In this document: positions 1 through 41,713 of the stretch, piece after piece
Numbering within the stretch: the stretch's first letter is position 1
Layout: each line of letters opens with the position of its first letter
Origin: a virus
Direction: 5' to 3' (one strand)
Virus record (IMG/VR): IMGVR_UViG_3300029309_000080
Coordinates: 3,466-45,178 of that record
DNA: 41,713 nucleotides
Notes under the pieces: model-generated
The model's input: the letters and a program-made list of their open reading frames with translations, nothing else
The model's database searches: none
Told to the model about the DNA's origin: nothing
Program-made: the position numbers and the translations under genes

Positions 1-1
1 G

Positions 2-1285
2 TATCAGATCAACACAGGATTGAATGACTTTCTGGAAGGCACTGGTTGGGGTGCTGGAGCTTGGGGCATGTCTGCTTGGGGTAGTGCTAGCAGCATATCG
101 GCTGCTGGACAGCTTCGTTTGTTCAGCCAAGATAATTTTGGTGAAGATTTATTGTTCAATGCCAGAGGTGGCGGCATATTTTTCTGGGATGAATCATCTG
201 GCACTGGAGCAAGAGCGGTAAACATAACAAGTCTTAGTGGGTCAGATCAGCCTACTATTGCCTTGCAGGTCATGACCAGCGATATAGATCAGCATGTTAT
301 AGCTTTTGGTGTTAATCCTATTGGATCAAGTCAAATAGATCCTTTGTTTGTTAGATTTTCTGATCAGGGCAATGCCACTGATTGGACTCCCACAGCAACC
401 AATACTGCTGGAGGTATCAGAATAAACTCTGGGTCTCAGATTATTGGCGCGGTACAGGGTAGACAAGAAATACTTATTTTTACTGATGTAAGCTTGCACT
501 CTATGAGATTTGTCGGAGCGCCTTTTACGTTTCAAATGCAAACTGTAAGCACCGATATATCAATGATTAGTCCTAACGCTGCGGTCAACGCCAGAGGGTC
601 TGTTTACTTTATGGATAAGGGTGGATTCTATGTGTATAACGGATCTGTTCAGCCGTTGCCATGCTCTGTAAAACAGTTTGTTTTCTCAAATATAAATTTA
701 AGCCAAGCATTTAAGGTATTTGCAGCAGAGAACAATGCGTTTTCAGAAGTCATGTGGTTTTACCCTGTCGGAGAGGGCAACACAGAGATAACCAACTACG
801 TTAGTTATAACTACGCAGAAAACTTGTGGTCTGTGGGAACTCTAGAAAGAGCTGCTTGGAGAGGCACTGGAACACAAAACTTCCCGTTAGCAACTTCAGT
901 TATAACAACGACAAACGACAACTTCTTGTACTTCCACGAAAATGGATTTGATGACGATGGCTCTGCTATGACGGCATTTGTAGAAAGCGGAAACCTGGAA
1001 ATACAAGAGGGCGAAAGATTTATGATGATTAACAGGATAATTCCTGACTTTGCGTTTAGTGGTGCTACTGATGACGCATCAATATCTATGACGTTAAAAG
1101 GAAAGGACTTCCCGTTAGAATCTGCAAGCACTCTGTCTACTTCAACAGTAACGAGTAGTTCTACACAAAATCATGTAAGAGCAAGAGCTAGAAATCCGAT
1201 AGTCAGGGTGGAGAGCAATGGGCTTGGTTACGGCTGGAGGCTGGGTGATTTAAGATTTGATATTAGGCCTGATGGAAGAAGATGA
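2..1285 (+). CDS. P22 gp10-like tail hub / DNA stabilisation protein (5' partial)
   Basis: The reading frame is open to the left edge, so the true N-terminus lies outside the window; about 427 residues are visible. The visible start has Gly/Trp-rich repeats of the form GTGWGAG-WG-SAWG, common in tail proteins of marine podoviruses. The central part, with the motifs LIFTDVSLHSMRF, SPNAAVNARGSVYFMD and GGFYVYNG, resembles the beta-propeller of P22 gp10-type packaged-DNA stabilisation proteins, which plug the portal and connect it to the tail. It is the first of a tightly packed plus-strand tail block, and its stop overlaps the next start by four bases. Family assignment rests on motif memory, not a search; another tail beta-propeller is possible. 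Confidence 0.6.
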   Translation, partial: YQINTGLNDFLEGTGWGAGAWGMSAWGSASSISAAGQLRLFSQDNFGEDLLFNARGGGIFFWDESSGTGARAVNITSLSGSDQPTIALQVMTSDIDQHVIAFGVNPIGSSQIDPLFVRFSDQGNATDWTPTATNTAGGIRINSGSQIIGAVQGRQEILIFTDVSLHSMRFVGAPFTFQMQTVSTDISMISPNAAVNARGSVYFMDKGGFYVYNGSVQPLPCSVKQFVFSNINLSQAFKVFAAENNAFSEVMWFYPVGEGNTEITNYVSYNYAENLWSVGTLERAAWRGTGTQNFPLATSVITTTNDNFLYFHENGFDDDGSAMTAFVESGNLEIQEGERFMMINRIIPDFAFSGATDDASISMTLKGKDFPLESASTLSTSTVTSSSTQNHVRARARNPIVRVESNGLGYGWRLGDLRFDIRPDGRR

Positions 1286-1482
1286 GCACACAAACAAGAA
1301 CAACCCCGCTGCCTGTTCCTACTCCTGAATATGACGCTAGGGCAGAGGCGATAAATAGAAGAACAATAGAAATCGCTATGGATCAGATAGAAAATGATGT
1401 GGTCTTAGCAAAAACTCAAGGAGACAAAGAGGGATCTTTGGCTATGAGAAGGTTTCAGTTTCTCCTTATGGGTGCTTCGTGA
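1282..1482 (+). CDS. small hypothetical protein in tail operon
   Basis: A 66-residue protein whose ATG overlaps the preceding stop (ATGA), indicating translational coupling. It has a Pro/Thr-rich N-terminus followed by a charged helix with Arg/Glu/Asp residues, and no membrane segment. Small helical proteins at this place are common in podovirus tail blocks, but I do not recognise a family. Its end overlaps the GTG start of the following gene by four bases. Confidence 0.6.
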   Translation: MSTQTRTTPLPVPTPEYDARAEAINRRTIEIAMDQIENDVVLAKTQGDKEGSLAMRRFQFLLMGAS

Positions 1483-1808
1483 CAGACGTAATAAAGGTTT
1501 TAGGTCAAGCGGATGTATCAGCAACCACTACCACTACTCTTTATACGGTTCCTAATCTTACACAAACAACTGTTAGTTCGCTCGTTATCTGCAATAGGGG
1601 CGGTTCTGGCATAACTTTTAGGGTCAGCATACATGTTGCTGGGGCCGGGGCAGATGACAAGCAGTTTATATTTTTCGATGAAGATCTGTCTGCAACGACA
1701 AGTAGAACAGTAGTAATAGGCATATGTCTTTCTCAAACAGATGTAGTAAAGGTGTATGCAAGCGCAGCAAATGTTAGTTTTAACCTATTCGGGGTGGAGA
1801 CAAGTTAA
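1479..1808 (+). CDS. small beta-rich virion protein
   Basis: A 109-residue protein starting with GTG, overlapping the upstream stop. It is rich in Thr, Ser and Val in alternating patterns (for example VLGQADVSATTTTTLYTV and VKVYASAANVSFNLFGVE), as expected of a beta-sandwich. Similar short proteins with the pattern LGQ-ATT-LYTVP are common in marine phage tail blocks and are probably virion-associated decorations. The exact role is unknown; the structural assignment comes from composition and position. Confidence 0.6.
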   Translation: MTDVIKVLGQADVSATTTTTLYTVPNLTQTTVSSLVICNRGGSGITFRVSIHVAGAGADDKQFIFFDEDLSATTSRTVVIGICLSQTDVVKVYASAANVSFNLFGVETS

Positions 1809-3670
1809 TGAATTATAATCAGCAAGCTCCTTTGCAAGGCAAAGCAGAAGAACTGGCTAGCTACGGCAGATATGGCGACAGCATGCTTGTTCACATGAAC
1901 CCTATCGAGGTTGAGGGTATAGCGGCTTTGACTCCAGGAGGCCTTACCACTAACCCTGTGACGGGTCAGCCTGAAGCTTTTGCTTTTCTTATTCCTATGC
2001 TGGCAAGTATGGCGGCTCCAACTGCATTTACATCTATTGGTCTTGGTGCTTTGGGAGCTAATACTGCTCTTGCTGGAGCGATAGGCTCTGGCCTAGCGAC
2101 AACGGCATTGACTGGGGATCTGAAGAAGGGCTTGGCATCTGGTCTTACCGGATATGGAATAGGATCTGCTCTTGGCTCGGCAAAAGAGGCGATTGCTGGA
2201 GTTCCTGAGGCCGCAAAAGTTGCTGACGCAGCAACAAGCGCAGTTGACGCTGCTAAACAGCAAGTAGCAGAACAAGCAATAGAGCAGGGTGGCACTCAGA
2301 CTTTGCAAGAAGCGTTTAAAGCAAACCAGCCCCTCCAAGATCTTCTTGATGTGCAGGATATTGCGCAAAGCGATTTGCTTGCAGCACAAAACGCAGCGAA
2401 ATCTAGGGTTGGTGTAGGAGACGTTCTTACATCAAGAGAAGGTTTGGGCGCATTAGCATCGAGCGCACTAGATAAATCAACATTAATTCCTGTAGCCGTT
2501 GGATCTGGTCTTCAAGGTCAGATAGACATGCAGGAGCAGTCTGAAGCATTAGGAAGAAGGCTAGAAGAAGAAAAGAGAAGAGACAAAGAAAAGTATGAAG
2601 GCATATTAGGAGAGTCCCTAGCGCAGATAGGTTTAGATTATGGGTTAGATATGTCTGGTTATGGAGGCGGTTATCACGCCGGTGGAGTGGTTTCTTTGAA
2701 CCCTCAAAACTACCAAAGATCTTTGGCAGAAGCTCAAATGTTAGGCATGCAACAGCCAATAGGTATGAGGATGGGGGGAAGAACTACCACCACAACAAAA
2801 CCAGCAGATGAATCTCCTTCGTCTAGATTTGAAAACATGATGGCAAACATGCAGTTTGGTCCGGGTTCTGCTGCTACAAGGCAAGCGCAACTAAGAGGGC
2901 CAGAGGTTATATCCCCAGAAGATTTAAAAGGATATCGTCCCGGTATAGATCCAGAGATCATGTATTTTAGACCAAGAACTCAAGCAGAGCAGACAGAAGA
3001 TACAGCAAATGAGGCGTATATAGGCCCGTCTGGAGATCCTAGATTCGATCCAGGATTCATACCTGATGAAGTTTTTGCAAACTTGCCTTTCGGTATTGGA
3101 GCAGAATTAAGAAATCAAATAACAGAAGGTATGTTAGATCAATATCAAGCTGACATGACTATGGGTAGAGACACTCAGTTGGTTGCTAGAGATCCTGTTT
3201 CTGGAACCACTGATTACACGGATATATATGAGTTTGAAGCAAGACCTATGGCTGCTGGAGGAAGCACCTCAACAGATCCTTTAATAAATCAAACGATCAT
3301 GGCTGTTCTTGGTAGATTGCCAGAAGAGGATGCAGATGTCGTAATAAAAAGATTTATAGATGAGTATGGTACAGAGGCATTCCAGATGTTGAGGAACCAG
3401 GCATTGAGATCTGTTGTACCCGGCGCTCAAACAGAAGGTTTGATCGAAGGAGAAGGTGGCGGCATGGATGATCAGGTTCCAGGGATGATTGGAGATCAAC
3501 AGCGTGTGGCTGTCTCGCCCGGCGAGTACATAATCCCAGCGGATGTTGTTTCTGCTACTGGGGATGGCTCTACGGACGCAGGAGCCGAAAGGTTTGACCA
3601 GATGATTGATGCCATCAGAATGGAAAAAACAGGCACTATAGAGCAGCCAGAGCCTCTGGGAGCCAGATAA
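1808..3670 (+). CDS. internal or tail structural protein with Ala/Gly-rich N-terminus
   Basis: A 620-residue protein starting at the ATG in TAATG, directly on the preceding stop. Residues 50-110 are very rich in Ala, Gly and Leu and could form amphipathic or membrane-active helices, a trait of ejected podovirus proteins. Residues 120-270 are helical and charged. The C-terminus (567-593) carries the motif VAVSPGEYIIPADVVSATG followed by DAGA, which I recognise from uncharacterised virion proteins of marine phages; a MAAGG element precedes it. It lies between tail genes and a GNAT-like gene. I infer an internal virion or ejection protein. Confidence 0.6.
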   Translation: MNYNQQAPLQGKAEELASYGRYGDSMLVHMNPIEVEGIAALTPGGLTTNPVTGQPEAFAFLIPMLASMAAPTAFTSIGLGALGANTALAGAIGSGLATTALTGDLKKGLASGLTGYGIGSALGSAKEAIAGVPEAAKVADAATSAVDAAKQQVAEQAIEQGGTQTLQEAFKANQPLQDLLDVQDIAQSDLLAAQNAAKSRVGVGDVLTSREGLGALASSALDKSTLIPVAVGSGLQGQIDMQEQSEALGRRLEEEKRRDKEKYEGILGESLAQIGLDYGLDMSGYGGGYHAGGVVSLNPQNYQRSLAEAQMLGMQQPIGMRMGGRTTTTTKPADESPSSRFENMMANMQFGPGSAATRQAQLRGPEVISPEDLKGYRPGIDPEIMYFRPRTQAEQTEDTANEAYIGPSGDPRFDPGFIPDEVFANLPFGIGAELRNQITEGMLDQYQADMTMGRDTQLVARDPVSGTTDYTDIYEFEARPMAAGGSTSTDPLINQTIMAVLGRLPEEDADVVIKRFIDEYGTEAFQMLRNQALRSVVPGAQTEGLIEGEGGGMDDQVPGMIGDQQRVAVSPGEYIIPADVVSATGDGSTDAGAERFDQMIDAIRMEKTGTIEQPEPLGAR

Positions 3671-3673
3671 AGC

Positions 3674-4189
3674 GTGAGCAACCTACTTACATTTGATCAC
3701 ACTCGCATTAGGGACATATCTAGGGAGCCTAAGGTAACCAAAAAGAACGCACCTAGAGATATTACTCATACCATTACTTTAGTTCCTAGTAACTTTGTAA
3801 AAACCCTTTGGAGAGATATAGAGCCTCACTTAGCAAAAGCTGTTGCAAGGTCAAAAGGCAGATGGGAAATGGAAGCTCTTTACTATTCTTTGGAGAATAA
3901 TAATCAACAGTTGTGGCTTGCTTTTGATAAAGACAACAACATAGACGGCGTAGGTACTACAGAGCTTATAGCCTATCCGGGCAAAAAAATGTTAGCTATT
4001 CAGTTTTTAGGTGGAGACAAGTTTAAATTTTGGGTCTGGGAAATGTTAGAAAAGTTAACTGACTGGGCAAGAGATAACAAATGTGACGGTATAGAAGCCA
4101 CTGCAAGGATGGGCTTTTGGAAGTGGTTGCAACAAGATGGTTTCGAGAGGTCATATGTTGTGTATGAAAGGAGTTTAAAAGATGGGTAA
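3674..4189 (+). CDS. GNAT-fold internal virion-type protein
   Basis: A 171-residue protein starting with GTG. The second half reads like a GNAT acetyltransferase core: the segments LWLAFDKDNNIDGVGTTEL and MLAIQFLGGDKF, then a helix and the motif IEATARMGFWKWLQQDGFE before YVVYERSL. In T7-type phages the small internal protein gp13 has a comparable GNAT-like layout and lies before the large core proteins, as here. The acetyl-CoA binding loop is not obvious, so a structural rather than enzymatic role is likely. It overlaps the next gene by eight bases. Confidence 0.55.
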   Translation: MSNLLTFDHTRIRDISREPKVTKKNAPRDITHTITLVPSNFVKTLWRDIEPHLAKAVARSKGRWEMEALYYSLENNNQQLWLAFDKDNNIDGVGTTELIAYPGKKMLAIQFLGGDKFKFWVWEMLEKLTDWARDNKCDGIEATARMGFWKWLQQDGFERSYVVYERSLKDG

Positions 4190-5660
4190 AGGAAGCGGTG
4201 GTGGTGGCGGTGTCCAGCAAACCGAAAGCACAGTAACTCAAAGCAATCTACCTGAGTATGCTAGGCCTTTTTATGAGGAAATGCTTGGCAGGACCGTATA
4301 TGAAAGCACTCGCCCTTATGAGGCTTTTCCTGGTCAAAGGCTAGCTGAGTTTAATCCTTTTGAAACGACCGCTATGCAAGGCATTGCGGAGATGGCTGCT
4401 GCTGGCGCTCCACAACAAATCAGGTCTGCTAGTGATATAGCCACTCAAGTAGGCTTTCAGCCTTCTAATTTAGGTATGAATATAGCTCAGGGATTCACTC
4501 CTCAGGCTCAGTTTTCTGGATATACCGCTGGAGATATAGCTTCAGACTATACTGCTGGTGATTTGGCTCAAGGGTTTACCGCTGGTCAAAGGGATGCTGG
4601 CTACCAAGCCGGTCAATTTGATCCGGGTTATACAGCAGAACAAATGAATCTTGGTCCCGGCTTTCAAGCAGGGACTATTGCTGATGCAGGGACGATCCAA
4701 AGCTACATGAACCCTTATCAGCAGCTAGTTACAGATATACAAAAGAGAGAGGCAAAAAGAGCGTCTGATACGCAAGCAGCAGAGATAGGTCAGCAAGCTG
4801 CTGCGGCTGGAGGATTCGGTGGCTACAGAGAGGGCATTCTTCAAGCAGAAAGAGAGAGAAATCTAGGTCAGCAACTGCAAGATATACAAGCTAGAGGCGA
4901 TCAGGCTGCATTTGCTCAAGCCCAAAAAGCTTTTGAGGCAGACAGGGCGGCAAGATTAAAGCAAGCCCAACTAGGATTGCAAGCTGGCACAGCACAAGAG
5001 CAAGCAAGGCAACAGGCAGCAAAACTTGGTTTGTCGGCTCAACAACAAGAAGAAGCAGCAAGACAAGCTCAAGAGAAGTTTACACAAGCTCAATTTGCAC
5101 AAAATCAGCAACTGCAACTTGCACAACAGCAAGAGGACAGAGCAGCGTTCCAAGCAGGTGAGGCGGCAGCTAGAGAGGCGGCTCAGTTAGGATTGTCTGC
5201 TCAGGAGATAAGCGAGAGGACAAAACAGGCTGAAAATCAGGCAAGGATGGCTGCAAGAGAATTTAATGTTGGGGCCGCTCAAGACAGAGCAAGACTAGGG
5301 CTTGCTGGATTACAGGCAGATCAGGCAACCAGAGGGCAAGCATTGGATGCGGCTAGGCTGCTCGGTTCACTTGGCGGTCAGGAACAAGCTATGGCGTTTG
5401 ACAGGTTGCAAAATCTGCAAGCGGCTGGAGAGATACAAAGACAACTAGGGCAAAGAGGTCTTGATATCGGGTATCAGGACTTCCTAAGACAACAAGCATT
5501 CCCAAGAGAGCAGCTAGGCTTCTTTAGCAGTATGTTGCAGGGTCTACCCATAGCCCCAGGAAGCTCTATGGCTGCATTTGGGGTTGCTCCAACCACAGGG
5601 CAGCAGCTACTTGGTGCTGGCATAGGTGGTGTTGGGTTATACAAAGCATTAGGTACTTAA
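4182..5660 (+). CDS. Gln/Ala-rich coiled-coil virion protein
   Basis: A 492-residue protein. The first residues are a glycine run, then a conserved-looking stretch around NLPEYARPFYEEMLGRTVYE and PYEAFPGQRLAEFNPFET that I know from marine phage virion proteins. Residues 105-165 contain degenerate repeats of the type YTAG-D/FTAGQ/YQAGQF. Residues 180-400 are a long Gln/Ala/Arg-rich helical region likely to form coiled coils. The C-terminus is small and hydrophobic (APGSSMAAFGV). It sits where podoviruses encode internal core or ejection proteins. Function is inferred from position. Confidence 0.6.
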   Translation: MGKGSGGGGGVQQTESTVTQSNLPEYARPFYEEMLGRTVYESTRPYEAFPGQRLAEFNPFETTAMQGIAEMAAAGAPQQIRSASDIATQVGFQPSNLGMNIAQGFTPQAQFSGYTAGDIASDYTAGDLAQGFTAGQRDAGYQAGQFDPGYTAEQMNLGPGFQAGTIADAGTIQSYMNPYQQLVTDIQKREAKRASDTQAAEIGQQAAAAGGFGGYREGILQAERERNLGQQLQDIQARGDQAAFAQAQKAFEADRAARLKQAQLGLQAGTAQEQARQQAAKLGLSAQQQEEAARQAQEKFTQAQFAQNQQLQLAQQQEDRAAFQAGEAAAREAAQLGLSAQEISERTKQAENQARMAAREFNVGAAQDRARLGLAGLQADQATRGQALDAARLLGSLGGQEQAMAFDRLQNLQAAGEIQRQLGQRGLDIGYQDFLRQQAFPREQLGFFSSMLQGLPIAPGSSMAAFGVAPTTGQQLLGAGIGGVGLYKALGT

Positions 5661-5661
5661 T

Positions 5662-7668
5662 ATGCAGAACTTGATTCAGATAGAGGACGATATAAAAGGT
5701 TTGCCAGATCAGGCTTTGCAGATGATGGCTCAAAGACCTAATCCTCAAGTCCCTCAGTATCTTGTTGTTAGTGAGATACAAAGAAGGTCTGATATGCGTA
5801 AGAGGTTTGAGGCCCAGCAGAATCAGCCCATGCCCACAGTTGCCCAACAAATAGTTAGCCAGCAACCCCAAGGCATTGCCTCTGTTATGCAAAATCAACA
5901 GCCTCAGCAAGCTATGCCCATGCAGAATACTTCTCCTCGCATGCAAGGTATGGCTGCGGGTGGGGTTGTTCGGATGGCTGAGGGCAGACAAGCAACATTC
6001 CCAATAGACGAAACCCCAGAAATAAGCTCTATAATCGGACAAAGAATCAATAACCCCTTTAATATCAGACAGGCAAATCAAGACTTCCTTGGGGAGACAG
6101 GAGAAGAGTCAGGTTTTGTTAGTTTTGAGTCATCTCCGTTTGGAGTCAGGGCGGCAGACAAAGTTCTGACCACCTACGGCAGAGATTACGGTATCAATAC
6201 TATCCGTGGACTGATCAATAGATTTGCTCCACCGTCTGAGAATGACACAAGGGGTTACGTTAATTATATCTCTAGTCAGTTAGGCATAGACCCGGACGCA
6301 GAGATTGATCTGTCAGACCCAGACCTGAGATCAAGAATACTTTCTCCTATGGCTATGCTCGAATCCAGAACAGAGCTAACCCCAGATCAGATACAGCAGC
6401 AGATAGCGGAGGCAAACCAGCGTCAGGTTTCTCCGCCAGTTGCCCAGGTTGATATTCCAGATATCAATTTACCGTTCCCTCAAGAAAGAGAAACTGTTGT
6501 AACGACAGAGGAGGTTGTAGAGGCTCCAGTTCAGAAGCAAGGACCAAGAACTCCCACTGAGCTTATGAACGAGATATTCCCAGATTCTAAAATAGAATCA
6601 GGTATTGCTACAGGAAGACAGGGGGCTGTAAGCAGAATGCCTGAATTAGTTAACCGGGTAGAAGGTAGTCGTAGAGGAGGCATCGATCCGACCACTACTA
6701 ATGTTGATTTGGCTGGCTTAACGACTACCGAGGGTTCTCCTAAGGGTTCAGTTCTAGAGGATGCTGAAAAAGCGATTATCGGTGCAGAAATAGCAGACAC
6801 ATACACTCCCATGCAGGGCAGCACAATAAAGATGCCTACTGCTCCTTCAGTTCCAATGTCTAGAGAGGAAAGGCTTTTAGCTATGGAAGAGGGCTTTTCT
6901 CAGTCAGTGAGACCTGGTGAAGATCCAGAAGATATTGTAAGAAAAGACAGGTATTCAGATTTGCTTACCACGAGAGGCGAAAGAAAGAGGCAACAAGAAC
7001 GAGAAGATCTAGAAGAAAAAGCAAATCAAGCTGCATCTCAAGCAGAAAGAGCTGCTGCGGCAGAAGCAGCGCAAATGCAAGAAGATCAGAACGCTAGAGA
7101 AAAGAATATAAACGAGGCACAAGCCTACCTAGACAAAGTCAAAGAAGATAAAGCTGCTGGTGTCATATCTGATGAAGAGGCAGCTAAAAAAGAGGCTCTA
7201 GCTTTTGCGTTGGTGCAGCTAGGCGCTGGCATTGCAAAGGGTGACCTAGCAGAGGGTCTGCAAAAGGCTGGGGAAACAGCATCTGAGATAAGAAAAGATG
7301 CAAAAGATAGGGCTATACGGCAAGAGTATTATGATTCTATTTCTGGTGGCAGCAAGAAAGGAACTAGGATGGACACCCTGCTTTCAAAGTTAAGCACAGA
7401 AGTGAACAGACAAATGAAGGCCCTTACAGATACCGTTGGCAAAGAGAGCATTAGGCTAATGAACGATCCGGTAGCTCAATCAGCAGAAAAAAGAAGAATA
7501 ACTGCAAATGTTGCCGCTGAATTAGGGGTTCCTCTGTCAACAGCTTTAAACTACCTTGGCCTTTCAGTAGAGGGTGCAGATGGAGAGCTTCCCGTCGATG
7601 AGTTTGTAGGCGCAGGTCAGATGGCAAGAGGGCCAGCAGCTTCAAGATATGTAATTGAAGAGTCGTAA
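5662..7668 (+). CDS. virion protein with lysozyme-like domain
   Basis: A 668-residue protein. Residues 1-50 carry the motif QVPQYLVVSEIQRRSDMRKR, common to marine phage internal virion proteins, followed by a Gln/Met-rich linker and MAAGGVVRMAEGR. Residues 128-236 (INNPFNI, GFVSFESSPFGVRAADKVL, YGINTIRGLINRFAPPSEND) match a family usually annotated as a phage structural protein with a lysozyme-like fold, which suggests local peptidoglycan opening during DNA entry. The rest is Glu/Lys/Ala-rich coiled coil and a helical C-terminus. No catalytic residue could be confirmed by eye. Its stop overlaps the start of the giant gene. Confidence 0.6.
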   Translation: MQNLIQIEDDIKGLPDQALQMMAQRPNPQVPQYLVVSEIQRRSDMRKRFEAQQNQPMPTVAQQIVSQQPQGIASVMQNQQPQQAMPMQNTSPRMQGMAAGGVVRMAEGRQATFPIDETPEISSIIGQRINNPFNIRQANQDFLGETGEESGFVSFESSPFGVRAADKVLTTYGRDYGINTIRGLINRFAPPSENDTRGYVNYISSQLGIDPDAEIDLSDPDLRSRILSPMAMLESRTELTPDQIQQQIAEANQRQVSPPVAQVDIPDINLPFPQERETVVTTEEVVEAPVQKQGPRTPTELMNEIFPDSKIESGIATGRQGAVSRMPELVNRVEGSRRGGIDPTTTNVDLAGLTTTEGSPKGSVLEDAEKAIIGAEIADTYTPMQGSTIKMPTAPSVPMSREERLLAMEEGFSQSVRPGEDPEDIVRKDRYSDLLTTRGERKRQQEREDLEEKANQAASQAERAAAAEAAQMQEDQNAREKNINEAQAYLDKVKEDKAAGVISDEEAAKKEALAFALVQLGAGIAKGDLAEGLQKAGETASEIRKDAKDRAIRQEYYDSISGGSKKGTRMDTLLSKLSTEVNRQMKALTDTVGKESIRLMNDPVAQSAEKRRITANVAAELGVPLSTALNYLGLSVEGADGELPVDEFVGAGQMARGPAASRYVIEES

Positions 7669-10600
7669 TGCCCACATATACCATTAGGGACATAGAGACC
7701 GGCGAAAGTTTAAGGGTAACAGGTGCAGAGCCGCCATCTCCTGAGGACGCTGAAGAGCTTTTCCAAAATTATTATGAATCAAAAAGAACTACTGGCGGTC
7801 AATTGTTTGAGACCGTCAAGGGTGCAGGGAGAGGATTTGCTAACGCATTTCTTACTGCTGGAGAAGGTCTAGCAGAGCTTGCTGACGCTGCCACAGACTT
7901 TGTGGGAGCAGAAGATCTAATAGATAGCGGTGAAGACAACGCACTAGTAAAAGCTGCCAGAGAGGGAAGGGCTGCTGTAGATGAGGCTATGGGTGCAGAT
8001 TCTGCCTATCGAGATACATGGGCTACAAAGTTTGGCGAAGGACTTGGTTCCTTTGCCTCTTTCTTTACCCCTGCTGGGGCGATCAAACTGCTTGGTATGG
8101 CTGGCAAAGGCGCTACAGCATTAAAAGCAACTGGGATGGGGTCATTAGCTGCTGGAACAGGTGCTGGGGAAGCTGCACAAAGAATAGAGGCAGCGAGAGA
8201 TCGTGGCATAGAAGTAACCGATGATCAGGAAAACCTGGCCGTTTTAGGTGGTACTGTAGTTGGGTTTAGTGAACTAATAACACCATCCAGATTGCTAAAA
8301 AGAATTAGCGGCAAAGGCGATAAGTTACCATCAGGAATAAAAGAAAGACTTTCTTCTGCTCTCAGGTCAGGCACAGAAGAGGGTTTGCAAGAGGTTTCTG
8401 CAAGCATAGCTCAAGATGCGATACAGAAGAACGTATACGATCCTAATTTTGAGATAGCTGGCGGCAATCTTTTTGAAGAGTTTACTATTGGCGGTGCAAT
8501 AGGTGCTGGAGCTGATTTGGTTCTTAACGCTGCTGCTGGCAGAAGAAACAATGCGGCCAATGCCTCTGCTTTTGAGTCAGAAAAGAAGATTAGAGAGCAG
8601 CAGGATCAGGCAATAAAAGACAGAGAAAATATTCTCTCTCAAGATCTAGAGATACAAAAGACTTTAGATGCAGAGCAAAGGCTCCAAGCAGAAGCAGACA
8701 GAGAATCAAACAGGATTCTTGCGGAGCAATCGAAGCAAATAGACCCATCTCAGATAGATGAACCTGTAGGGAAGAAAATTACCCCATCAATAAGAACGGG
8801 TTCTAGATATGTGTCTATGGTAGATACTACAGACGGAACCACCTTTCAGGCCGAAGAGCGTGTAAGAGTACGCAACCAAGGCAAACCAAACGAAACCACA
8901 ACTACCTTCGTTAATGTTCCAGACAAAGGCGAGATAATTACATCAGTAAACGGACAGGCTGTTCCTGCTGCACAGAGCGGCTTTCAGGTTATTACAGCCG
9001 TGGAACCAAGCGAATCTATACTCTCGTCCTCCCCTCAAGACAGAATGCTGGCTTATGCTCAGCATATCAGCAGAACTATGGGAGATAGTTTCCCCTCCGG
9101 TAACAACATGTTTACCGTGAAGCTTCCGCAAGACTACGGAGGCAAACAAGTTGATGCCACAACTTTAAAAGACGGCGCTCCAGTCTTTCTTGTCGAAGAT
9201 TCAAAGGGCAACCGATACGGCAAACCCTTACAGACATCAGAAGAAGCATTCGCTTTGGCTGGTCATCTCAATACTCAAATCATAAACAACAATGTCTATG
9301 CTGCTGGTGATGCTGCAATTAAGACATCTGGTCAGTCTTATAACGAGTCTCAGATAAATTCTTTGCAGAGATATAACTTTGCAGCAAATCATCCAGACTC
9401 GAACACCTACTCAGCTCCTGCCGTCGATGGTGCGGCAGAGACTACTCAGGACAGAGGTTTTGATGAGCTTGCAAACGTAAAGGATTTGATGGCAGAGGGT
9501 GTCAGCCCCAGAAACATGACGGCATCTCAAAGAATAAACGCAAAAAGAATGCGAAAGGGATTGCCTCCCACTAAAACATTTACCATTCAGGAGGTAAAGT
9601 CTGTGCTGAACGATCAGCAGCTTTACAACTTGACAGATACCAGGCTGAACGGATTACCAGAGACAGAAACATACAAAGCTGGTCTCAGCAAAAACGGTAA
9701 TCCCGTTGTTTATAGCAGTGCTGGAGAGACATTGCAGGGCAGACCTCTGACTACTCTAGAAAAAGATGCTGCAATCAAAAATAATCCAAAGAAGAAGCCG
9801 CCAAAGATTGTAAGGTTTAAGACCCAAGCAGATGCTATTGCTTACTCGAATCAACTAAACAACACGACTAATAGATCTGCCGTAAACAAAGGCGTTATGC
9901 GTAACGTAAACGCTGATCTCAAAGGCTTACAGCAGCTACTAAAATCAAAGAACATAACATCTGAGGTTGGATCTCCAGAGGTTAGGTATTTAGCAAAACA
10001 AATCACCGGATCTCCCAAGCCCCTCAGCTCTCAAACGGAGGCCAATCAAAGGCTTTTCTATCAAAAGATAAGATCCTTACCAAGATTCGATAGACCTACC
10101 AAACTACCCCTATTCAAGGAGAAAAAGTACACCGGAGCGCAGTTCAGGGCGGCACTATCTCGTTACCAAAAAACTAACAATTTAGACAACGCTGTTTCTG
10201 CGGCTGGTATAGCACCACAAACCGCTGCTGCAAAAGACTTAAAGAGAGATATAAGCAGCCAAACCATAGATCCCGTGGTAACAGAGACAGTAACAGAAGA
10301 GGTTGCAGTAGACACCGCCGCCCCTCTTGCTTTACCAGCGCCAAGGAAGTTAGAAAATCTAAGAAAATCAATCAAAGAAAGGATGACTAAGTATGGCCTC
10401 AAAGATGTAGCCGTAAACCTAGATAATGCTCTTAATACAGCAGCTAGAGGTGCAGATGGTCAGCTTTACTACGGAATAAGACCAGCAAGAGAAGGAGATG
10501 CAGAGTCAATACTGGTTGGCGGGTCACAGGGTAGCGGTAGGTTTGCATTTGCTACCGATATAGACCCAGAAGGAAGAGCGCAAGCATATTATTCTAGGTC

Positions 10601-13600
10601 TCTCAATCAGATATTTCTTGGTGTAAACGAGATCCTAGGGAAAAAGTCTTTAAGTGATGCTGAGATAGAGGCTGAAGTACTTAGTGTCTTGGATCACGAG
10701 ATGATTCACGCAGCTCGTCAGTTGGATTTGTTTACCACTAAAGAGTGGTCTCTGCTAAGTAACGCAGCTATAAACAAAGAGAAAGAAAATAATCAAACAT
10801 ATATAGATTGGGCTATAAAAAACTACAAGGACTTAACTAATGATCAGCAAATAGAAGAAGCTATTGCAGAGCTTGTAAGAGATGCGGTGGCAAACCCCAA
10901 GATTCTACAAGGAAAGCCAAGATCACTTGTTACGAGAGTTGTTGAGTTCTTCAGGAATCTTGTTTCTTCGTTGCGTAAAGAAGGATTTACTAGCGCAGAG
11001 GACATAGTAAACGCTATAACTTCTGGACGGATAGGGGCCAGAGAAAGAACACAAAGAACAGAAAGAGAAACAAGAAGAAGAATATTCCGTGATGTCAAAG
11101 CAGCAGAGGAAAGAGGGCAGACAAAAGTTGCATTAGGCGCTGAAGCAGAAGCTCTTGCCGAAGAAACAGGTGCTGGTCAACAGATACCAGACTTTGTTGA
11201 GTCAGGCATTGCTCAAGACGCAGAGGAAGTCTATACGGCAGATGTCGTAAACTTTAGCCGCAAATCCAAGCCAATGAGAGAGCCTGACAACGTAGTAAAG
11301 GCATACAAGCTATTTACTTACAAAGACGGACAGATTTATCCGCTGTTTGTTGAGGGCGCTACCCCGATCCCGGTTGGTGAGTGGATAAAGGCAACAGACC
11401 CAAGGACGGAAGGAGCTAAAGGTTTCTTCATGGGAGCAAATGGAAAACCTTATGTAAAAGCAACAACAGGCGGCAGGGTAAATGTAGAGCCAGAAGAGGC
11501 TCAAAGGTTGTTTGAGCTTGGGGTTATAAAAAGCCCAGATGTCAAAGCAATACAGGGCGTAGCTTTCAGGCCGGGATTTCATTCGGGCGATTTACCTATG
11601 GCCCCACACATAGGCGGCAAGACCAGAAAAAATCTTTCTAAGCCAGATTTTAGAAAAGACGATCAAGTGTGGGCAGAGATAGAGGTTCCAGCAGATGTTG
11701 ATTGGCAATCTGTAGCGAATGCAAACGCCAGAGCAAAGAAAGATGGGACAATCGATGTATCAACGGCAGACATAACTGATCAAATGCCAGAGAACGGTTA
11801 CTACCGTTACAAAACCAACCCGAACATGTTTGAAAATTGGATGATTAGTGGCGGTATCAAGGTCACTAAAATCCTCACAGACAAGGAATCTAGAGCTATA
11901 TCTGCAAAAGCCGGTGTATCTGATTTGCCCAGGCGGGAAGGTTATGTAGACCCAATCGATGTTGGCGGCTTGATGCTGTCAAAACGGCCCCTAGAAGAGA
12001 TGGGTAAAGCAGAAAGTATGGGCATGACCAACACTGACATCATGCCAACAGAAGAAGATGTCGAGGCCATGAAGAACAACACCTACAAGCCAGAGCGCAA
12101 GAGGACGCTTGTAGAAGCTGCAACATTCCTACAAGAGAAGTGGGAAAGAGCCACAGGAAGAACGACTCCCTTTGAATACACAGAAGAAAACATATCCATA
12201 ATATCAGACATGCTTGCCACAGAAGCTTTGTCTGCCCTTGATAGGGATGGCAATGCGATTGGTTGGTACGACAGAAAGATTAAGTCTGCCAAAGACATTA
12301 TGCGCTTGGTAGATCCAAGGATAATGAAGTCAAAAGAAAACGAGGCTCTGTTTGATTTCTTGCTTGCTGTGACCTCTAACGGACAGGCTGTTGTAGATAA
12401 CTTTAAGATTGCTAACGATTTGTTTAGCTCTTACATGAAGAACAAAAAGCTGCCAGAGACAAAGGCTCAGTTCGATCTTGGTGGTGAGCGTAACGAAGCC
12501 ATGCTACAGGCCTTTAAGTTTTACAACGCTTACGAAAACCTAAGGAAGACATCGAATCAATTCGATCAGCCAATATATGAGTTCCTTGATCAAGATGTAA
12601 AAGTCAGGGATTTGAGGGAGGTTGCCGAAGAGTTCAACAGACAGGCTGGCTATGAAGCAATGGTCATACCATCTGCTGAGGGTGCTAATGTAGATGTAAA
12701 AGTTAGCTATATACTAGGGCCTAAGATAGGCCAAGGTTTCTACCAAAACATCAGGGGGAACTATGATCCTCTTACGATGGATATATGGTGGATGAGGATG
12801 TGGAACAGGGCTGTTGGAAGGCCCTTCGAGACAGCAAAAGAGCTGCAACCAAGAAGAGATGAGCTTGCCAATCTATTCAAAAAAGTTGGTGGTCTGCCAA
12901 AGAAACTAATCAAAGAGGTTGAAGCAGGTTATCCCCAGACGATTCAAGAGATAACAGAAGACCCGGATCTTATGGATTCTTTTATCAGAGATGTAGAGAA
13001 GAGATATCAGAAGTTCTACAAGGAATACAAAGAGAAGAACGGGGTCAATCATCAAAAGCCTGATGTATTTAAGAAGACAGGCACATTTGTAAAGAACCTA
13101 AAGCCTCAGTTGCAAGCCACACCAAAGGGTGTAGAAGAAAGGGCTTACATGCGAGAGGTTGTTAAGGCTACCCAGCAAAGGTTGAAGGAAAGAAACTACG
13201 ATATTAGTACGGCAGATTTTCAGGCCCTCATGTGGTATCCTGAGAAGCAGTTGTTCCGAGCCTTGGGTGTACAGCCTGGAAGAGGATCTGATAACGACTA
13301 TCTAGATGCAGCAGTGATACTTGCTGAAAGCAAAGGAGTTCCAAGTGGCAAAATTGAAAAAGCACTCAGGGAGTCAGAGAGAAGAAGGGGCGCTAGTGAC
13401 CCAAGTCCCAGAGGGGCAGATGGAGGGCTTCGTGAAGCTCCTCCAAGAAAAACTACAAAGCAGACCGGCGAAGCCTTCACGCTCCCAGCAACAAAGCTAA
13501 AACCAAAGAAGATACCTGAGGGGGTAGCAGAGAGGGTAGCGGAAGAAAACCTAGAGAAAGCAGAAACCGCACCTGTTGGGGATGTTCCCTTAGTAAATCC

Positions 13601-16325
13601 AAAGTCATCCGCATACTCACAAGCAGTTGCAAAAGACCCAAGCAAGGGTCAGAAACTAGACCCCGGTGATGATGTCTTGTTCTCTAGAGGTAACGGCCCA
13701 GACATAAACCCGGTACAACAAGCCGCAATAAACAGAGTATCTCAAGAGATACCCACTGACACACCGGGGCAGACATATCTTAACGTCCTCAATCAGGGTT
13801 CGTTCAATAAGAAGTTCACCCAGCTTAAACAAAAAGCAGTCAATAGATACGCTCAGGTAGAGAACTATGAAAAGAAAGGGGCGTTAGGCCCTAGACTTGC
13901 AGACTCTTCTGCTCTTGCCGCCTTGTTATTTGCTGACAGATCAAACGCTATTACAGCCGCCGCATTACAATACGGAGTGCCTGTCTACAAAAACGGACTA
14001 GTCAAGGTAGTAGACTTTGAGCACAGGAACGATAGGGGCGAAGTAAAGCAGTACAATGGACTAATAGATTTGATGTCCATGCTGTATACAAAAGAGCATG
14101 GATCTCTTGAGCAGATAGCGCAGTCATATGCCATAGCGAAGAGAGCGGAAAGGCTAAAGGCGAGAGGGTTGCAGGTTCCCGGTTCAGATGCGGATCACGC
14201 ACAGAATATCAAAACAGCAGAGTCATTCTTAGACGCAGACGGTAACTCTATAATCAAGGACTGGTATAACGCATGGCAAGCCTATAACTCTTATACCATC
14301 AAGTTCCTCAAAGACACCGGGATGTTAAACGAACAGACGGCAGAAGCTTGGAGGTTGCAGTCTGACTACATACCTTTTTACAGGCAGCTAGAGGGTTCTG
14401 CCTTCCCTAATGTTCCAAATGTGTTTGGTGGCTTAACATCAAGCAGTGAACTCAAAGCCATCAGGGGCAGTGAGAAGGCTCTTAACGTGCCTATGCTGGA
14501 GGCCATAACTCTAAACTTAAATGCCGCTATAACTATGGGCATGAAGAACGTGGCCCAGCAAAGGCTAATAAGAGATATGAATAGTATTGGCCTAGCTAGA
14601 GAGGTTGGCAAAGGAGAGAAAACAGCAGGACAAAATGTTGTGTCTTTCAAGGTTGGAGGAAAGAAAAGAAACTTCTATGTTGATGACCCGCTTGTGTACG
14701 AGTCATTAACTATTGAACCAGCATCAGGTGTCGAGAGAACTCTAACAAACATCTTTGGAGCACCAGCAAGATTTTTAAGAGAGATGGTTACCAGAGAGCC
14801 TGGGTTTGTCATAGCAAACATGCTTAGAGATTCTCTCTCTGCATTTACCACATCTGGTTCAAACTTTATTCCTATCTTAGATACGCTAAGAGGTTTCCTC
14901 AGTGGGATGGAGAAGCTGGAAAAAACTGGTGTTGTTGGTGGATATGATTACAAGAATGACCCACAGAATATTGGTGAATTTGCAGGAAAGATATTAGGAC
15001 AAAGAAACAAAAACATAGGATCAAACAATTACTTTGTTAACGGTGTTAAGAAGCTTTGGGATATCACCGGACATGCATCGACGCTATCTGATGCGGCAAC
15101 AAGAAACGCAGTATATGAAGACGTATTAGCAAGAACAGGGAACGAAGCAGAAGCAACATTCCAAGCGATGGAGGTGCTGAACTTTGGCAGAAGGGGAAGC
15201 AACCCTGTGATGAGAGTCATAGCTGCAACAACGCCGTTCTTGAATGCCAGAATACAGGGATTGGATGTATTAGCCAGAGCTGCCGCTGGCACTAACTCAG
15301 CTAATCGAGATCTATCTAGAGGCAAGGTCGCTGCTTCATTCCTAGCCAGAGGCGGGATACTGGCCGCATTGACCATGTATTACTACACGATGGTTAGCGA
15401 TGATGAGCAATACGAAGAACAAACAGAAGAGATAAAAGATAACTATTGGATAATCCCCAGAGAATCTGGAATACCATTTAAGATACCTATTCCTTTTGAG
15501 GTGGGACTGATATTTAAGACCATACCAGAGCGTATAATGGATTCTTACCACAAAGGGACCACTGCCAGGGAAGCGCAGCAGTCAGCAATGAGAGCTGTTA
15601 CCGGGACGCTAGCGGTGCAATTTCCTCAGGCCATAACACCTTTGCTTGAGGCTTACACAAACTATGATCAGTACAGGGGAAGGCCTGTAACTCCTGTCTA
15701 CATAGACTCAAGAGGAGAAGAAGGCCTACAGCAGCTAGCCAGCACAACAGAGATAGCCAAAGCTATTGGCGCTAAGACTGGCATGAGTCCCATTAAGATC
15801 GACCATCTGATAAAGGGATATACAGGAACTATAGGTGGTTATGTTCTGTCTGAAGCTGACAGATTATTAAGAAGCACGACAATACAGGGAGACAACAGAA
15901 ATGTGCTGCCAGCAAGAGATGCTACCCAGTATCCAATAGCAAGAAGATTCTTTGGTTCAGAGTTTGGTGGTGGTGTTAAAGAAGACTTCTATGAGATGTA
16001 TGACTATGTCAGGAGGCTTGATGAGTCAGTTAAGTCTCTCTATGAAGCTGGCAGAGGTGACGAGGTTGATGCCTTCATACTTGGCAGAGAAGAGTTGGTT
16101 GGTGGATCAAAAGCCCTCAGGAAAGTTTCAGACAGGCTAGCAAAGGTCAGAAGGATGAGAAGAAAGGTTCTCGAATCTGACATGAGCGCGGAAGAGAAGC
16201 AAGAATACATTAGAGAGCTAAACATAAGCGAAAGATATATTTTAGAAGTTGTTCCCGAACTACAAAAAATGTTCAAGATACCAACTTATACAGAGGATAT
16301 ATCAAGAAGAATGTTTGGTGGGTGA
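7668..16325 (+). CDS. giant polyvalent (ejection-type) protein, 2,885 aa
   Basis: The largest gene, starting at the ATG in TAATG. Modules visible in order: an N-terminal segment (PTYTIRDIETGESLRVTG) with small hydrophobic helices to about residue 290; charged linkers; a metallopeptidase-like motif H1010-E-M-I-H1014 preceded by an acidic helix; a conserved block at about 1208-1430 (YPLFVE, RPGFHSGDLPMAPHIGGK, VWAEIEVPADVDWQ, NGYYRYKTNP) seen in other phage polyvalent proteins; a block at about 1510-1800 with DPLTMDIWWMRMWNR and a later FQALMWYPEKQLF; and a C-terminal region from about 2370 (TREPGFVIANMLRDS, TPFLNARIQGLDVLARAA) resembling the large polyvalent protein domain LPD38, with a hydrophobic segment near 2558-2576. 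Such proteins are thought to be packaged and injected with DNA. Position and size parallel T7 gp16. The individual activities are inference. Confidence 0.75.
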   Translation: MPTYTIRDIETGESLRVTGAEPPSPEDAEELFQNYYESKRTTGGQLFETVKGAGRGFANAFLTAGEGLAELADAATDFVGAEDLIDSGEDNALVKAAREGRAAVDEAMGADSAYRDTWATKFGEGLGSFASFFTPAGAIKLLGMAGKGATALKATGMGSLAAGTGAGEAAQRIEAARDRGIEVTDDQENLAVLGGTVVGFSELITPSRLLKRISGKGDKLPSGIKERLSSALRSGTEEGLQEVSASIAQDAIQKNVYDPNFEIAGGNLFEEFTIGGAIGAGADLVLNAAAGRRNNAANASAFESEKKIREQQDQAIKDRENILSQDLEIQKTLDAEQRLQAEADRESNRILAEQSKQIDPSQIDEPVGKKITPSIRTGSRYVSMVDTTDGTTFQAEERVRVRNQGKPNETTTTFVNVPDKGEIITSVNGQAVPAAQSGFQVITAVEPSESILSSSPQDRMLAYAQHISRTMGDSFPSGNNMFTVKLPQDYGGKQVDATTLKDGAPVFLVEDSKGNRYGKPLQTSEEAFALAGHLNTQIINNNVYAAGDAAIKTSGQSYNESQINSLQRYNFAANHPDSNTYSAPAVDGAAETTQDRGFDELANVKDLMAEGVSPRNMTASQRINAKRMRKGLPPTKTFTIQEVKSVLNDQQLYNLTDTRLNGLPETETYKAGLSKNGNPVVYSSAGETLQGRPLTTLEKDAAIKNNPKKKPPKIVRFKTQADAIAYSNQLNNTTNRSAVNKGVMRNVNADLKGLQQLLKSKNITSEVGSPEVRYLAKQITGSPKPLSSQTEANQRLFYQKIRSLPRFDRPTKLPLFKEKKYTGAQFRAALSRYQKTNNLDNAVSAAGIAPQTAAAKDLKRDISSQTIDPVVTETVTEEVAVDTAAPLALPAPRKLENLRKSIKERMTKYGLKDVAVNLDNALNTAARGADGQLYYGIRPAREGDAESILVGGSQGSGRFAFATDIDPEGRAQAYYSRSLNQIFLGVNEILGKKSLSDAEIEAEVLSVLDHEMIHAARQLDLFTTKEWSLLSNAAINKEKENNQTYIDWAIKNYKDLTNDQQIEEAIAELVRDAVANPKILQGKPRSLVTRVVEFFRNLVSSLRKEGFTSAEDIVNAITSGRIGARERTQRTERETRRRIFRDVKAAEERGQTKVALGAEAEALAEETGAGQQIPDFVESGIAQDAEEVYTADVVNFSRKSKPMREPDNVVKAYKLFTYKDGQIYPLFVEGATPIPVGEWIKATDPRTEGAKGFFMGANGKPYVKATTGGRVNVEPEEAQRLFELGVIKSPDVKAIQGVAFRPGFHSGDLPMAPHIGGKTRKNLSKPDFRKDDQVWAEIEVPADVDWQSVANANARAKKDGTIDVSTADITDQMPENGYYRYKTNPNMFENWMISGGIKVTKILTDKESRAISAKAGVSDLPRREGYVDPIDVGGLMLSKRPLEEMGKAESMGMTNTDIMPTEEDVEAMKNNTYKPERKRTLVEAATFLQEKWERATGRTTPFEYTEENISIISDMLATEALSALDRDGNAIGWYDRKIKSAKDIMRLVDPRIMKSKENEALFDFLLAVTSNGQAVVDNFKIANDLFSSYMKNKKLPETKAQFDLGGERNEAMLQAFKFYNAYENLRKTSNQFDQPIYEFLDQDVKVRDLREVAEEFNRQAGYEAMVIPSAEGANVDVKVSYILGPKIGQGFYQNIRGNYDPLTMDIWWMRMWNRAVGRPFETAKELQPRRDELANLFKKVGGLPKKLIKEVEAGYPQTIQEITEDPDLMDSFIRDVEKRYQKFYKEYKEKNGVNHQKPDVFKKTGTFVKNLKPQLQATPKGVEERAYMREVVKATQQRLKERNYDISTADFQALMWYPEKQLFRALGVQPGRGSDNDYLDAAVILAESKGVPSGKIEKALRESERRRGASDPSPRGADGGLREAPPRKTTKQTGEAFTLPATKLKPKKIPEGVAERVAEENLEKAETAPVGDVPLVNPKSSAYSQAVAKDPSKGQKLDPGDDVLFSRGNGPDINPVQQAAINRVSQEIPTDTPGQTYLNVLNQGSFNKKFTQLKQKAVNRYAQVENYEKKGALGPRLADSSALAALLFADRSNAITAAALQYGVPVYKNGLVKVVDFEHRNDRGEVKQYNGLIDLMSMLYTKEHGSLEQIAQSYAIAKRAERLKARGLQVPGSDADHAQNIKTAESFLDADGNSIIKDWYNAWQAYNSYTIKFLKDTGMLNEQTAEAWRLQSDYIPFYRQLEGSAFPNVPNVFGGLTSSSELKAIRGSEKALNVPMLEAITLNLNAAITMGMKNVAQQRLIRDMNSIGLAREVGKGEKTAGQNVVSFKVGGKKRNFYVDDPLVYESLTIEPASGVERTLTNIFGAPARFLREMVTREPGFVIANMLRDSLSAFTTSGSNFIPILDTLRGFLSGMEKLEKTGVVGGYDYKNDPQNIGEFAGKILGQRNKNIGSNNYFVNGVKKLWDITGHASTLSDAATRNAVYEDVLARTGNEAEATFQAMEVLNFGRRGSNPVMRVIAATTPFLNARIQGLDVLARAAAGTNSANRDLSRGKVAASFLARGGILAALTMYYYTMVSDDEQYEEQTEEIKDNYWIIPRESGIPFKIPIPFEVGLIFKTIPERIMDSYHKGTTAREAQQSAMRAVTGTLAVQFPQAITPLLEAYTNYDQYRGRPVTPVYIDSRGEEGLQQLASTTEIAKAIGAKTGMSPIKIDHLIKGYTGTIGGYVLSEADRLLRSTTIQGDNRNVLPARDATQYPIARRFFGSEFGGGVKEDFYEMYDYVRRLDESVKSLYEAGRGDEVDAFILGREELVGGSKALRKVSDRLAKVRRMRRKVLESDMSAEEKQEYIRELNISERYILEVVPELQKMFKIPTYTEDISRRMFGG

Positions 16326-16562
16326 CTCCGGTTTTTCTTTTATTGTCATTCTGCCAGCCGACATAAACTCCAACTGATCTCTAATATTGGCTTCTCTCTG
16401 ATTAGTCTTCCGTATGCAAACCCCCTCAAGGTTTTGTTTCTCTATGCACTCCAGATAAAAGGGCAGCGTCTGTAAATCTTTCAAACTGACAGCCTGAAAT
16501 ATCTTCATGTCAGGCCTACCCTTGTCATCAATAAAACTAATCATTATTTCCATGTTCTTCAT
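16302..16562 (-). CDS. small hypothetical protein, last gene of replication operon
   Basis: An 86-residue protein. I chose the start at MKNMEIMISF because the sequence GGGGAG lies five bases upstream; a longer frame exists but has no ribosome binding site. The protein has a short beta-strand start (EIMISFIDDKG) and a charged C-terminus. Its last 24 bases overlap the 3' end of the giant gene on the opposite strand, so the two transcription units converge tail to tail with no room for a terminator. No family recognised. Confidence 0.55.
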   Translation of the reverse strand: MKNMEIMISFIDDKGRPDMKIFQAVSLKDLQTLPFYLECIEKQNLEGVCIRKTNQREANIRDQLEFMSAGRMTIKEKPESPTKHSS

Positions 16563-16589
16563 AGCAACTCCCCTAAAACCCCGCCTTTG

Positions 16590-16915
16590 ACCACACGGAC
16601 GGGAACGTGCTACTGGTATGATCCTGTGACAGACCAGAGCCACAAGATCACCTGGTCAAACTTGCGGTAGTTGATGCAGTTGGTTGCACGAAAAAACCCT
16701 GCGTGGAACAACGCTTCACCACACCTTATCTTTAATTTGCAGTGCCAAACCCTACTAACTTGGTTTAAACACTGCTGGAGGCCTCTGACGCTACCGCTCA
16801 CCAGAGGTTCTTTACCCCACGCTTTTGCCAGCTTCGACCAGACCTGGCTGGCGCAGGTTGTGTCAGCGATGTAAGTCGCCCCGGTCTCCTGCTTCTAGGC
16901 GAGGCTAGCAGGAAG
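16590..16915. other. hairpin-rich intergenic region, candidate structured RNA
   Basis: About 375 bases (16563-16937) without a convincing gene. The segment holds a run of inverted repeats in series: GACCAG/CTGGTC at 16632-16637 and 16652-16657; GTTGCACG pairing with CGTG plus CAAC at 16683-16690 and 16702-16712; GCAGTG/CACTGC at 16739-16744 and 16770-16775 enclosing AAACC/GGTTT; CCTCTG/CAGAGG at 16782-16787 and 16802-16807; GCCAGC/GCTGGC at 16827-16832 and 16847-16852; TCCTGCT/AGCAGGA at 16887-16893 and 16907-16913. Short ORFs on both strands are broken and lack binding sites. The strand cannot be decided because pairing works on both; the flanking genes are read on the minus strand. It may be a non-coding RNA or long structured leader. 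Confidence 0.5.
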
Positions 16916-16937
16916 CCCTTGGAAGGAGAAATGTGAG

Positions 16938-17291
16938 TTAACTCCCCGCCTGTTCGTAGTAATCTGGCCCAAGCTCTTCCATGTTGGTTGCGCTTTGATG
17001 CTCAGACACCTGTTCTCTCGTTCTAAAGAATCCATCATACTGCGGAAACTTTTTCATAAAAGCTCTCGAATAGAAAGCTCTGTAGTTATTGTTTAGTTTG
17101 AAGCTCACAACTCCATCACCGCCAGTGTCCTTCTCCCAACGAATCCTCTCAAAGATTGCATTGACTGAGTAATTGTTAAAACCTAGGTCTATCTTCTCCT
17201 TTGTAAACTTAACAAATAGATACCATACGTCAGGATGATTCTCGTGAAACAACTTCACTTGCTCACGCATTTCCTCTTTGCGACTTTGCAT
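16938..17291 (-). CDS. conserved phage protein of unknown function
   Basis: A 117-residue protein with AGGAG eight bases before its ATG. The sequence pattern FHENHPDVWYLFVKFTKE, YSVNAIFERIRW, FKLNNNYRAFYSRAFMKKFP and FFRTREQ belongs to a widespread family of small phage and prophage proteins found near replication and recombination genes; no activity is established that I know of. It is basic and helical, consistent with nucleic acid binding, but that is inference. Its start is coupled to the NinB-like gene upstream. Confidence 0.65.
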   Translation of the reverse strand: MQSRKEEMREQVKLFHENHPDVWYLFVKFTKEKIDLGFNNYSVNAIFERIRWEKDTGGDGVVSFKLNNNYRAFYSRAFMKKFPQYDGFFRTREQVSEHQSATNMEELGPDYYEQAGS

Positions 17292-17704
17292 TATTGTTGC
17301 TCCTGCGCTGCCGGTACAATGAACCCCATTTCTGCTGCGGTCATAACCAGAGTGTCTATCAGCTCTGAGTAGTTACTTCGACTGGTGTCGCCGCTGCGCT
17401 TGAGAGGTCTACGCCTTATCCCAAATTTAGTTAATCTTTCCTCACTGCCAAACGCTTTACACAAAAGCTCTTCATGCAGCTCGTCTGGAGTCATACCGCA
17501 AAACTTAGCAAACTCACCAGCCCATTTACGGTAATACCTTTCCTGGTTGTTGGTTCTATGCTTCTTCATGGGGCCAAGCTCTATTGCGAGACCCCCGTCA
17601 CACGTTAGAAGAGTATCCAGAACCTCCTGAGTCCGGGCGGGGCAGATGGAGCACAACACTCCAATCAGTTCCCCGATCTTAGATTTCTCTACCTCTATCC
17701 TCAA
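17291..17704 (-). CDS. NinB-like recombination mediator (tentative)
   Basis: A 137-residue protein. The only usable start is a TTG that overlaps the stop of the SSB-like gene, suggesting coupled translation. The pattern HRTNNQERYYRKWAGEFAKFCGMTPDELHEELL followed by SNYSELIDTLVMTAAEMG resembles the NinB/lambda Orf family, where an N-x-x-x-x-R/K-x-W helix and a C-terminal Ser-rich helix recur. Those proteins help load recombinases on SSB-coated DNA. Adjacent SSB-like and Sak genes fit this role. Similarity is moderate and was judged by eye. Confidence 0.45.
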   Translation of the reverse strand: MRIEVEKSKIGELIGVLCSICPARTQEVLDTLLTCDGGLAIELGPMKKHRTNNQERYYRKWAGEFAKFCGMTPDELHEELLCKAFGSEERLTKFGIRRRPLKRSGDTSRSNYSELIDTLVMTAAEMGFIVPAAQEQQ

Positions 17705-18045
17705 AACGGTATGTCATCCTCGAACTCGTCCTTCTCCTCAGGCTGTAACACCTCAGACGTACTGACATCTTCGGGTTTGGGTATATAAACCTCACTGCTA
17801 AGAGAAATGTACCTGCTCCCATCCTTACCCACGTTGTCCCAGCCAGATAGATCTATCCTGATCTCAAAATCGTAATCAGGATTCTCTTTCTTCTGTCTTG
17901 CTAGAAATAACAGAGCTTGGAGCTGTTCTCTACTAATCTTAACGTTACCCCGGAGATCAGGTTGTTCATTCTTTTTCTTGAACTTATTAGCCCCAAGGTA
18001 GCCCTTATCTTTAGGGCCGTAGTCACCGAAATTAAAATCAGCCAT
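17701..18045 (-). CDS. single-stranded DNA-binding-like protein
   Basis: A 114-residue protein with a near-perfect AGGAGG six bases before ATG. The body (DLRGNVKISREQLQALLFL, DFEIRIDLSGWDNVGKDGSRYISL) looks like a small OB-type fold, and the C-terminus ends DEFEDDIPF, the acidic tail with terminal Phe through which SSB proteins recruit partners. It overlaps the Sak gene upstream by eight bases. Together with Sak, the nuclease and NinB-like protein it forms a phage recombination set. Function is well supported by the tail and the context, but not proven. Confidence 0.65.
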   Translation of the reverse strand: MADFNFGDYGPKDKGYLGANKFKKKNEQPDLRGNVKISREQLQALLFLARQKKENPDYDFEIRIDLSGWDNVGKDGSRYISLSSEVYIPKPEDVSTSEVLQPEEKDEFEDDIPF

Positions 18046-18874
18046 TTGCTGCCTCCTTTTTCTTCTGTTGCTCTATGATTTTCTGGGATGCCAAGTCAAA
18101 CTCCTCCTGACCATACTTCTTCAGATACTCGCTGAAGTATTTATCTTTGGTTGCATCGTCGGTGATCTCACCCGTGAAAGCGTCCTTAAAGTTTATGAAA
18201 GCCTGTCGCTTAGACATGTAGGCCTTCAGTCGCTCGTATAGGTCCGGGTAGTTGTTGGCGATTTCATCTACCTGTTTCTTATTGTCTGACCAATTCTTTT
18301 TAAGAGTCTTTTTGTCATCCACAAAGTTTTCGATGGTCTGTATAAACGTATCTACAAACTTGGTTGCGTCCTCCTCTGACCAGGCCGGGGCTTCAGCTTT
18401 TGGCTCAGGTTTTTTTGCTTCTGGCTTTTTCACCTCTGGCTTCTTGGCCTCTTGCTTTGGAGCTTCTGGCTGTTCCTCATCGTTGCCGGGAGGTAGATCC
18501 TCACCTGCATAGATGTAGTGGCCCAGACCGAACATCGCCAAGCACTTCACCAGACAACGCATCTTGCTGTCACTCACATCCCTGCTGCTTGGATTGGCTA
18601 TCGCTTTGTTTTTGTAATCCATCACCGGGAGCCACATGGTTCTCTCTAAAGGTCCGTGTTCAGCAGGTATCCTGACTGCCACATGAACAGTCTGGGAACC
18701 ATCACTATGTGATTCCGTTTTCTGAAAGGTGTAGTAGGCATTCGGGAAATGATCCATGAATATGCCCCATGCCCATGCCCAGCTAAGATAGGTCAGCCCG
18801 TTCTTGCTCTCCGTGTGCTCCGTACAGTCTATTTCTTTTAAGGTTGACCAGACCTCTTGATATGTATGCTTCAC
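18038..18874 (-). CDS. Sak-type ssDNA annealing protein (DUF1071/Rad52-like)
   Basis: A 278-residue protein starting with GTG behind AGGAG. Residues 24-36 (KNGLTYLSWAWAW) and the following FPNAYYTF, then the segment DSKMRCLVKCLAMFGLGHYIYAGEDLP, are signatures of the Sak/DUF1071 single-strand annealing family related to Rad52. A low-complexity linker at about 134-165 has Lys-Pro-Glu repeats (KKPEVKKPEAKKPEPKAE), and the helical C-terminal part ends in a Lys-rich tail. It would anneal ssDNA made by the RecB-like nuclease encoded four genes upstream. High confidence in the family. Confidence 0.8.
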   Translation of the reverse strand: MKHTYQEVWSTLKEIDCTEHTESKNGLTYLSWAWAWGIFMDHFPNAYYTFQKTESHSDGSQTVHVAVRIPAEHGPLERTMWLPVMDYKNKAIANPSSRDVSDSKMRCLVKCLAMFGLGHYIYAGEDLPPGNDEEQPEAPKQEAKKPEVKKPEAKKPEPKAEAPAWSEEDATKFVDTFIQTIENFVDDKKTLKKNWSDNKKQVDEIANNYPDLYERLKAYMSKRQAFINFKDAFTGEITDDATKDKYFSEYLKKYGQEEFDLASQKIIEQQKKKEAANG

Positions 18875-18882
18875 GCCTTCTC

Positions 18883-19164
18883 CTAGTTTTGTGAACTGAA
18901 AGGATTCTTTTTGAATCCCGAAAATTTGTTTCTGTAATGCCGCTTGGGTATGTCGTAGTTCTTGTGGAGATCGTCCTCAAGAATTGTCACAACCTCGATA
19001 GGCTCCAACTCTTCGTACTGAACCATCGGCATCGCGCTTAGGAACCCCTTCTCCCATACGAAACTCGCTTGACCAAACTTAACCTCCATCTTGAGTCCCG
19101 GTATCTGCGCTATGGCAAAAACGCTTACCATCTTTTCGTAGGTATCTTTATCAGTGCCTAACAT
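18883..19164 (-). CDS. hypothetical protein
   Basis: A 93-residue protein beginning MLGTDKDTYEKMVSVF, in the recombination operon directly before the Sak gene. It has predicted beta strands (LKMEVKFGQASFVWEKG) and a basic C-terminus (KRHYRNKFSGFKKNPF). No family recognised. The start overlaps the end of the upstream gene by 14 bases, supporting coexpression. Confidence 0.55.
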   Translation of the reverse strand: MLGTDKDTYEKMVSVFAIAQIPGLKMEVKFGQASFVWEKGFLSAMPMVQYEELEPIEVVTILEDDLHKNYDIPKRHYRNKFSGFKKNPFSSQN

Positions 19165-19345
19165 GTGTGTATGCCTCCCAGATGTTTAGGGGTGAGAACT
19201 GGATGTCAAAGTGTTCCTGGCTTAGGCCTACCTCGCCGCAAAAATGCTCACACTCCTCCATGTCCCGGAACAATCCGTGTGTTGTAATAGAATCGTCCTC
19301 CAGGTTTCTAACCCAGACCACATAGACGCTTGGTCCTTCACTCAT
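19151..19345 (-). CDS. hypothetical protein
   Basis: A 64-residue acidic protein (VYVVWVRNLEDDSITTHGLF, EECEHFCGEVGLS). It overlaps both neighbouring genes, as expected for a compact phage operon. No domain recognised; composition suggests a small soluble alpha/beta fold. Confidence 0.5.
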   Translation of the reverse strand: MSEGPSVYVVWVRNLEDDSITTHGLFRDMEECEHFCGEVGLSQEHFDIQFSPLNIWEAYTHVRH

Positions 19346-19556
19346 TTATTTCCTCCACTTTGCTGTTAATGACACCATCTGCATGTAAAAACCTTTCGCA
19401 CCAGTTGAGTATTTCATACACCCCCTCAGTGACTAACTCTGGTTCCAACGGAGACACCTCCGCTAGCAGTTGTTTTTTCTTGTGGTCATAAACAAATGAC
19501 ACATTCAACTCACCATTTTCTGTTTCCAAATTAAGCTCCAGCTTGAAATTGATCAC
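19338..19556 (-). CDS. hypothetical protein
   Basis: A 72-residue protein with a GTG start inside the 3' end of the nuclease gene. Alternating hydrophobic and acidic residues (INFKLELNLETENGELNVSF) suggest beta strands followed by a helix. The next gene overlaps its end by eight bases. No family recognised. Confidence 0.5.
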   Translation of the reverse strand: MINFKLELNLETENGELNVSFVYDHKKKQLLAEVSPLEPELVTEGVYEILNWCERFLHADGVINSKVEEINE

Positions 19557-20412
19557 ACCACTCTCTCACTCGACACCAGTTCTGGACGCACCTTGTGTCC
19601 TCTCCAACCCTAATATCGATCATCAGGCCTTTCTCTGTTGAGTTTTCCAAGTAACTCACTGCATCCTCTTTGGTTTTAAGAACTCTCAAAGCTCTCTTTC
19701 TACCGCTCTTCACGACTGCGTAGGTATCGTCTTTCTTCCATCTCTCCTTGTCGCTACACTGAACCAAGTCATTGTCTGTTATCCGCTGATACTCTGCCTC
19801 CTGATGGAGAGACACTCTCCCCCGGACATACTCATCGCACTCCTCTGGATTCCATACCGGGATCTCTACGATGTGTATTGGAGATTGCGGGTAGTCACCT
19901 TCTTCTTCTGCCTTTCTACGCTGCCAGTCGCGCAGTATCGCTATGATCCTTAACTGTTTAACCTTCAATTGTTTAGATTGACGCACTAACCATGCGTACA
20001 CATTGAGCTGGTTGTGCCATTCCTGCTTGTCGTATATCACGCTCCAAACGCTTGTCACCTTGTAGTCACTGATAATCACGCCTCTCTTGGTGATCTCTTG
20101 CAGGTCAATGGCACCTGATATGGTCCACCCATCAACCTCCGCGAACAATCGTTCCTCACTCAGGATGTTCTGGTCTTCGTTGTCCTCTAGACTCTTCTCG
20201 AACATTCCGTGTACAGAAGTTCCAAACCTGCTCCACAAGAAGTCCACTGCGTCCTGCTCAATCTGTTCTTCGTTCTCTCTCTGCAAGATCGAAATCCTGG
20301 GAGAGTCTATGAGCTGGGTGACCGATCTATTGCTAGCCCCCCGGCTGTACTCATCAAAAGTCAGGGCATCGACTACCACCTTTGGCAGCTTGAAGTTATT
20401 AGTTATCTTCAT
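19531..20412 (-). CDS. RecB/Cas4-family PD-(D/E)XK exonuclease
   Basis: A 293-residue protein. Motifs in order: G64-T-S-V-H68 (the GxxxH-type motif I), G100-A-I-D103 (motif II Asp), I-S-D116-Y-K118 (motif III), and Q135-x-x-x-Y139, the QxxxY motif of RecB nucleases. Three cysteines near the C-terminus (C275, C280, C286) could belong to an Fe-S cluster as in Cas4/AddB-type enzymes; a fourth ligand is not evident. It probably resects dsDNA to provide ssDNA for the Sak protein, as in exonuclease/annealase pairs. Confidence in the fold is high; substrate polarity is unknown. Confidence 0.75.
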   Translation of the reverse strand: MKITNNFKLPKVVVDALTFDEYSRGASNRSVTQLIDSPRISILQRENEEQIEQDAVDFLWSRFGTSVHGMFEKSLEDNEDQNILSEERLFAEVDGWTISGAIDLQEITKRGVIISDYKVTSVWSVIYDKQEWHNQLNVYAWLVRQSKQLKVKQLRIIAILRDWQRRKAEEEGDYPQSPIHIVEIPVWNPEECDEYVRGRVSLHQEAEYQRITDNDLVQCSDKERWKKDDTYAVVKSGRKRALRVLKTKEDAVSYLENSTEKGLMIDIRVGEDTRCVQNWCRVREWCDQFQAGA

Positions 20413-20981
20413 TTCTTGGTTCGCCTGTTCGCACCGCTATCTTTTCTAAAGTCTTTGAATGCTTTTGTGCCTCCATTTTTTCCTGTGGTTTTTTTAGCCA
20501 CGGCAAACCACCTCTTACGCCTGTTGTGCAGAACCTCCCTCCAACGATGATCTGAGTCTATCCTTGCGTCCATCTCCTCCTCTCTAGTGGATCTATAAGC
20601 AAGGCCAGCAGTTTTTCCTCTCGAGTTATGGCCTTTTCCTGTATGGGGAGTTGTTGGAGATGGCATATCCACACCGCCATAAACATTGTGTTTTGCTAGA
20701 CAGGTTCTACATACCGGGGTTCCGTCAGGAAGCTCTCTCGACACCTTGTTTTTACACTTGGGCGTTGAGCATTTATCAAGCTTCTTTCGCGCCCCCTTAT
20801 TAGTTTCTCTACTCCTTCTCGTTGCATCAGCGATGCGTTTTTCTTTCGCAATAGACCTGCATTCATCAGAGCAGTATTGAACCCTTCCATTTGTATCAGA
20901 GAACTCTTTCCCACACTTCCTGCAAACCTTGCTGGTTAGCACAGGTATGCCATCTTCTATCTCAATCAAGCGACTCTCCAA
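20409..20981 (-). CDS. zinc-finger protein of unknown function
   Basis: A 190-residue basic protein. An N-terminal C-x2-C ... C-x3-C pattern (VCRKCGKEF and QYCSDECRSI) and a second Cys pair set (KCSTPKCKN, PVCRTCLAKH) suggest two zinc-binding sites. The rest is rich in Lys and Arg, ending with GANRRTKK, so nucleic acid binding is likely. It overlaps the nuclease gene by four bases. It resembles zinc-ribbon proteins in phage replication operons, but no HNH catalytic His-Asn-His was found. Confidence 0.55.
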   Translation of the reverse strand: MESRLIEIEDGIPVLTSKVCRKCGKEFSDTNGRVQYCSDECRSIAKEKRIADATRRSRETNKGARKKLDKCSTPKCKNKVSRELPDGTPVCRTCLAKHNVYGGVDMPSPTTPHTGKGHNSRGKTAGLAYRSTREEEMDARIDSDHRWREVLHNRRKRWFAVAKKTTGKNGGTKAFKDFRKDSGANRRTKK

Positions 20982-21256
20982 ACCCTGATGGACTTATACT
21001 TCTCCACCCAACGTCCGGTCCATTTCTTGTGTCCCTTGTTCTCTGAATTCATTCTGGCAATGCAGGTCCAATTATTAGCAGCTCTGTTTTTTGTAGGGTC
21101 TGTTATAGCTCCCAAGGCCGAAACATCATCGACTACAAAGGACTGACCCACCTCCATCCTATGCATTACTTCAACATACTTTTGCCTAGATGATGTCCGT
21201 ACCAGGCTACTAGGCAGAGGCACGTTATCCTCAAGAACTACTTGATCATCACTCAC
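20966..21256 (-). CDS. small phage protein, paralogue of the next upstream gene
   Basis: A 96-residue protein with GTG start and GGAG seven bases upstream. The N-terminal motif VLEDNVPLPSS, a central GQSFVVDD and the C-terminal SIRVWRVA recur in the neighbouring 21281-21607 product (VIEDNIPMPQD, GQSFFIEVDD, GVRVYRV). This is a common phage family with a helix-turn-helix-like centre; the function is not known to me. Early position in the operon suggests a regulatory or DNA-binding role, which is inference. Confidence 0.55.
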   Translation of the reverse strand: MSDDQVVLEDNVPLPSSLVRTSSRQKYVEVMHRMEVGQSFVVDDVSALGAITDPTKNRAANNWTCIARMNSENKGHKKWTGRWVEKYKSIRVWRVA

Positions 21257-21280
21257 ATTGATTCTCCAGTTTTGAGAGAT

Positions 21281-21607
21281 CTAATCTCTCGTCAGTTTAA
21301 CTCTATAGACCCTGACCCCTTTCCTGAGATCTGGTTCCGGGTATTGATATTTCCTGACACTAAACAGCCAGTCACTGTGGTAACCCTGTTTAGGATCAGA
21401 TTGAAATCTCCTGATTGCGCTCCGCAAAGCATTGATCCTAGATTTGACCGAATCATCATCAACCTCTATGAAAAAGCTCTGACCTTCGCTCATGCTTGAC
21501 AGCGTTTGCTTTAGGTTTTCCGGTAACTTCCCTTTCTCCCCAGACCGATTGTCCTGCGGCATCGGGATGTTGTCCTCGATCACTAACATATCTGCACTCT
21601 GATTCAT
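21281..21607 (-). CDS. small phage protein, first gene of the recombination operon
   Basis: A 108-residue protein starting at MNQSADMLVIEDN, with AAGGA nine bases upstream; a longer GTG start at 21640 is less well placed. It shares the N-terminal, central and C-terminal motifs of the following gene and is probably its duplicate. The middle (SRINALRSAIRRF) is a basic helix suited to DNA contact. It is the promoter-proximal gene of the minus-strand recombination operon and divergent from rusA. Confidence 0.55.
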   Translation of the reverse strand: MNQSADMLVIEDNIPMPQDNRSGEKGKLPENLKQTLSSMSEGQSFFIEVDDDSVKSRINALRSAIRRFQSDPKQGYHSDWLFSVRKYQYPEPDLRKGVRVYRVKLTRD

Positions 21608-21720
21608 CGAAATAGATCCTTCCTTTTTGTTCCTCACCAATTAGGTGCTGTTTAAGTTTTCCCAAACTCCTGCTCCCTTTGCTACCATAGCGAAAACAAG
21701 CCTAACATATCGAGAATGCT
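21608..21720. promoter_or_regulatory. divergent intergenic region
   Basis: A 113-bp gap between the minus-strand recombination operon and the plus-strand RusA gene must hold both start signals. I see no clean -35/-10 pair on either strand. Further downstream there is a TTGACA and a TATAAT, but only 11 bases apart and inside rusA codons. Confidence 0.35.
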
Positions 21721-22074
21721 TTGACAACAGTAGTGCGTATAATATATGGTGAGCCAGCGTCGAAAGCAAACAGTAGGCAGTTGGTAACCATAAAAGGCCG
21801 TCCAGCGTTTATTAAGAGCAAGAAGGCGCGGGAGTACGTCAAGTCGTTCCAAACCCAGTGTGAGGCTTTACAGGAGCTTCTAGAGGGTGATTTGGAGGTG
21901 ATCATAAAGATCTACTATGCGACCAGGAGACCGGACTTAGATGAGTCTGTCATCTTGGACTGCATGCAGGATTTGATCTACAAGAACGATAGGCAGGTTA
22001 AAGTTAAGCATGTTTTTTGGGGGCTTGATAAAGATGAACCAAGAGCGGAAATCACAATTAACACTCTCGATTGA
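21721..22074 (+). CDS. rusA: RusA-family Holliday junction resolvase
   Basis: A 117-residue protein, the normal length of RusA (about 120). The N-terminal strand IIYGEPASKANSRQ, and the signature R70-P-D72-L-D74 ... LD-x-M-Q-D-LIYKND90 match the family, whose three catalytic aspartates are D70, D72 and D91 in E. coli RusA. It resolves four-way junctions made by annealing/recombination. The start is uncertain: TTG at 21721 or GTG at 21733, neither with a clear binding site. It opens the plus-strand replication block and overlaps the next gene. Confidence 0.85.
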   Translation: MTTVVRIIYGEPASKANSRQLVTIKGRPAFIKSKKAREYVKSFQTQCEALQELLEGDLEVIIKIYYATRRPDLDESVILDCMQDLIYKNDRQVKVKHVFWGLDKDEPRAEITINTLD

Positions 22075-22267
22075 AAAGCAAGCATTAAAAGATCTTGCTT
22101 CGACTAACGAGCACACAAGGGTTGATGCTATGCTTCATTTCCTGAGGATGAAGCAAAGTAATCCGAAAGATTTTTCTGAAAAGGTTTTTGCGATATTCCC
22201 TCTCAAGGGAGCGCAAAGGAAGAGGGCGGTAAATGATTTGCTGGAGGAACTAGATGAGGGAAGATGA
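22034..22267 (+). CDS. small hypothetical protein
   Basis: A 77-residue helical, charged protein starting MNQERKSQLTLSIEKQAL; I prefer this ATG over an upstream one in the same frame because it lies close to the rusA stop. It contains a segment FPLKGAQRKRAVNDLLEELDEG. It overlaps rusA by 41 bases and the next small ORF by 14. No family recognised. Confidence 0.5.
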   Translation: MNQERKSQLTLSIEKQALKDLASTNEHTRVDAMLHFLRMKQSNPKDFSEKVFAIFPLKGAQRKRAVNDLLEELDEGR

Positions 22268-22361
22268 CATTTTCTATCAATGTAGATTCTGGCTTGAGAC
22301 TGAAGGGAGATTAGTCAGTTGGGATTACATGATTGAGAGTCTTAGGAATATTCCTAGGTGA
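22254..22361 (+). CDS. 35-residue small ORF
   Basis: A short gene with a perfect GGAGG at 22243-22247, six bases before the ATG, overlapping the preceding stop. The product (MREDDIFYQCRFWLE, then WDYMIESLRNIPR) has a sensible amino acid mix. Its last codons lie inside the palindrome AGGAATATTCCT, so coding and operator sequences overlap. Function unknown; the binding site is the main support. Confidence 0.5.
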   Translation: MREDDIFYQCRFWLETEGRLVSWDYMIESLRNIPR

Positions 22362-22429
22362 GGATATTCCGTGTCTTCTTATATGTCTGTTTATCTTTCC
22401 TAAGGGATATGACAGACGGAATATATTCC
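22344..22429. promoter_or_regulatory. cluster of GGAATATTCC-type palindromes upstream of the primase-helicase
   Basis: Three related sites lie in the 120-bp leader of the primase-helicase gene: AGGAATATTCCT at 22344-22355 (perfect 12-bp palindrome), GGATATTCC at 22362-22370 (one base shorter), and GGAATATATTCC at 22418-22429 (perfect palindrome with a two-base longer centre). The same family occurs upstream of the large terminase gene, about 10 kb away. I infer binding sites for a dimeric phage or host regulator. Confidence 0.6.
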
Positions 22430-22484
22430 TATCGCCGTAGCGATTATATGGATAAAAACACAAACAAAGCAGGAGTGCAACAAA

Positions 22485-24230
22485 ATGACCAAGGAAGACT
22501 TGGAAAAGATACTTAGTGGCTACACCGAATCCGCTAGGATTCAATGTCCTGAGTGTGGCAACACTCGAAAGAAAAAGACCGACAAATCAATGGGTCTTAC
22601 TGTCAGCGGGAACGAAACGCTGTATCAATGTTTTCATTGCGGATTAGCCGGGAAGCTCGTCCACCCAAGCTTTAGACCGGAACCCTCGAAAGTTCGAGCG
22701 ATTAGTGTTCCGAAAGAAACTAATAAAGAATTGGTTGATGAATATTTAAGCACCAGATCAATTGACCCGGACAAGGTCAGGGATTTCCCGGTCATTGGGG
22801 GAACAAAGTTTTTCAACGGGGCAGGACAACTATCATCATTAGGCTTTGTGTATGGTGAGAAAGAAGCTGTTAAGTGGCGTAGTGTTATCGGTAAGCATTT
22901 CACGCAGGACGGTTCTGCCAAAACATTGTGGGGTATCGATCAGCTATCTGATGACTGCAACACATTGATTATAGTCGAGGGTGAGATGGATGTCCTTGCC
23001 TGTGCCTCTGCTGGTGTACGCAATGTAGTCAGTGTACCTAACGGCGCTCCACAGAAAGTATCTAAGAAGACCGTGGACCCGGAAGAAGACAATAAGTTTT
23101 CTTATATCTGGGCTGCTAAAGATTTAATTGAGAAAGTAGACAAGGTTATTCTGGCGGTTGATTCTGATGAGCCGGGTACTGCGTTAGCTGAGGAGCTTGC
23201 CCGTAGGATAGGTAGAGCTAAGTGCTGGTCCGTTAAGTGGCCTGATTCCTGTAAAGACGCCAACGATGTAGTCCAAAAGGTTGGCCCTGAGATTCTAGTC
23301 AAATGCATAGACGAGGCTTTGGCTTTACCACTTGAGGGAGTTTACAGCGCCAGCGATTACGCACTGGATATCGAGAAGCTGTATGACAACGGATTAGTCG
23401 GAGGTTTATCCACAGGGTTATCTACTGTTGATAAGTTGTTCACGATATTACCCGGTCAGTTGTCTATTGTTACTGGCCTACCCGGCAGCGGTAAGTCTGA
23501 GTTTGTGGACCAGATAATGGTCAATCTTGCAGAGAATCATGGCTGGAAGTTTGCGATAGCGTCTTTTGAGAACCCACCCAGTATTCACATAGCAAAGCTC
23601 AGTGAGAAGAAGATAGGCAAACCTTTCTTTCCAAACGACAGAGCGCCAAGGATGAGCAGGTCAGAGTCTATCGAGGCTATGAATTGGGTATCTAATCACT
23701 TCTTATTCTTAGAGCAGAGAGGCGGCGAACCTGCAACCATCGACAGCATCTTGGATTCTGTCAGGCAAAGCGTCATGCGGTTGGGGATCAGGGGAGTCTG
23801 CATAGACCCATATAACTATCTAAGTCAGGCAAAGACTAGTGAGAACGAGCACACGGGCATCAATGAAATGCTGACAAAGCTAGTGTCTTTCGCCAGAGCC
23901 AATCAGGTTCACATATGGTTTGTTGCTCACCCGGCTAAGATGGCAACTAACCCGGACGGGTCAACTGCTGTTCCCAAGGGGATGAATATATCGGGCAGTG
24001 CTGCCTTCTTTGCCAAGGCCGACTTGGGAGTGACGGTACACCTAAGCCCTGATAAGGTGACTGAGATACATTGCTGGAAGGCTAGGTTTAAATGGATAGG
24101 CACTACAGGGTCTACGACTTTGAATTACGACATACCGACTGGGGTGTATTCTAACCCCACCTTCGAGCGGGACTATGAGATAGAGGGATCAAAAGACTGG
24201 CATGAGACTGAGGAGGAATGGAGGATCTAG
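22485..24230 (+). CDS. primase-helicase (T7 gp4-like)
   Basis: A 581-residue protein combining priming and unwinding. An N-terminal zinc site (C21, C24, C49, C52) is followed by a TOPRIM primase domain with E165 in IIVEGEMD and the D226-S-D228 pair in AVDSDEPG. The C-terminal RecA/DnaB-type helicase has Walker A GLPGSGKS at 331-338, Walker B GVCIDPYNYL at 437-446 and a sensor-like WFVAHP around H482. AGGAG lies about ten bases before the ATG. It acts at the replication fork; as no DNA polymerase is seen, it must work with one encoded outside the window or with the host enzyme. Palindromes upstream suggest regulation. Confidence 0.88.
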   Translation: MTKEDLEKILSGYTESARIQCPECGNTRKKKTDKSMGLTVSGNETLYQCFHCGLAGKLVHPSFRPEPSKVRAISVPKETNKELVDEYLSTRSIDPDKVRDFPVIGGTKFFNGAGQLSSLGFVYGEKEAVKWRSVIGKHFTQDGSAKTLWGIDQLSDDCNTLIIVEGEMDVLACASAGVRNVVSVPNGAPQKVSKKTVDPEEDNKFSYIWAAKDLIEKVDKVILAVDSDEPGTALAEELARRIGRAKCWSVKWPDSCKDANDVVQKVGPEILVKCIDEALALPLEGVYSASDYALDIEKLYDNGLVGGLSTGLSTVDKLFTILPGQLSIVTGLPGSGKSEFVDQIMVNLAENHGWKFAIASFENPPSIHIAKLSEKKIGKPFFPNDRAPRMSRSESIEAMNWVSNHFLFLEQRGGEPATIDSILDSVRQSVMRLGIRGVCIDPYNYLSQAKTSENEHTGINEMLTKLVSFARANQVHIWFVAHPAKMATNPDGSTAVPKGMNISGSAAFFAKADLGVTVHLSPDKVTEIHCWKARFKWIGTTGSTTLNYDIPTGVYSNPTFERDYEIEGSKDWHETEEEWRI

Positions 24231-24640
24231 AGGTAAATGATGTAGGCACACCGGCCATACATCAAAAACATACGACTGTACTGGAGAAGTCGGACAGCGG
24301 CATAGGTAGGGCAAGGGTCACTAATCAGTTATTTATTGACAAGTTACTGATTAACAAAAGGATCACGATCCCTCAGCATCAGGCGGCAGAAAGACTCCTA
24401 GCACAGGCAGTGAACGCTGGCGCTTACATCAGGTCACCCAACATGGTAGGCGCTTTCGGTAGCGGTATCCCCAAGGGTAGGCACGATCTGATTCTCGGAC
24501 TGAGCAGGACTCTACGAAGAATCACCGAAGAATTTTCTGAGCAAGCTACTCACATCACATATTCAATTGTCATAGAAGACAAACCCACCAAGAAACAATC
24601 AGACATAGAAACACTGCAAGAAGTGCTCGACTTCATATAG
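24218..24640 (+). CDS. conserved phage protein of unknown function
   Basis: A 140-residue protein overlapping the primase-helicase end by 13 bases, so translationally coupled. It contains a long helical part (LFIDKLLINKRITIPQHQAAERL) and a Gly-rich segment MVGAFGSGIPKG. Similar helical proteins follow the helicase or polymerase in other marine phages; I know no function. It ends the plus-strand replication block. Confidence 0.55.
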   Translation: MEDLEVNDVGTPAIHQKHTTVLEKSDSGIGRARVTNQLFIDKLLINKRITIPQHQAAERLLAQAVNAGAYIRSPNMVGAFGSGIPKGRHDLILGLSRTLRRITEEFSEQATHITYSIVIEDKPTKKQSDIETLQEVLDFI

Positions 24641-24783
24641 CAGCTTGCCTCCCGGATCAGTTCCAGGTTTCCCTGGGAGAACGGAAAGGGGCTGATAAAA
24701 ACGCCTGAAACGTAGCTATGAAAGCATGGAACCTTTTGAGGGTTTTGAGGGTGATCTGCTAACCGTATTCCATTTTTACATTT

Positions 24784-24822
24784 GGATGTAAGACGTACCT
24801 TTGTTGGATGCAAGACGTACCT
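24784..24822 (+). repeat. tandem 17-bp direct repeat, iteron-like
   Basis: GGATGTAAGACGTACCT at 24784-24800 is followed by GGATGCAAGACGTACCT at 24806-24822, one mismatch, with a 22-bp period, close to two helical turns. Such same-face spacing is typical of protein binding sites or origin iterons. It sits in the 521-bp gap between the end of the replication block and the end of the minus-strand operon. Confidence 0.55.
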
Positions 24823-24896
24823 AAAATGTTGGGGTTGGTTCCTACTCCGGTATTTTGTTTACCAGTGGTAATGAAAATACAGCGGTTGGGAGGCTC

Positions 24897-25016
24897 ATGT
24901 ATATACCGCCTTATGGGCTGGGCGTTGTGGAGGTAAATAACAGAGGTGGTATGGCGGATGACAGAAAAACACAGGAGTCGGTTGAGGACAATCTATATGA
25001 TTTCTTTCACGGCTGA
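24897..25016 (+). CDS. possible 39-residue small ORF
   Basis: A short frame beginning MYIPPYGLGVVEVN with GGGAGG just three bases upstream, a tight spacing; an internal start MADDRKTQESVED behind AGAGG is also possible. The product is acidic and ends LYDFFHG. Its stop lies in the GGCTGATAAAAAC repeat. It is the only coding candidate in the 24641-25161 gap and may be spurious. Confidence 0.3.
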   Translation: MYIPPYGLGVVEVNNRGGMADDRKTQESVEDNLYDFFHG

Positions 25017-25058
25017 TAAAAACCGCTGAGGCGCTTAACAATTGAACAGTCAGAGTTT

Positions 25059-25089
25059 GGGGGAGTATTCCCCCCTACCCCGGATGGGG
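25059..25089. terminator. GC-rich hairpins at operon convergence
   Basis: GGGGGA-GTAT-TCCCCC (25059-25074) is followed by CCCC-GGAT-GGGG (25078-25089). They lie between the end of the plus-strand replication genes and the end of the minus-strand operon, where transcription from both sides should stop. No T-run follows, so this would be a pause or factor-dependent terminator, or an RNA 3' end stabiliser. Confidence 0.35.
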
Positions 25090-25161
25090 CAGGAGGGTTG
25101 CTACTTCTTGGGAGAAAACGTAGCAGGAGTCAGGAGAATATGACTCATTAGGTAGGTGATT

Positions 25162-25407
25162 TCAATAGGCAAACGAATCCATATCCACGATCCACTTGCC
25201 TTTCTTGCGGATGACAGGCCTAGCCCCGCGAAGTTCTGAGATGTGCTCTCGCTTCTTCTTGAGGTTTGCGGCCTCGATCAAGGTGCAGTGATTGCCCTTT
25301 TTCTTGGTCACAAAGTACAGCCTGTATCCGTTTGGCCTGTGCAGTTGCACTAACTCCCAACCTTTTTTCTTGAGCCAAGCTTGGGTGATTTCTTTGGGCA
25401 TTCTCAT
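25162..25407 (-). CDS. small basic hypothetical protein
   Basis: An 81-residue Lys-rich protein (TQAWLKKKGWELVQLHRPNG, LYFVTKKKGNHC) that is the last gene of the long minus-strand operon. Its ATG overlaps the preceding stop (ATGA). The basic surface suggests nucleic acid binding, which is inference. No family recognised. Confidence 0.55.
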   Translation of the reverse strand: MRMPKEITQAWLKKKGWELVQLHRPNGYRLYFVTKKKGNHCTLIEAANLKKKREHISELRGARPVIRKKGKWIVDMDSFAY

Positions 25408-25571
25408 GCGGCCTCCCTGTCTAGATTAGGTGACTCAGATTGCTCCTCGTCACCGTTAGGTTCCCATCCATCGATACGGCCTTCGGCCCTAGCAAATGCG
25501 ACTAACATGTCGAGCCTCCATTGCTTCTCGTCATAGTCGAGCGGGAACTGGTCTTGTTTAAATAAATCCAT
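25404..25571 (-). CDS. 55-residue hypothetical protein
   Basis: A short gene with AGGTGG about five bases before ATG and its stop overlapping the next start (ATGA). The protein starts MDLFKQDQFPLDYDEKQW and continues RLDMLVAFARAEGRIDG, ending in an acidic tail. The coupling on both sides supports it as real. Function unknown. Confidence 0.6.
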   Translation of the reverse strand: MDLFKQDQFPLDYDEKQWRLDMLVAFARAEGRIDGWEPNGDEEQSESPNLDREAA

Positions 25572-25573
25572 TA

Positions 25574-25957
25574 TTACCACCTTTGTTTCATACTAAGTCT
25601 AAGGGCAGCATGCTTGAGGGTCTTGGCTGGCAGCAGCCTATCCCCCCGGAACTCTTTATCGAGTTTTTGCTGTAGTGTTTTTGGTATCCATAGGCGCGGA
25701 TCGGTATAACCGACCTTAACGCCGTCAGGTATGATTGAGGCTCCTGCTCTTTTGATGTCCCAAATCATGTAGTTATGGCAGCCCCAAGTGTCGCACTCAG
25801 TTTCGTAACCATGCTCTTCGATAAATGCCGCAACGATATCAGTGCCATTCCAGCCATCGCCGTCAGCAAAGCCAAACTTATCGAAGGCTTCTTCCCAAAC
25901 CCAATAGACGATGTCGGTAGGGTTTTCTTCGCCTCCAAATATTGTTTCTCTAGGCAT
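25574..25957 (-). CDS. hypothetical protein downstream of hammerhead ribozyme 1
   Basis: A 127-residue acidic protein starting at MPRETIFGGEENPTD, with AAGGAGA nine bases upstream; this ATG is preferred over a longer frame because that frame would run through the ribozyme. The middle part (DGWNGTDIVAAFIEEHGYETE, WGCHNYMIWDIKRAG) looks like a compact alpha/beta domain. It is the first gene of the module released by ribozyme 1. Confidence 0.6.
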   Translation of the reverse strand: MPRETIFGGEENPTDIVYWVWEEAFDKFGFADGDGWNGTDIVAAFIEEHGYETECDTWGCHNYMIWDIKRAGASIIPDGVKVGYTDPRLWIPKTLQQKLDKEFRGDRLLPAKTLKHAALRLSMKQRW

Positions 25958-25981
25958 TGGTATTGGTCTCCTTTTTTTGCT

Positions 25982-26045
25982 TTCCAAGAGCGCCCCTCCT
26001 AAGACGCTTTCACGCTGGTAGCAAGCCAGCACTCATCAGTTGGAA
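25982..26045 (-). ncRNA. hammerhead ribozyme 1 (type I)
   Basis: Read on the minus strand: stem I TTCCAA, core CTGATGA, stem II GCTGG-CTTGCTA-CCAGC with flanking G-U pairs, core GAA, stem III AGCG ... CGCT with a 12-base loop that itself contains AGGAGGGG, then C as cleavage base H17, then stem I partner TTGGAA. The invariant C3, G5, A6, G8, A9, G12, A13, A14 and the A15.1-U16.1 pair are all present. Cleavage would fall between 25988 and 25987. It lies between the VWA gene stop and the next Shine-Dalgarno site. It is the most diverged copy: position 11.1 is U, giving a G-U pair. Confidence 0.9.
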
Positions 26046-26047
26046 TG

Positions 26048-27271
26048 TTAGATGTTCTCAGGGTCCAGCATGATCACCTCGCCAAAAGGCTCACAACCCC
26101 GGAAGAACGGTGCTCTGCCTGTAGTCGCCCATATGACCGGGAAGTCAGGCTCGTAGAAGTTGTGCATTGCCTCAGGTCCGACATCGCCCCATCCGTCAGT
26201 GAAGTAGATCATCGCGCAGGGATCTAGATCTTTGCTATGGACATAGTTGAACGGCGGGTTGAACTCAGTGCCACCGCTCTCAGGAACGTGCAGCTTGATC
26301 TCATCACCGCGCTCGAACTCAGACACACCGCAAACAACCTCGTGGCAGTAGATGACCACAATCTTTTTAGGCATGACTGAGTCGGCAATGTCCTGCAACT
26401 CTGACGCGATCACCCTCAGCTCTTCAGCAGTGAACATCGAGAAGCTGCAATCTATCGCGATAACCAGCTCACCAGTAGGCTCACGCCTAGGTGTTGGCAG
26501 TATCCAGCCAGTAGATAGAAGCCTACGGTTGGGTCTAGCAAAGGTATTCTCTGCACAGTTGAAGTTGGTGAATAGAGCCTTCAGCTCCTCAGCCCAGCTA
26601 ACCGTTGATGCTCCAATGCCATCGATAAGCTTGTCCACGGCAAAGTTGCCACGGCCAGCAATCTTGTCAGCGATAGTCTTGGCTTGATGCATTTGTGCAG
26701 CAATCTCTCGCTCCATAGCTTTGGCGATCTCTACAGAGGGACCGTCACCCTCGCCCTCACCCTCACCGCTAGGCGCGGGGAAAACCTCACCGGCAATCGG
26801 GCCGTCAGGACGCTGTAACTCACCATCATCATCGAGCTTCTTGAGCTTGGCATATATATTCTCTGCGGTCATGTCCGCATAGCCCCAGTCAAACAAGCCC
26901 CCCTCAGGCATCTTCATGCCAGCCTTTACGAGTGGCGGGTTAATAGCAAAGTCACAAGCCATGTTCCAGATCTCGTGATCACGGTCACCCTTCCGGGTCA
27001 TGTGGAAAGAATCTACATGCATTACCTCGTGTGCCACGGTGAACTCAAGCTCTTCTATAGTCTGGGCTAGTACCCAGTCAGGGTTGAAGAGAATCTGAAC
27101 ACCATCAGTTGCCATAGTTTGTATTTCGTAACTACAGCTCTTCTTGAGCATGTTAACCCTCATACAAAAGTAGATCGTATCCGGGTTGACCGCTAGCCTA
27201 CGGATAGCCTTCTGAACCATCTGTGCAGCCATGAAGCTGTTGTCGTTTAGTTCTGCAATTTCAAAATTCAC
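26048..27271 (-). CDS. putative metallopeptidase with VWA-like domain (DUF2201/COG3864-like)
   Basis: A 407-residue protein. The N-terminal half has a zinc motif H81-E-V-M-H85 followed by DHEIWNMACDFAIN, the pattern of the VWA-like metallopeptidase family. After an acidic Gly/Glu/Asp-rich linker, the C-terminal half is a von Willebrand A-type domain with a MIDAS site: D274-x-S-x-S278, the Thr of GGTEF (335) and D359 in FTDGWGD. Such proteins work as partners of MoxR-type AAA+ ATPases, which are encoded two genes upstream. I infer metal-dependent remodelling or maturation of a complex; phage targets are unknown. Confidence 0.75.
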   Translation of the reverse strand: MNFEIAELNDNSFMAAQMVQKAIRRLAVNPDTIYFCMRVNMLKKSCSYEIQTMATDGVQILFNPDWVLAQTIEELEFTVAHEVMHVDSFHMTRKGDRDHEIWNMACDFAINPPLVKAGMKMPEGGLFDWGYADMTAENIYAKLKKLDDDGELQRPDGPIAGEVFPAPSGEGEGEGDGPSVEIAKAMEREIAAQMHQAKTIADKIAGRGNFAVDKLIDGIGASTVSWAEELKALFTNFNCAENTFARPNRRLLSTGWILPTPRREPTGELVIAIDCSFSMFTAEELRVIASELQDIADSVMPKKIVVIYCHEVVCGVSEFERGDEIKLHVPESGGTEFNPPFNYVHSKDLDPCAMIYFTDGWGDVGPEAMHNFYEPDFPVIWATTGRAPFFRGCEPFGEVIMLDPENI

Positions 27272-27280
27272 AAAGCCCCC

Positions 27281-28165
27281 TTAGTCGTATAGACCAGTTA
27301 AGTTATCGATAATGTTCTTCGCAGAGTCTCTAGCTGACTGACGCTTGCGTTTAGAGTTCCGTAGATCCTCAGGGTTTAGGTTAGAGAAGCGGGTCAGCAG
27401 ATCGTTTGCAGCTTGGGTAAGCTTGGGATCACCAGTAATGTTTAGGTGCGGCAGAGACCCGGCAAGGTTGGCAAGCTTCGACACAGTATTGTCGGAGAAC
27501 TTGCTGGCCCTCTTAGCTCCGGGAGCCTTCTTGCCGTGGCGTTCCATGCCATCGACAAAGTCCTGCAATGCATCCACAACTCTGTCATGCACACTGCGAG
27601 TAGCGTTCTCGACACGCTCCGTAACGCTGGCCTCGATGTCTGCCTTCATCTTATCGAGTGCAGCTTTGGGCAGATTAAGCTTGATATCAGAGTCTGGTAT
27701 CTTGTTCTTCTCTACCTTGATGCTGTAGCTATCGACAACCTCGTCTACCGTTGGGTAGTCGTTAATGTCGAATGCAGCGCCCAAGTCCCTCCGCGCTCGA
27801 TCAAGTATGTCCGGGTACGTTTTGCGTAACTCAGCTTTGAGATCGTTCTGCTTTGTGATCTTGCGCTTCATCTCAGAGTCGAACTTGTCAAACATCGCCA
27901 CGCCCTGAATATACCAGCCGTCACCGTCCCACAATGCACCGTGGTCAGGGATAGTGTGATTCCTGATCTGCCCCTGATTAGAGTTAAGAGACTTGATTAC
28001 AGGAGAATCAAACAGGGTCTTGTTGACCCGGATCAACTTGTCCTTCGCACCTTTGGACTCAGTCACCTCATTAGATATTGACTTGTCACGCTTGGTGTTG
28101 CCGAACTTAGTCATGCGGACCCTGACGAGCAGGTTGTTCTCTTGGATTTTAGTATCCAAATTCAT
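27281..28165 (-). CDS. conserved protein between AAA+ and VWA genes (DUF3150-like, tentative)
   Basis: A 294-residue helical, charged protein with AAGGA before its ATG. It has a beta-rich start (NLLVRVRMTKFGNTKRDK), a central WDGDGWYIQGVAMFDKFDSEM and a long helical C-terminal half rich in Lys, Asp and Arg. In layout and position, flanked by a MoxR ATPase and a VWA partner, it resembles the DUF3150 proteins of such phage and bacterial trios, but the identity is a guess. It probably is the third component of that complex. Confidence 0.6.
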   Translation of the reverse strand: MNLDTKIQENNLLVRVRMTKFGNTKRDKSISNEVTESKGAKDKLIRVNKTLFDSPVIKSLNSNQGQIRNHTIPDHGALWDGDGWYIQGVAMFDKFDSEMKRKITKQNDLKAELRKTYPDILDRARRDLGAAFDINDYPTVDEVVDSYSIKVEKNKIPDSDIKLNLPKAALDKMKADIEASVTERVENATRSVHDRVVDALQDFVDGMERHGKKAPGAKRASKFSDNTVSKLANLAGSLPHLNITGDPKLTQAANDLLTRFSNLNPEDLRNSKRKRQSARDSAKNIIDNLTGLYD

Positions 28166-28178
28166 ATGTTGTTCCTTA

Positions 28179-28193
28179 GGGGGCAGCGCCCCC
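28179..28193 (-). other. intergenic hairpin before the DUF3150-like gene
   Basis: GGGGGC-GCT-GCCCCC on the minus strand, a six-pair stem with three-base loop, placed immediately before the AAGGA binding site. No T-run follows, so it is not a typical terminator. It may stabilise the downstream mRNA end or tune translation. No hammerhead core is present here. Confidence 0.45.
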
Positions 28194-28209
28194 GGTTGGT
28201 TGGTGTTGG

Positions 28210-29307
28210 TTAGTGGATGTCTTGGTTGACTTTGTAATCAACGTACTCAGCGGTCCCTTTGATGATGTCCACATCTTTGCGACTGCCAGTGGCAGCCCAG
28301 AAGACCGGGACAAGCTCCTCATTCATGGACCGAACAACCTTCAGTGCGTTGCTGAGATTCGACGGGTCACATCTCTGTGAGAGAATCGAAGTCAGCGCGA
28401 ACTGAGTAGATAGCTCCTCAGGCGTGGGCTGATCAGGATCATCTAGGTAGTCCATCACGTTGGGTAGGTTACGCATGGTCCTGAGAAACCCCATGAACTC
28501 AGCAGCAACCCCAGCACCTAGGCAGGACTCGAAAGCCTCAGCCTCCTCCTCAGCATTGTAGCCGTAGTCGAAGAACCTAGATGCTTGCGTCCAAGACCTA
28601 TGCGTAGCAATAGCGACTCTGTCCTTAGGCGCTCCCCCGTCCGGGAACTCATGCATGCAACCGTTCTGGCCTCCAACGCCCTCACCCCTGAACATCAGGA
28701 AAGCGATTATTGAGGCATCCAACCCGGCTGGTCTAGCATAGTCCTCAACCCAATGGGCGGTTGGCTGGTAAACGTCGAAGTGCTGCGAGAATCGATTCAT
28801 CTGTGCAGCGTCACGCCTACCGTGTACACCCGCGCCATCCTGGGGTCTATTGCTGGCTGCGATCACAACCCAGCCCTTGGGCAGCTCGTAGTTGCCGATA
28901 CGTCCATCATTCAGTAGCTGGTAGGTAACGTGCTCGACTGAGGCGCTGGCTAGCTGGACCTCATCCAAAAACCACATGCCATACTTACCGTCACGCTCCT
29001 CAGTGGGTAGCCACTCAGGGACGGCGAATCTGGTCATATCGTTAGCGACTTGCGGCATACCCGTGAAGTCTGTCGAGTCGAGCTGAGATACTCGTGTATC
29101 AATCAGCTTGAAGGAGCCGAACTCCTCAGCTAGAAGATCAGCGGCTGCGCGAACTGCTGAAGACTTAGCGACACCATACGGCCCCCACAACATCTGAGGA
29201 AGGATGCGGTCAGCGCCGCCCTCCATGCCTCGAATGTTGGTAATCGTAGCTTTGACGATGTGATTGATAACACTGCGAACTGTAACTTTTGTGGCATTGA
29301 TAGCCAT
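28210..29307 (-). CDS. MoxR-family AAA+ ATPase
   Basis: A 365-residue protein; I take the second ATG (MAINATKV) because AGGAG then has nine-base spacing, though the ATG at 29313 is possible. Walker A G42-PYGVAKS49, Walker B MWFLDE (111-116), sensor-1 N153 in IAASNRP and the segment RRDAAQMNRFSQHFDV match the MoxR/RavA group. It uses ATP to remodel a partner, here likely the VWA protein. It is the first gene of the module behind hammerhead ribozyme 2. Function inside the phage is unknown. Confidence 0.8.
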   Translation of the reverse strand: MAINATKVTVRSVINHIVKATITNIRGMEGGADRILPQMLWGPYGVAKSSAVRAAADLLAEEFGSFKLIDTRVSQLDSTDFTGMPQVANDMTRFAVPEWLPTEERDGKYGMWFLDEVQLASASVEHVTYQLLNDGRIGNYELPKGWVVIAASNRPQDGAGVHGRRDAAQMNRFSQHFDVYQPTAHWVEDYARPAGLDASIIAFLMFRGEGVGGQNGCMHEFPDGGAPKDRVAIATHRSWTQASRFFDYGYNAEEEAEAFESCLGAGVAAEFMGFLRTMRNLPNVMDYLDDPDQPTPEELSTQFALTSILSQRCDPSNLSNALKVVRSMNEELVPVFWAATGSRKDVDIIKGTAEYVDYKVNQDIH

Positions 29308-29329
29308 AAGCATTTACTCCTGTTGGTTT

Positions 29330-29384
29330 TCCAAGACCCCCGGAGGGGTTTCGGCTAGTCACCAGCTAGCTCTCATCAGTTGGA
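29330..29384 (-). ncRNA. hammerhead ribozyme 2 (type I)
   Basis: On the minus strand: stem I TCCAA, core CTGATGA, stem II G plus GCTAG-CTGGTGA-CTAGC with one bulged A, closing C, core GAA, stem III ACCCC-TCCG-GGGGT, cleavage base C, stem I partner TTGGA. All invariant core bases are present. Cleavage falls between 29335 and 29334. The stop codon TGA of the upstream gene lies inside the CTGATGA core. The 3' product runs from TTGGAAAACCAACAGGAG into the AAA+ gene start. Confidence 0.93.
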
Positions 29385-29534
29385 TTCGATAGACAAGACA
29401 TTGTCGAACCAGTCGTTAAAGTCTTTGGCAGTGGCGAAGCTAGGCACAACGATGGTCCCGCTATACTCAACTTGCCCGGTCTCATAATCGAAGTACGCGA
29501 CAGTCCCGCGCTCGATATCTATTTGCTCACGCAT
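29376..29534 (-). CDS. 52-residue hypothetical protein ending in ribozyme 2
   Basis: A short acidic protein starting MREQIDIERGTVAYFDY; the ATG has AGGGAGG nine bases upstream and overlaps the previous stop. Its last codons (Ser-Asn-stop) are built from stem I and the CTGA of the hammerhead core, so the reading frame and the ribozyme share bases. Function unknown. Confidence 0.6.
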   Translation of the reverse strand: MREQIDIERGTVAYFDYETGQVEYSGTIVVPSFATAKDFNDWFDNVLSIESN

Positions 29535-29751
29535 ATTTATTAGCCTCCCTAAATTCATAGATTCCCAAGATTAAAAAGCCGATGCCGTTTATCACGAACA
29601 AAGGCCCAACAAAACTGAACACAACATGCACCTGCTCACTGGTGAAGTAGTACATAAAGGTCAGCGCCAACCCACTCAAGAAAACAAAAGACCCCAATAA
29701 GAAGTGGGCTAGAAACTTGAGTAAAGCAGAGATCATTCTGGTGTTAGTCAT
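29527..29751 (-). CDS. small membrane protein with two TM segments
   Basis: A 74-residue protein with AAGGAG seven bases before ATG. Hydrophobic segments at about 10-33 (LLKFLAHFLLGSFVFLSGLAL) and 43-64 (VVFSFVGPLFVINGIGFLIL) are separated by a short polar turn, with a charged C-terminus REANKYA. It could be a holin-like or other inner-membrane protein; position in the early-looking operon argues against a lysis role. Function unknown. Confidence 0.6.
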   Translation of the reverse strand: MTNTRMISALLKFLAHFLLGSFVFLSGLALTFMYYFTSEQVHVVFSFVGPLFVINGIGFLILGIYEFREANKYA

Positions 29752-29926
29752 TGTCGGACTCCTTCAGTTCAGAGATCAGGTTCTCGATAGCACTCACGAA
29801 CTCGTAATACTTACCGTTAAGAACGTATGACCCGGACCCAAATTCGCCGTCTTTAAGCTTTTTCTTATTGGGCTTATAGACTAGCCAGTGATCTAGAAAC
29901 ATTTCTATGTCTCTCCGATCATTCAT
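29744..29926 (-). CDS. 60-residue hypothetical protein
   Basis: A short protein (MNDRRDIEMFLDHWLVYKPN) with a CGGAGTG site about eight bases before ATG and a Lys/Glu-rich middle. It overlaps the membrane-protein gene by eight bases. It is the first gene behind ribozyme 3, the distance from cleavage site to ATG being about 26 bases. Function unknown. Confidence 0.55.
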   Translation of the reverse strand: MNDRRDIEMFLDHWLVYKPNKKKLKDGEFGSGSYVLNGKYYEFVSAIENLISELKESDND

Positions 29927-29946
29927 AATTAAACACTCCGTTAGTT

Positions 29947-30003
29947 TTCCAATACGCCCGTAGGGCGTTTCGACTGGTCACTAATCAGTCTCATCAGTTG
30001 GAA
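29947..30003 (-). ncRNA. hammerhead ribozyme 3 (type I)
   Basis: On the minus strand: stem I TTCCAA, core CTGATGA, stem II GACTG-ATTAGTGAC-CAGTC (five perfect pairs), core GAA, stem III ACGCCC-TAC-GGGCGT (six perfect pairs), cleavage base A, stem I partner TTGGAA. The cleavage triplet is GUA, unlike GUC in copies 2, 4 and 5, and still fits the NUH rule. Cleavage falls between 29953 and 29952. It lies one base after the stop of the upstream gene. Confidence 0.95.
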
Positions 30004-30186
30004 TTAGAGGTAAGGGTTGGAGGCGTTCAGCGCCGCCGTCCGGGCATCCTTACCAGATAGGAATAGGTGAGTTGCTGTATCCCAGCAGACTCTACCCGCA
30101 TTAAGAGCGTAGTCCTCACGCTCGTTTATAGCCCGCTCATACCGGGCCATCCAAAGGGCGCGTTTTGCCGCTTGTCTTGCTTGCAT
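30004..30186 (-). CDS. 60-residue hypothetical protein between ribozymes 4 and 3
   Basis: A short basic protein; I take the start at MQARQAAKRALWMARYERA because the longer frame would run through the ribozyme. It is rich in Ala and Arg and likely helical. The binding site is weak (CGGATA). It is a single gene bounded on both sides by hammerheads, so cleavage would leave it as a monocistronic mRNA. Function unknown. Confidence 0.5.
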   Translation of the reverse strand: MQARQAAKRALWMARYERAINEREDYALNAGRVCWDTATHLFLSGKDARTAALNASNPYL

Positions 30187-30206
30187 AAATAGGTATCCGT
30201 TAGTTA

Positions 30207-30260
30207 TCCAAGACCGCCTAAGCGGTTTCGACCAGTAACTAATTGGTCTCATCAGTTGGA
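30207..30260 (-). ncRNA. hammerhead ribozyme 4 (type I)
   Basis: On the minus strand: stem I TCCAA, core CTGATGA, stem II GACCA-ATTAGTTAC-TGGTC (five perfect pairs), core GAA, stem III ACCGC-TTAG-GCGGT (five perfect pairs), cleavage base C, stem I partner TTGGA. Cleavage falls between 30212 and 30211. Compared with copy 3, stem II changes from GACTG/CAGTC to GACCA/TGGTC and stays paired. It starts one base after the upstream gene stop. Confidence 0.95.
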
Positions 30261-30261
30261 A

Positions 30262-30528
30262 TTATAGAAGGTCAGCCTCCTCGATTAGCTGAAAGTCATT
30301 AAGAACAAACTGTCTGCGTTTCGGGGTCATATGCACATAAGCCTCGATTCTAGAATGAATCATGGAGTCGCATATTCTGTAAGCGATAGAGCTGTTTGGG
30401 CTGGTCAGTATGTCGCAGTTAACACCATTAACCAGAACTTTAAGCTTGAATCTGGGGTTACCCATCGGGCTGTTGTTCATCCTCACGATGTCATAAAGAA
30501 CGCCGTCAATTAGATATTCGCTTTTCAC
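30262..30528 (-). CDS. 88-residue hypothetical protein
   Basis: A protein starting with GTG (VKSEYLIDGVLYDIVRM), overlapping the upstream TAG by one base (TAGTG), with GGAGG eight bases upstream. It has beta-strand-like segments (FKLKVLVNGVNCDIL) and a His/Met/Arg-containing helix. No family recognised. It ends directly before ribozyme 4. Confidence 0.55.
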   Translation of the reverse strand: MKSEYLIDGVLYDIVRMNNSPMGNPRFKLKVLVNGVNCDILTSPNSSIAYRICDSMIHSRIEAYVHMTPKRRQFVLNDFQLIEEADLL

Positions 30529-30704
30529 TAAAGTACCTCCGCTATTGCTAGGGCATCGCCCCAAGTTAACTTAACGGCGTATGCGTCCATCGTATACTCG
30601 CGTATTCGATCCGCTACCCCGTCCATGTCGCGGCCGCTATCCATAAGAAAGCGTATAGCCGCACCCAGTATGTCCTCCAATTGGACCGTGTTTAATTTCT
30701 TCAT
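30528..30704 (-). CDS. 58-residue hypothetical protein
   Basis: A short helical protein (MKKLNTVQLEDILGAAIRFL, then DGVADRIREYTMDAYAVKLTW). Its ATG overlaps the preceding stop (ATGA) and its stop overlaps the next GTG, so the three small genes are coupled. No family recognised. Confidence 0.55.
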   Translation of the reverse strand: MKKLNTVQLEDILGAAIRFLMDSGRDMDGVADRIREYTMDAYAVKLTWGDALAIAEVL

Positions 30705-30853
30705 ATTTGATAACCCCCGGCTGACACAGAGCCGCTGTTGTTTAGAAAAGATCTAACCGATGCGAAGAACCTACGCTTTCGCATGATCAGTTTGTTCAGA
30801 GCTATGCGTCTGCGATTGTGACGCAGCACTCTCTGTCTCTCTTGTTCACTCAT
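30701..30853 (-). CDS. 50-residue Arg-rich hypothetical protein, first gene of the ribozyme operon
   Basis: A very basic short protein (MSEQERQRVLRHNRRRIAL, then MRKRRFFASVRSF). I take the ATG at 30853; longer frames run through ribozyme 5. The binding site is poor, which is unusual for this operon. It could bind nucleic acid. It follows the structured leader and ribozyme 5. Confidence 0.45.
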   Translation of the reverse strand: MSEQERQRVLRHNRRRIALNKLIMRKRRFFASVRSFLNNSGSVSAGGYQI

Positions 30854-30877
30854 AACTGAGTACTCACATTTTAGTTT

Positions 30878-30927
30878 TCCAAGACCTTGCGGTTTCGGCG
30901 GGGAACTACCCCGACTCATCAGTTGGA
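30878..30927 (-). ncRNA. hammerhead ribozyme 5 (type I), in the operon leader
   Basis: On the minus strand: stem I TCCAA, core CTGATGA, stem II CGGGG-TAGTT-CCCCG with a G-C closing pair and one U/C mismatch, core GAA, stem III ACC-GCAA-GGT with a GNRA loop, cleavage base C, stem I partner TTGGA. All invariant core bases are present. Cleavage falls between 30883 and 30882 and would separate the roughly 280-base leader from the first gene of the operon. Confidence 0.92.
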
Positions 30928-30959
30928 TTGCGAAAGCTTCGAGGATGAATCAAAGCCAA

Positions 30960-31140
30960 TAGCCCGGTTCGCGTTGTCGGCATCTGTATGCCTTCCGGGG
31001 AACTGTGTATCGCTGAACGCCGTAGGAGCGCCGGACTCTTACCGGAGGGGCTTGGCCTCTATGACCGTAGCAGCATCACACTGCACCCCTATCGCGTGAG
31101 CTAGGCTCACCAGATTTATTTTTGATCAGTCCTAGGACTG
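30960..31140 (-). ncRNA. structured 5' leader RNA of the ribozyme operon
   Basis: No gene is convincing between 30928 and the promoter near 31172. In plus-strand coordinates, inverted repeats are CCCGG/CCGGG (30963-30967, 30995-30999) enclosing GGCAT/ATGCC (30979-30983, 30988-30992); CGCT/AGCG (31011-31014, 31027-31030); CCGG/CCGG (31031-31034, 31042-31045); AGGGG/CCCCT (31046-31050, 31086-31090); GTGAGC/GCTCAC (31096-31101, 31105-31110); and the 14-base palindrome CAGTCCTAGGACTG (31127-31140). This is dense structure for a leader. Hammerhead 5 would release it as a free RNA with a cyclic-phosphate 3' end. The class is not recognised. Confidence 0.5.
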
Positions 31141-31171
31141 GCGGGATTAAGGCTCCCCGTGGCCTGAGCGG

Positions 31172-31202
31172 ATTATACACACAGTACGTAGTACTTTGTA
31201 AA
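31172..31202 (-). promoter_or_regulatory. putative sigma70 promoter of the ribozyme operon with palindromic spacer
   Basis: On the minus strand a perfect TATAAT (31172-31177) lies 19 bases downstream of TTTACA (31197-31202), with TG directly before the -10. The spacer holds the palindrome AGTAC-GTA-GTACT (31183-31195), a likely operator. Transcription would begin near 31165 and read toward 25162. The long spacer is a weakness of the call. Confidence 0.55.
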
Positions 31203-31620
31203 CAGTTTGTTAATAAATAATTAATTAACCGCTCTGCATATAAAACGAATGGGATTTAAAAGTATTACAAAAGAATTTGGATTGTGTCCTAGGTAGATAG
31301 GAACGTGTGCGCGAGTACTACAGTTTGAATGTAAATACAAGACTTGACACGACAAAAACAACAAATAAGCAGTAAATAGTAAATAATCCGTTGTATATCA
31401 ATAAGTTAACAGGGCAAAATCGCTCTAAGACGTTTTCTCGTCAAAGATGACCTGAGGGTAGGGGTAAGACAAAAACCGCTCAGAACGCAATACAGTGCGT
31501 CTGGTGACACATTACTATTTGTCAAGAAATATTTAATACTGTTTACGTTGTACTGGTGATATCCAAGCGGGATTAGTCGGGGATAGAATCCCGGATAAGG
31601 ATAGATAAAGGTACGCAGAT
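31203..31620. promoter_or_regulatory. AT-rich control region between the ribozyme operon and the small terminase gene
   Basis: About 420 bases without a supported gene. It holds a TTGACA at 31344-31349 without a good -10 at normal spacing, several AT-rich tracts, a copy of AGTACTAC near 31315 that repeats half of the palindromic operator at 31183-31195, and GGGAT-AGA-ATCCC shortly before the terminase gene. It must contain the plus-strand promoter for small terminase, which I cannot define. Confidence 0.35.
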
Positions 31621-32103
31621 ATGGGCAAACCGAAAACAGGACTCACCAGTAAACAGCGCCATTTTGCGCTGGCATTGGGGAGCGGTAACGGTATGACGTT
31701 AAGTGACGCATACAGGGAGGCATACCAGTGCGAGAATATGAGCGGGGCTGCGATACGCAACGAAGCCAGCAAGCTAGCAGCGAACCCTGATATCGCCATG
31801 ATGGTTGAGCGGCTAAGGGAGCAGAATCGGCAGTCAATTGCTGCATCTATGGTCAATGACAGAGACAGGGTTTTACAGCGTCTTCGTCAGTGGATGGATG
31901 ACGCAGAGCCAACAGACACAAACAAAATAAAAGCCGCCCAGTTATTGGGGCAGAGCGTTGGAATGTTTAAGGACGTTATCGAAACGAACACAAACGACAG
32001 AGAGTCTTCAGAGATAGCGGTAGAGATCGAGAGACGATTGGCCGCACTGCAAGACCGGGCAGAATCTGAAGAGGACCAACCAACAGCTAACGATTTGCAT
32101 TAG
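31621..32103 (+). CDS. terminase small subunit
   Basis: A 160-residue protein with AAAGG before its ATG. The N-terminal part (GLTSKQRHFALALGSGNGMTLSDAYREAY, then AIRNEASKLAANPDIAMMV) has the helix-turn-helix layout of small terminase proteins that bind phage DNA to start packaging; the middle is a coiled-coil oligomerisation region and the tail is acidic. The next gene is the large terminase. Family confidence is high from the pattern and the neighbour. Confidence 0.85.
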   Translation: MGKPKTGLTSKQRHFALALGSGNGMTLSDAYREAYQCENMSGAAIRNEASKLAANPDIAMMVERLREQNRQSIAASMVNDRDRVLQRLRQWMDDAEPTDTNKIKAAQLLGQSVGMFKDVIETNTNDRESSEIAVEIERRLAALQDRAESEEDQPTANDLH

Positions 32104-32280
32104 CCGCAGGATCTCCCAACGATTCCATTGAGGCGCAGCATTTCCGCTGCAACTATCATCGGCATACCCACACCCCCCCTGGCCGTGTTTTGCACCCCCG
32201 TCTGCTATACATAGTAAAACGCTCAAATAATTACCAAAAAATTCCATAGAGTCCGTATAGAGTAAACAGTACCCTTTTTA

Positions 32281-32308
32281 TTCCAGGAAAGACCCTAGGA
32301 ATCCTAGG
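32281..32308. promoter_or_regulatory. palindromes TTCCAGGAA and CCTAGGA-A-TCCTAGG
   Basis: TTCCAGGAA lies at 32281-32289 and the 15-base perfect inverted repeat CCTAGGA-A-TCCTAGG at 32294-32308. Both belong to the GGA...TCC palindrome theme that recurs next to the large terminase and primase-helicase genes. The surroundings (32104-32497) are non-coding, with an A/T tract at about 32311-32333. Confidence 0.5.
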
Positions 32309-32348
32309 CCCGAAAAAAATTTTGCAAAAATTTCACAGCCCTCTTGCG

Positions 32349-32381
32349 TTGACCTTGTCAAGTGTGTAGATTCTGTATAAT
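32349..32381 (+). promoter_or_regulatory. putative promoter of the large terminase / head operon
   Basis: A perfect TATAAT (32376-32381) with TG directly before it follows TTGTCA (32355-32360) with 15-base spacing, or TTGACC (32349-32354) with 21. The -35 part is an inverted repeat TTGAC-CTT-GTCAA (32349-32361), which could be an operator. The AGGAATATTCCT palindromes follow at 32397 and beyond, that is, just downstream of the start of transcription. Confidence 0.5.
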
Positions 32382-32384
32382 CAG

Positions 32385-32485
32385 TTATTCCTGACTAGGA
32401 ATATTCCTCTGACCTAGTAATACAACGGATGTATTACAGTTAATTAATAGGTTTAAGGAATATATTCCTGGCAGGAGATATTCCT
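32385..32485. promoter_or_regulatory. cluster of GGAATATTCC-type palindromes in the large terminase leader
   Basis: Sites: a half-site TTATTCCT (32385-32392); AGGAATATTCCT (32397-32408), identical to the primase-helicase leader copy; AGGAATATATTCCT (32456-32469), whose 12-base core matches the other copy exactly; and AGGAGATATTCCT (32473-32485). The last ends 12 bases before the terminase ATG and overlaps its ribosome binding zone. A repressor bound here could block both transcription and translation signals. Confidence 0.6.
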
Positions 32486-32497
32486 AAGAAGGTAACG

Positions 32498-34009
32498 ATG
32501 CCGATAACTGAGCGTGTAGATCCCAGTCTTTTAAAAAATCTTCCGAATCTTCCTGAAAATGAGCAAAGAGAGATACTTGCTCTGATCGAGGAGCTAGAGG
32601 AGGCGGAAAGTAAAGAAGAGGCTAGAGATGGGTTCATGCCGTTTATTAAACGTGTGTGGCCGGCTTTTATCGAGGGAAGGCATCATAAGATCATGGGAGA
32701 TGCTTTCGAGCGAGTTGCTCGTGGGGAACTCAAAAGACTGATCATAAATATGCCTCCTAGGCACACTAAATCAGAGTTTGCATCCTATCTGCTGCCAGCG
32801 TGGTTTCTAGGCAGGTTCCCTGATAAGAAAATAATACAAACAGCGCACACAGCAGAATTAAGTGTCGGGTTTGGGCGAAAAGTCCGAAACCTGGTAGATA
32901 GTGATGATTACAAGACTGTCTTCCCGAATATGGGCTTACGGGCCGATTCAAAGGCAGCAGGAAGATGGAGCACCAGTAAAGGCGGCGAATATTTCGCTAT
33001 AGGTGTTGGTGGTGCTGTTACTGGTAAAGGCGCGGATCTCCTCATTATTGATGATCCCCATTCTGAACAAGAGGGGCAAAGCGCCGATCCATCGGTATTC
33101 GATAAGGTATACGAGTGGTATACATCAGGGCCTAGGCAGCGTTTGCAGCCCGGAGGAGCCATCATTGTTGTTATGACACGATGGCACAAAAGGGATTTGA
33201 CGGGCCAGATCGTTAAGTCATCCGTACAGAGAGCAGGAACAGATGAATGGGAAGTCATCGAGTTTCCAGCAATTATGCCCTCTGGTAAGTCGTTATGGCC
33301 TCAGTTCTGGCCTTTGGAGGAGTTAGAATCGTTACGGAACGAACTTCCTGCTCCAAAATGGAATGCTCAGTATCAGCAGAACCCTACGTCAGAAGAGGGT
33401 GCGCTGGTCAAAAGGGAATGGTGGAGAGAGTGGGAACAGGACACGCCACCTCCCTGCGAGTTTATTATACAGTCATGGGATACCGCATTTCTTAAAACAC
33501 AACGGTCTGACTACTCCGCATGCACTACATGGGGGGTTTTCTACCACCCGGACGATAACGGTGAAACACAAGCCAATATCATCCTGTTGGATGCGTTGAA
33601 AGAAAGACTGGAGTTTCCAGAGCTTAAAAAGAAAGCATACGAGTATTACGAGTACTGGGAACCCGATGCCTGTATCGTGGAAGCCAAAGCGGCTGGTACG
33701 CCATTAATATTTGAGCTTAGAGCTATGGGAATACTAGTATCTGAGTACACCCCATCGCGTGGTAATGATAAGATAGCCAGGGTCAACGCAGTGGCAGATC
33801 TGTTTGCTTCAGGCAATGTCTGGAGACCGAATACAAGATTTGCTGAAGAAGTGGTGGAGGAGTTTGCTGCTTTCCCGGCAGGAGAGCACGATGACCTTGT
33901 AGACTCCTCTACCCAAGCATTGTTGCGTTTCAGGCAGGGTGGTTTCCTGAGGCTGCACACGGATGAAGAGGACGAGCCTTTTTATCCGAGAAAGGCAAGT
34001 TATTACTAA
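32498..34009 (+). CDS. terL: terminase large subunit (packaging ATPase-nuclease)
   Basis: A 503-residue protein. Walker A-like MPPRHTKSE at 85-93, Walker B LLIIDDP at 181-187, coupling-type motif near IVVMTRWHKRD, and a C-terminal RNase H-type nuclease with D328 in IQSWDTAF and the acidic H464-D-D motif in EHDDLVDS. It cuts and pumps DNA into the prohead through the portal encoded downstream. The start follows a palindrome-rich leader. It begins the long plus-strand head operon and its stop overlaps the next start (TAATG). Confidence 0.93.
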   Translation: MPITERVDPSLLKNLPNLPENEQREILALIEELEEAESKEEARDGFMPFIKRVWPAFIEGRHHKIMGDAFERVARGELKRLIINMPPRHTKSEFASYLLPAWFLGRFPDKKIIQTAHTAELSVGFGRKVRNLVDSDDYKTVFPNMGLRADSKAAGRWSTSKGGEYFAIGVGGAVTGKGADLLIIDDPHSEQEGQSADPSVFDKVYEWYTSGPRQRLQPGGAIIVVMTRWHKRDLTGQIVKSSVQRAGTDEWEVIEFPAIMPSGKSLWPQFWPLEELESLRNELPAPKWNAQYQQNPTSEEGALVKREWWREWEQDTPPPCEFIIQSWDTAFLKTQRSDYSACTTWGVFYHPDDNGETQANIILLDALKERLEFPELKKKAYEYYEYWEPDACIVEAKAAGTPLIFELRAMGILVSEYTPSRGNDKIARVNAVADLFASGNVWRPNTRFAEEVVEEFAAFPAGEHDDLVDSSTQALLRFRQGGFLRLHTDEEDEPFYPRKASYY

Positions 34010-34701
34010 TGGCGTTTTTACAAAGCAATATCCCGTATTTTAAATGCTGGGTTAGAAAGGAATACACACACAATCATCAGAAATATCATGGAGAGTTTCT
34101 TCATGCTATGGCTATAGCGGTAACGTCAATACCCTGTAGGTGTTTGAGTTTTCAGGTAATTTTTACCGGAGCGGAAACATATGATGATGACAACGAACCA
34201 AATGTTCATGGCGGTGCTATGTGGGCAAGAATGCCCATCACTGCCTTGGTAGCTGATACACCTCTCGTTGAATGGCCTGAGCCTATGGAGGTCTGGGCAG
34301 CACAGCCCTGGGATTGTAGCTCTAGAGAACACAGTGCTTATGTGTTGGAAAGAGCCACACCATGCCCTTGGCTTGCCAAGATAAACGGGGAGTTTTATCC
34401 AGCTAAATATTATTTCACTGTTGACTATACAGATAGTGAAATAGCAGATGATCCAGCGCAGCACAAACAGTCCCATGTTATGGAGCTGTTGGATGCTGGG
34501 CCTTGGACTGGGAATATTGTGGCTTTGCCAAACAACCGTGTTAGGGTGACTCATCCAGCGTGGTTTGAAACAGGCGAAGGAGCGCCTGACTTCAGGCCCT
34601 CGCAACATATTCATTACAGCAAATCAGATCTTGATTACACGCTAGATGTAAATCAGGTATTCGATAATCTATATGCAGGAGACTCGCATGAGGAAGACTA
34701 G
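34009..34701 (+). CDS. conserved marine phage protein of unknown function
   Basis: A 230-residue protein beginning MAFLQSNIPYFKCWVRKEY, a start I recall from marine podovirus genomes where the gene also lies between large terminase and portal. It is rich in Trp, Tyr and acidic residues (VEWPEPMEVWAAQPWDCSS, YPAKYYFTVDYTDSEIADD) and has no membrane segment. The conserved place suggests a role in packaging or head assembly; none is established that I know of. Confidence 0.65.
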   Translation: MAFLQSNIPYFKCWVRKEYTHNHQKYHGEFLHAMAIAVTSIPCRCLSFQVIFTGAETYDDDNEPNVHGGAMWARMPITALVADTPLVEWPEPMEVWAAQPWDCSSREHSAYVLERATPCPWLAKINGEFYPAKYYFTVDYTDSEIADDPAQHKQSHVMELLDAGPWTGNIVALPNNRVRVTHPAWFETGEGAPDFRPSQHIHYSKSDLDYTLDVNQVFDNLYAGDSHEED

Positions 34702-35044
34702 CAAGGGGATGATGCGCGGCGGCAAAGCTAAAGGCATGATGCGCGGCGGAAAGGCCAAGGGTATGATGCGTGGCGGTAAAACAAAAGGTTACAAAGGCGG
34801 CGGCAAGACAGAAAAGCTTCGTATGGTAGAGAAAGACGGAAAGATGGTTCCGTTTTTTCTTGCTGATGACGAAGGCAAGATGAAAGGCGGGGGCATGGTT
34901 CCCAAGAGCAAAGGCTATTTCAAGGGCGGAAGAGTTATGAAGTCCAAGAACATGAGCCGTGGAGGAAAGACCAAAGGCATGATGCGTGGCGGAAAGACCG
35001 GGTCTAAGATGTCTACTAAGGGCGGAAAGCGCGGCGGCATATAA
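34688..35044 (+). CDS. Lys/Gly/Met repeat protein
   Basis: A 118-residue, extremely basic protein; the ATG at 34688 has CAGGAG six bases upstream. It is built of repeats KGMMRGGKA (three near the N-terminus, one near the C-terminus) and shorter KGGG/RGGK units. Such histone-tail-like composition points to DNA or RNA binding, perhaps in the capsid interior. Similar KGMM-GGK repeat proteins occur in other marine phages. It lies between terminase and portal genes. Role is inference. Confidence 0.6.
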   Translation: MRKTSKGMMRGGKAKGMMRGGKAKGMMRGGKTKGYKGGGKTEKLRMVEKDGKMVPFFLADDEGKMKGGGMVPKSKGYFKGGRVMKSKNMSRGGKTKGMMRGGKTGSKMSTKGGKRGGI

Positions 35045-35047
35045 AAA

Positions 35048-35446
35048 ATGGCTAACGGTAGCAATACTAAAAAAAAGCGTAGTGTTGTTAAAGAGCTTGG
35101 CAAAGCTTACGCAAGTGTGCCTAAGCAAGTTGGAAAAACAGCAAAGCGTTATGCAAAAAACTTTTACGAAGGCGTTGTAAAAGAAGCTCCTGGTATGATC
35201 AAGGAGTTGCCTAGAGACATAGCAAATATTCCGCAAGTGAAAGAGGCTGCAAAAATAATAAGAGATCCTCTTCTTATAGAAAAAGACATAGAAAGAATGG
35301 GCGGTAAATATAGAGTCCCTGAAGGCAAGATGGGTGGTGGTAGAGGAAAATCTAGAACAGCAAGGAATATGTCTGATGGCGGTAAAGTGACAATCGCTAG
35401 AGGCTCTGGTGCTGCTAGGCCACAAAAATTCAGGAAGAATGGATAG
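35048..35446 (+). CDS. small basic structural-operon protein
   Basis: A 132-residue Lys-rich protein. The N-terminal half is helical (VKELGKAYASVPKQVGKTAK), the C-terminal half contains Gly/Arg motifs (GKMGGGRGKSRTARNMSDGG) similar to those of the preceding repeat protein. It ends immediately before the portal start (TAGATG). It could be a minor capsid or DNA-binding protein; no family recognised. Confidence 0.55.
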   Translation: MANGSNTKKKRSVVKELGKAYASVPKQVGKTAKRYAKNFYEGVVKEAPGMIKELPRDIANIPQVKEAAKIIRDPLLIEKDIERMGGKYRVPEGKMGGGRGKSRTARNMSDGGKVTIARGSGAARPQKFRKNG

Positions 35447-37924
35447 ATGGCTGTCGATAGGCCGCTAGCAACGCCTATGGCGCAACCTGGCGATGAGCCA
35501 GAGGGCGCTGTAGAGATCGAAATAGTTAATCCAGAGTCTGTATCAGTAGAGGCAGGTGGGGAGACTATATTCGATTTTGACGAACAGGATCTGTTCGGCG
35601 GTAAAATACCGCATGATGCAAACCTGGCTGAGTTCGTTGAGGACAAAGAGCTAAACGTCATAGCTAGTGATCTGGTATCTGCGTATCACTCTGACAAAGA
35701 AAGTCGCGCTGATTGGGAAAGATCTTACATAGAGGGCTTAGATCTGCTTGGTCTAAAGCATGAAGATCGCACTATGCCGTGGGATGGGGCCTGTGGAGTG
35801 TTCCATCCGCTGCTTACAGAATCAGTTATACGCTTTCAATCACAAGCGATACAGGAACTATTCCCTGCATCCGGTCCTGTAAAGACCAGTATCGTTGGAA
35901 AAATAACTGACGAAAAAGAAAAACAGGCAAACAGAGTAGAAGATTATCTTAATTATCTACTGACTGAGAAAATGACAGAGTACAGGACGGAGACAGAGCG
36001 CATGTTGTTCTCTCTCCCGCTTGCTGGATCTGCATTTCGCAAGGTTTATTACGATCCAAGCATGGGGAGACCATGCAGTATGTTTGTCCCGGCAGAGGAT
36101 TTTGTTGTCAGCTACGGGGCATCGGACCTAGCAACGTGCGAAAGAGCTACGCATGTGATGAAAAAGAGCAGCAACGAGATAAGAAAGCTGCAAGTTGCTG
36201 GTTTTTACACAGATGTTGATGTTTCTAGCGGCGGATCTGGCGATTATTCGTCCACTGACAGGATAAAAGACAAGTATAACGAGCTGACAGGCGACAACGC
36301 CACCTACGATTCAGACAGCAGACACACTATTTTAGAGATGATGGTCGATTTAGACCTTGTCGGATTCGAGGATGTGCAGAACGGAGAGCAAACAGGGGTG
36401 CAGTTGCCCTATGTTGTAAGCATAGATCTTGGCTCAAGAGAGGTTTTAGCCATCAGACGCAACTGGTATGAGAACGATGAGCGGAAAATGAAGCGCCAAC
36501 ACTTCGTTCACTACCAATATATGCCGGGTTTAGGGTTTTACGGGTTCGGATTGATCCACATGATTGGTGGATTAGCCAAATCAGCGACCTCTTTGCTTCG
36601 ACAACTAGTCGATGCGGGAACATTAGCCAACCTTCCGGGTGGTTTGAAGGCTAGAGGGCTGAGAATCAAGGGCGATGACACCCCGATTATGCCCGGAGAG
36701 TTCAGAGATGTGGACGTTCCTGGTGGAGCGATAAGAGATAACATAAGTTTCTTGCCCTACAAAGAGCCTAGCACTGTTTTATATCAGCTTTTGGGCGATA
36801 TTGTAGAAGAAGGGCGGCGTTTTGCCTCTGCTGCTGACGTAAAAGCGGCAGATATGAACGCAGAAGCGCCTGTTGGCACGACTTTAGCGATATTAGAGCG
36901 GTCAATGAAGGTTATGAGCGCGGTTCAGGCGCGATTACACTCCTCTATGAGGGATGAGCTGCGTCTTTTGTCGAATATTGTGCGTGATTTTGGTCCTGAG
37001 GCCTATCCTTACGAAGAAGACGGTCAAGAAATGACTTCTCAGGACTTTGATGAGCGAGTTGACATAGTTCCTGTCAGTGATCCTAACGCTGGAACGATGG
37101 CACAGAGGATTATGCAGTATCAGGCGGCTCTACAGCTAGCTGCACAAGCTCCTGAGATGTATGACATGCAGCTTTTGCACAGACAGATGCTGGAAATACT
37201 GAATATCCGAGATGCAGACAAGATCGTACCTCTAGAAGACGAGATACCGCCGATAGATCCTGTTTCAGAGAACATGGAGCTGCTAAACGGCAAGCCAATA
37301 AGGGCTTACATCTACCAAGATCACGATGCACACATAAAAGTACACATGTCTTTTGTTCAAGATCCAAAGATACTGGAGATTATGAGCAAGAGTCCGAATG
37401 CACAGAAGGCATTCAACGCAATGGCAGCTCACATACAAGAACATCTGGCGTTCAAGTACAGATTAGAGATAGAAAAAGAGCTTGGCGTACAGCTACCTCC
37501 ACCAGGAGAGCCTTTGCCAGAAGATATCGAGTTGAGGATATCAAGGTTGGTCGCAGCGGCGGCAGAACAGTTGTTAGGAAAGAACCAAAGAGAAGCTCAA
37601 CAGCAGATAAATCAGCAGCAGATGCAAGACCCTGTAATACAAATGCAGCAAAAAGAGTTGCAAATCAAAGAGTTAGAGGCTCAGGCTAAGGCTCAAAAGG
37701 ATATGGCTAAGATACAGCTAGATATGCAGAAAGCTGTTGATAACTCTCAACTACAAAGAGAGAGAATGAATCAACAAGAGCGTATCGCCCAAGCCAAGAT
37801 AGCCGTGGATATAGCTCAGGATAATTCCAAGCAGCAGTTAGAAGAAAGAAAAATAGCCTCTAAGGATCAAATAGAAGGCTTTAGAATTGGACAGGAAATA
37901 GCTAAAGACATGCTTGATGAATAG
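35447..37924 (+). CDS. portal protein (P22-type)
   Basis: An 825-residue protein, somewhat longer than P22 portal (about 725). The stretch RADWERSYIEGLDLLGLKHE, MPWDGACGVFHPLLTESVIR and TEYRTETERMLFSLPLAGSAFRK is typical of this portal family, as is the central YQYMPGLGFYGFGLIHMIGG. The C-terminal 200 residues are Gln/Lys/Glu-rich coiled coil (QQQINQQQMQDPVIQMQQ), like the barrel of long portals. It forms the dodecameric ring for packaging and ejection. Its end overlaps the next small gene. Confidence 0.88.
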   Translation: MAVDRPLATPMAQPGDEPEGAVEIEIVNPESVSVEAGGETIFDFDEQDLFGGKIPHDANLAEFVEDKELNVIASDLVSAYHSDKESRADWERSYIEGLDLLGLKHEDRTMPWDGACGVFHPLLTESVIRFQSQAIQELFPASGPVKTSIVGKITDEKEKQANRVEDYLNYLLTEKMTEYRTETERMLFSLPLAGSAFRKVYYDPSMGRPCSMFVPAEDFVVSYGASDLATCERATHVMKKSSNEIRKLQVAGFYTDVDVSSGGSGDYSSTDRIKDKYNELTGDNATYDSDSRHTILEMMVDLDLVGFEDVQNGEQTGVQLPYVVSIDLGSREVLAIRRNWYENDERKMKRQHFVHYQYMPGLGFYGFGLIHMIGGLAKSATSLLRQLVDAGTLANLPGGLKARGLRIKGDDTPIMPGEFRDVDVPGGAIRDNISFLPYKEPSTVLYQLLGDIVEEGRRFASAADVKAADMNAEAPVGTTLAILERSMKVMSAVQARLHSSMRDELRLLSNIVRDFGPEAYPYEEDGQEMTSQDFDERVDIVPVSDPNAGTMAQRIMQYQAALQLAAQAPEMYDMQLLHRQMLEILNIRDADKIVPLEDEIPPIDPVSENMELLNGKPIRAYIYQDHDAHIKVHMSFVQDPKILEIMSKSPNAQKAFNAMAAHIQEHLAFKYRLEIEKELGVQLPPPGEPLPEDIELRISRLVAAAAEQLLGKNQREAQQQINQQQMQDPVIQMQQKELQIKELEAQAKAQKDMAKIQLDMQKAVDNSQLQRERMNQQERIAQAKIAVDIAQDNSKQQLEERKIASKDQIEGFRIGQEIAKDMLDE

Positions 37925-38126
37925 TGTATCATCAGTAAATAGTTTCGATTATTTGAAGAAAGCTATACGCGATAAGATGAACGACTATAGTGATCATCTG
38001 TGCGGCGGAGCATGTAAAGATTACGCAGACTATAGTAAGTGTTGCGGAATCATAGAAGGATTGGCTCTAGCAGAGCGTGAGCTTTTGGATATGAAGGAAA
38101 AGCTAGAAAAAGATTACTCCGCATAA
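37917..38126 (+). CDS. small hypothetical protein after portal
   Basis: A 69-residue protein starting inside the portal end. It has a Cys-rich centre (DHLCGGACKDYADYSKCCGI) that might bind a metal, then a helix (LALAERELLDMKEKLEKD). Similar short Cys-containing helical proteins follow the portal in related marine phages, in my recollection. Function unknown. Confidence 0.55.
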   Translation: MNSVSSVNSFDYLKKAIRDKMNDYSDHLCGGACKDYADYSKCCGIIEGLALAERELLDMKEKLEKDYSA

Positions 38127-38133
38127 GCGGTGC

Positions 38134-38155
38134 AAGCGACTCTGGACGCTTTTTT
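38134..38155 (+). terminator. weak intrinsic terminator between portal block and GroES gene
   Basis: AAGCG (38134-38138), an eight-base loop, CGCTT (38147-38151) and further T to 38155. The stem is short, so termination is probably partial and would lower head-gene expression relative to the upstream genes or vice versa. It lies in the only gap in this part of the operon. Confidence 0.45.
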
Positions 38156-38173
38156 CCAGTGCAGGAGAAACTA

Positions 38174-38572
38174 ATGAGTCAATCATTAGCACAAAAGAAG
38201 GAAGAGTTATCTGAAGATCAGGATGACAATTCCAGGAAGGCAAAGCAACTGCCCACACCAAAGGGCTATAAAATCCTCATAGCTTTGCCAGAGCCTGAGG
38301 CAAAGACGGAAGGCGGCATATTAAAAGCCACTGAAACGCTGCACAATGAAGAAATAGGTTCTATTGTGGGTATGGTCATAGAATTAGGGCCAGACTGTTA
38401 CAAAGACCCACAGCGATTCCCTTCTGGGCCGTCATGCAAAGAGGGCGATTGGATATTAATGAGATCTTATTCGGGAACCCGATTCAAGGTTCACGGTAAA
38501 GAGTTTCGTTTAATTAACGACGATAGCGTAGAAGCAGTTGTTGAAGATCCAAGGGGGATAGTCAAGGTATGA
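38174..38572 (+). CDS. GroES-like co-chaperonin
   Basis: A 132-residue protein starting at MSQSLAQKK behind AGGAG with six-base spacing. From residue about 30 it follows the GroES layout: LPTPKGYKILIALPEP, a mobile-loop-like Gly-rich GGILKATETLHNEE, IGSIVGMVIELGPDCY, then a KEGDWILMRSYSGTRF strand and EFRLINDDSVEAVV. Phage co-chaperonins (such as T4 gp31) help host GroEL fold capsid protein; this gene lies upstream of scaffold and capsid. High family confidence. Confidence 0.8.
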   Translation: MSQSLAQKKEELSEDQDDNSRKAKQLPTPKGYKILIALPEPEAKTEGGILKATETLHNEEIGSIVGMVIELGPDCYKDPQRFPSGPSCKEGDWILMRSYSGTRFKVHGKEFRLINDDSVEAVVEDPRGIVKV

Positions 38573-39603
38573 GTGAAGCACAAGAATCAATGGAGTTCGA
38601 GGAAACCTCATCTGAAGACAAGTTTTTTGGGGTTAAAACCACAATAGGATCAAACGAATCGCAGTCTGAAAGCAGCGAAGAGTCTGATTTTGAGATAGAG
38701 CTTGTCGATGACAGGCCTGAAGAGGACAGAAGACCTCCGAGAAACGAAGCTGTTAGTGAAGACATAAGTGATGAAGAGCTTTCCAGCTATAGCGAAAAAG
38801 TTCAAAAGCGCATAAACAAGCTTCGCTACGATCAGCATGAAGAGCGCAGACGCAGGGAAGATGCGGAAAAGATGCGCGAAGAAGCTGTGAGGTATGCACA
38901 GCAAGTGACAGAAAAGAACAAAGAGTATGAATCTCTCATAAATAGGGGGGAAACAGCTCTAATAGGCCAAATAAAAGATAAGGCCAAGTTAAGCTACGAT
39001 ACAGCTAAAGAGATGTATCGCAAGGCTTACGAAGAAGGCGATACTGATAATGTTGTGGCCGCACAGGAAAAGCTCATCAAGGCTCAGACAGAACTGTCTG
39101 AAGCTGAGAAGTATGAGAACAACCTTGCCAGAACAACTCAGCAGCAGCCTCAAGCGCAACAACCAGCGCAAGATCAGTTCCAGCAGCAACCTCAACAACC
39201 GCAACAACAGGTTACGGTTCACCCGGAGGCTCAGAGGTGGTCTGAAAAGAACCCCTGGTTTATGCAGGAAGGTTACGAAGAGATGACTAGTTTAGCGTAT
39301 GGAGCGCACTCTAGGCTTATGAAGCAAGGAGTTGCACCAAACAGCCCAGAATATTTTGCTGCGGTTGATACTGCGCTAAGACAAAGATTTCCAGAATTTG
39401 ATTGGCAGGATGAAAGCGATACATATGGGCGTAACGCACCCGTGACTGTCAGTCAGCCCTCGTCGGTGGTGGCTCCCCAAACAAGAAATAATGGAGCCAA
39501 ACCGCGCAAAGTACGGCTAGCGCCCAGCCAGATCGCTCTCGCCAAGCGACTTGGACTTACCAATGAACAGTACGCAAAACAACTCTTAAAGGAGGGTAAT
39601 TGA
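38569..39603 (+). CDS. scaffolding protein
   Basis: A 344-residue acidic protein. The first 70 residues are rich in Glu, Asp and Ser; residues 80-210 form a charged coiled coil (RINKLRYDQHEERRRREDAE); a Gln/Pro linker is followed by a conserved-looking EAQRWSEKNPWFMQEGYEEM and a basic C-terminal helical part (KVRLAPSQIALAKRLGL), which in scaffold proteins contacts the capsid. It lies between GroES and capsid genes as usual for podoviruses. Overlaps the GroES stop (ATGA). Confidence 0.75.
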   Translation: MSEAQESMEFEETSSEDKFFGVKTTIGSNESQSESSEESDFEIELVDDRPEEDRRPPRNEAVSEDISDEELSSYSEKVQKRINKLRYDQHEERRRREDAEKMREEAVRYAQQVTEKNKEYESLINRGETALIGQIKDKAKLSYDTAKEMYRKAYEEGDTDNVVAAQEKLIKAQTELSEAEKYENNLARTTQQQPQAQQPAQDQFQQQPQQPQQQVTVHPEAQRWSEKNPWFMQEGYEEMTSLAYGAHSRLMKQGVAPNSPEYFAAVDTALRQRFPEFDWQDESDTYGRNAPVTVSQPSSVVAPQTRNNGAKPRKVRLAPSQIALAKRLGLTNEQYAKQLLKEGN

Positions 39604-40058
39604 TGACTGAAGAGCGCACTCCAAGAAACTCTGAAACGCGAGAAGTTTCTACCAGACCCAGTGATTCATGGATTCCAGCATCTATTTTGCCTGACCCGGA
39701 ACCTCAAGATGGTTACGTCTTTAGGTGGGTAAAGACAAAGTTGCAGGGAGAATCAGACAATGCTCATGTGTCCAGGATGTTTAGGGAGGGATGGGAGCCT
39801 GTGAAAGCAGAGGATCACCCAGAACTAAGATTAGGTTCAGACCTTGGCAGTCAGTTTGAGGGGAATATAGAAGTCGGCGGATTGCTTTTATGTAAAGCGC
39901 CTGAAGGCAAAATGAAAGCTAGAGAAAGGCATTTCACAGATATAGCCCAAAACCAAATGGAGTCGGTAGATAACAACTTTATGCGTGAAAATGATCCTCG
40001 CATGCCTCTCCTTCAACCAGAGAGAAGCACACGGGTATCTTCATTTGGCAAGGACTAA
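39603..40058 (+). CDS. conserved marine phage head-region protein
   Basis: A 151-residue protein. GGAGG lies upstream of the ATG, which shares one base with the previous stop. The motif YVFRWVKTKLQGESDNAHV, MFREGWEPVKAEDHPEL and the C-terminal RENDPRMPLLQPERST are well-known to me from marine phage head regions, always just before the capsid. No function is established that I know of; a minor capsid or assembly role is likely. Confidence 0.65.
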   Translation: MTEERTPRNSETREVSTRPSDSWIPASILPDPEPQDGYVFRWVKTKLQGESDNAHVSRMFREGWEPVKAEDHPELRLGSDLGSQFEGNIEVGGLLLCKAPEGKMKARERHFTDIAQNQMESVDNNFMRENDPRMPLLQPERSTRVSSFGKD

Positions 40059-40098
40059 TCTCTGGCAAGGGGTTAGTTGTTAACTAAAGGAGGCCGAT

Positions 40099-40674
40099 AT
40101 GGCAACCGTTGCAACCCCTATGGGTGCAGAACCAGTTAATACGCTAAGTGCTAGTGGCTCTTACACAGGTAAAGTTCGTCACATCAAAATAGCGTCTGGT
40201 TACGGCACCGGCATTTTCTACGGCGATTTCGTCAAGCTTGTTAACACAGGCACAGTAGAAAAAGATACGGGTACTTCTACGCTTACACCAGTGGGTGTAT
40301 TTGTAGGATGTTCCTACACTGACCCAAGCACAAGTCAGTTAACTTTCAACCAACAGTTCCCAGCAAGCACTGCTGCGGATGACATAATGGCTTATGTTGT
40401 TGATGACCCTAATGTGGTCATGCAGATGCAGTCATCTGGCGTTTTGTCTCAGACAGAGCTAGGTAACAACATTGCTGTTGTACAGACTGGCGGTTCTACT
40501 TCAATCGGACGTAGCAAGAACTCTCTAGGAGACACTGGCGCTACGACTAACACGCTTCCAATGCGAATCATCGAGTTCGTTGAGGGGCCAAGCAGCACAG
40601 TTGGTGATGCGTTTACTGATGCTCTCGTTTTCTTTAACGTGGGCCACCAGTACACAAACACCACTGGCGTATAA
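40099..40674 (+). CDS. capsid decoration-type protein
   Basis: A 191-residue protein with a very strong AAAGGAGG before the ATG, the strongest in this block, suggesting high expression. It is rich in Gly, Thr, Ser and Val in beta patterns (IKIASGYGTGIFYGDFVKLV, TPVGVFVGCSYTDP). Such proteins directly upstream of the capsid gene are head decoration or stabilising proteins in marine phages. Assignment is from position and composition. Confidence 0.6.
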   Translation: MATVATPMGAEPVNTLSASGSYTGKVRHIKIASGYGTGIFYGDFVKLVNTGTVEKDTGTSTLTPVGVFVGCSYTDPSTSQLTFNQQFPASTAADDIMAYVVDDPNVVMQMQSSGVLSQTELGNNIAVVQTGGSTSIGRSKNSLGDTGATTNTLPMRIIEFVEGPSSTVGDAFTDALVFFNVGHQYTNTTGV

Positions 40675-40687
40675 GGGGGATTAAGAA

Positions 40688-41596
40688 ATGGCAATTTCTA
40701 GAGCGCAAATGCTTAAAGAACTCCTGCCTGGGCTTAATGCCTTATTTGGCTTGGAGTATGAAAAGTACGAGGATGAGCACACTCTCATTTATGAGACTGA
40801 AAGCTCTGACCGTAGTTTTGAAGAAGAGGTAAAACTGTCGGGATTTGGGGCAGCGCCTGTTAAAAACGAAGGTTCTGCAATCACTTATGATTCAGCTCAA
40901 GAGACCTTCACGGCAAGATATAATCACGAAACCATTGCGATGGGATTTGCGATTACGGAAGAAGCGATGGAAGATAATTTGTATGACTCTTTGTCTGCAC
41001 GTTATACCAAAGCTCTTGCCAGAGCGATGGCTTACACTAAGCAAGTCAAAGCGGCTAACCTCTTAAACAACGGTTTCACCACATTCCAATCTGGAGATGG
41101 TGTGACATTGTTTAACGCATCTCACCCGCTTGTAAATGGCGGCACGAATGCAAACCGTCCGTCTACTGCTGCGGATTTGAACGAAACGTCTTTGGAGAAC
41201 GCAATCATCGAGATTGCAGCCTTCACGGATGAGAGAGGTCTTTTGATCGCCGCTCGTCCTACGACTCTGATCGTTCCTCCTGCATTGATGTTTACGGCAG
41301 ATCGTTTGTTGGAAACAACACAAAGAACGGCAACTGCTGATAATGACATCAACGCTATCCGCAACATGGGAGCAATCCCCGGTGGATATGCGGTCAACCA
41401 CTATCTGACTGATACCAATGCGTTCTTCTTGAGGACTGACATACCTAACGGTATGAAGCACTTCGAGAGAACTGCGCTGGAAACCAGCATGGATGGTGAC
41501 TTCGACACTGGTAACGTGAGATATAAGGCTCGTGAGCGTTACTCGTTTGGGGTAAGTGATCCATTGTCAATTTATGGTTCGCCAGGAACAAGCTAG
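40688..41596 (+). CDS. major capsid protein
   Basis: A 302-residue protein with GGGGGA before its ATG. The beginning MAISRAQMLKELLPGLNALF and middle part (MGFAITEEAMEDNLYDSLSAR, LFNASHPLV, PTTLIVPPALMFTADRLL) match the capsid type of marine podoviruses related to the Mu gpT-like/HK97-fold group. It ends before a strong intrinsic terminator, as expected for the most abundant late product. No long N-terminal delta domain is visible; the separate scaffold gene explains this. Confidence 0.85.
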   Translation: MAISRAQMLKELLPGLNALFGLEYEKYEDEHTLIYETESSDRSFEEEVKLSGFGAAPVKNEGSAITYDSAQETFTARYNHETIAMGFAITEEAMEDNLYDSLSARYTKALARAMAYTKQVKAANLLNNGFTTFQSGDGVTLFNASHPLVNGGTNANRPSTAADLNETSLENAIIEIAAFTDERGLLIAARPTTLIVPPALMFTADRLLETTQRTATADNDINAIRNMGAIPGGYAVNHYLTDTNAFFLRTDIPNGMKHFERTALETSMDGDFDTGNVRYKARERYSFGVSDPLSIYGSPGTS

Positions 41597-41609
41597 TTCC
41601 ATTAACAGG

Positions 41610-41643
41610 GCTACCTCAGGAATCTGGGGTAGCTCTTTTTTTT
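41610..41643 (+). terminator. strong intrinsic terminator after the capsid gene
   Basis: GCTACCTCAG (41610-41619), loop GAAT, CTGGGGTAGC (41624-41633): ten pairs with one G-U, then a T-rich tract to 41643. This is the best terminator in the window and ends the head transcript 14 bases after the capsid stop. Downstream genes must be read through or have their own promoter. Confidence 0.85.
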
Positions 41644-41653
41644 ATCCTGACTG

Positions 41654-41669
41654 TGTTTCACATGGAACA
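41654..41669. promoter_or_regulatory. parS-like 16-bp site
   Basis: TGTTTCACATGGAACA differs at two positions from the parS consensus TGTTTCACGTGAAACA bound by host ParB proteins of many bacteria. It lies in the 101-base gap between the capsid gene and the next gene. It could be a coincidence, or mark host ParB binding. Confidence 0.3.
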
Positions 41670-41697
41670 TAGACACTAGCCAAGACAGGAGAAAAGC

Positions 41698-41713
41698 ATG
41701 GCTAAGACTACTT
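41698..41713 (+). CDS. start of the next structural gene (3' partial)
   Basis: AGGAG precedes an ATG; only the first codons (MAKTT) lie in the window. By position it is likely a head-completion or tail connector gene. Nothing more can be said. Confidence 0.5.

Follow-up and report, generated by a model that had tools for sequence, protein, structure and literature searches.

The window analysed here is the whole 41,713-nucleotide stretch of viral record IMGVR_UViG_3300029309_000080, and its minus strand carries an operon running from about 31.2 to 25.2 kb (Table 1). Judging by gene order, this operon is probably a single transcription unit. It opens with a conserved noncoding leader, which is still about 80% identical at the nucleotide level in distant relatives and has no Rfam match. 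Five type I hammerhead ribozymes lie downstream in the sense orientation, as the original prediction had proposed. Base-by-base reading placed all five at the predicted coordinates and on the predicted strand. CTGATGA, GAA, the A15.1-T16.1 pair and a stem I of TCCAA with TTGGA are present in 5/5 copies, the cleavage base is C, C, A, C and C in copies 1 to 5, and the proposed cut sites are the correct predicted positions. The claimed identity, type I hammerheads in sense orientation within one operon, is strongly supported. The description of each element as lying between genes needs amending for hammerhead 1 alone, which separates the noncoding leader from the first small gene.

Table 1. Features of the minus-strand operon in the order of transcription. 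Bit scores are from the 57-copy covariance model unless stated otherwise.
Feature	Coordinates	Strand	Details
Conserved noncoding leader	30935..31175	-	Ends just 5' of hammerhead 1
Hammerhead 1	30878..30927	-	Stem I TCCAA 30927-30923 / TTGGA 30882-30878; C3 (core start) at 30922; cut predicted 30883 (C17)/30882; 67.9 bits
Pseudoknot, hammerhead 1	30908-30905 / 30875-30872	-	TAGT with ACTA
Small genes A, B, C	30262..30853	-	A 30853-30701, B 30704-30528, C 30528-30262; start/stop codons overlap
Stop TAA of gene C	30264-30262	-	Just before hammerhead 2
Hammerhead 2	30207..30260	-	Cut predicted 30212/30211; 76.6 bits; RF00163 28.9 bits
Pseudoknot, hammerhead 2	30241-30238 / 30204-30201	-	TAGT with ACTA
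Small gene D	30004..30186	-	60 aa; only gene from hammerhead 2 to hammerhead 3
Hammerhead 3	29947..30003	-	Cleavage base A; cut predicted 29953/29952; 74.2 bits
Pseudoknot, hammerhead 3	29983-29980 / 29945-29942	-	TAGT with ACTA
Genes E, F, G	29376..29926	-	E 29926-29744, F 29751-29527, G 29534-29376; overlapping
Stop TGA of gene G	29378-29376	-	U4-G5-A6 of the hammerhead 4 catalytic core
Hammerhead 4	29330..29384	-	Cut predicted 29335/29334; 81.2 bits
Pseudoknot, hammerhead 4	29364-29361 / 29327-29324	-	TGGT with ACCA
Gene H, AAA ATPase	29313-28210	-	Block 26048..29313
Gene I	28165-27281	-	Block 26048..29313
Gene J, DUF2201 metallopeptidase-like / VWA-like	27271-26048	-	Block 26048..29313
Stop TAA of gene J	26050-26048	-	Upstream of hammerhead 5
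Hammerhead 5	25982..26045	-	Cut predicted 25988/25987; 68.5 bits
Pseudoknot, hammerhead 5	26024-26020 / 25981-25977	-	TTGCT with AGCAA
Genes K, L, M	25162..25957	-	K 25957-25574, L 25571-25404, M 25407-25162; past hammerhead 5

Most genes within a block overlap or nearly touch, and no hammerhead lies between genes A, B and C. Junctions bearing a hammerhead have a median gap of 85 nt and never overlap; those without one have a median gap of 8 and overlap in 48 of 116 cases. The uncoupled gaps H|I and I|J carry no hammerhead. Intrinsic terminators were considered and rejected as an identity for the elements (0/10 terminator-like sites found coincide with a hammerhead), as was tRNA-linked processing of the theta-ribozyme kind, there being no tRNA in the window.

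Structure, covariation and chance

Stems II and III are closed by loops and stem I is open, which is the type I architecture. Stem II has minor defects in two copies, a U.C mismatch in hammerhead 1 and a one-base bulge in hammerhead 4. Moreover, loop II pairs over four to five bases with the sequence just 3' of stem I, a tertiary pseudoknot that the original prediction had missed and that brings the stem I region into contact with that of stem II. The pseudoknot of hammerhead 5 is a compensatory variant of the other four, and the window alone shows three pair types. Exact pseudoknot pairing is found in 64 of 78 unique copies, against 30.3 +/- 3.8 when permuted. Across 57 copies, 96.5% of pseudoknot cells are paired, with double changes at 3/4 pairs; for all pairs together the values are 96.6% against 82.4% in shuffles, with 164 double changes against 46. 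Covariation in this set is strong in stems II and III as well as in the pseudoknot. Ten array loci provided 51 copies for assessing constraint on the core. The only core base free to vary is position 7 (T38, C9, A3, G1), the six other CUGANGA bases, GAA and A15.1-U16.1 are kept in 51/51, the cleavage base is always C or A, and every one of the ten distinct stem I sequences is complementary. These elements are best explained as a phage-borne subtype marked by a short open stem I and the pseudoknot between loop II and the 3' flank.

A chance origin of the five elements is excluded. The motif scan returned 1 match in 200 dinucleotide shuffles when stem I was set at five or more pairs, and 9 at three or more. 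A covariance model built from the 57 copies, the window's five among them, hit exactly five places in the window (68-81 bits, E 1e-14 to 5e-18), with no further place up to E = 10. Scoring with covariance models, the check proposed at the outset, gave five of five with this model, which includes the window's own copies, and 0 matches among them at the Rfam gathering threshold. Three copies from other arrays do pass the RF00163 cut-off (top 36.7 bits), a gathering score of 34 bits that is a database threshold and not a defining property of the hammerhead class. Rfam mostly misses a recognisable family to which the window hammerheads belong.

The missed threshold could also be read as a sign that these are inactive relics, or structural hairpins merely resembling hammerheads. 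Folding energies computed with no tertiary contribution make the hammerhead the most stable predicted structure, or equal to it, in three copies; in the other two it is 1.6-2.6 kcal/mol less stable than the predicted minimum, which is a different fold. Such a reading is, however, highly improbable given a core invariant save for position 7, the strong covariation in both stems and the pseudoknot, and a position conserved at 41-50% protein identity.

Relatives in other phages

Pattern scans identified relatives in at least 119 stretches of viral contigs. Several records hold 5-7 copies, and 13 matches occur in a T7-like phage. Loci encoding the AAA ATPase were picked from the protein alone and then inspected for a hammerhead. 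One lies directly upstream of the gene in 14/14 loci (L169-L181, L184) at 41-100% protein identity, and none does in loci at 29-33%. The named terminase relatives Pelagibacter phages HTVC027P and HTVC023P, 023Pt_psg01, DSL-LC04 and Synechococcus phage MinM2 gave no match, and short BLAST matches in Streptomyces phage Spernnie and Enterobacter phage EC151 proved to be fragments, not hammerheads. We rejected bacterial chromosomes as the main home of the family, since the 30 exact matches to the TCCAA-stem pattern in 84,980 prokaryote genomes resemble chance matches without stems.

In relative L132, which is 93-96% identical, gene C and hammerhead 2 are missing together as one clean module, and gene B runs into gene D with overlapping stop and start codons; single hammerhead copies are therefore dispensable. 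Such a clean loss would be expected if the elements were portable junction adaptors, each a stop, a hammerhead and a Shine-Dalgarno linker, serving mainly the gain, loss or swap of genes by recombination, with cleavage secondary. The genes between hammerheads do vary among phages, and the elements hold stops in at least two frames, in most cases with a Shine-Dalgarno sequence after them. However, the stems are free to change in sequence whereas their pairing and the catalytic bases are conserved, which argues for selection on the RNA and not on a shared DNA sequence. Copies within one genome, moreover, differ in both variable stems and so offer little homology for recombination. We consider a primary role in gene exchange unlikely.

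Stop codons are closely associated with the family; neither its wide extent nor the stop codon inside the ribozyme had been noticed in the original prediction. Of 74 cases that could be assigned, 68 have an upstream stop between -30 and +20 relative to stem I. The median distance is -1 nt among the 78 unique copies, and the next start codon follows at a median of 22 nt past the hammerhead. In 9 of 47 array copies the UGA of the core itself serves as the stop, and 28 more have a stop no more than 30 nt upstream of C3. Since the stop sits in stem I or the catalytic core, a terminating ribosome would block folding, and the array might then act as a switch that cuts only while no ribosome is completing the upstream gene, sensing ribosome load. 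The compactness of phage genomes would yield the same placement by itself, though, and hammerhead 1 follows a noncoding RNA, where there is no ribosome to sense; a gated switch seems to us quite improbable. Translation of the upstream gene could in any case mask a ribozyme, which counts against autonomous processing.

Comparison with known systems

Clustered phage hammerheads and their interpretation as processing elements were already published in 2011, so the remark in the original prediction that single hammerheads had been reported understates the literature. In the accessible text of that study, Perreault et al. (PMC3088659) describe several hammerheads in one (pro)phage transcript, clustered so as to flank prophage genes, and propose processing into shorter mRNAs; the arrays cleave in vitro and one also does so in E. 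coli. Like those arrays, the window has several sense-strand hammerheads flanking genes or short blocks of what is probably one polycistronic phage RNA. It differs from the clusters described in that text, of which the largest named is a triple array of Agrobacterium tumefaciens, in that its family is one pseudoknot subtype with 5-13 copies per record, mostly from uncultured phages, and with a stop codon located at the ribozyme or within it.

The hammerhead of Pseudomonas phage PaP3 (Bruynoghevirus), given as active in the same text (PMC3088659), is also type I. Its stem I abuts a TAA stop, a Shine-Dalgarno sequence and GTG start come just after, and loop II TGAT pairs with ATCA 3' of stem I. 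The new covariance model matches it (E 9e-12), but it is a single copy per genome with a longer stem III. RF00163 (Hammerhead_1) shares the core, strand order and open stem I; window copies, however, reach at most 28.9 bits against its cut-off of 34. RF03152 (RAGATH-1) shares the core and a pseudoknot, and near-identical sequence suggests that it is the structure of PMC11300833, in which the loop of an additional hairpin lying upstream, helix IV, makes the pseudoknot, and this takes the place of helix II. In the window, by contrast, helix II is an ordinary hairpin whose loop pairs with the 3' flank. We rejected RAGATH-1 membership, as the window copies lack the upstream hairpin that defines it (coding sequence or leader occupies that stretch) and the best window score of 37.6 bits is below the cut-off of 56.3.

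Proposed processing of the operon RNA

We propose, with a probability of about 0.77, that the five elements are active hammerheads of one phage subtype that process the polycistronic RNA without protein. The analysis establishes the sequences, their structure by way of covariation, their placement and their conservation in position. The hammerhead chemistry and the cleavage of similar arrays are taken from prior work, whereas cleavage of these copies in infected cells and its benefit are inferred, the latter by analogy. Each hammerhead would fold as the operon is transcribed and cut once in cis. The five predicted cuts would release the leader RNA and divide the remainder not gene by gene but into the blocks A-B-C, D, E-F-G, H-I-J and K-L-M. 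Each new mRNA would begin with 5'-OH-UUGGA, followed by some 20-25 nt of leader that in most cases includes a Shine-Dalgarno sequence of its own, and the upstream RNAs would end in the stem II and stem III hairpins with a 2',3'-cyclic phosphate. The phage would probably gain short, uniform leaders and well-defined ends, and each block could be translated and degraded independently, with no host nuclease involved. This is likely comparable to what T7 gains from RNase III, the host enzyme whose five cuts in its early RNA of ~7 kb yield mono- and dicistronic mRNAs (PMC4858673). T7 works alike without being a member, since its processing is done by a host protein and that of the window, as proposed, by the RNA itself.

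The same termini could be joined by RtcB-type ligases, and the geometry of the window gives four internal segments between hammerheads that might yield circular or religated RNA. This is very improbable: no ligase was recognised among the window proteins scanned, and Perreault et al., in the accessible text, looked for spliced or circular products of the prophage arrays and found none (PMC3088659). Counting against autonomous processing itself are the energy models, which disfavour the fold in two copies, the lack of an Rfam gathering match, the empty H|I and I|J gaps and the dispensability of single copies seen in L132. Autonomous RNA processing nevertheless remains the best explanation, in line with what that text proposes and reports for prophage arrays.

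What hammerheads do for bacteria and phages has been a question since 2011, and this subtype makes it testable. Compared with the prophage clusters of that year, the family described here is larger, recognisable and of one pseudoknot subtype. Since current Rfam cut-offs miss most such ribozymes, the number of hammerheads in phages is underestimated. More speculatively, and with considerable doubt, these phages may form a widespread class in which ribozyme arrays at many uncoupled junctions replace protein-based mRNA processing and a built-in stop lets the terminating ribosome decide on cutting. The arrays also provide natural insulator parts that act at several sites and can be compared with RiboJ of synthetic biology, a hammerhead that, placed upstream of a gene in E. 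coli, increases the levels of both transcript and protein (PMC6206723). Members of the subtype are tied to stops and starts, keep their place over large protein divergence and reach up to 13 copies in a T7-like phage. Behind these traits stands a testable claim, that phages with such arrays process their own mRNAs without RNase III.

Five hammerheads on one strand

R1, a covariance model built from 57 hammerhead copies, the window's five among them, recovered exactly these five from the 41.7 kb window at 68–81 bits and nothing further to E = 10. The virus record is 45,178 bases long, and the same model found no further hammerheads in the 3.5 kb of it that lie outside the window. The five elements are 50–64 nt long, all lie on the minus strand and run in the order TCCAA (stem I), CTGATGA core, stem II hairpin, GAA, stem III hairpin, cleavage base and TTGGA (stem I), with A15.1-T16.1 closing stem III in every copy. 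A sequence check showed the coordinates and cut sites of the original prediction to be correct. In the Rfam covariance check proposed with it, no copy was found at gathering cut-offs, and a permissive search returned subthreshold matches only. In 200 dinucleotide shuffles of the window, a motif scan that required 3 or more stem I pairs gave 9 matches; requiring 5 or more gave 1.

Features of the window and of two 7-copy arrays
Feature	Position	Strand	Cleavage base	Loop II/3′ flank
Hammerhead 1	30927-30878	-	C	TAGT/ACTA
Hammerhead 2	30260-30207	-	C	TAGT/ACTA
Hammerhead 3	30003-29947	-	A	TAGT/ACTA
Hammerhead 4	29384-29330	-	C	TGGT/ACCA
Hammerhead 5	26045-25982	-	C	TTGCT/AGCAA
Stop codon of gene G (core UGA of hammerhead 4)	29378-29376	-		
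Conserved noncoding leader	30935-31175	-		
TTTACA/TATAAT site	31202-31172	-		
Gene J	26048-27271	-		
Open reading frame, 2885 aa	7668-16325	+		
ArdC-like gene, locus L129	5089-5964	-		
ArdC-like gene, locus L130	1344-2216	+		

Pseudoknot and core constraint

Overlooked in the original prediction was a pseudoknot, in which loop II is complementary to bases beginning 2 nt 3′ of stem I. Further pairings outside the window are TGAT/ATCA, TTGT/ACAA, TGGC/GCCA and GAAT/ATTC. The pseudoknot is Watson-Crick paired in 64 of 78 unique viral-contig copies, against 30.3 ± 3.8 (maximum 42) in 2000 permutations. In A1, the alignment used for covariation, 96.5% of pseudoknot cells are paired with double changes at 3 of the 4 pairs, double-change cells over the whole structure number 164 versus 46 in shuffles, and the signal is lost when partners are slid by 1–3 columns; these figures are not probabilities, because the shuffles leave relatedness in place.

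Position 7 of CUGANGA is the sole free base in the hammerhead core. Among 51 copies from ten array loci it is T in 38, C in 9, A in 3 and G in 1; the rest of the core, GAA and A15.1-U16.1 do not vary, and cleavage bases are limited to C and A. Parsing used the core pattern and a GAA bonus, yet no match failed the core pattern. Ten different stem I sequences occur in the array copies, every one complementary. One unlikely alternative is that the elements are relics; such constraint would be expected of a working ribozyme rather than a passive hairpin. Under energy models without tertiary terms, the hammerhead is the minimum or isoenergetic for 3 of the 5 window copies and at most 2.6 kcal/mol above it for the other two.

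Placement in the operon

In 78 unique copies the median distance from the end of the upstream stop codon to stem I is 1 nt, and that from stem I to the following start codon is 22 nt, an interval that usually holds a Shine-Dalgarno sequence. Translation gating is a further, unlikely alternative. The core UGA doubles as the stop codon in 9 of 47 array copies, gene G of the window being one case; in 28 others the stop codon is found no more than 30 nt upstream of C3, the first core base, often within stem I. By the approximate calls of our own simple gene caller in nine arrays, 43 hammerhead junctions have a median gap of 85 nt and none overlaps, whereas the other junctions have a median gap of 8 nt and 48 of 116 overlap. 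This contrast is partly trivial because the ribozyme itself occupies the gap; the non-trivial part is that no hammerhead sits at a translationally coupled junction. In two 7-copy arrays an ArdC-like antirestriction gene lies directly downstream of a hammerhead, and ardA genes downstream of hammerheads are a prior parallel from an earlier study (PMC3088659).

A protein alignment of the AAA ATPase (gene H), used as query on viral contigs, gave 28 loci chosen without regard to hammerheads. In 14/14 loci (L169-L181, 41-100% identity, and L184, 44%) the gene is immediately preceded by a hammerhead; several of these loci are near-identical, which makes them fewer than 14 independent events. Locus L182 is cut by the contig end. 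In L194 a hammerhead is located ~0.4 kb upstream of the gene, and in L183 and L185 (38%) one follows the gene directly; relatives at 29–33% identity have none at the locus. In L132, 93–96% identical to the window, gene C and hammerhead 2 are missing together, and in their place gene B overlaps gene D; a role as recombination adaptors is another unlikely alternative.

Gene J, two genes downstream of the ATPase gene, carries the PHROGs label 'HNH endonuclease' (phrog_1314), which is probably wrong, because its Pfam domains are DUF2201 metallopeptidase-like and VWA-like and the two genes together resemble a MoxR/VWA pair. Elsewhere in the window, a single 2885 aa open reading frame lies amid structural genes.

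The leader upstream of hammerhead 1 is better conserved than the coding genes: distant relatives share ~80% nucleotide identity with it, and its 3′ domain is almost invariant (AGCGATACAC..GTTCCCCG..GGCAT-ATGCC..CGGGCTATTGGCT). It had no match in Rfam. Its pattern occurs in 20 IMG/VR contigs, every one an already found hammerhead carrier, and covariation so far supports three pairs only. Just ahead of it, TTTACA and TATAAT, seen by eye, resemble a sigma-70 promoter of the operon; their 19 nt spacing falls outside that permitted in the scan.

Distribution among phages

The exact TCCAA-stem pattern matched at least 119 stretches in IMG/VR, most with proper stems, and 30 in 84,980 prokaryote genomes, where those inspected lacked stems and look like chance matches. 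Whole-record searches gave 5 copies in the window's virus, 6–7 in each of the records G006, G013, G059, G060, G070 and G074, and in G024 11 at E ≤ 0.001, or 13 counting weaker matches. G024 (39.8 kb; loci L127 and L128) encodes a T7-type RNA polymerase, primase/helicase, DNA polymerase, ligase and exonuclease and is therefore T7-like, whereas the window virus terminase is 59% identical to that of Pelagibacter phage HTVC027P, in which a search found 0 copies. The 13 G024 matches share one strand and have several different stem I sequences. The G024 copies may use a different tertiary contact, because they lack the TRGT/ACYA consensus. A homologue of the window terminase is absent from 22 of 35 longer hammerhead-bearing records, some of which are fragments. 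The nearest named phages, PaP3 and relatives, have one copy, alike in layout with a TGAT/ATCA pseudoknot.

Proposed role

Co-transcriptional cleavage in cis, by which the hammerheads would split the polycistronic RNA, is the best supported explanation for the array. We take RiboJ to be a hammerhead-type insulator. In E. coli, a gene preceded by it gave about twofold more transcript and two- to tenfold more protein (PMC6206723). Perreault et al. (2011) described several prophage hammerheads flanking genes or gene blocks, proposed polycistronic-RNA splitting as the role of prophage arrays, and reported cleavage for three arrays in vitro and for one in E. coli (PMC3088659). That the arrays are a source of circular RNA is an unlikely alternative; the 2011 study detected no circular products from prophage arrays (PMC3088659). 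The system type is already known, and the variant is new judged by the open literature; the 2011 alignments of hundreds of bacterial hammerheads may include subtype members (PMC3088659). A close parallel to splitting by hammerheads is the ~7 kb early RNA of T7, where the cutter is RNase III, which cuts at five sites to give mono- and dicistronic mRNAs (PMC4858673). We infer that these very copies cleave in infection and that this is of benefit; the predicted cuts would divide the window's operon into blocks A-B-C, D, E-F-G, H-I-J and K-L-M and free the conserved leader.
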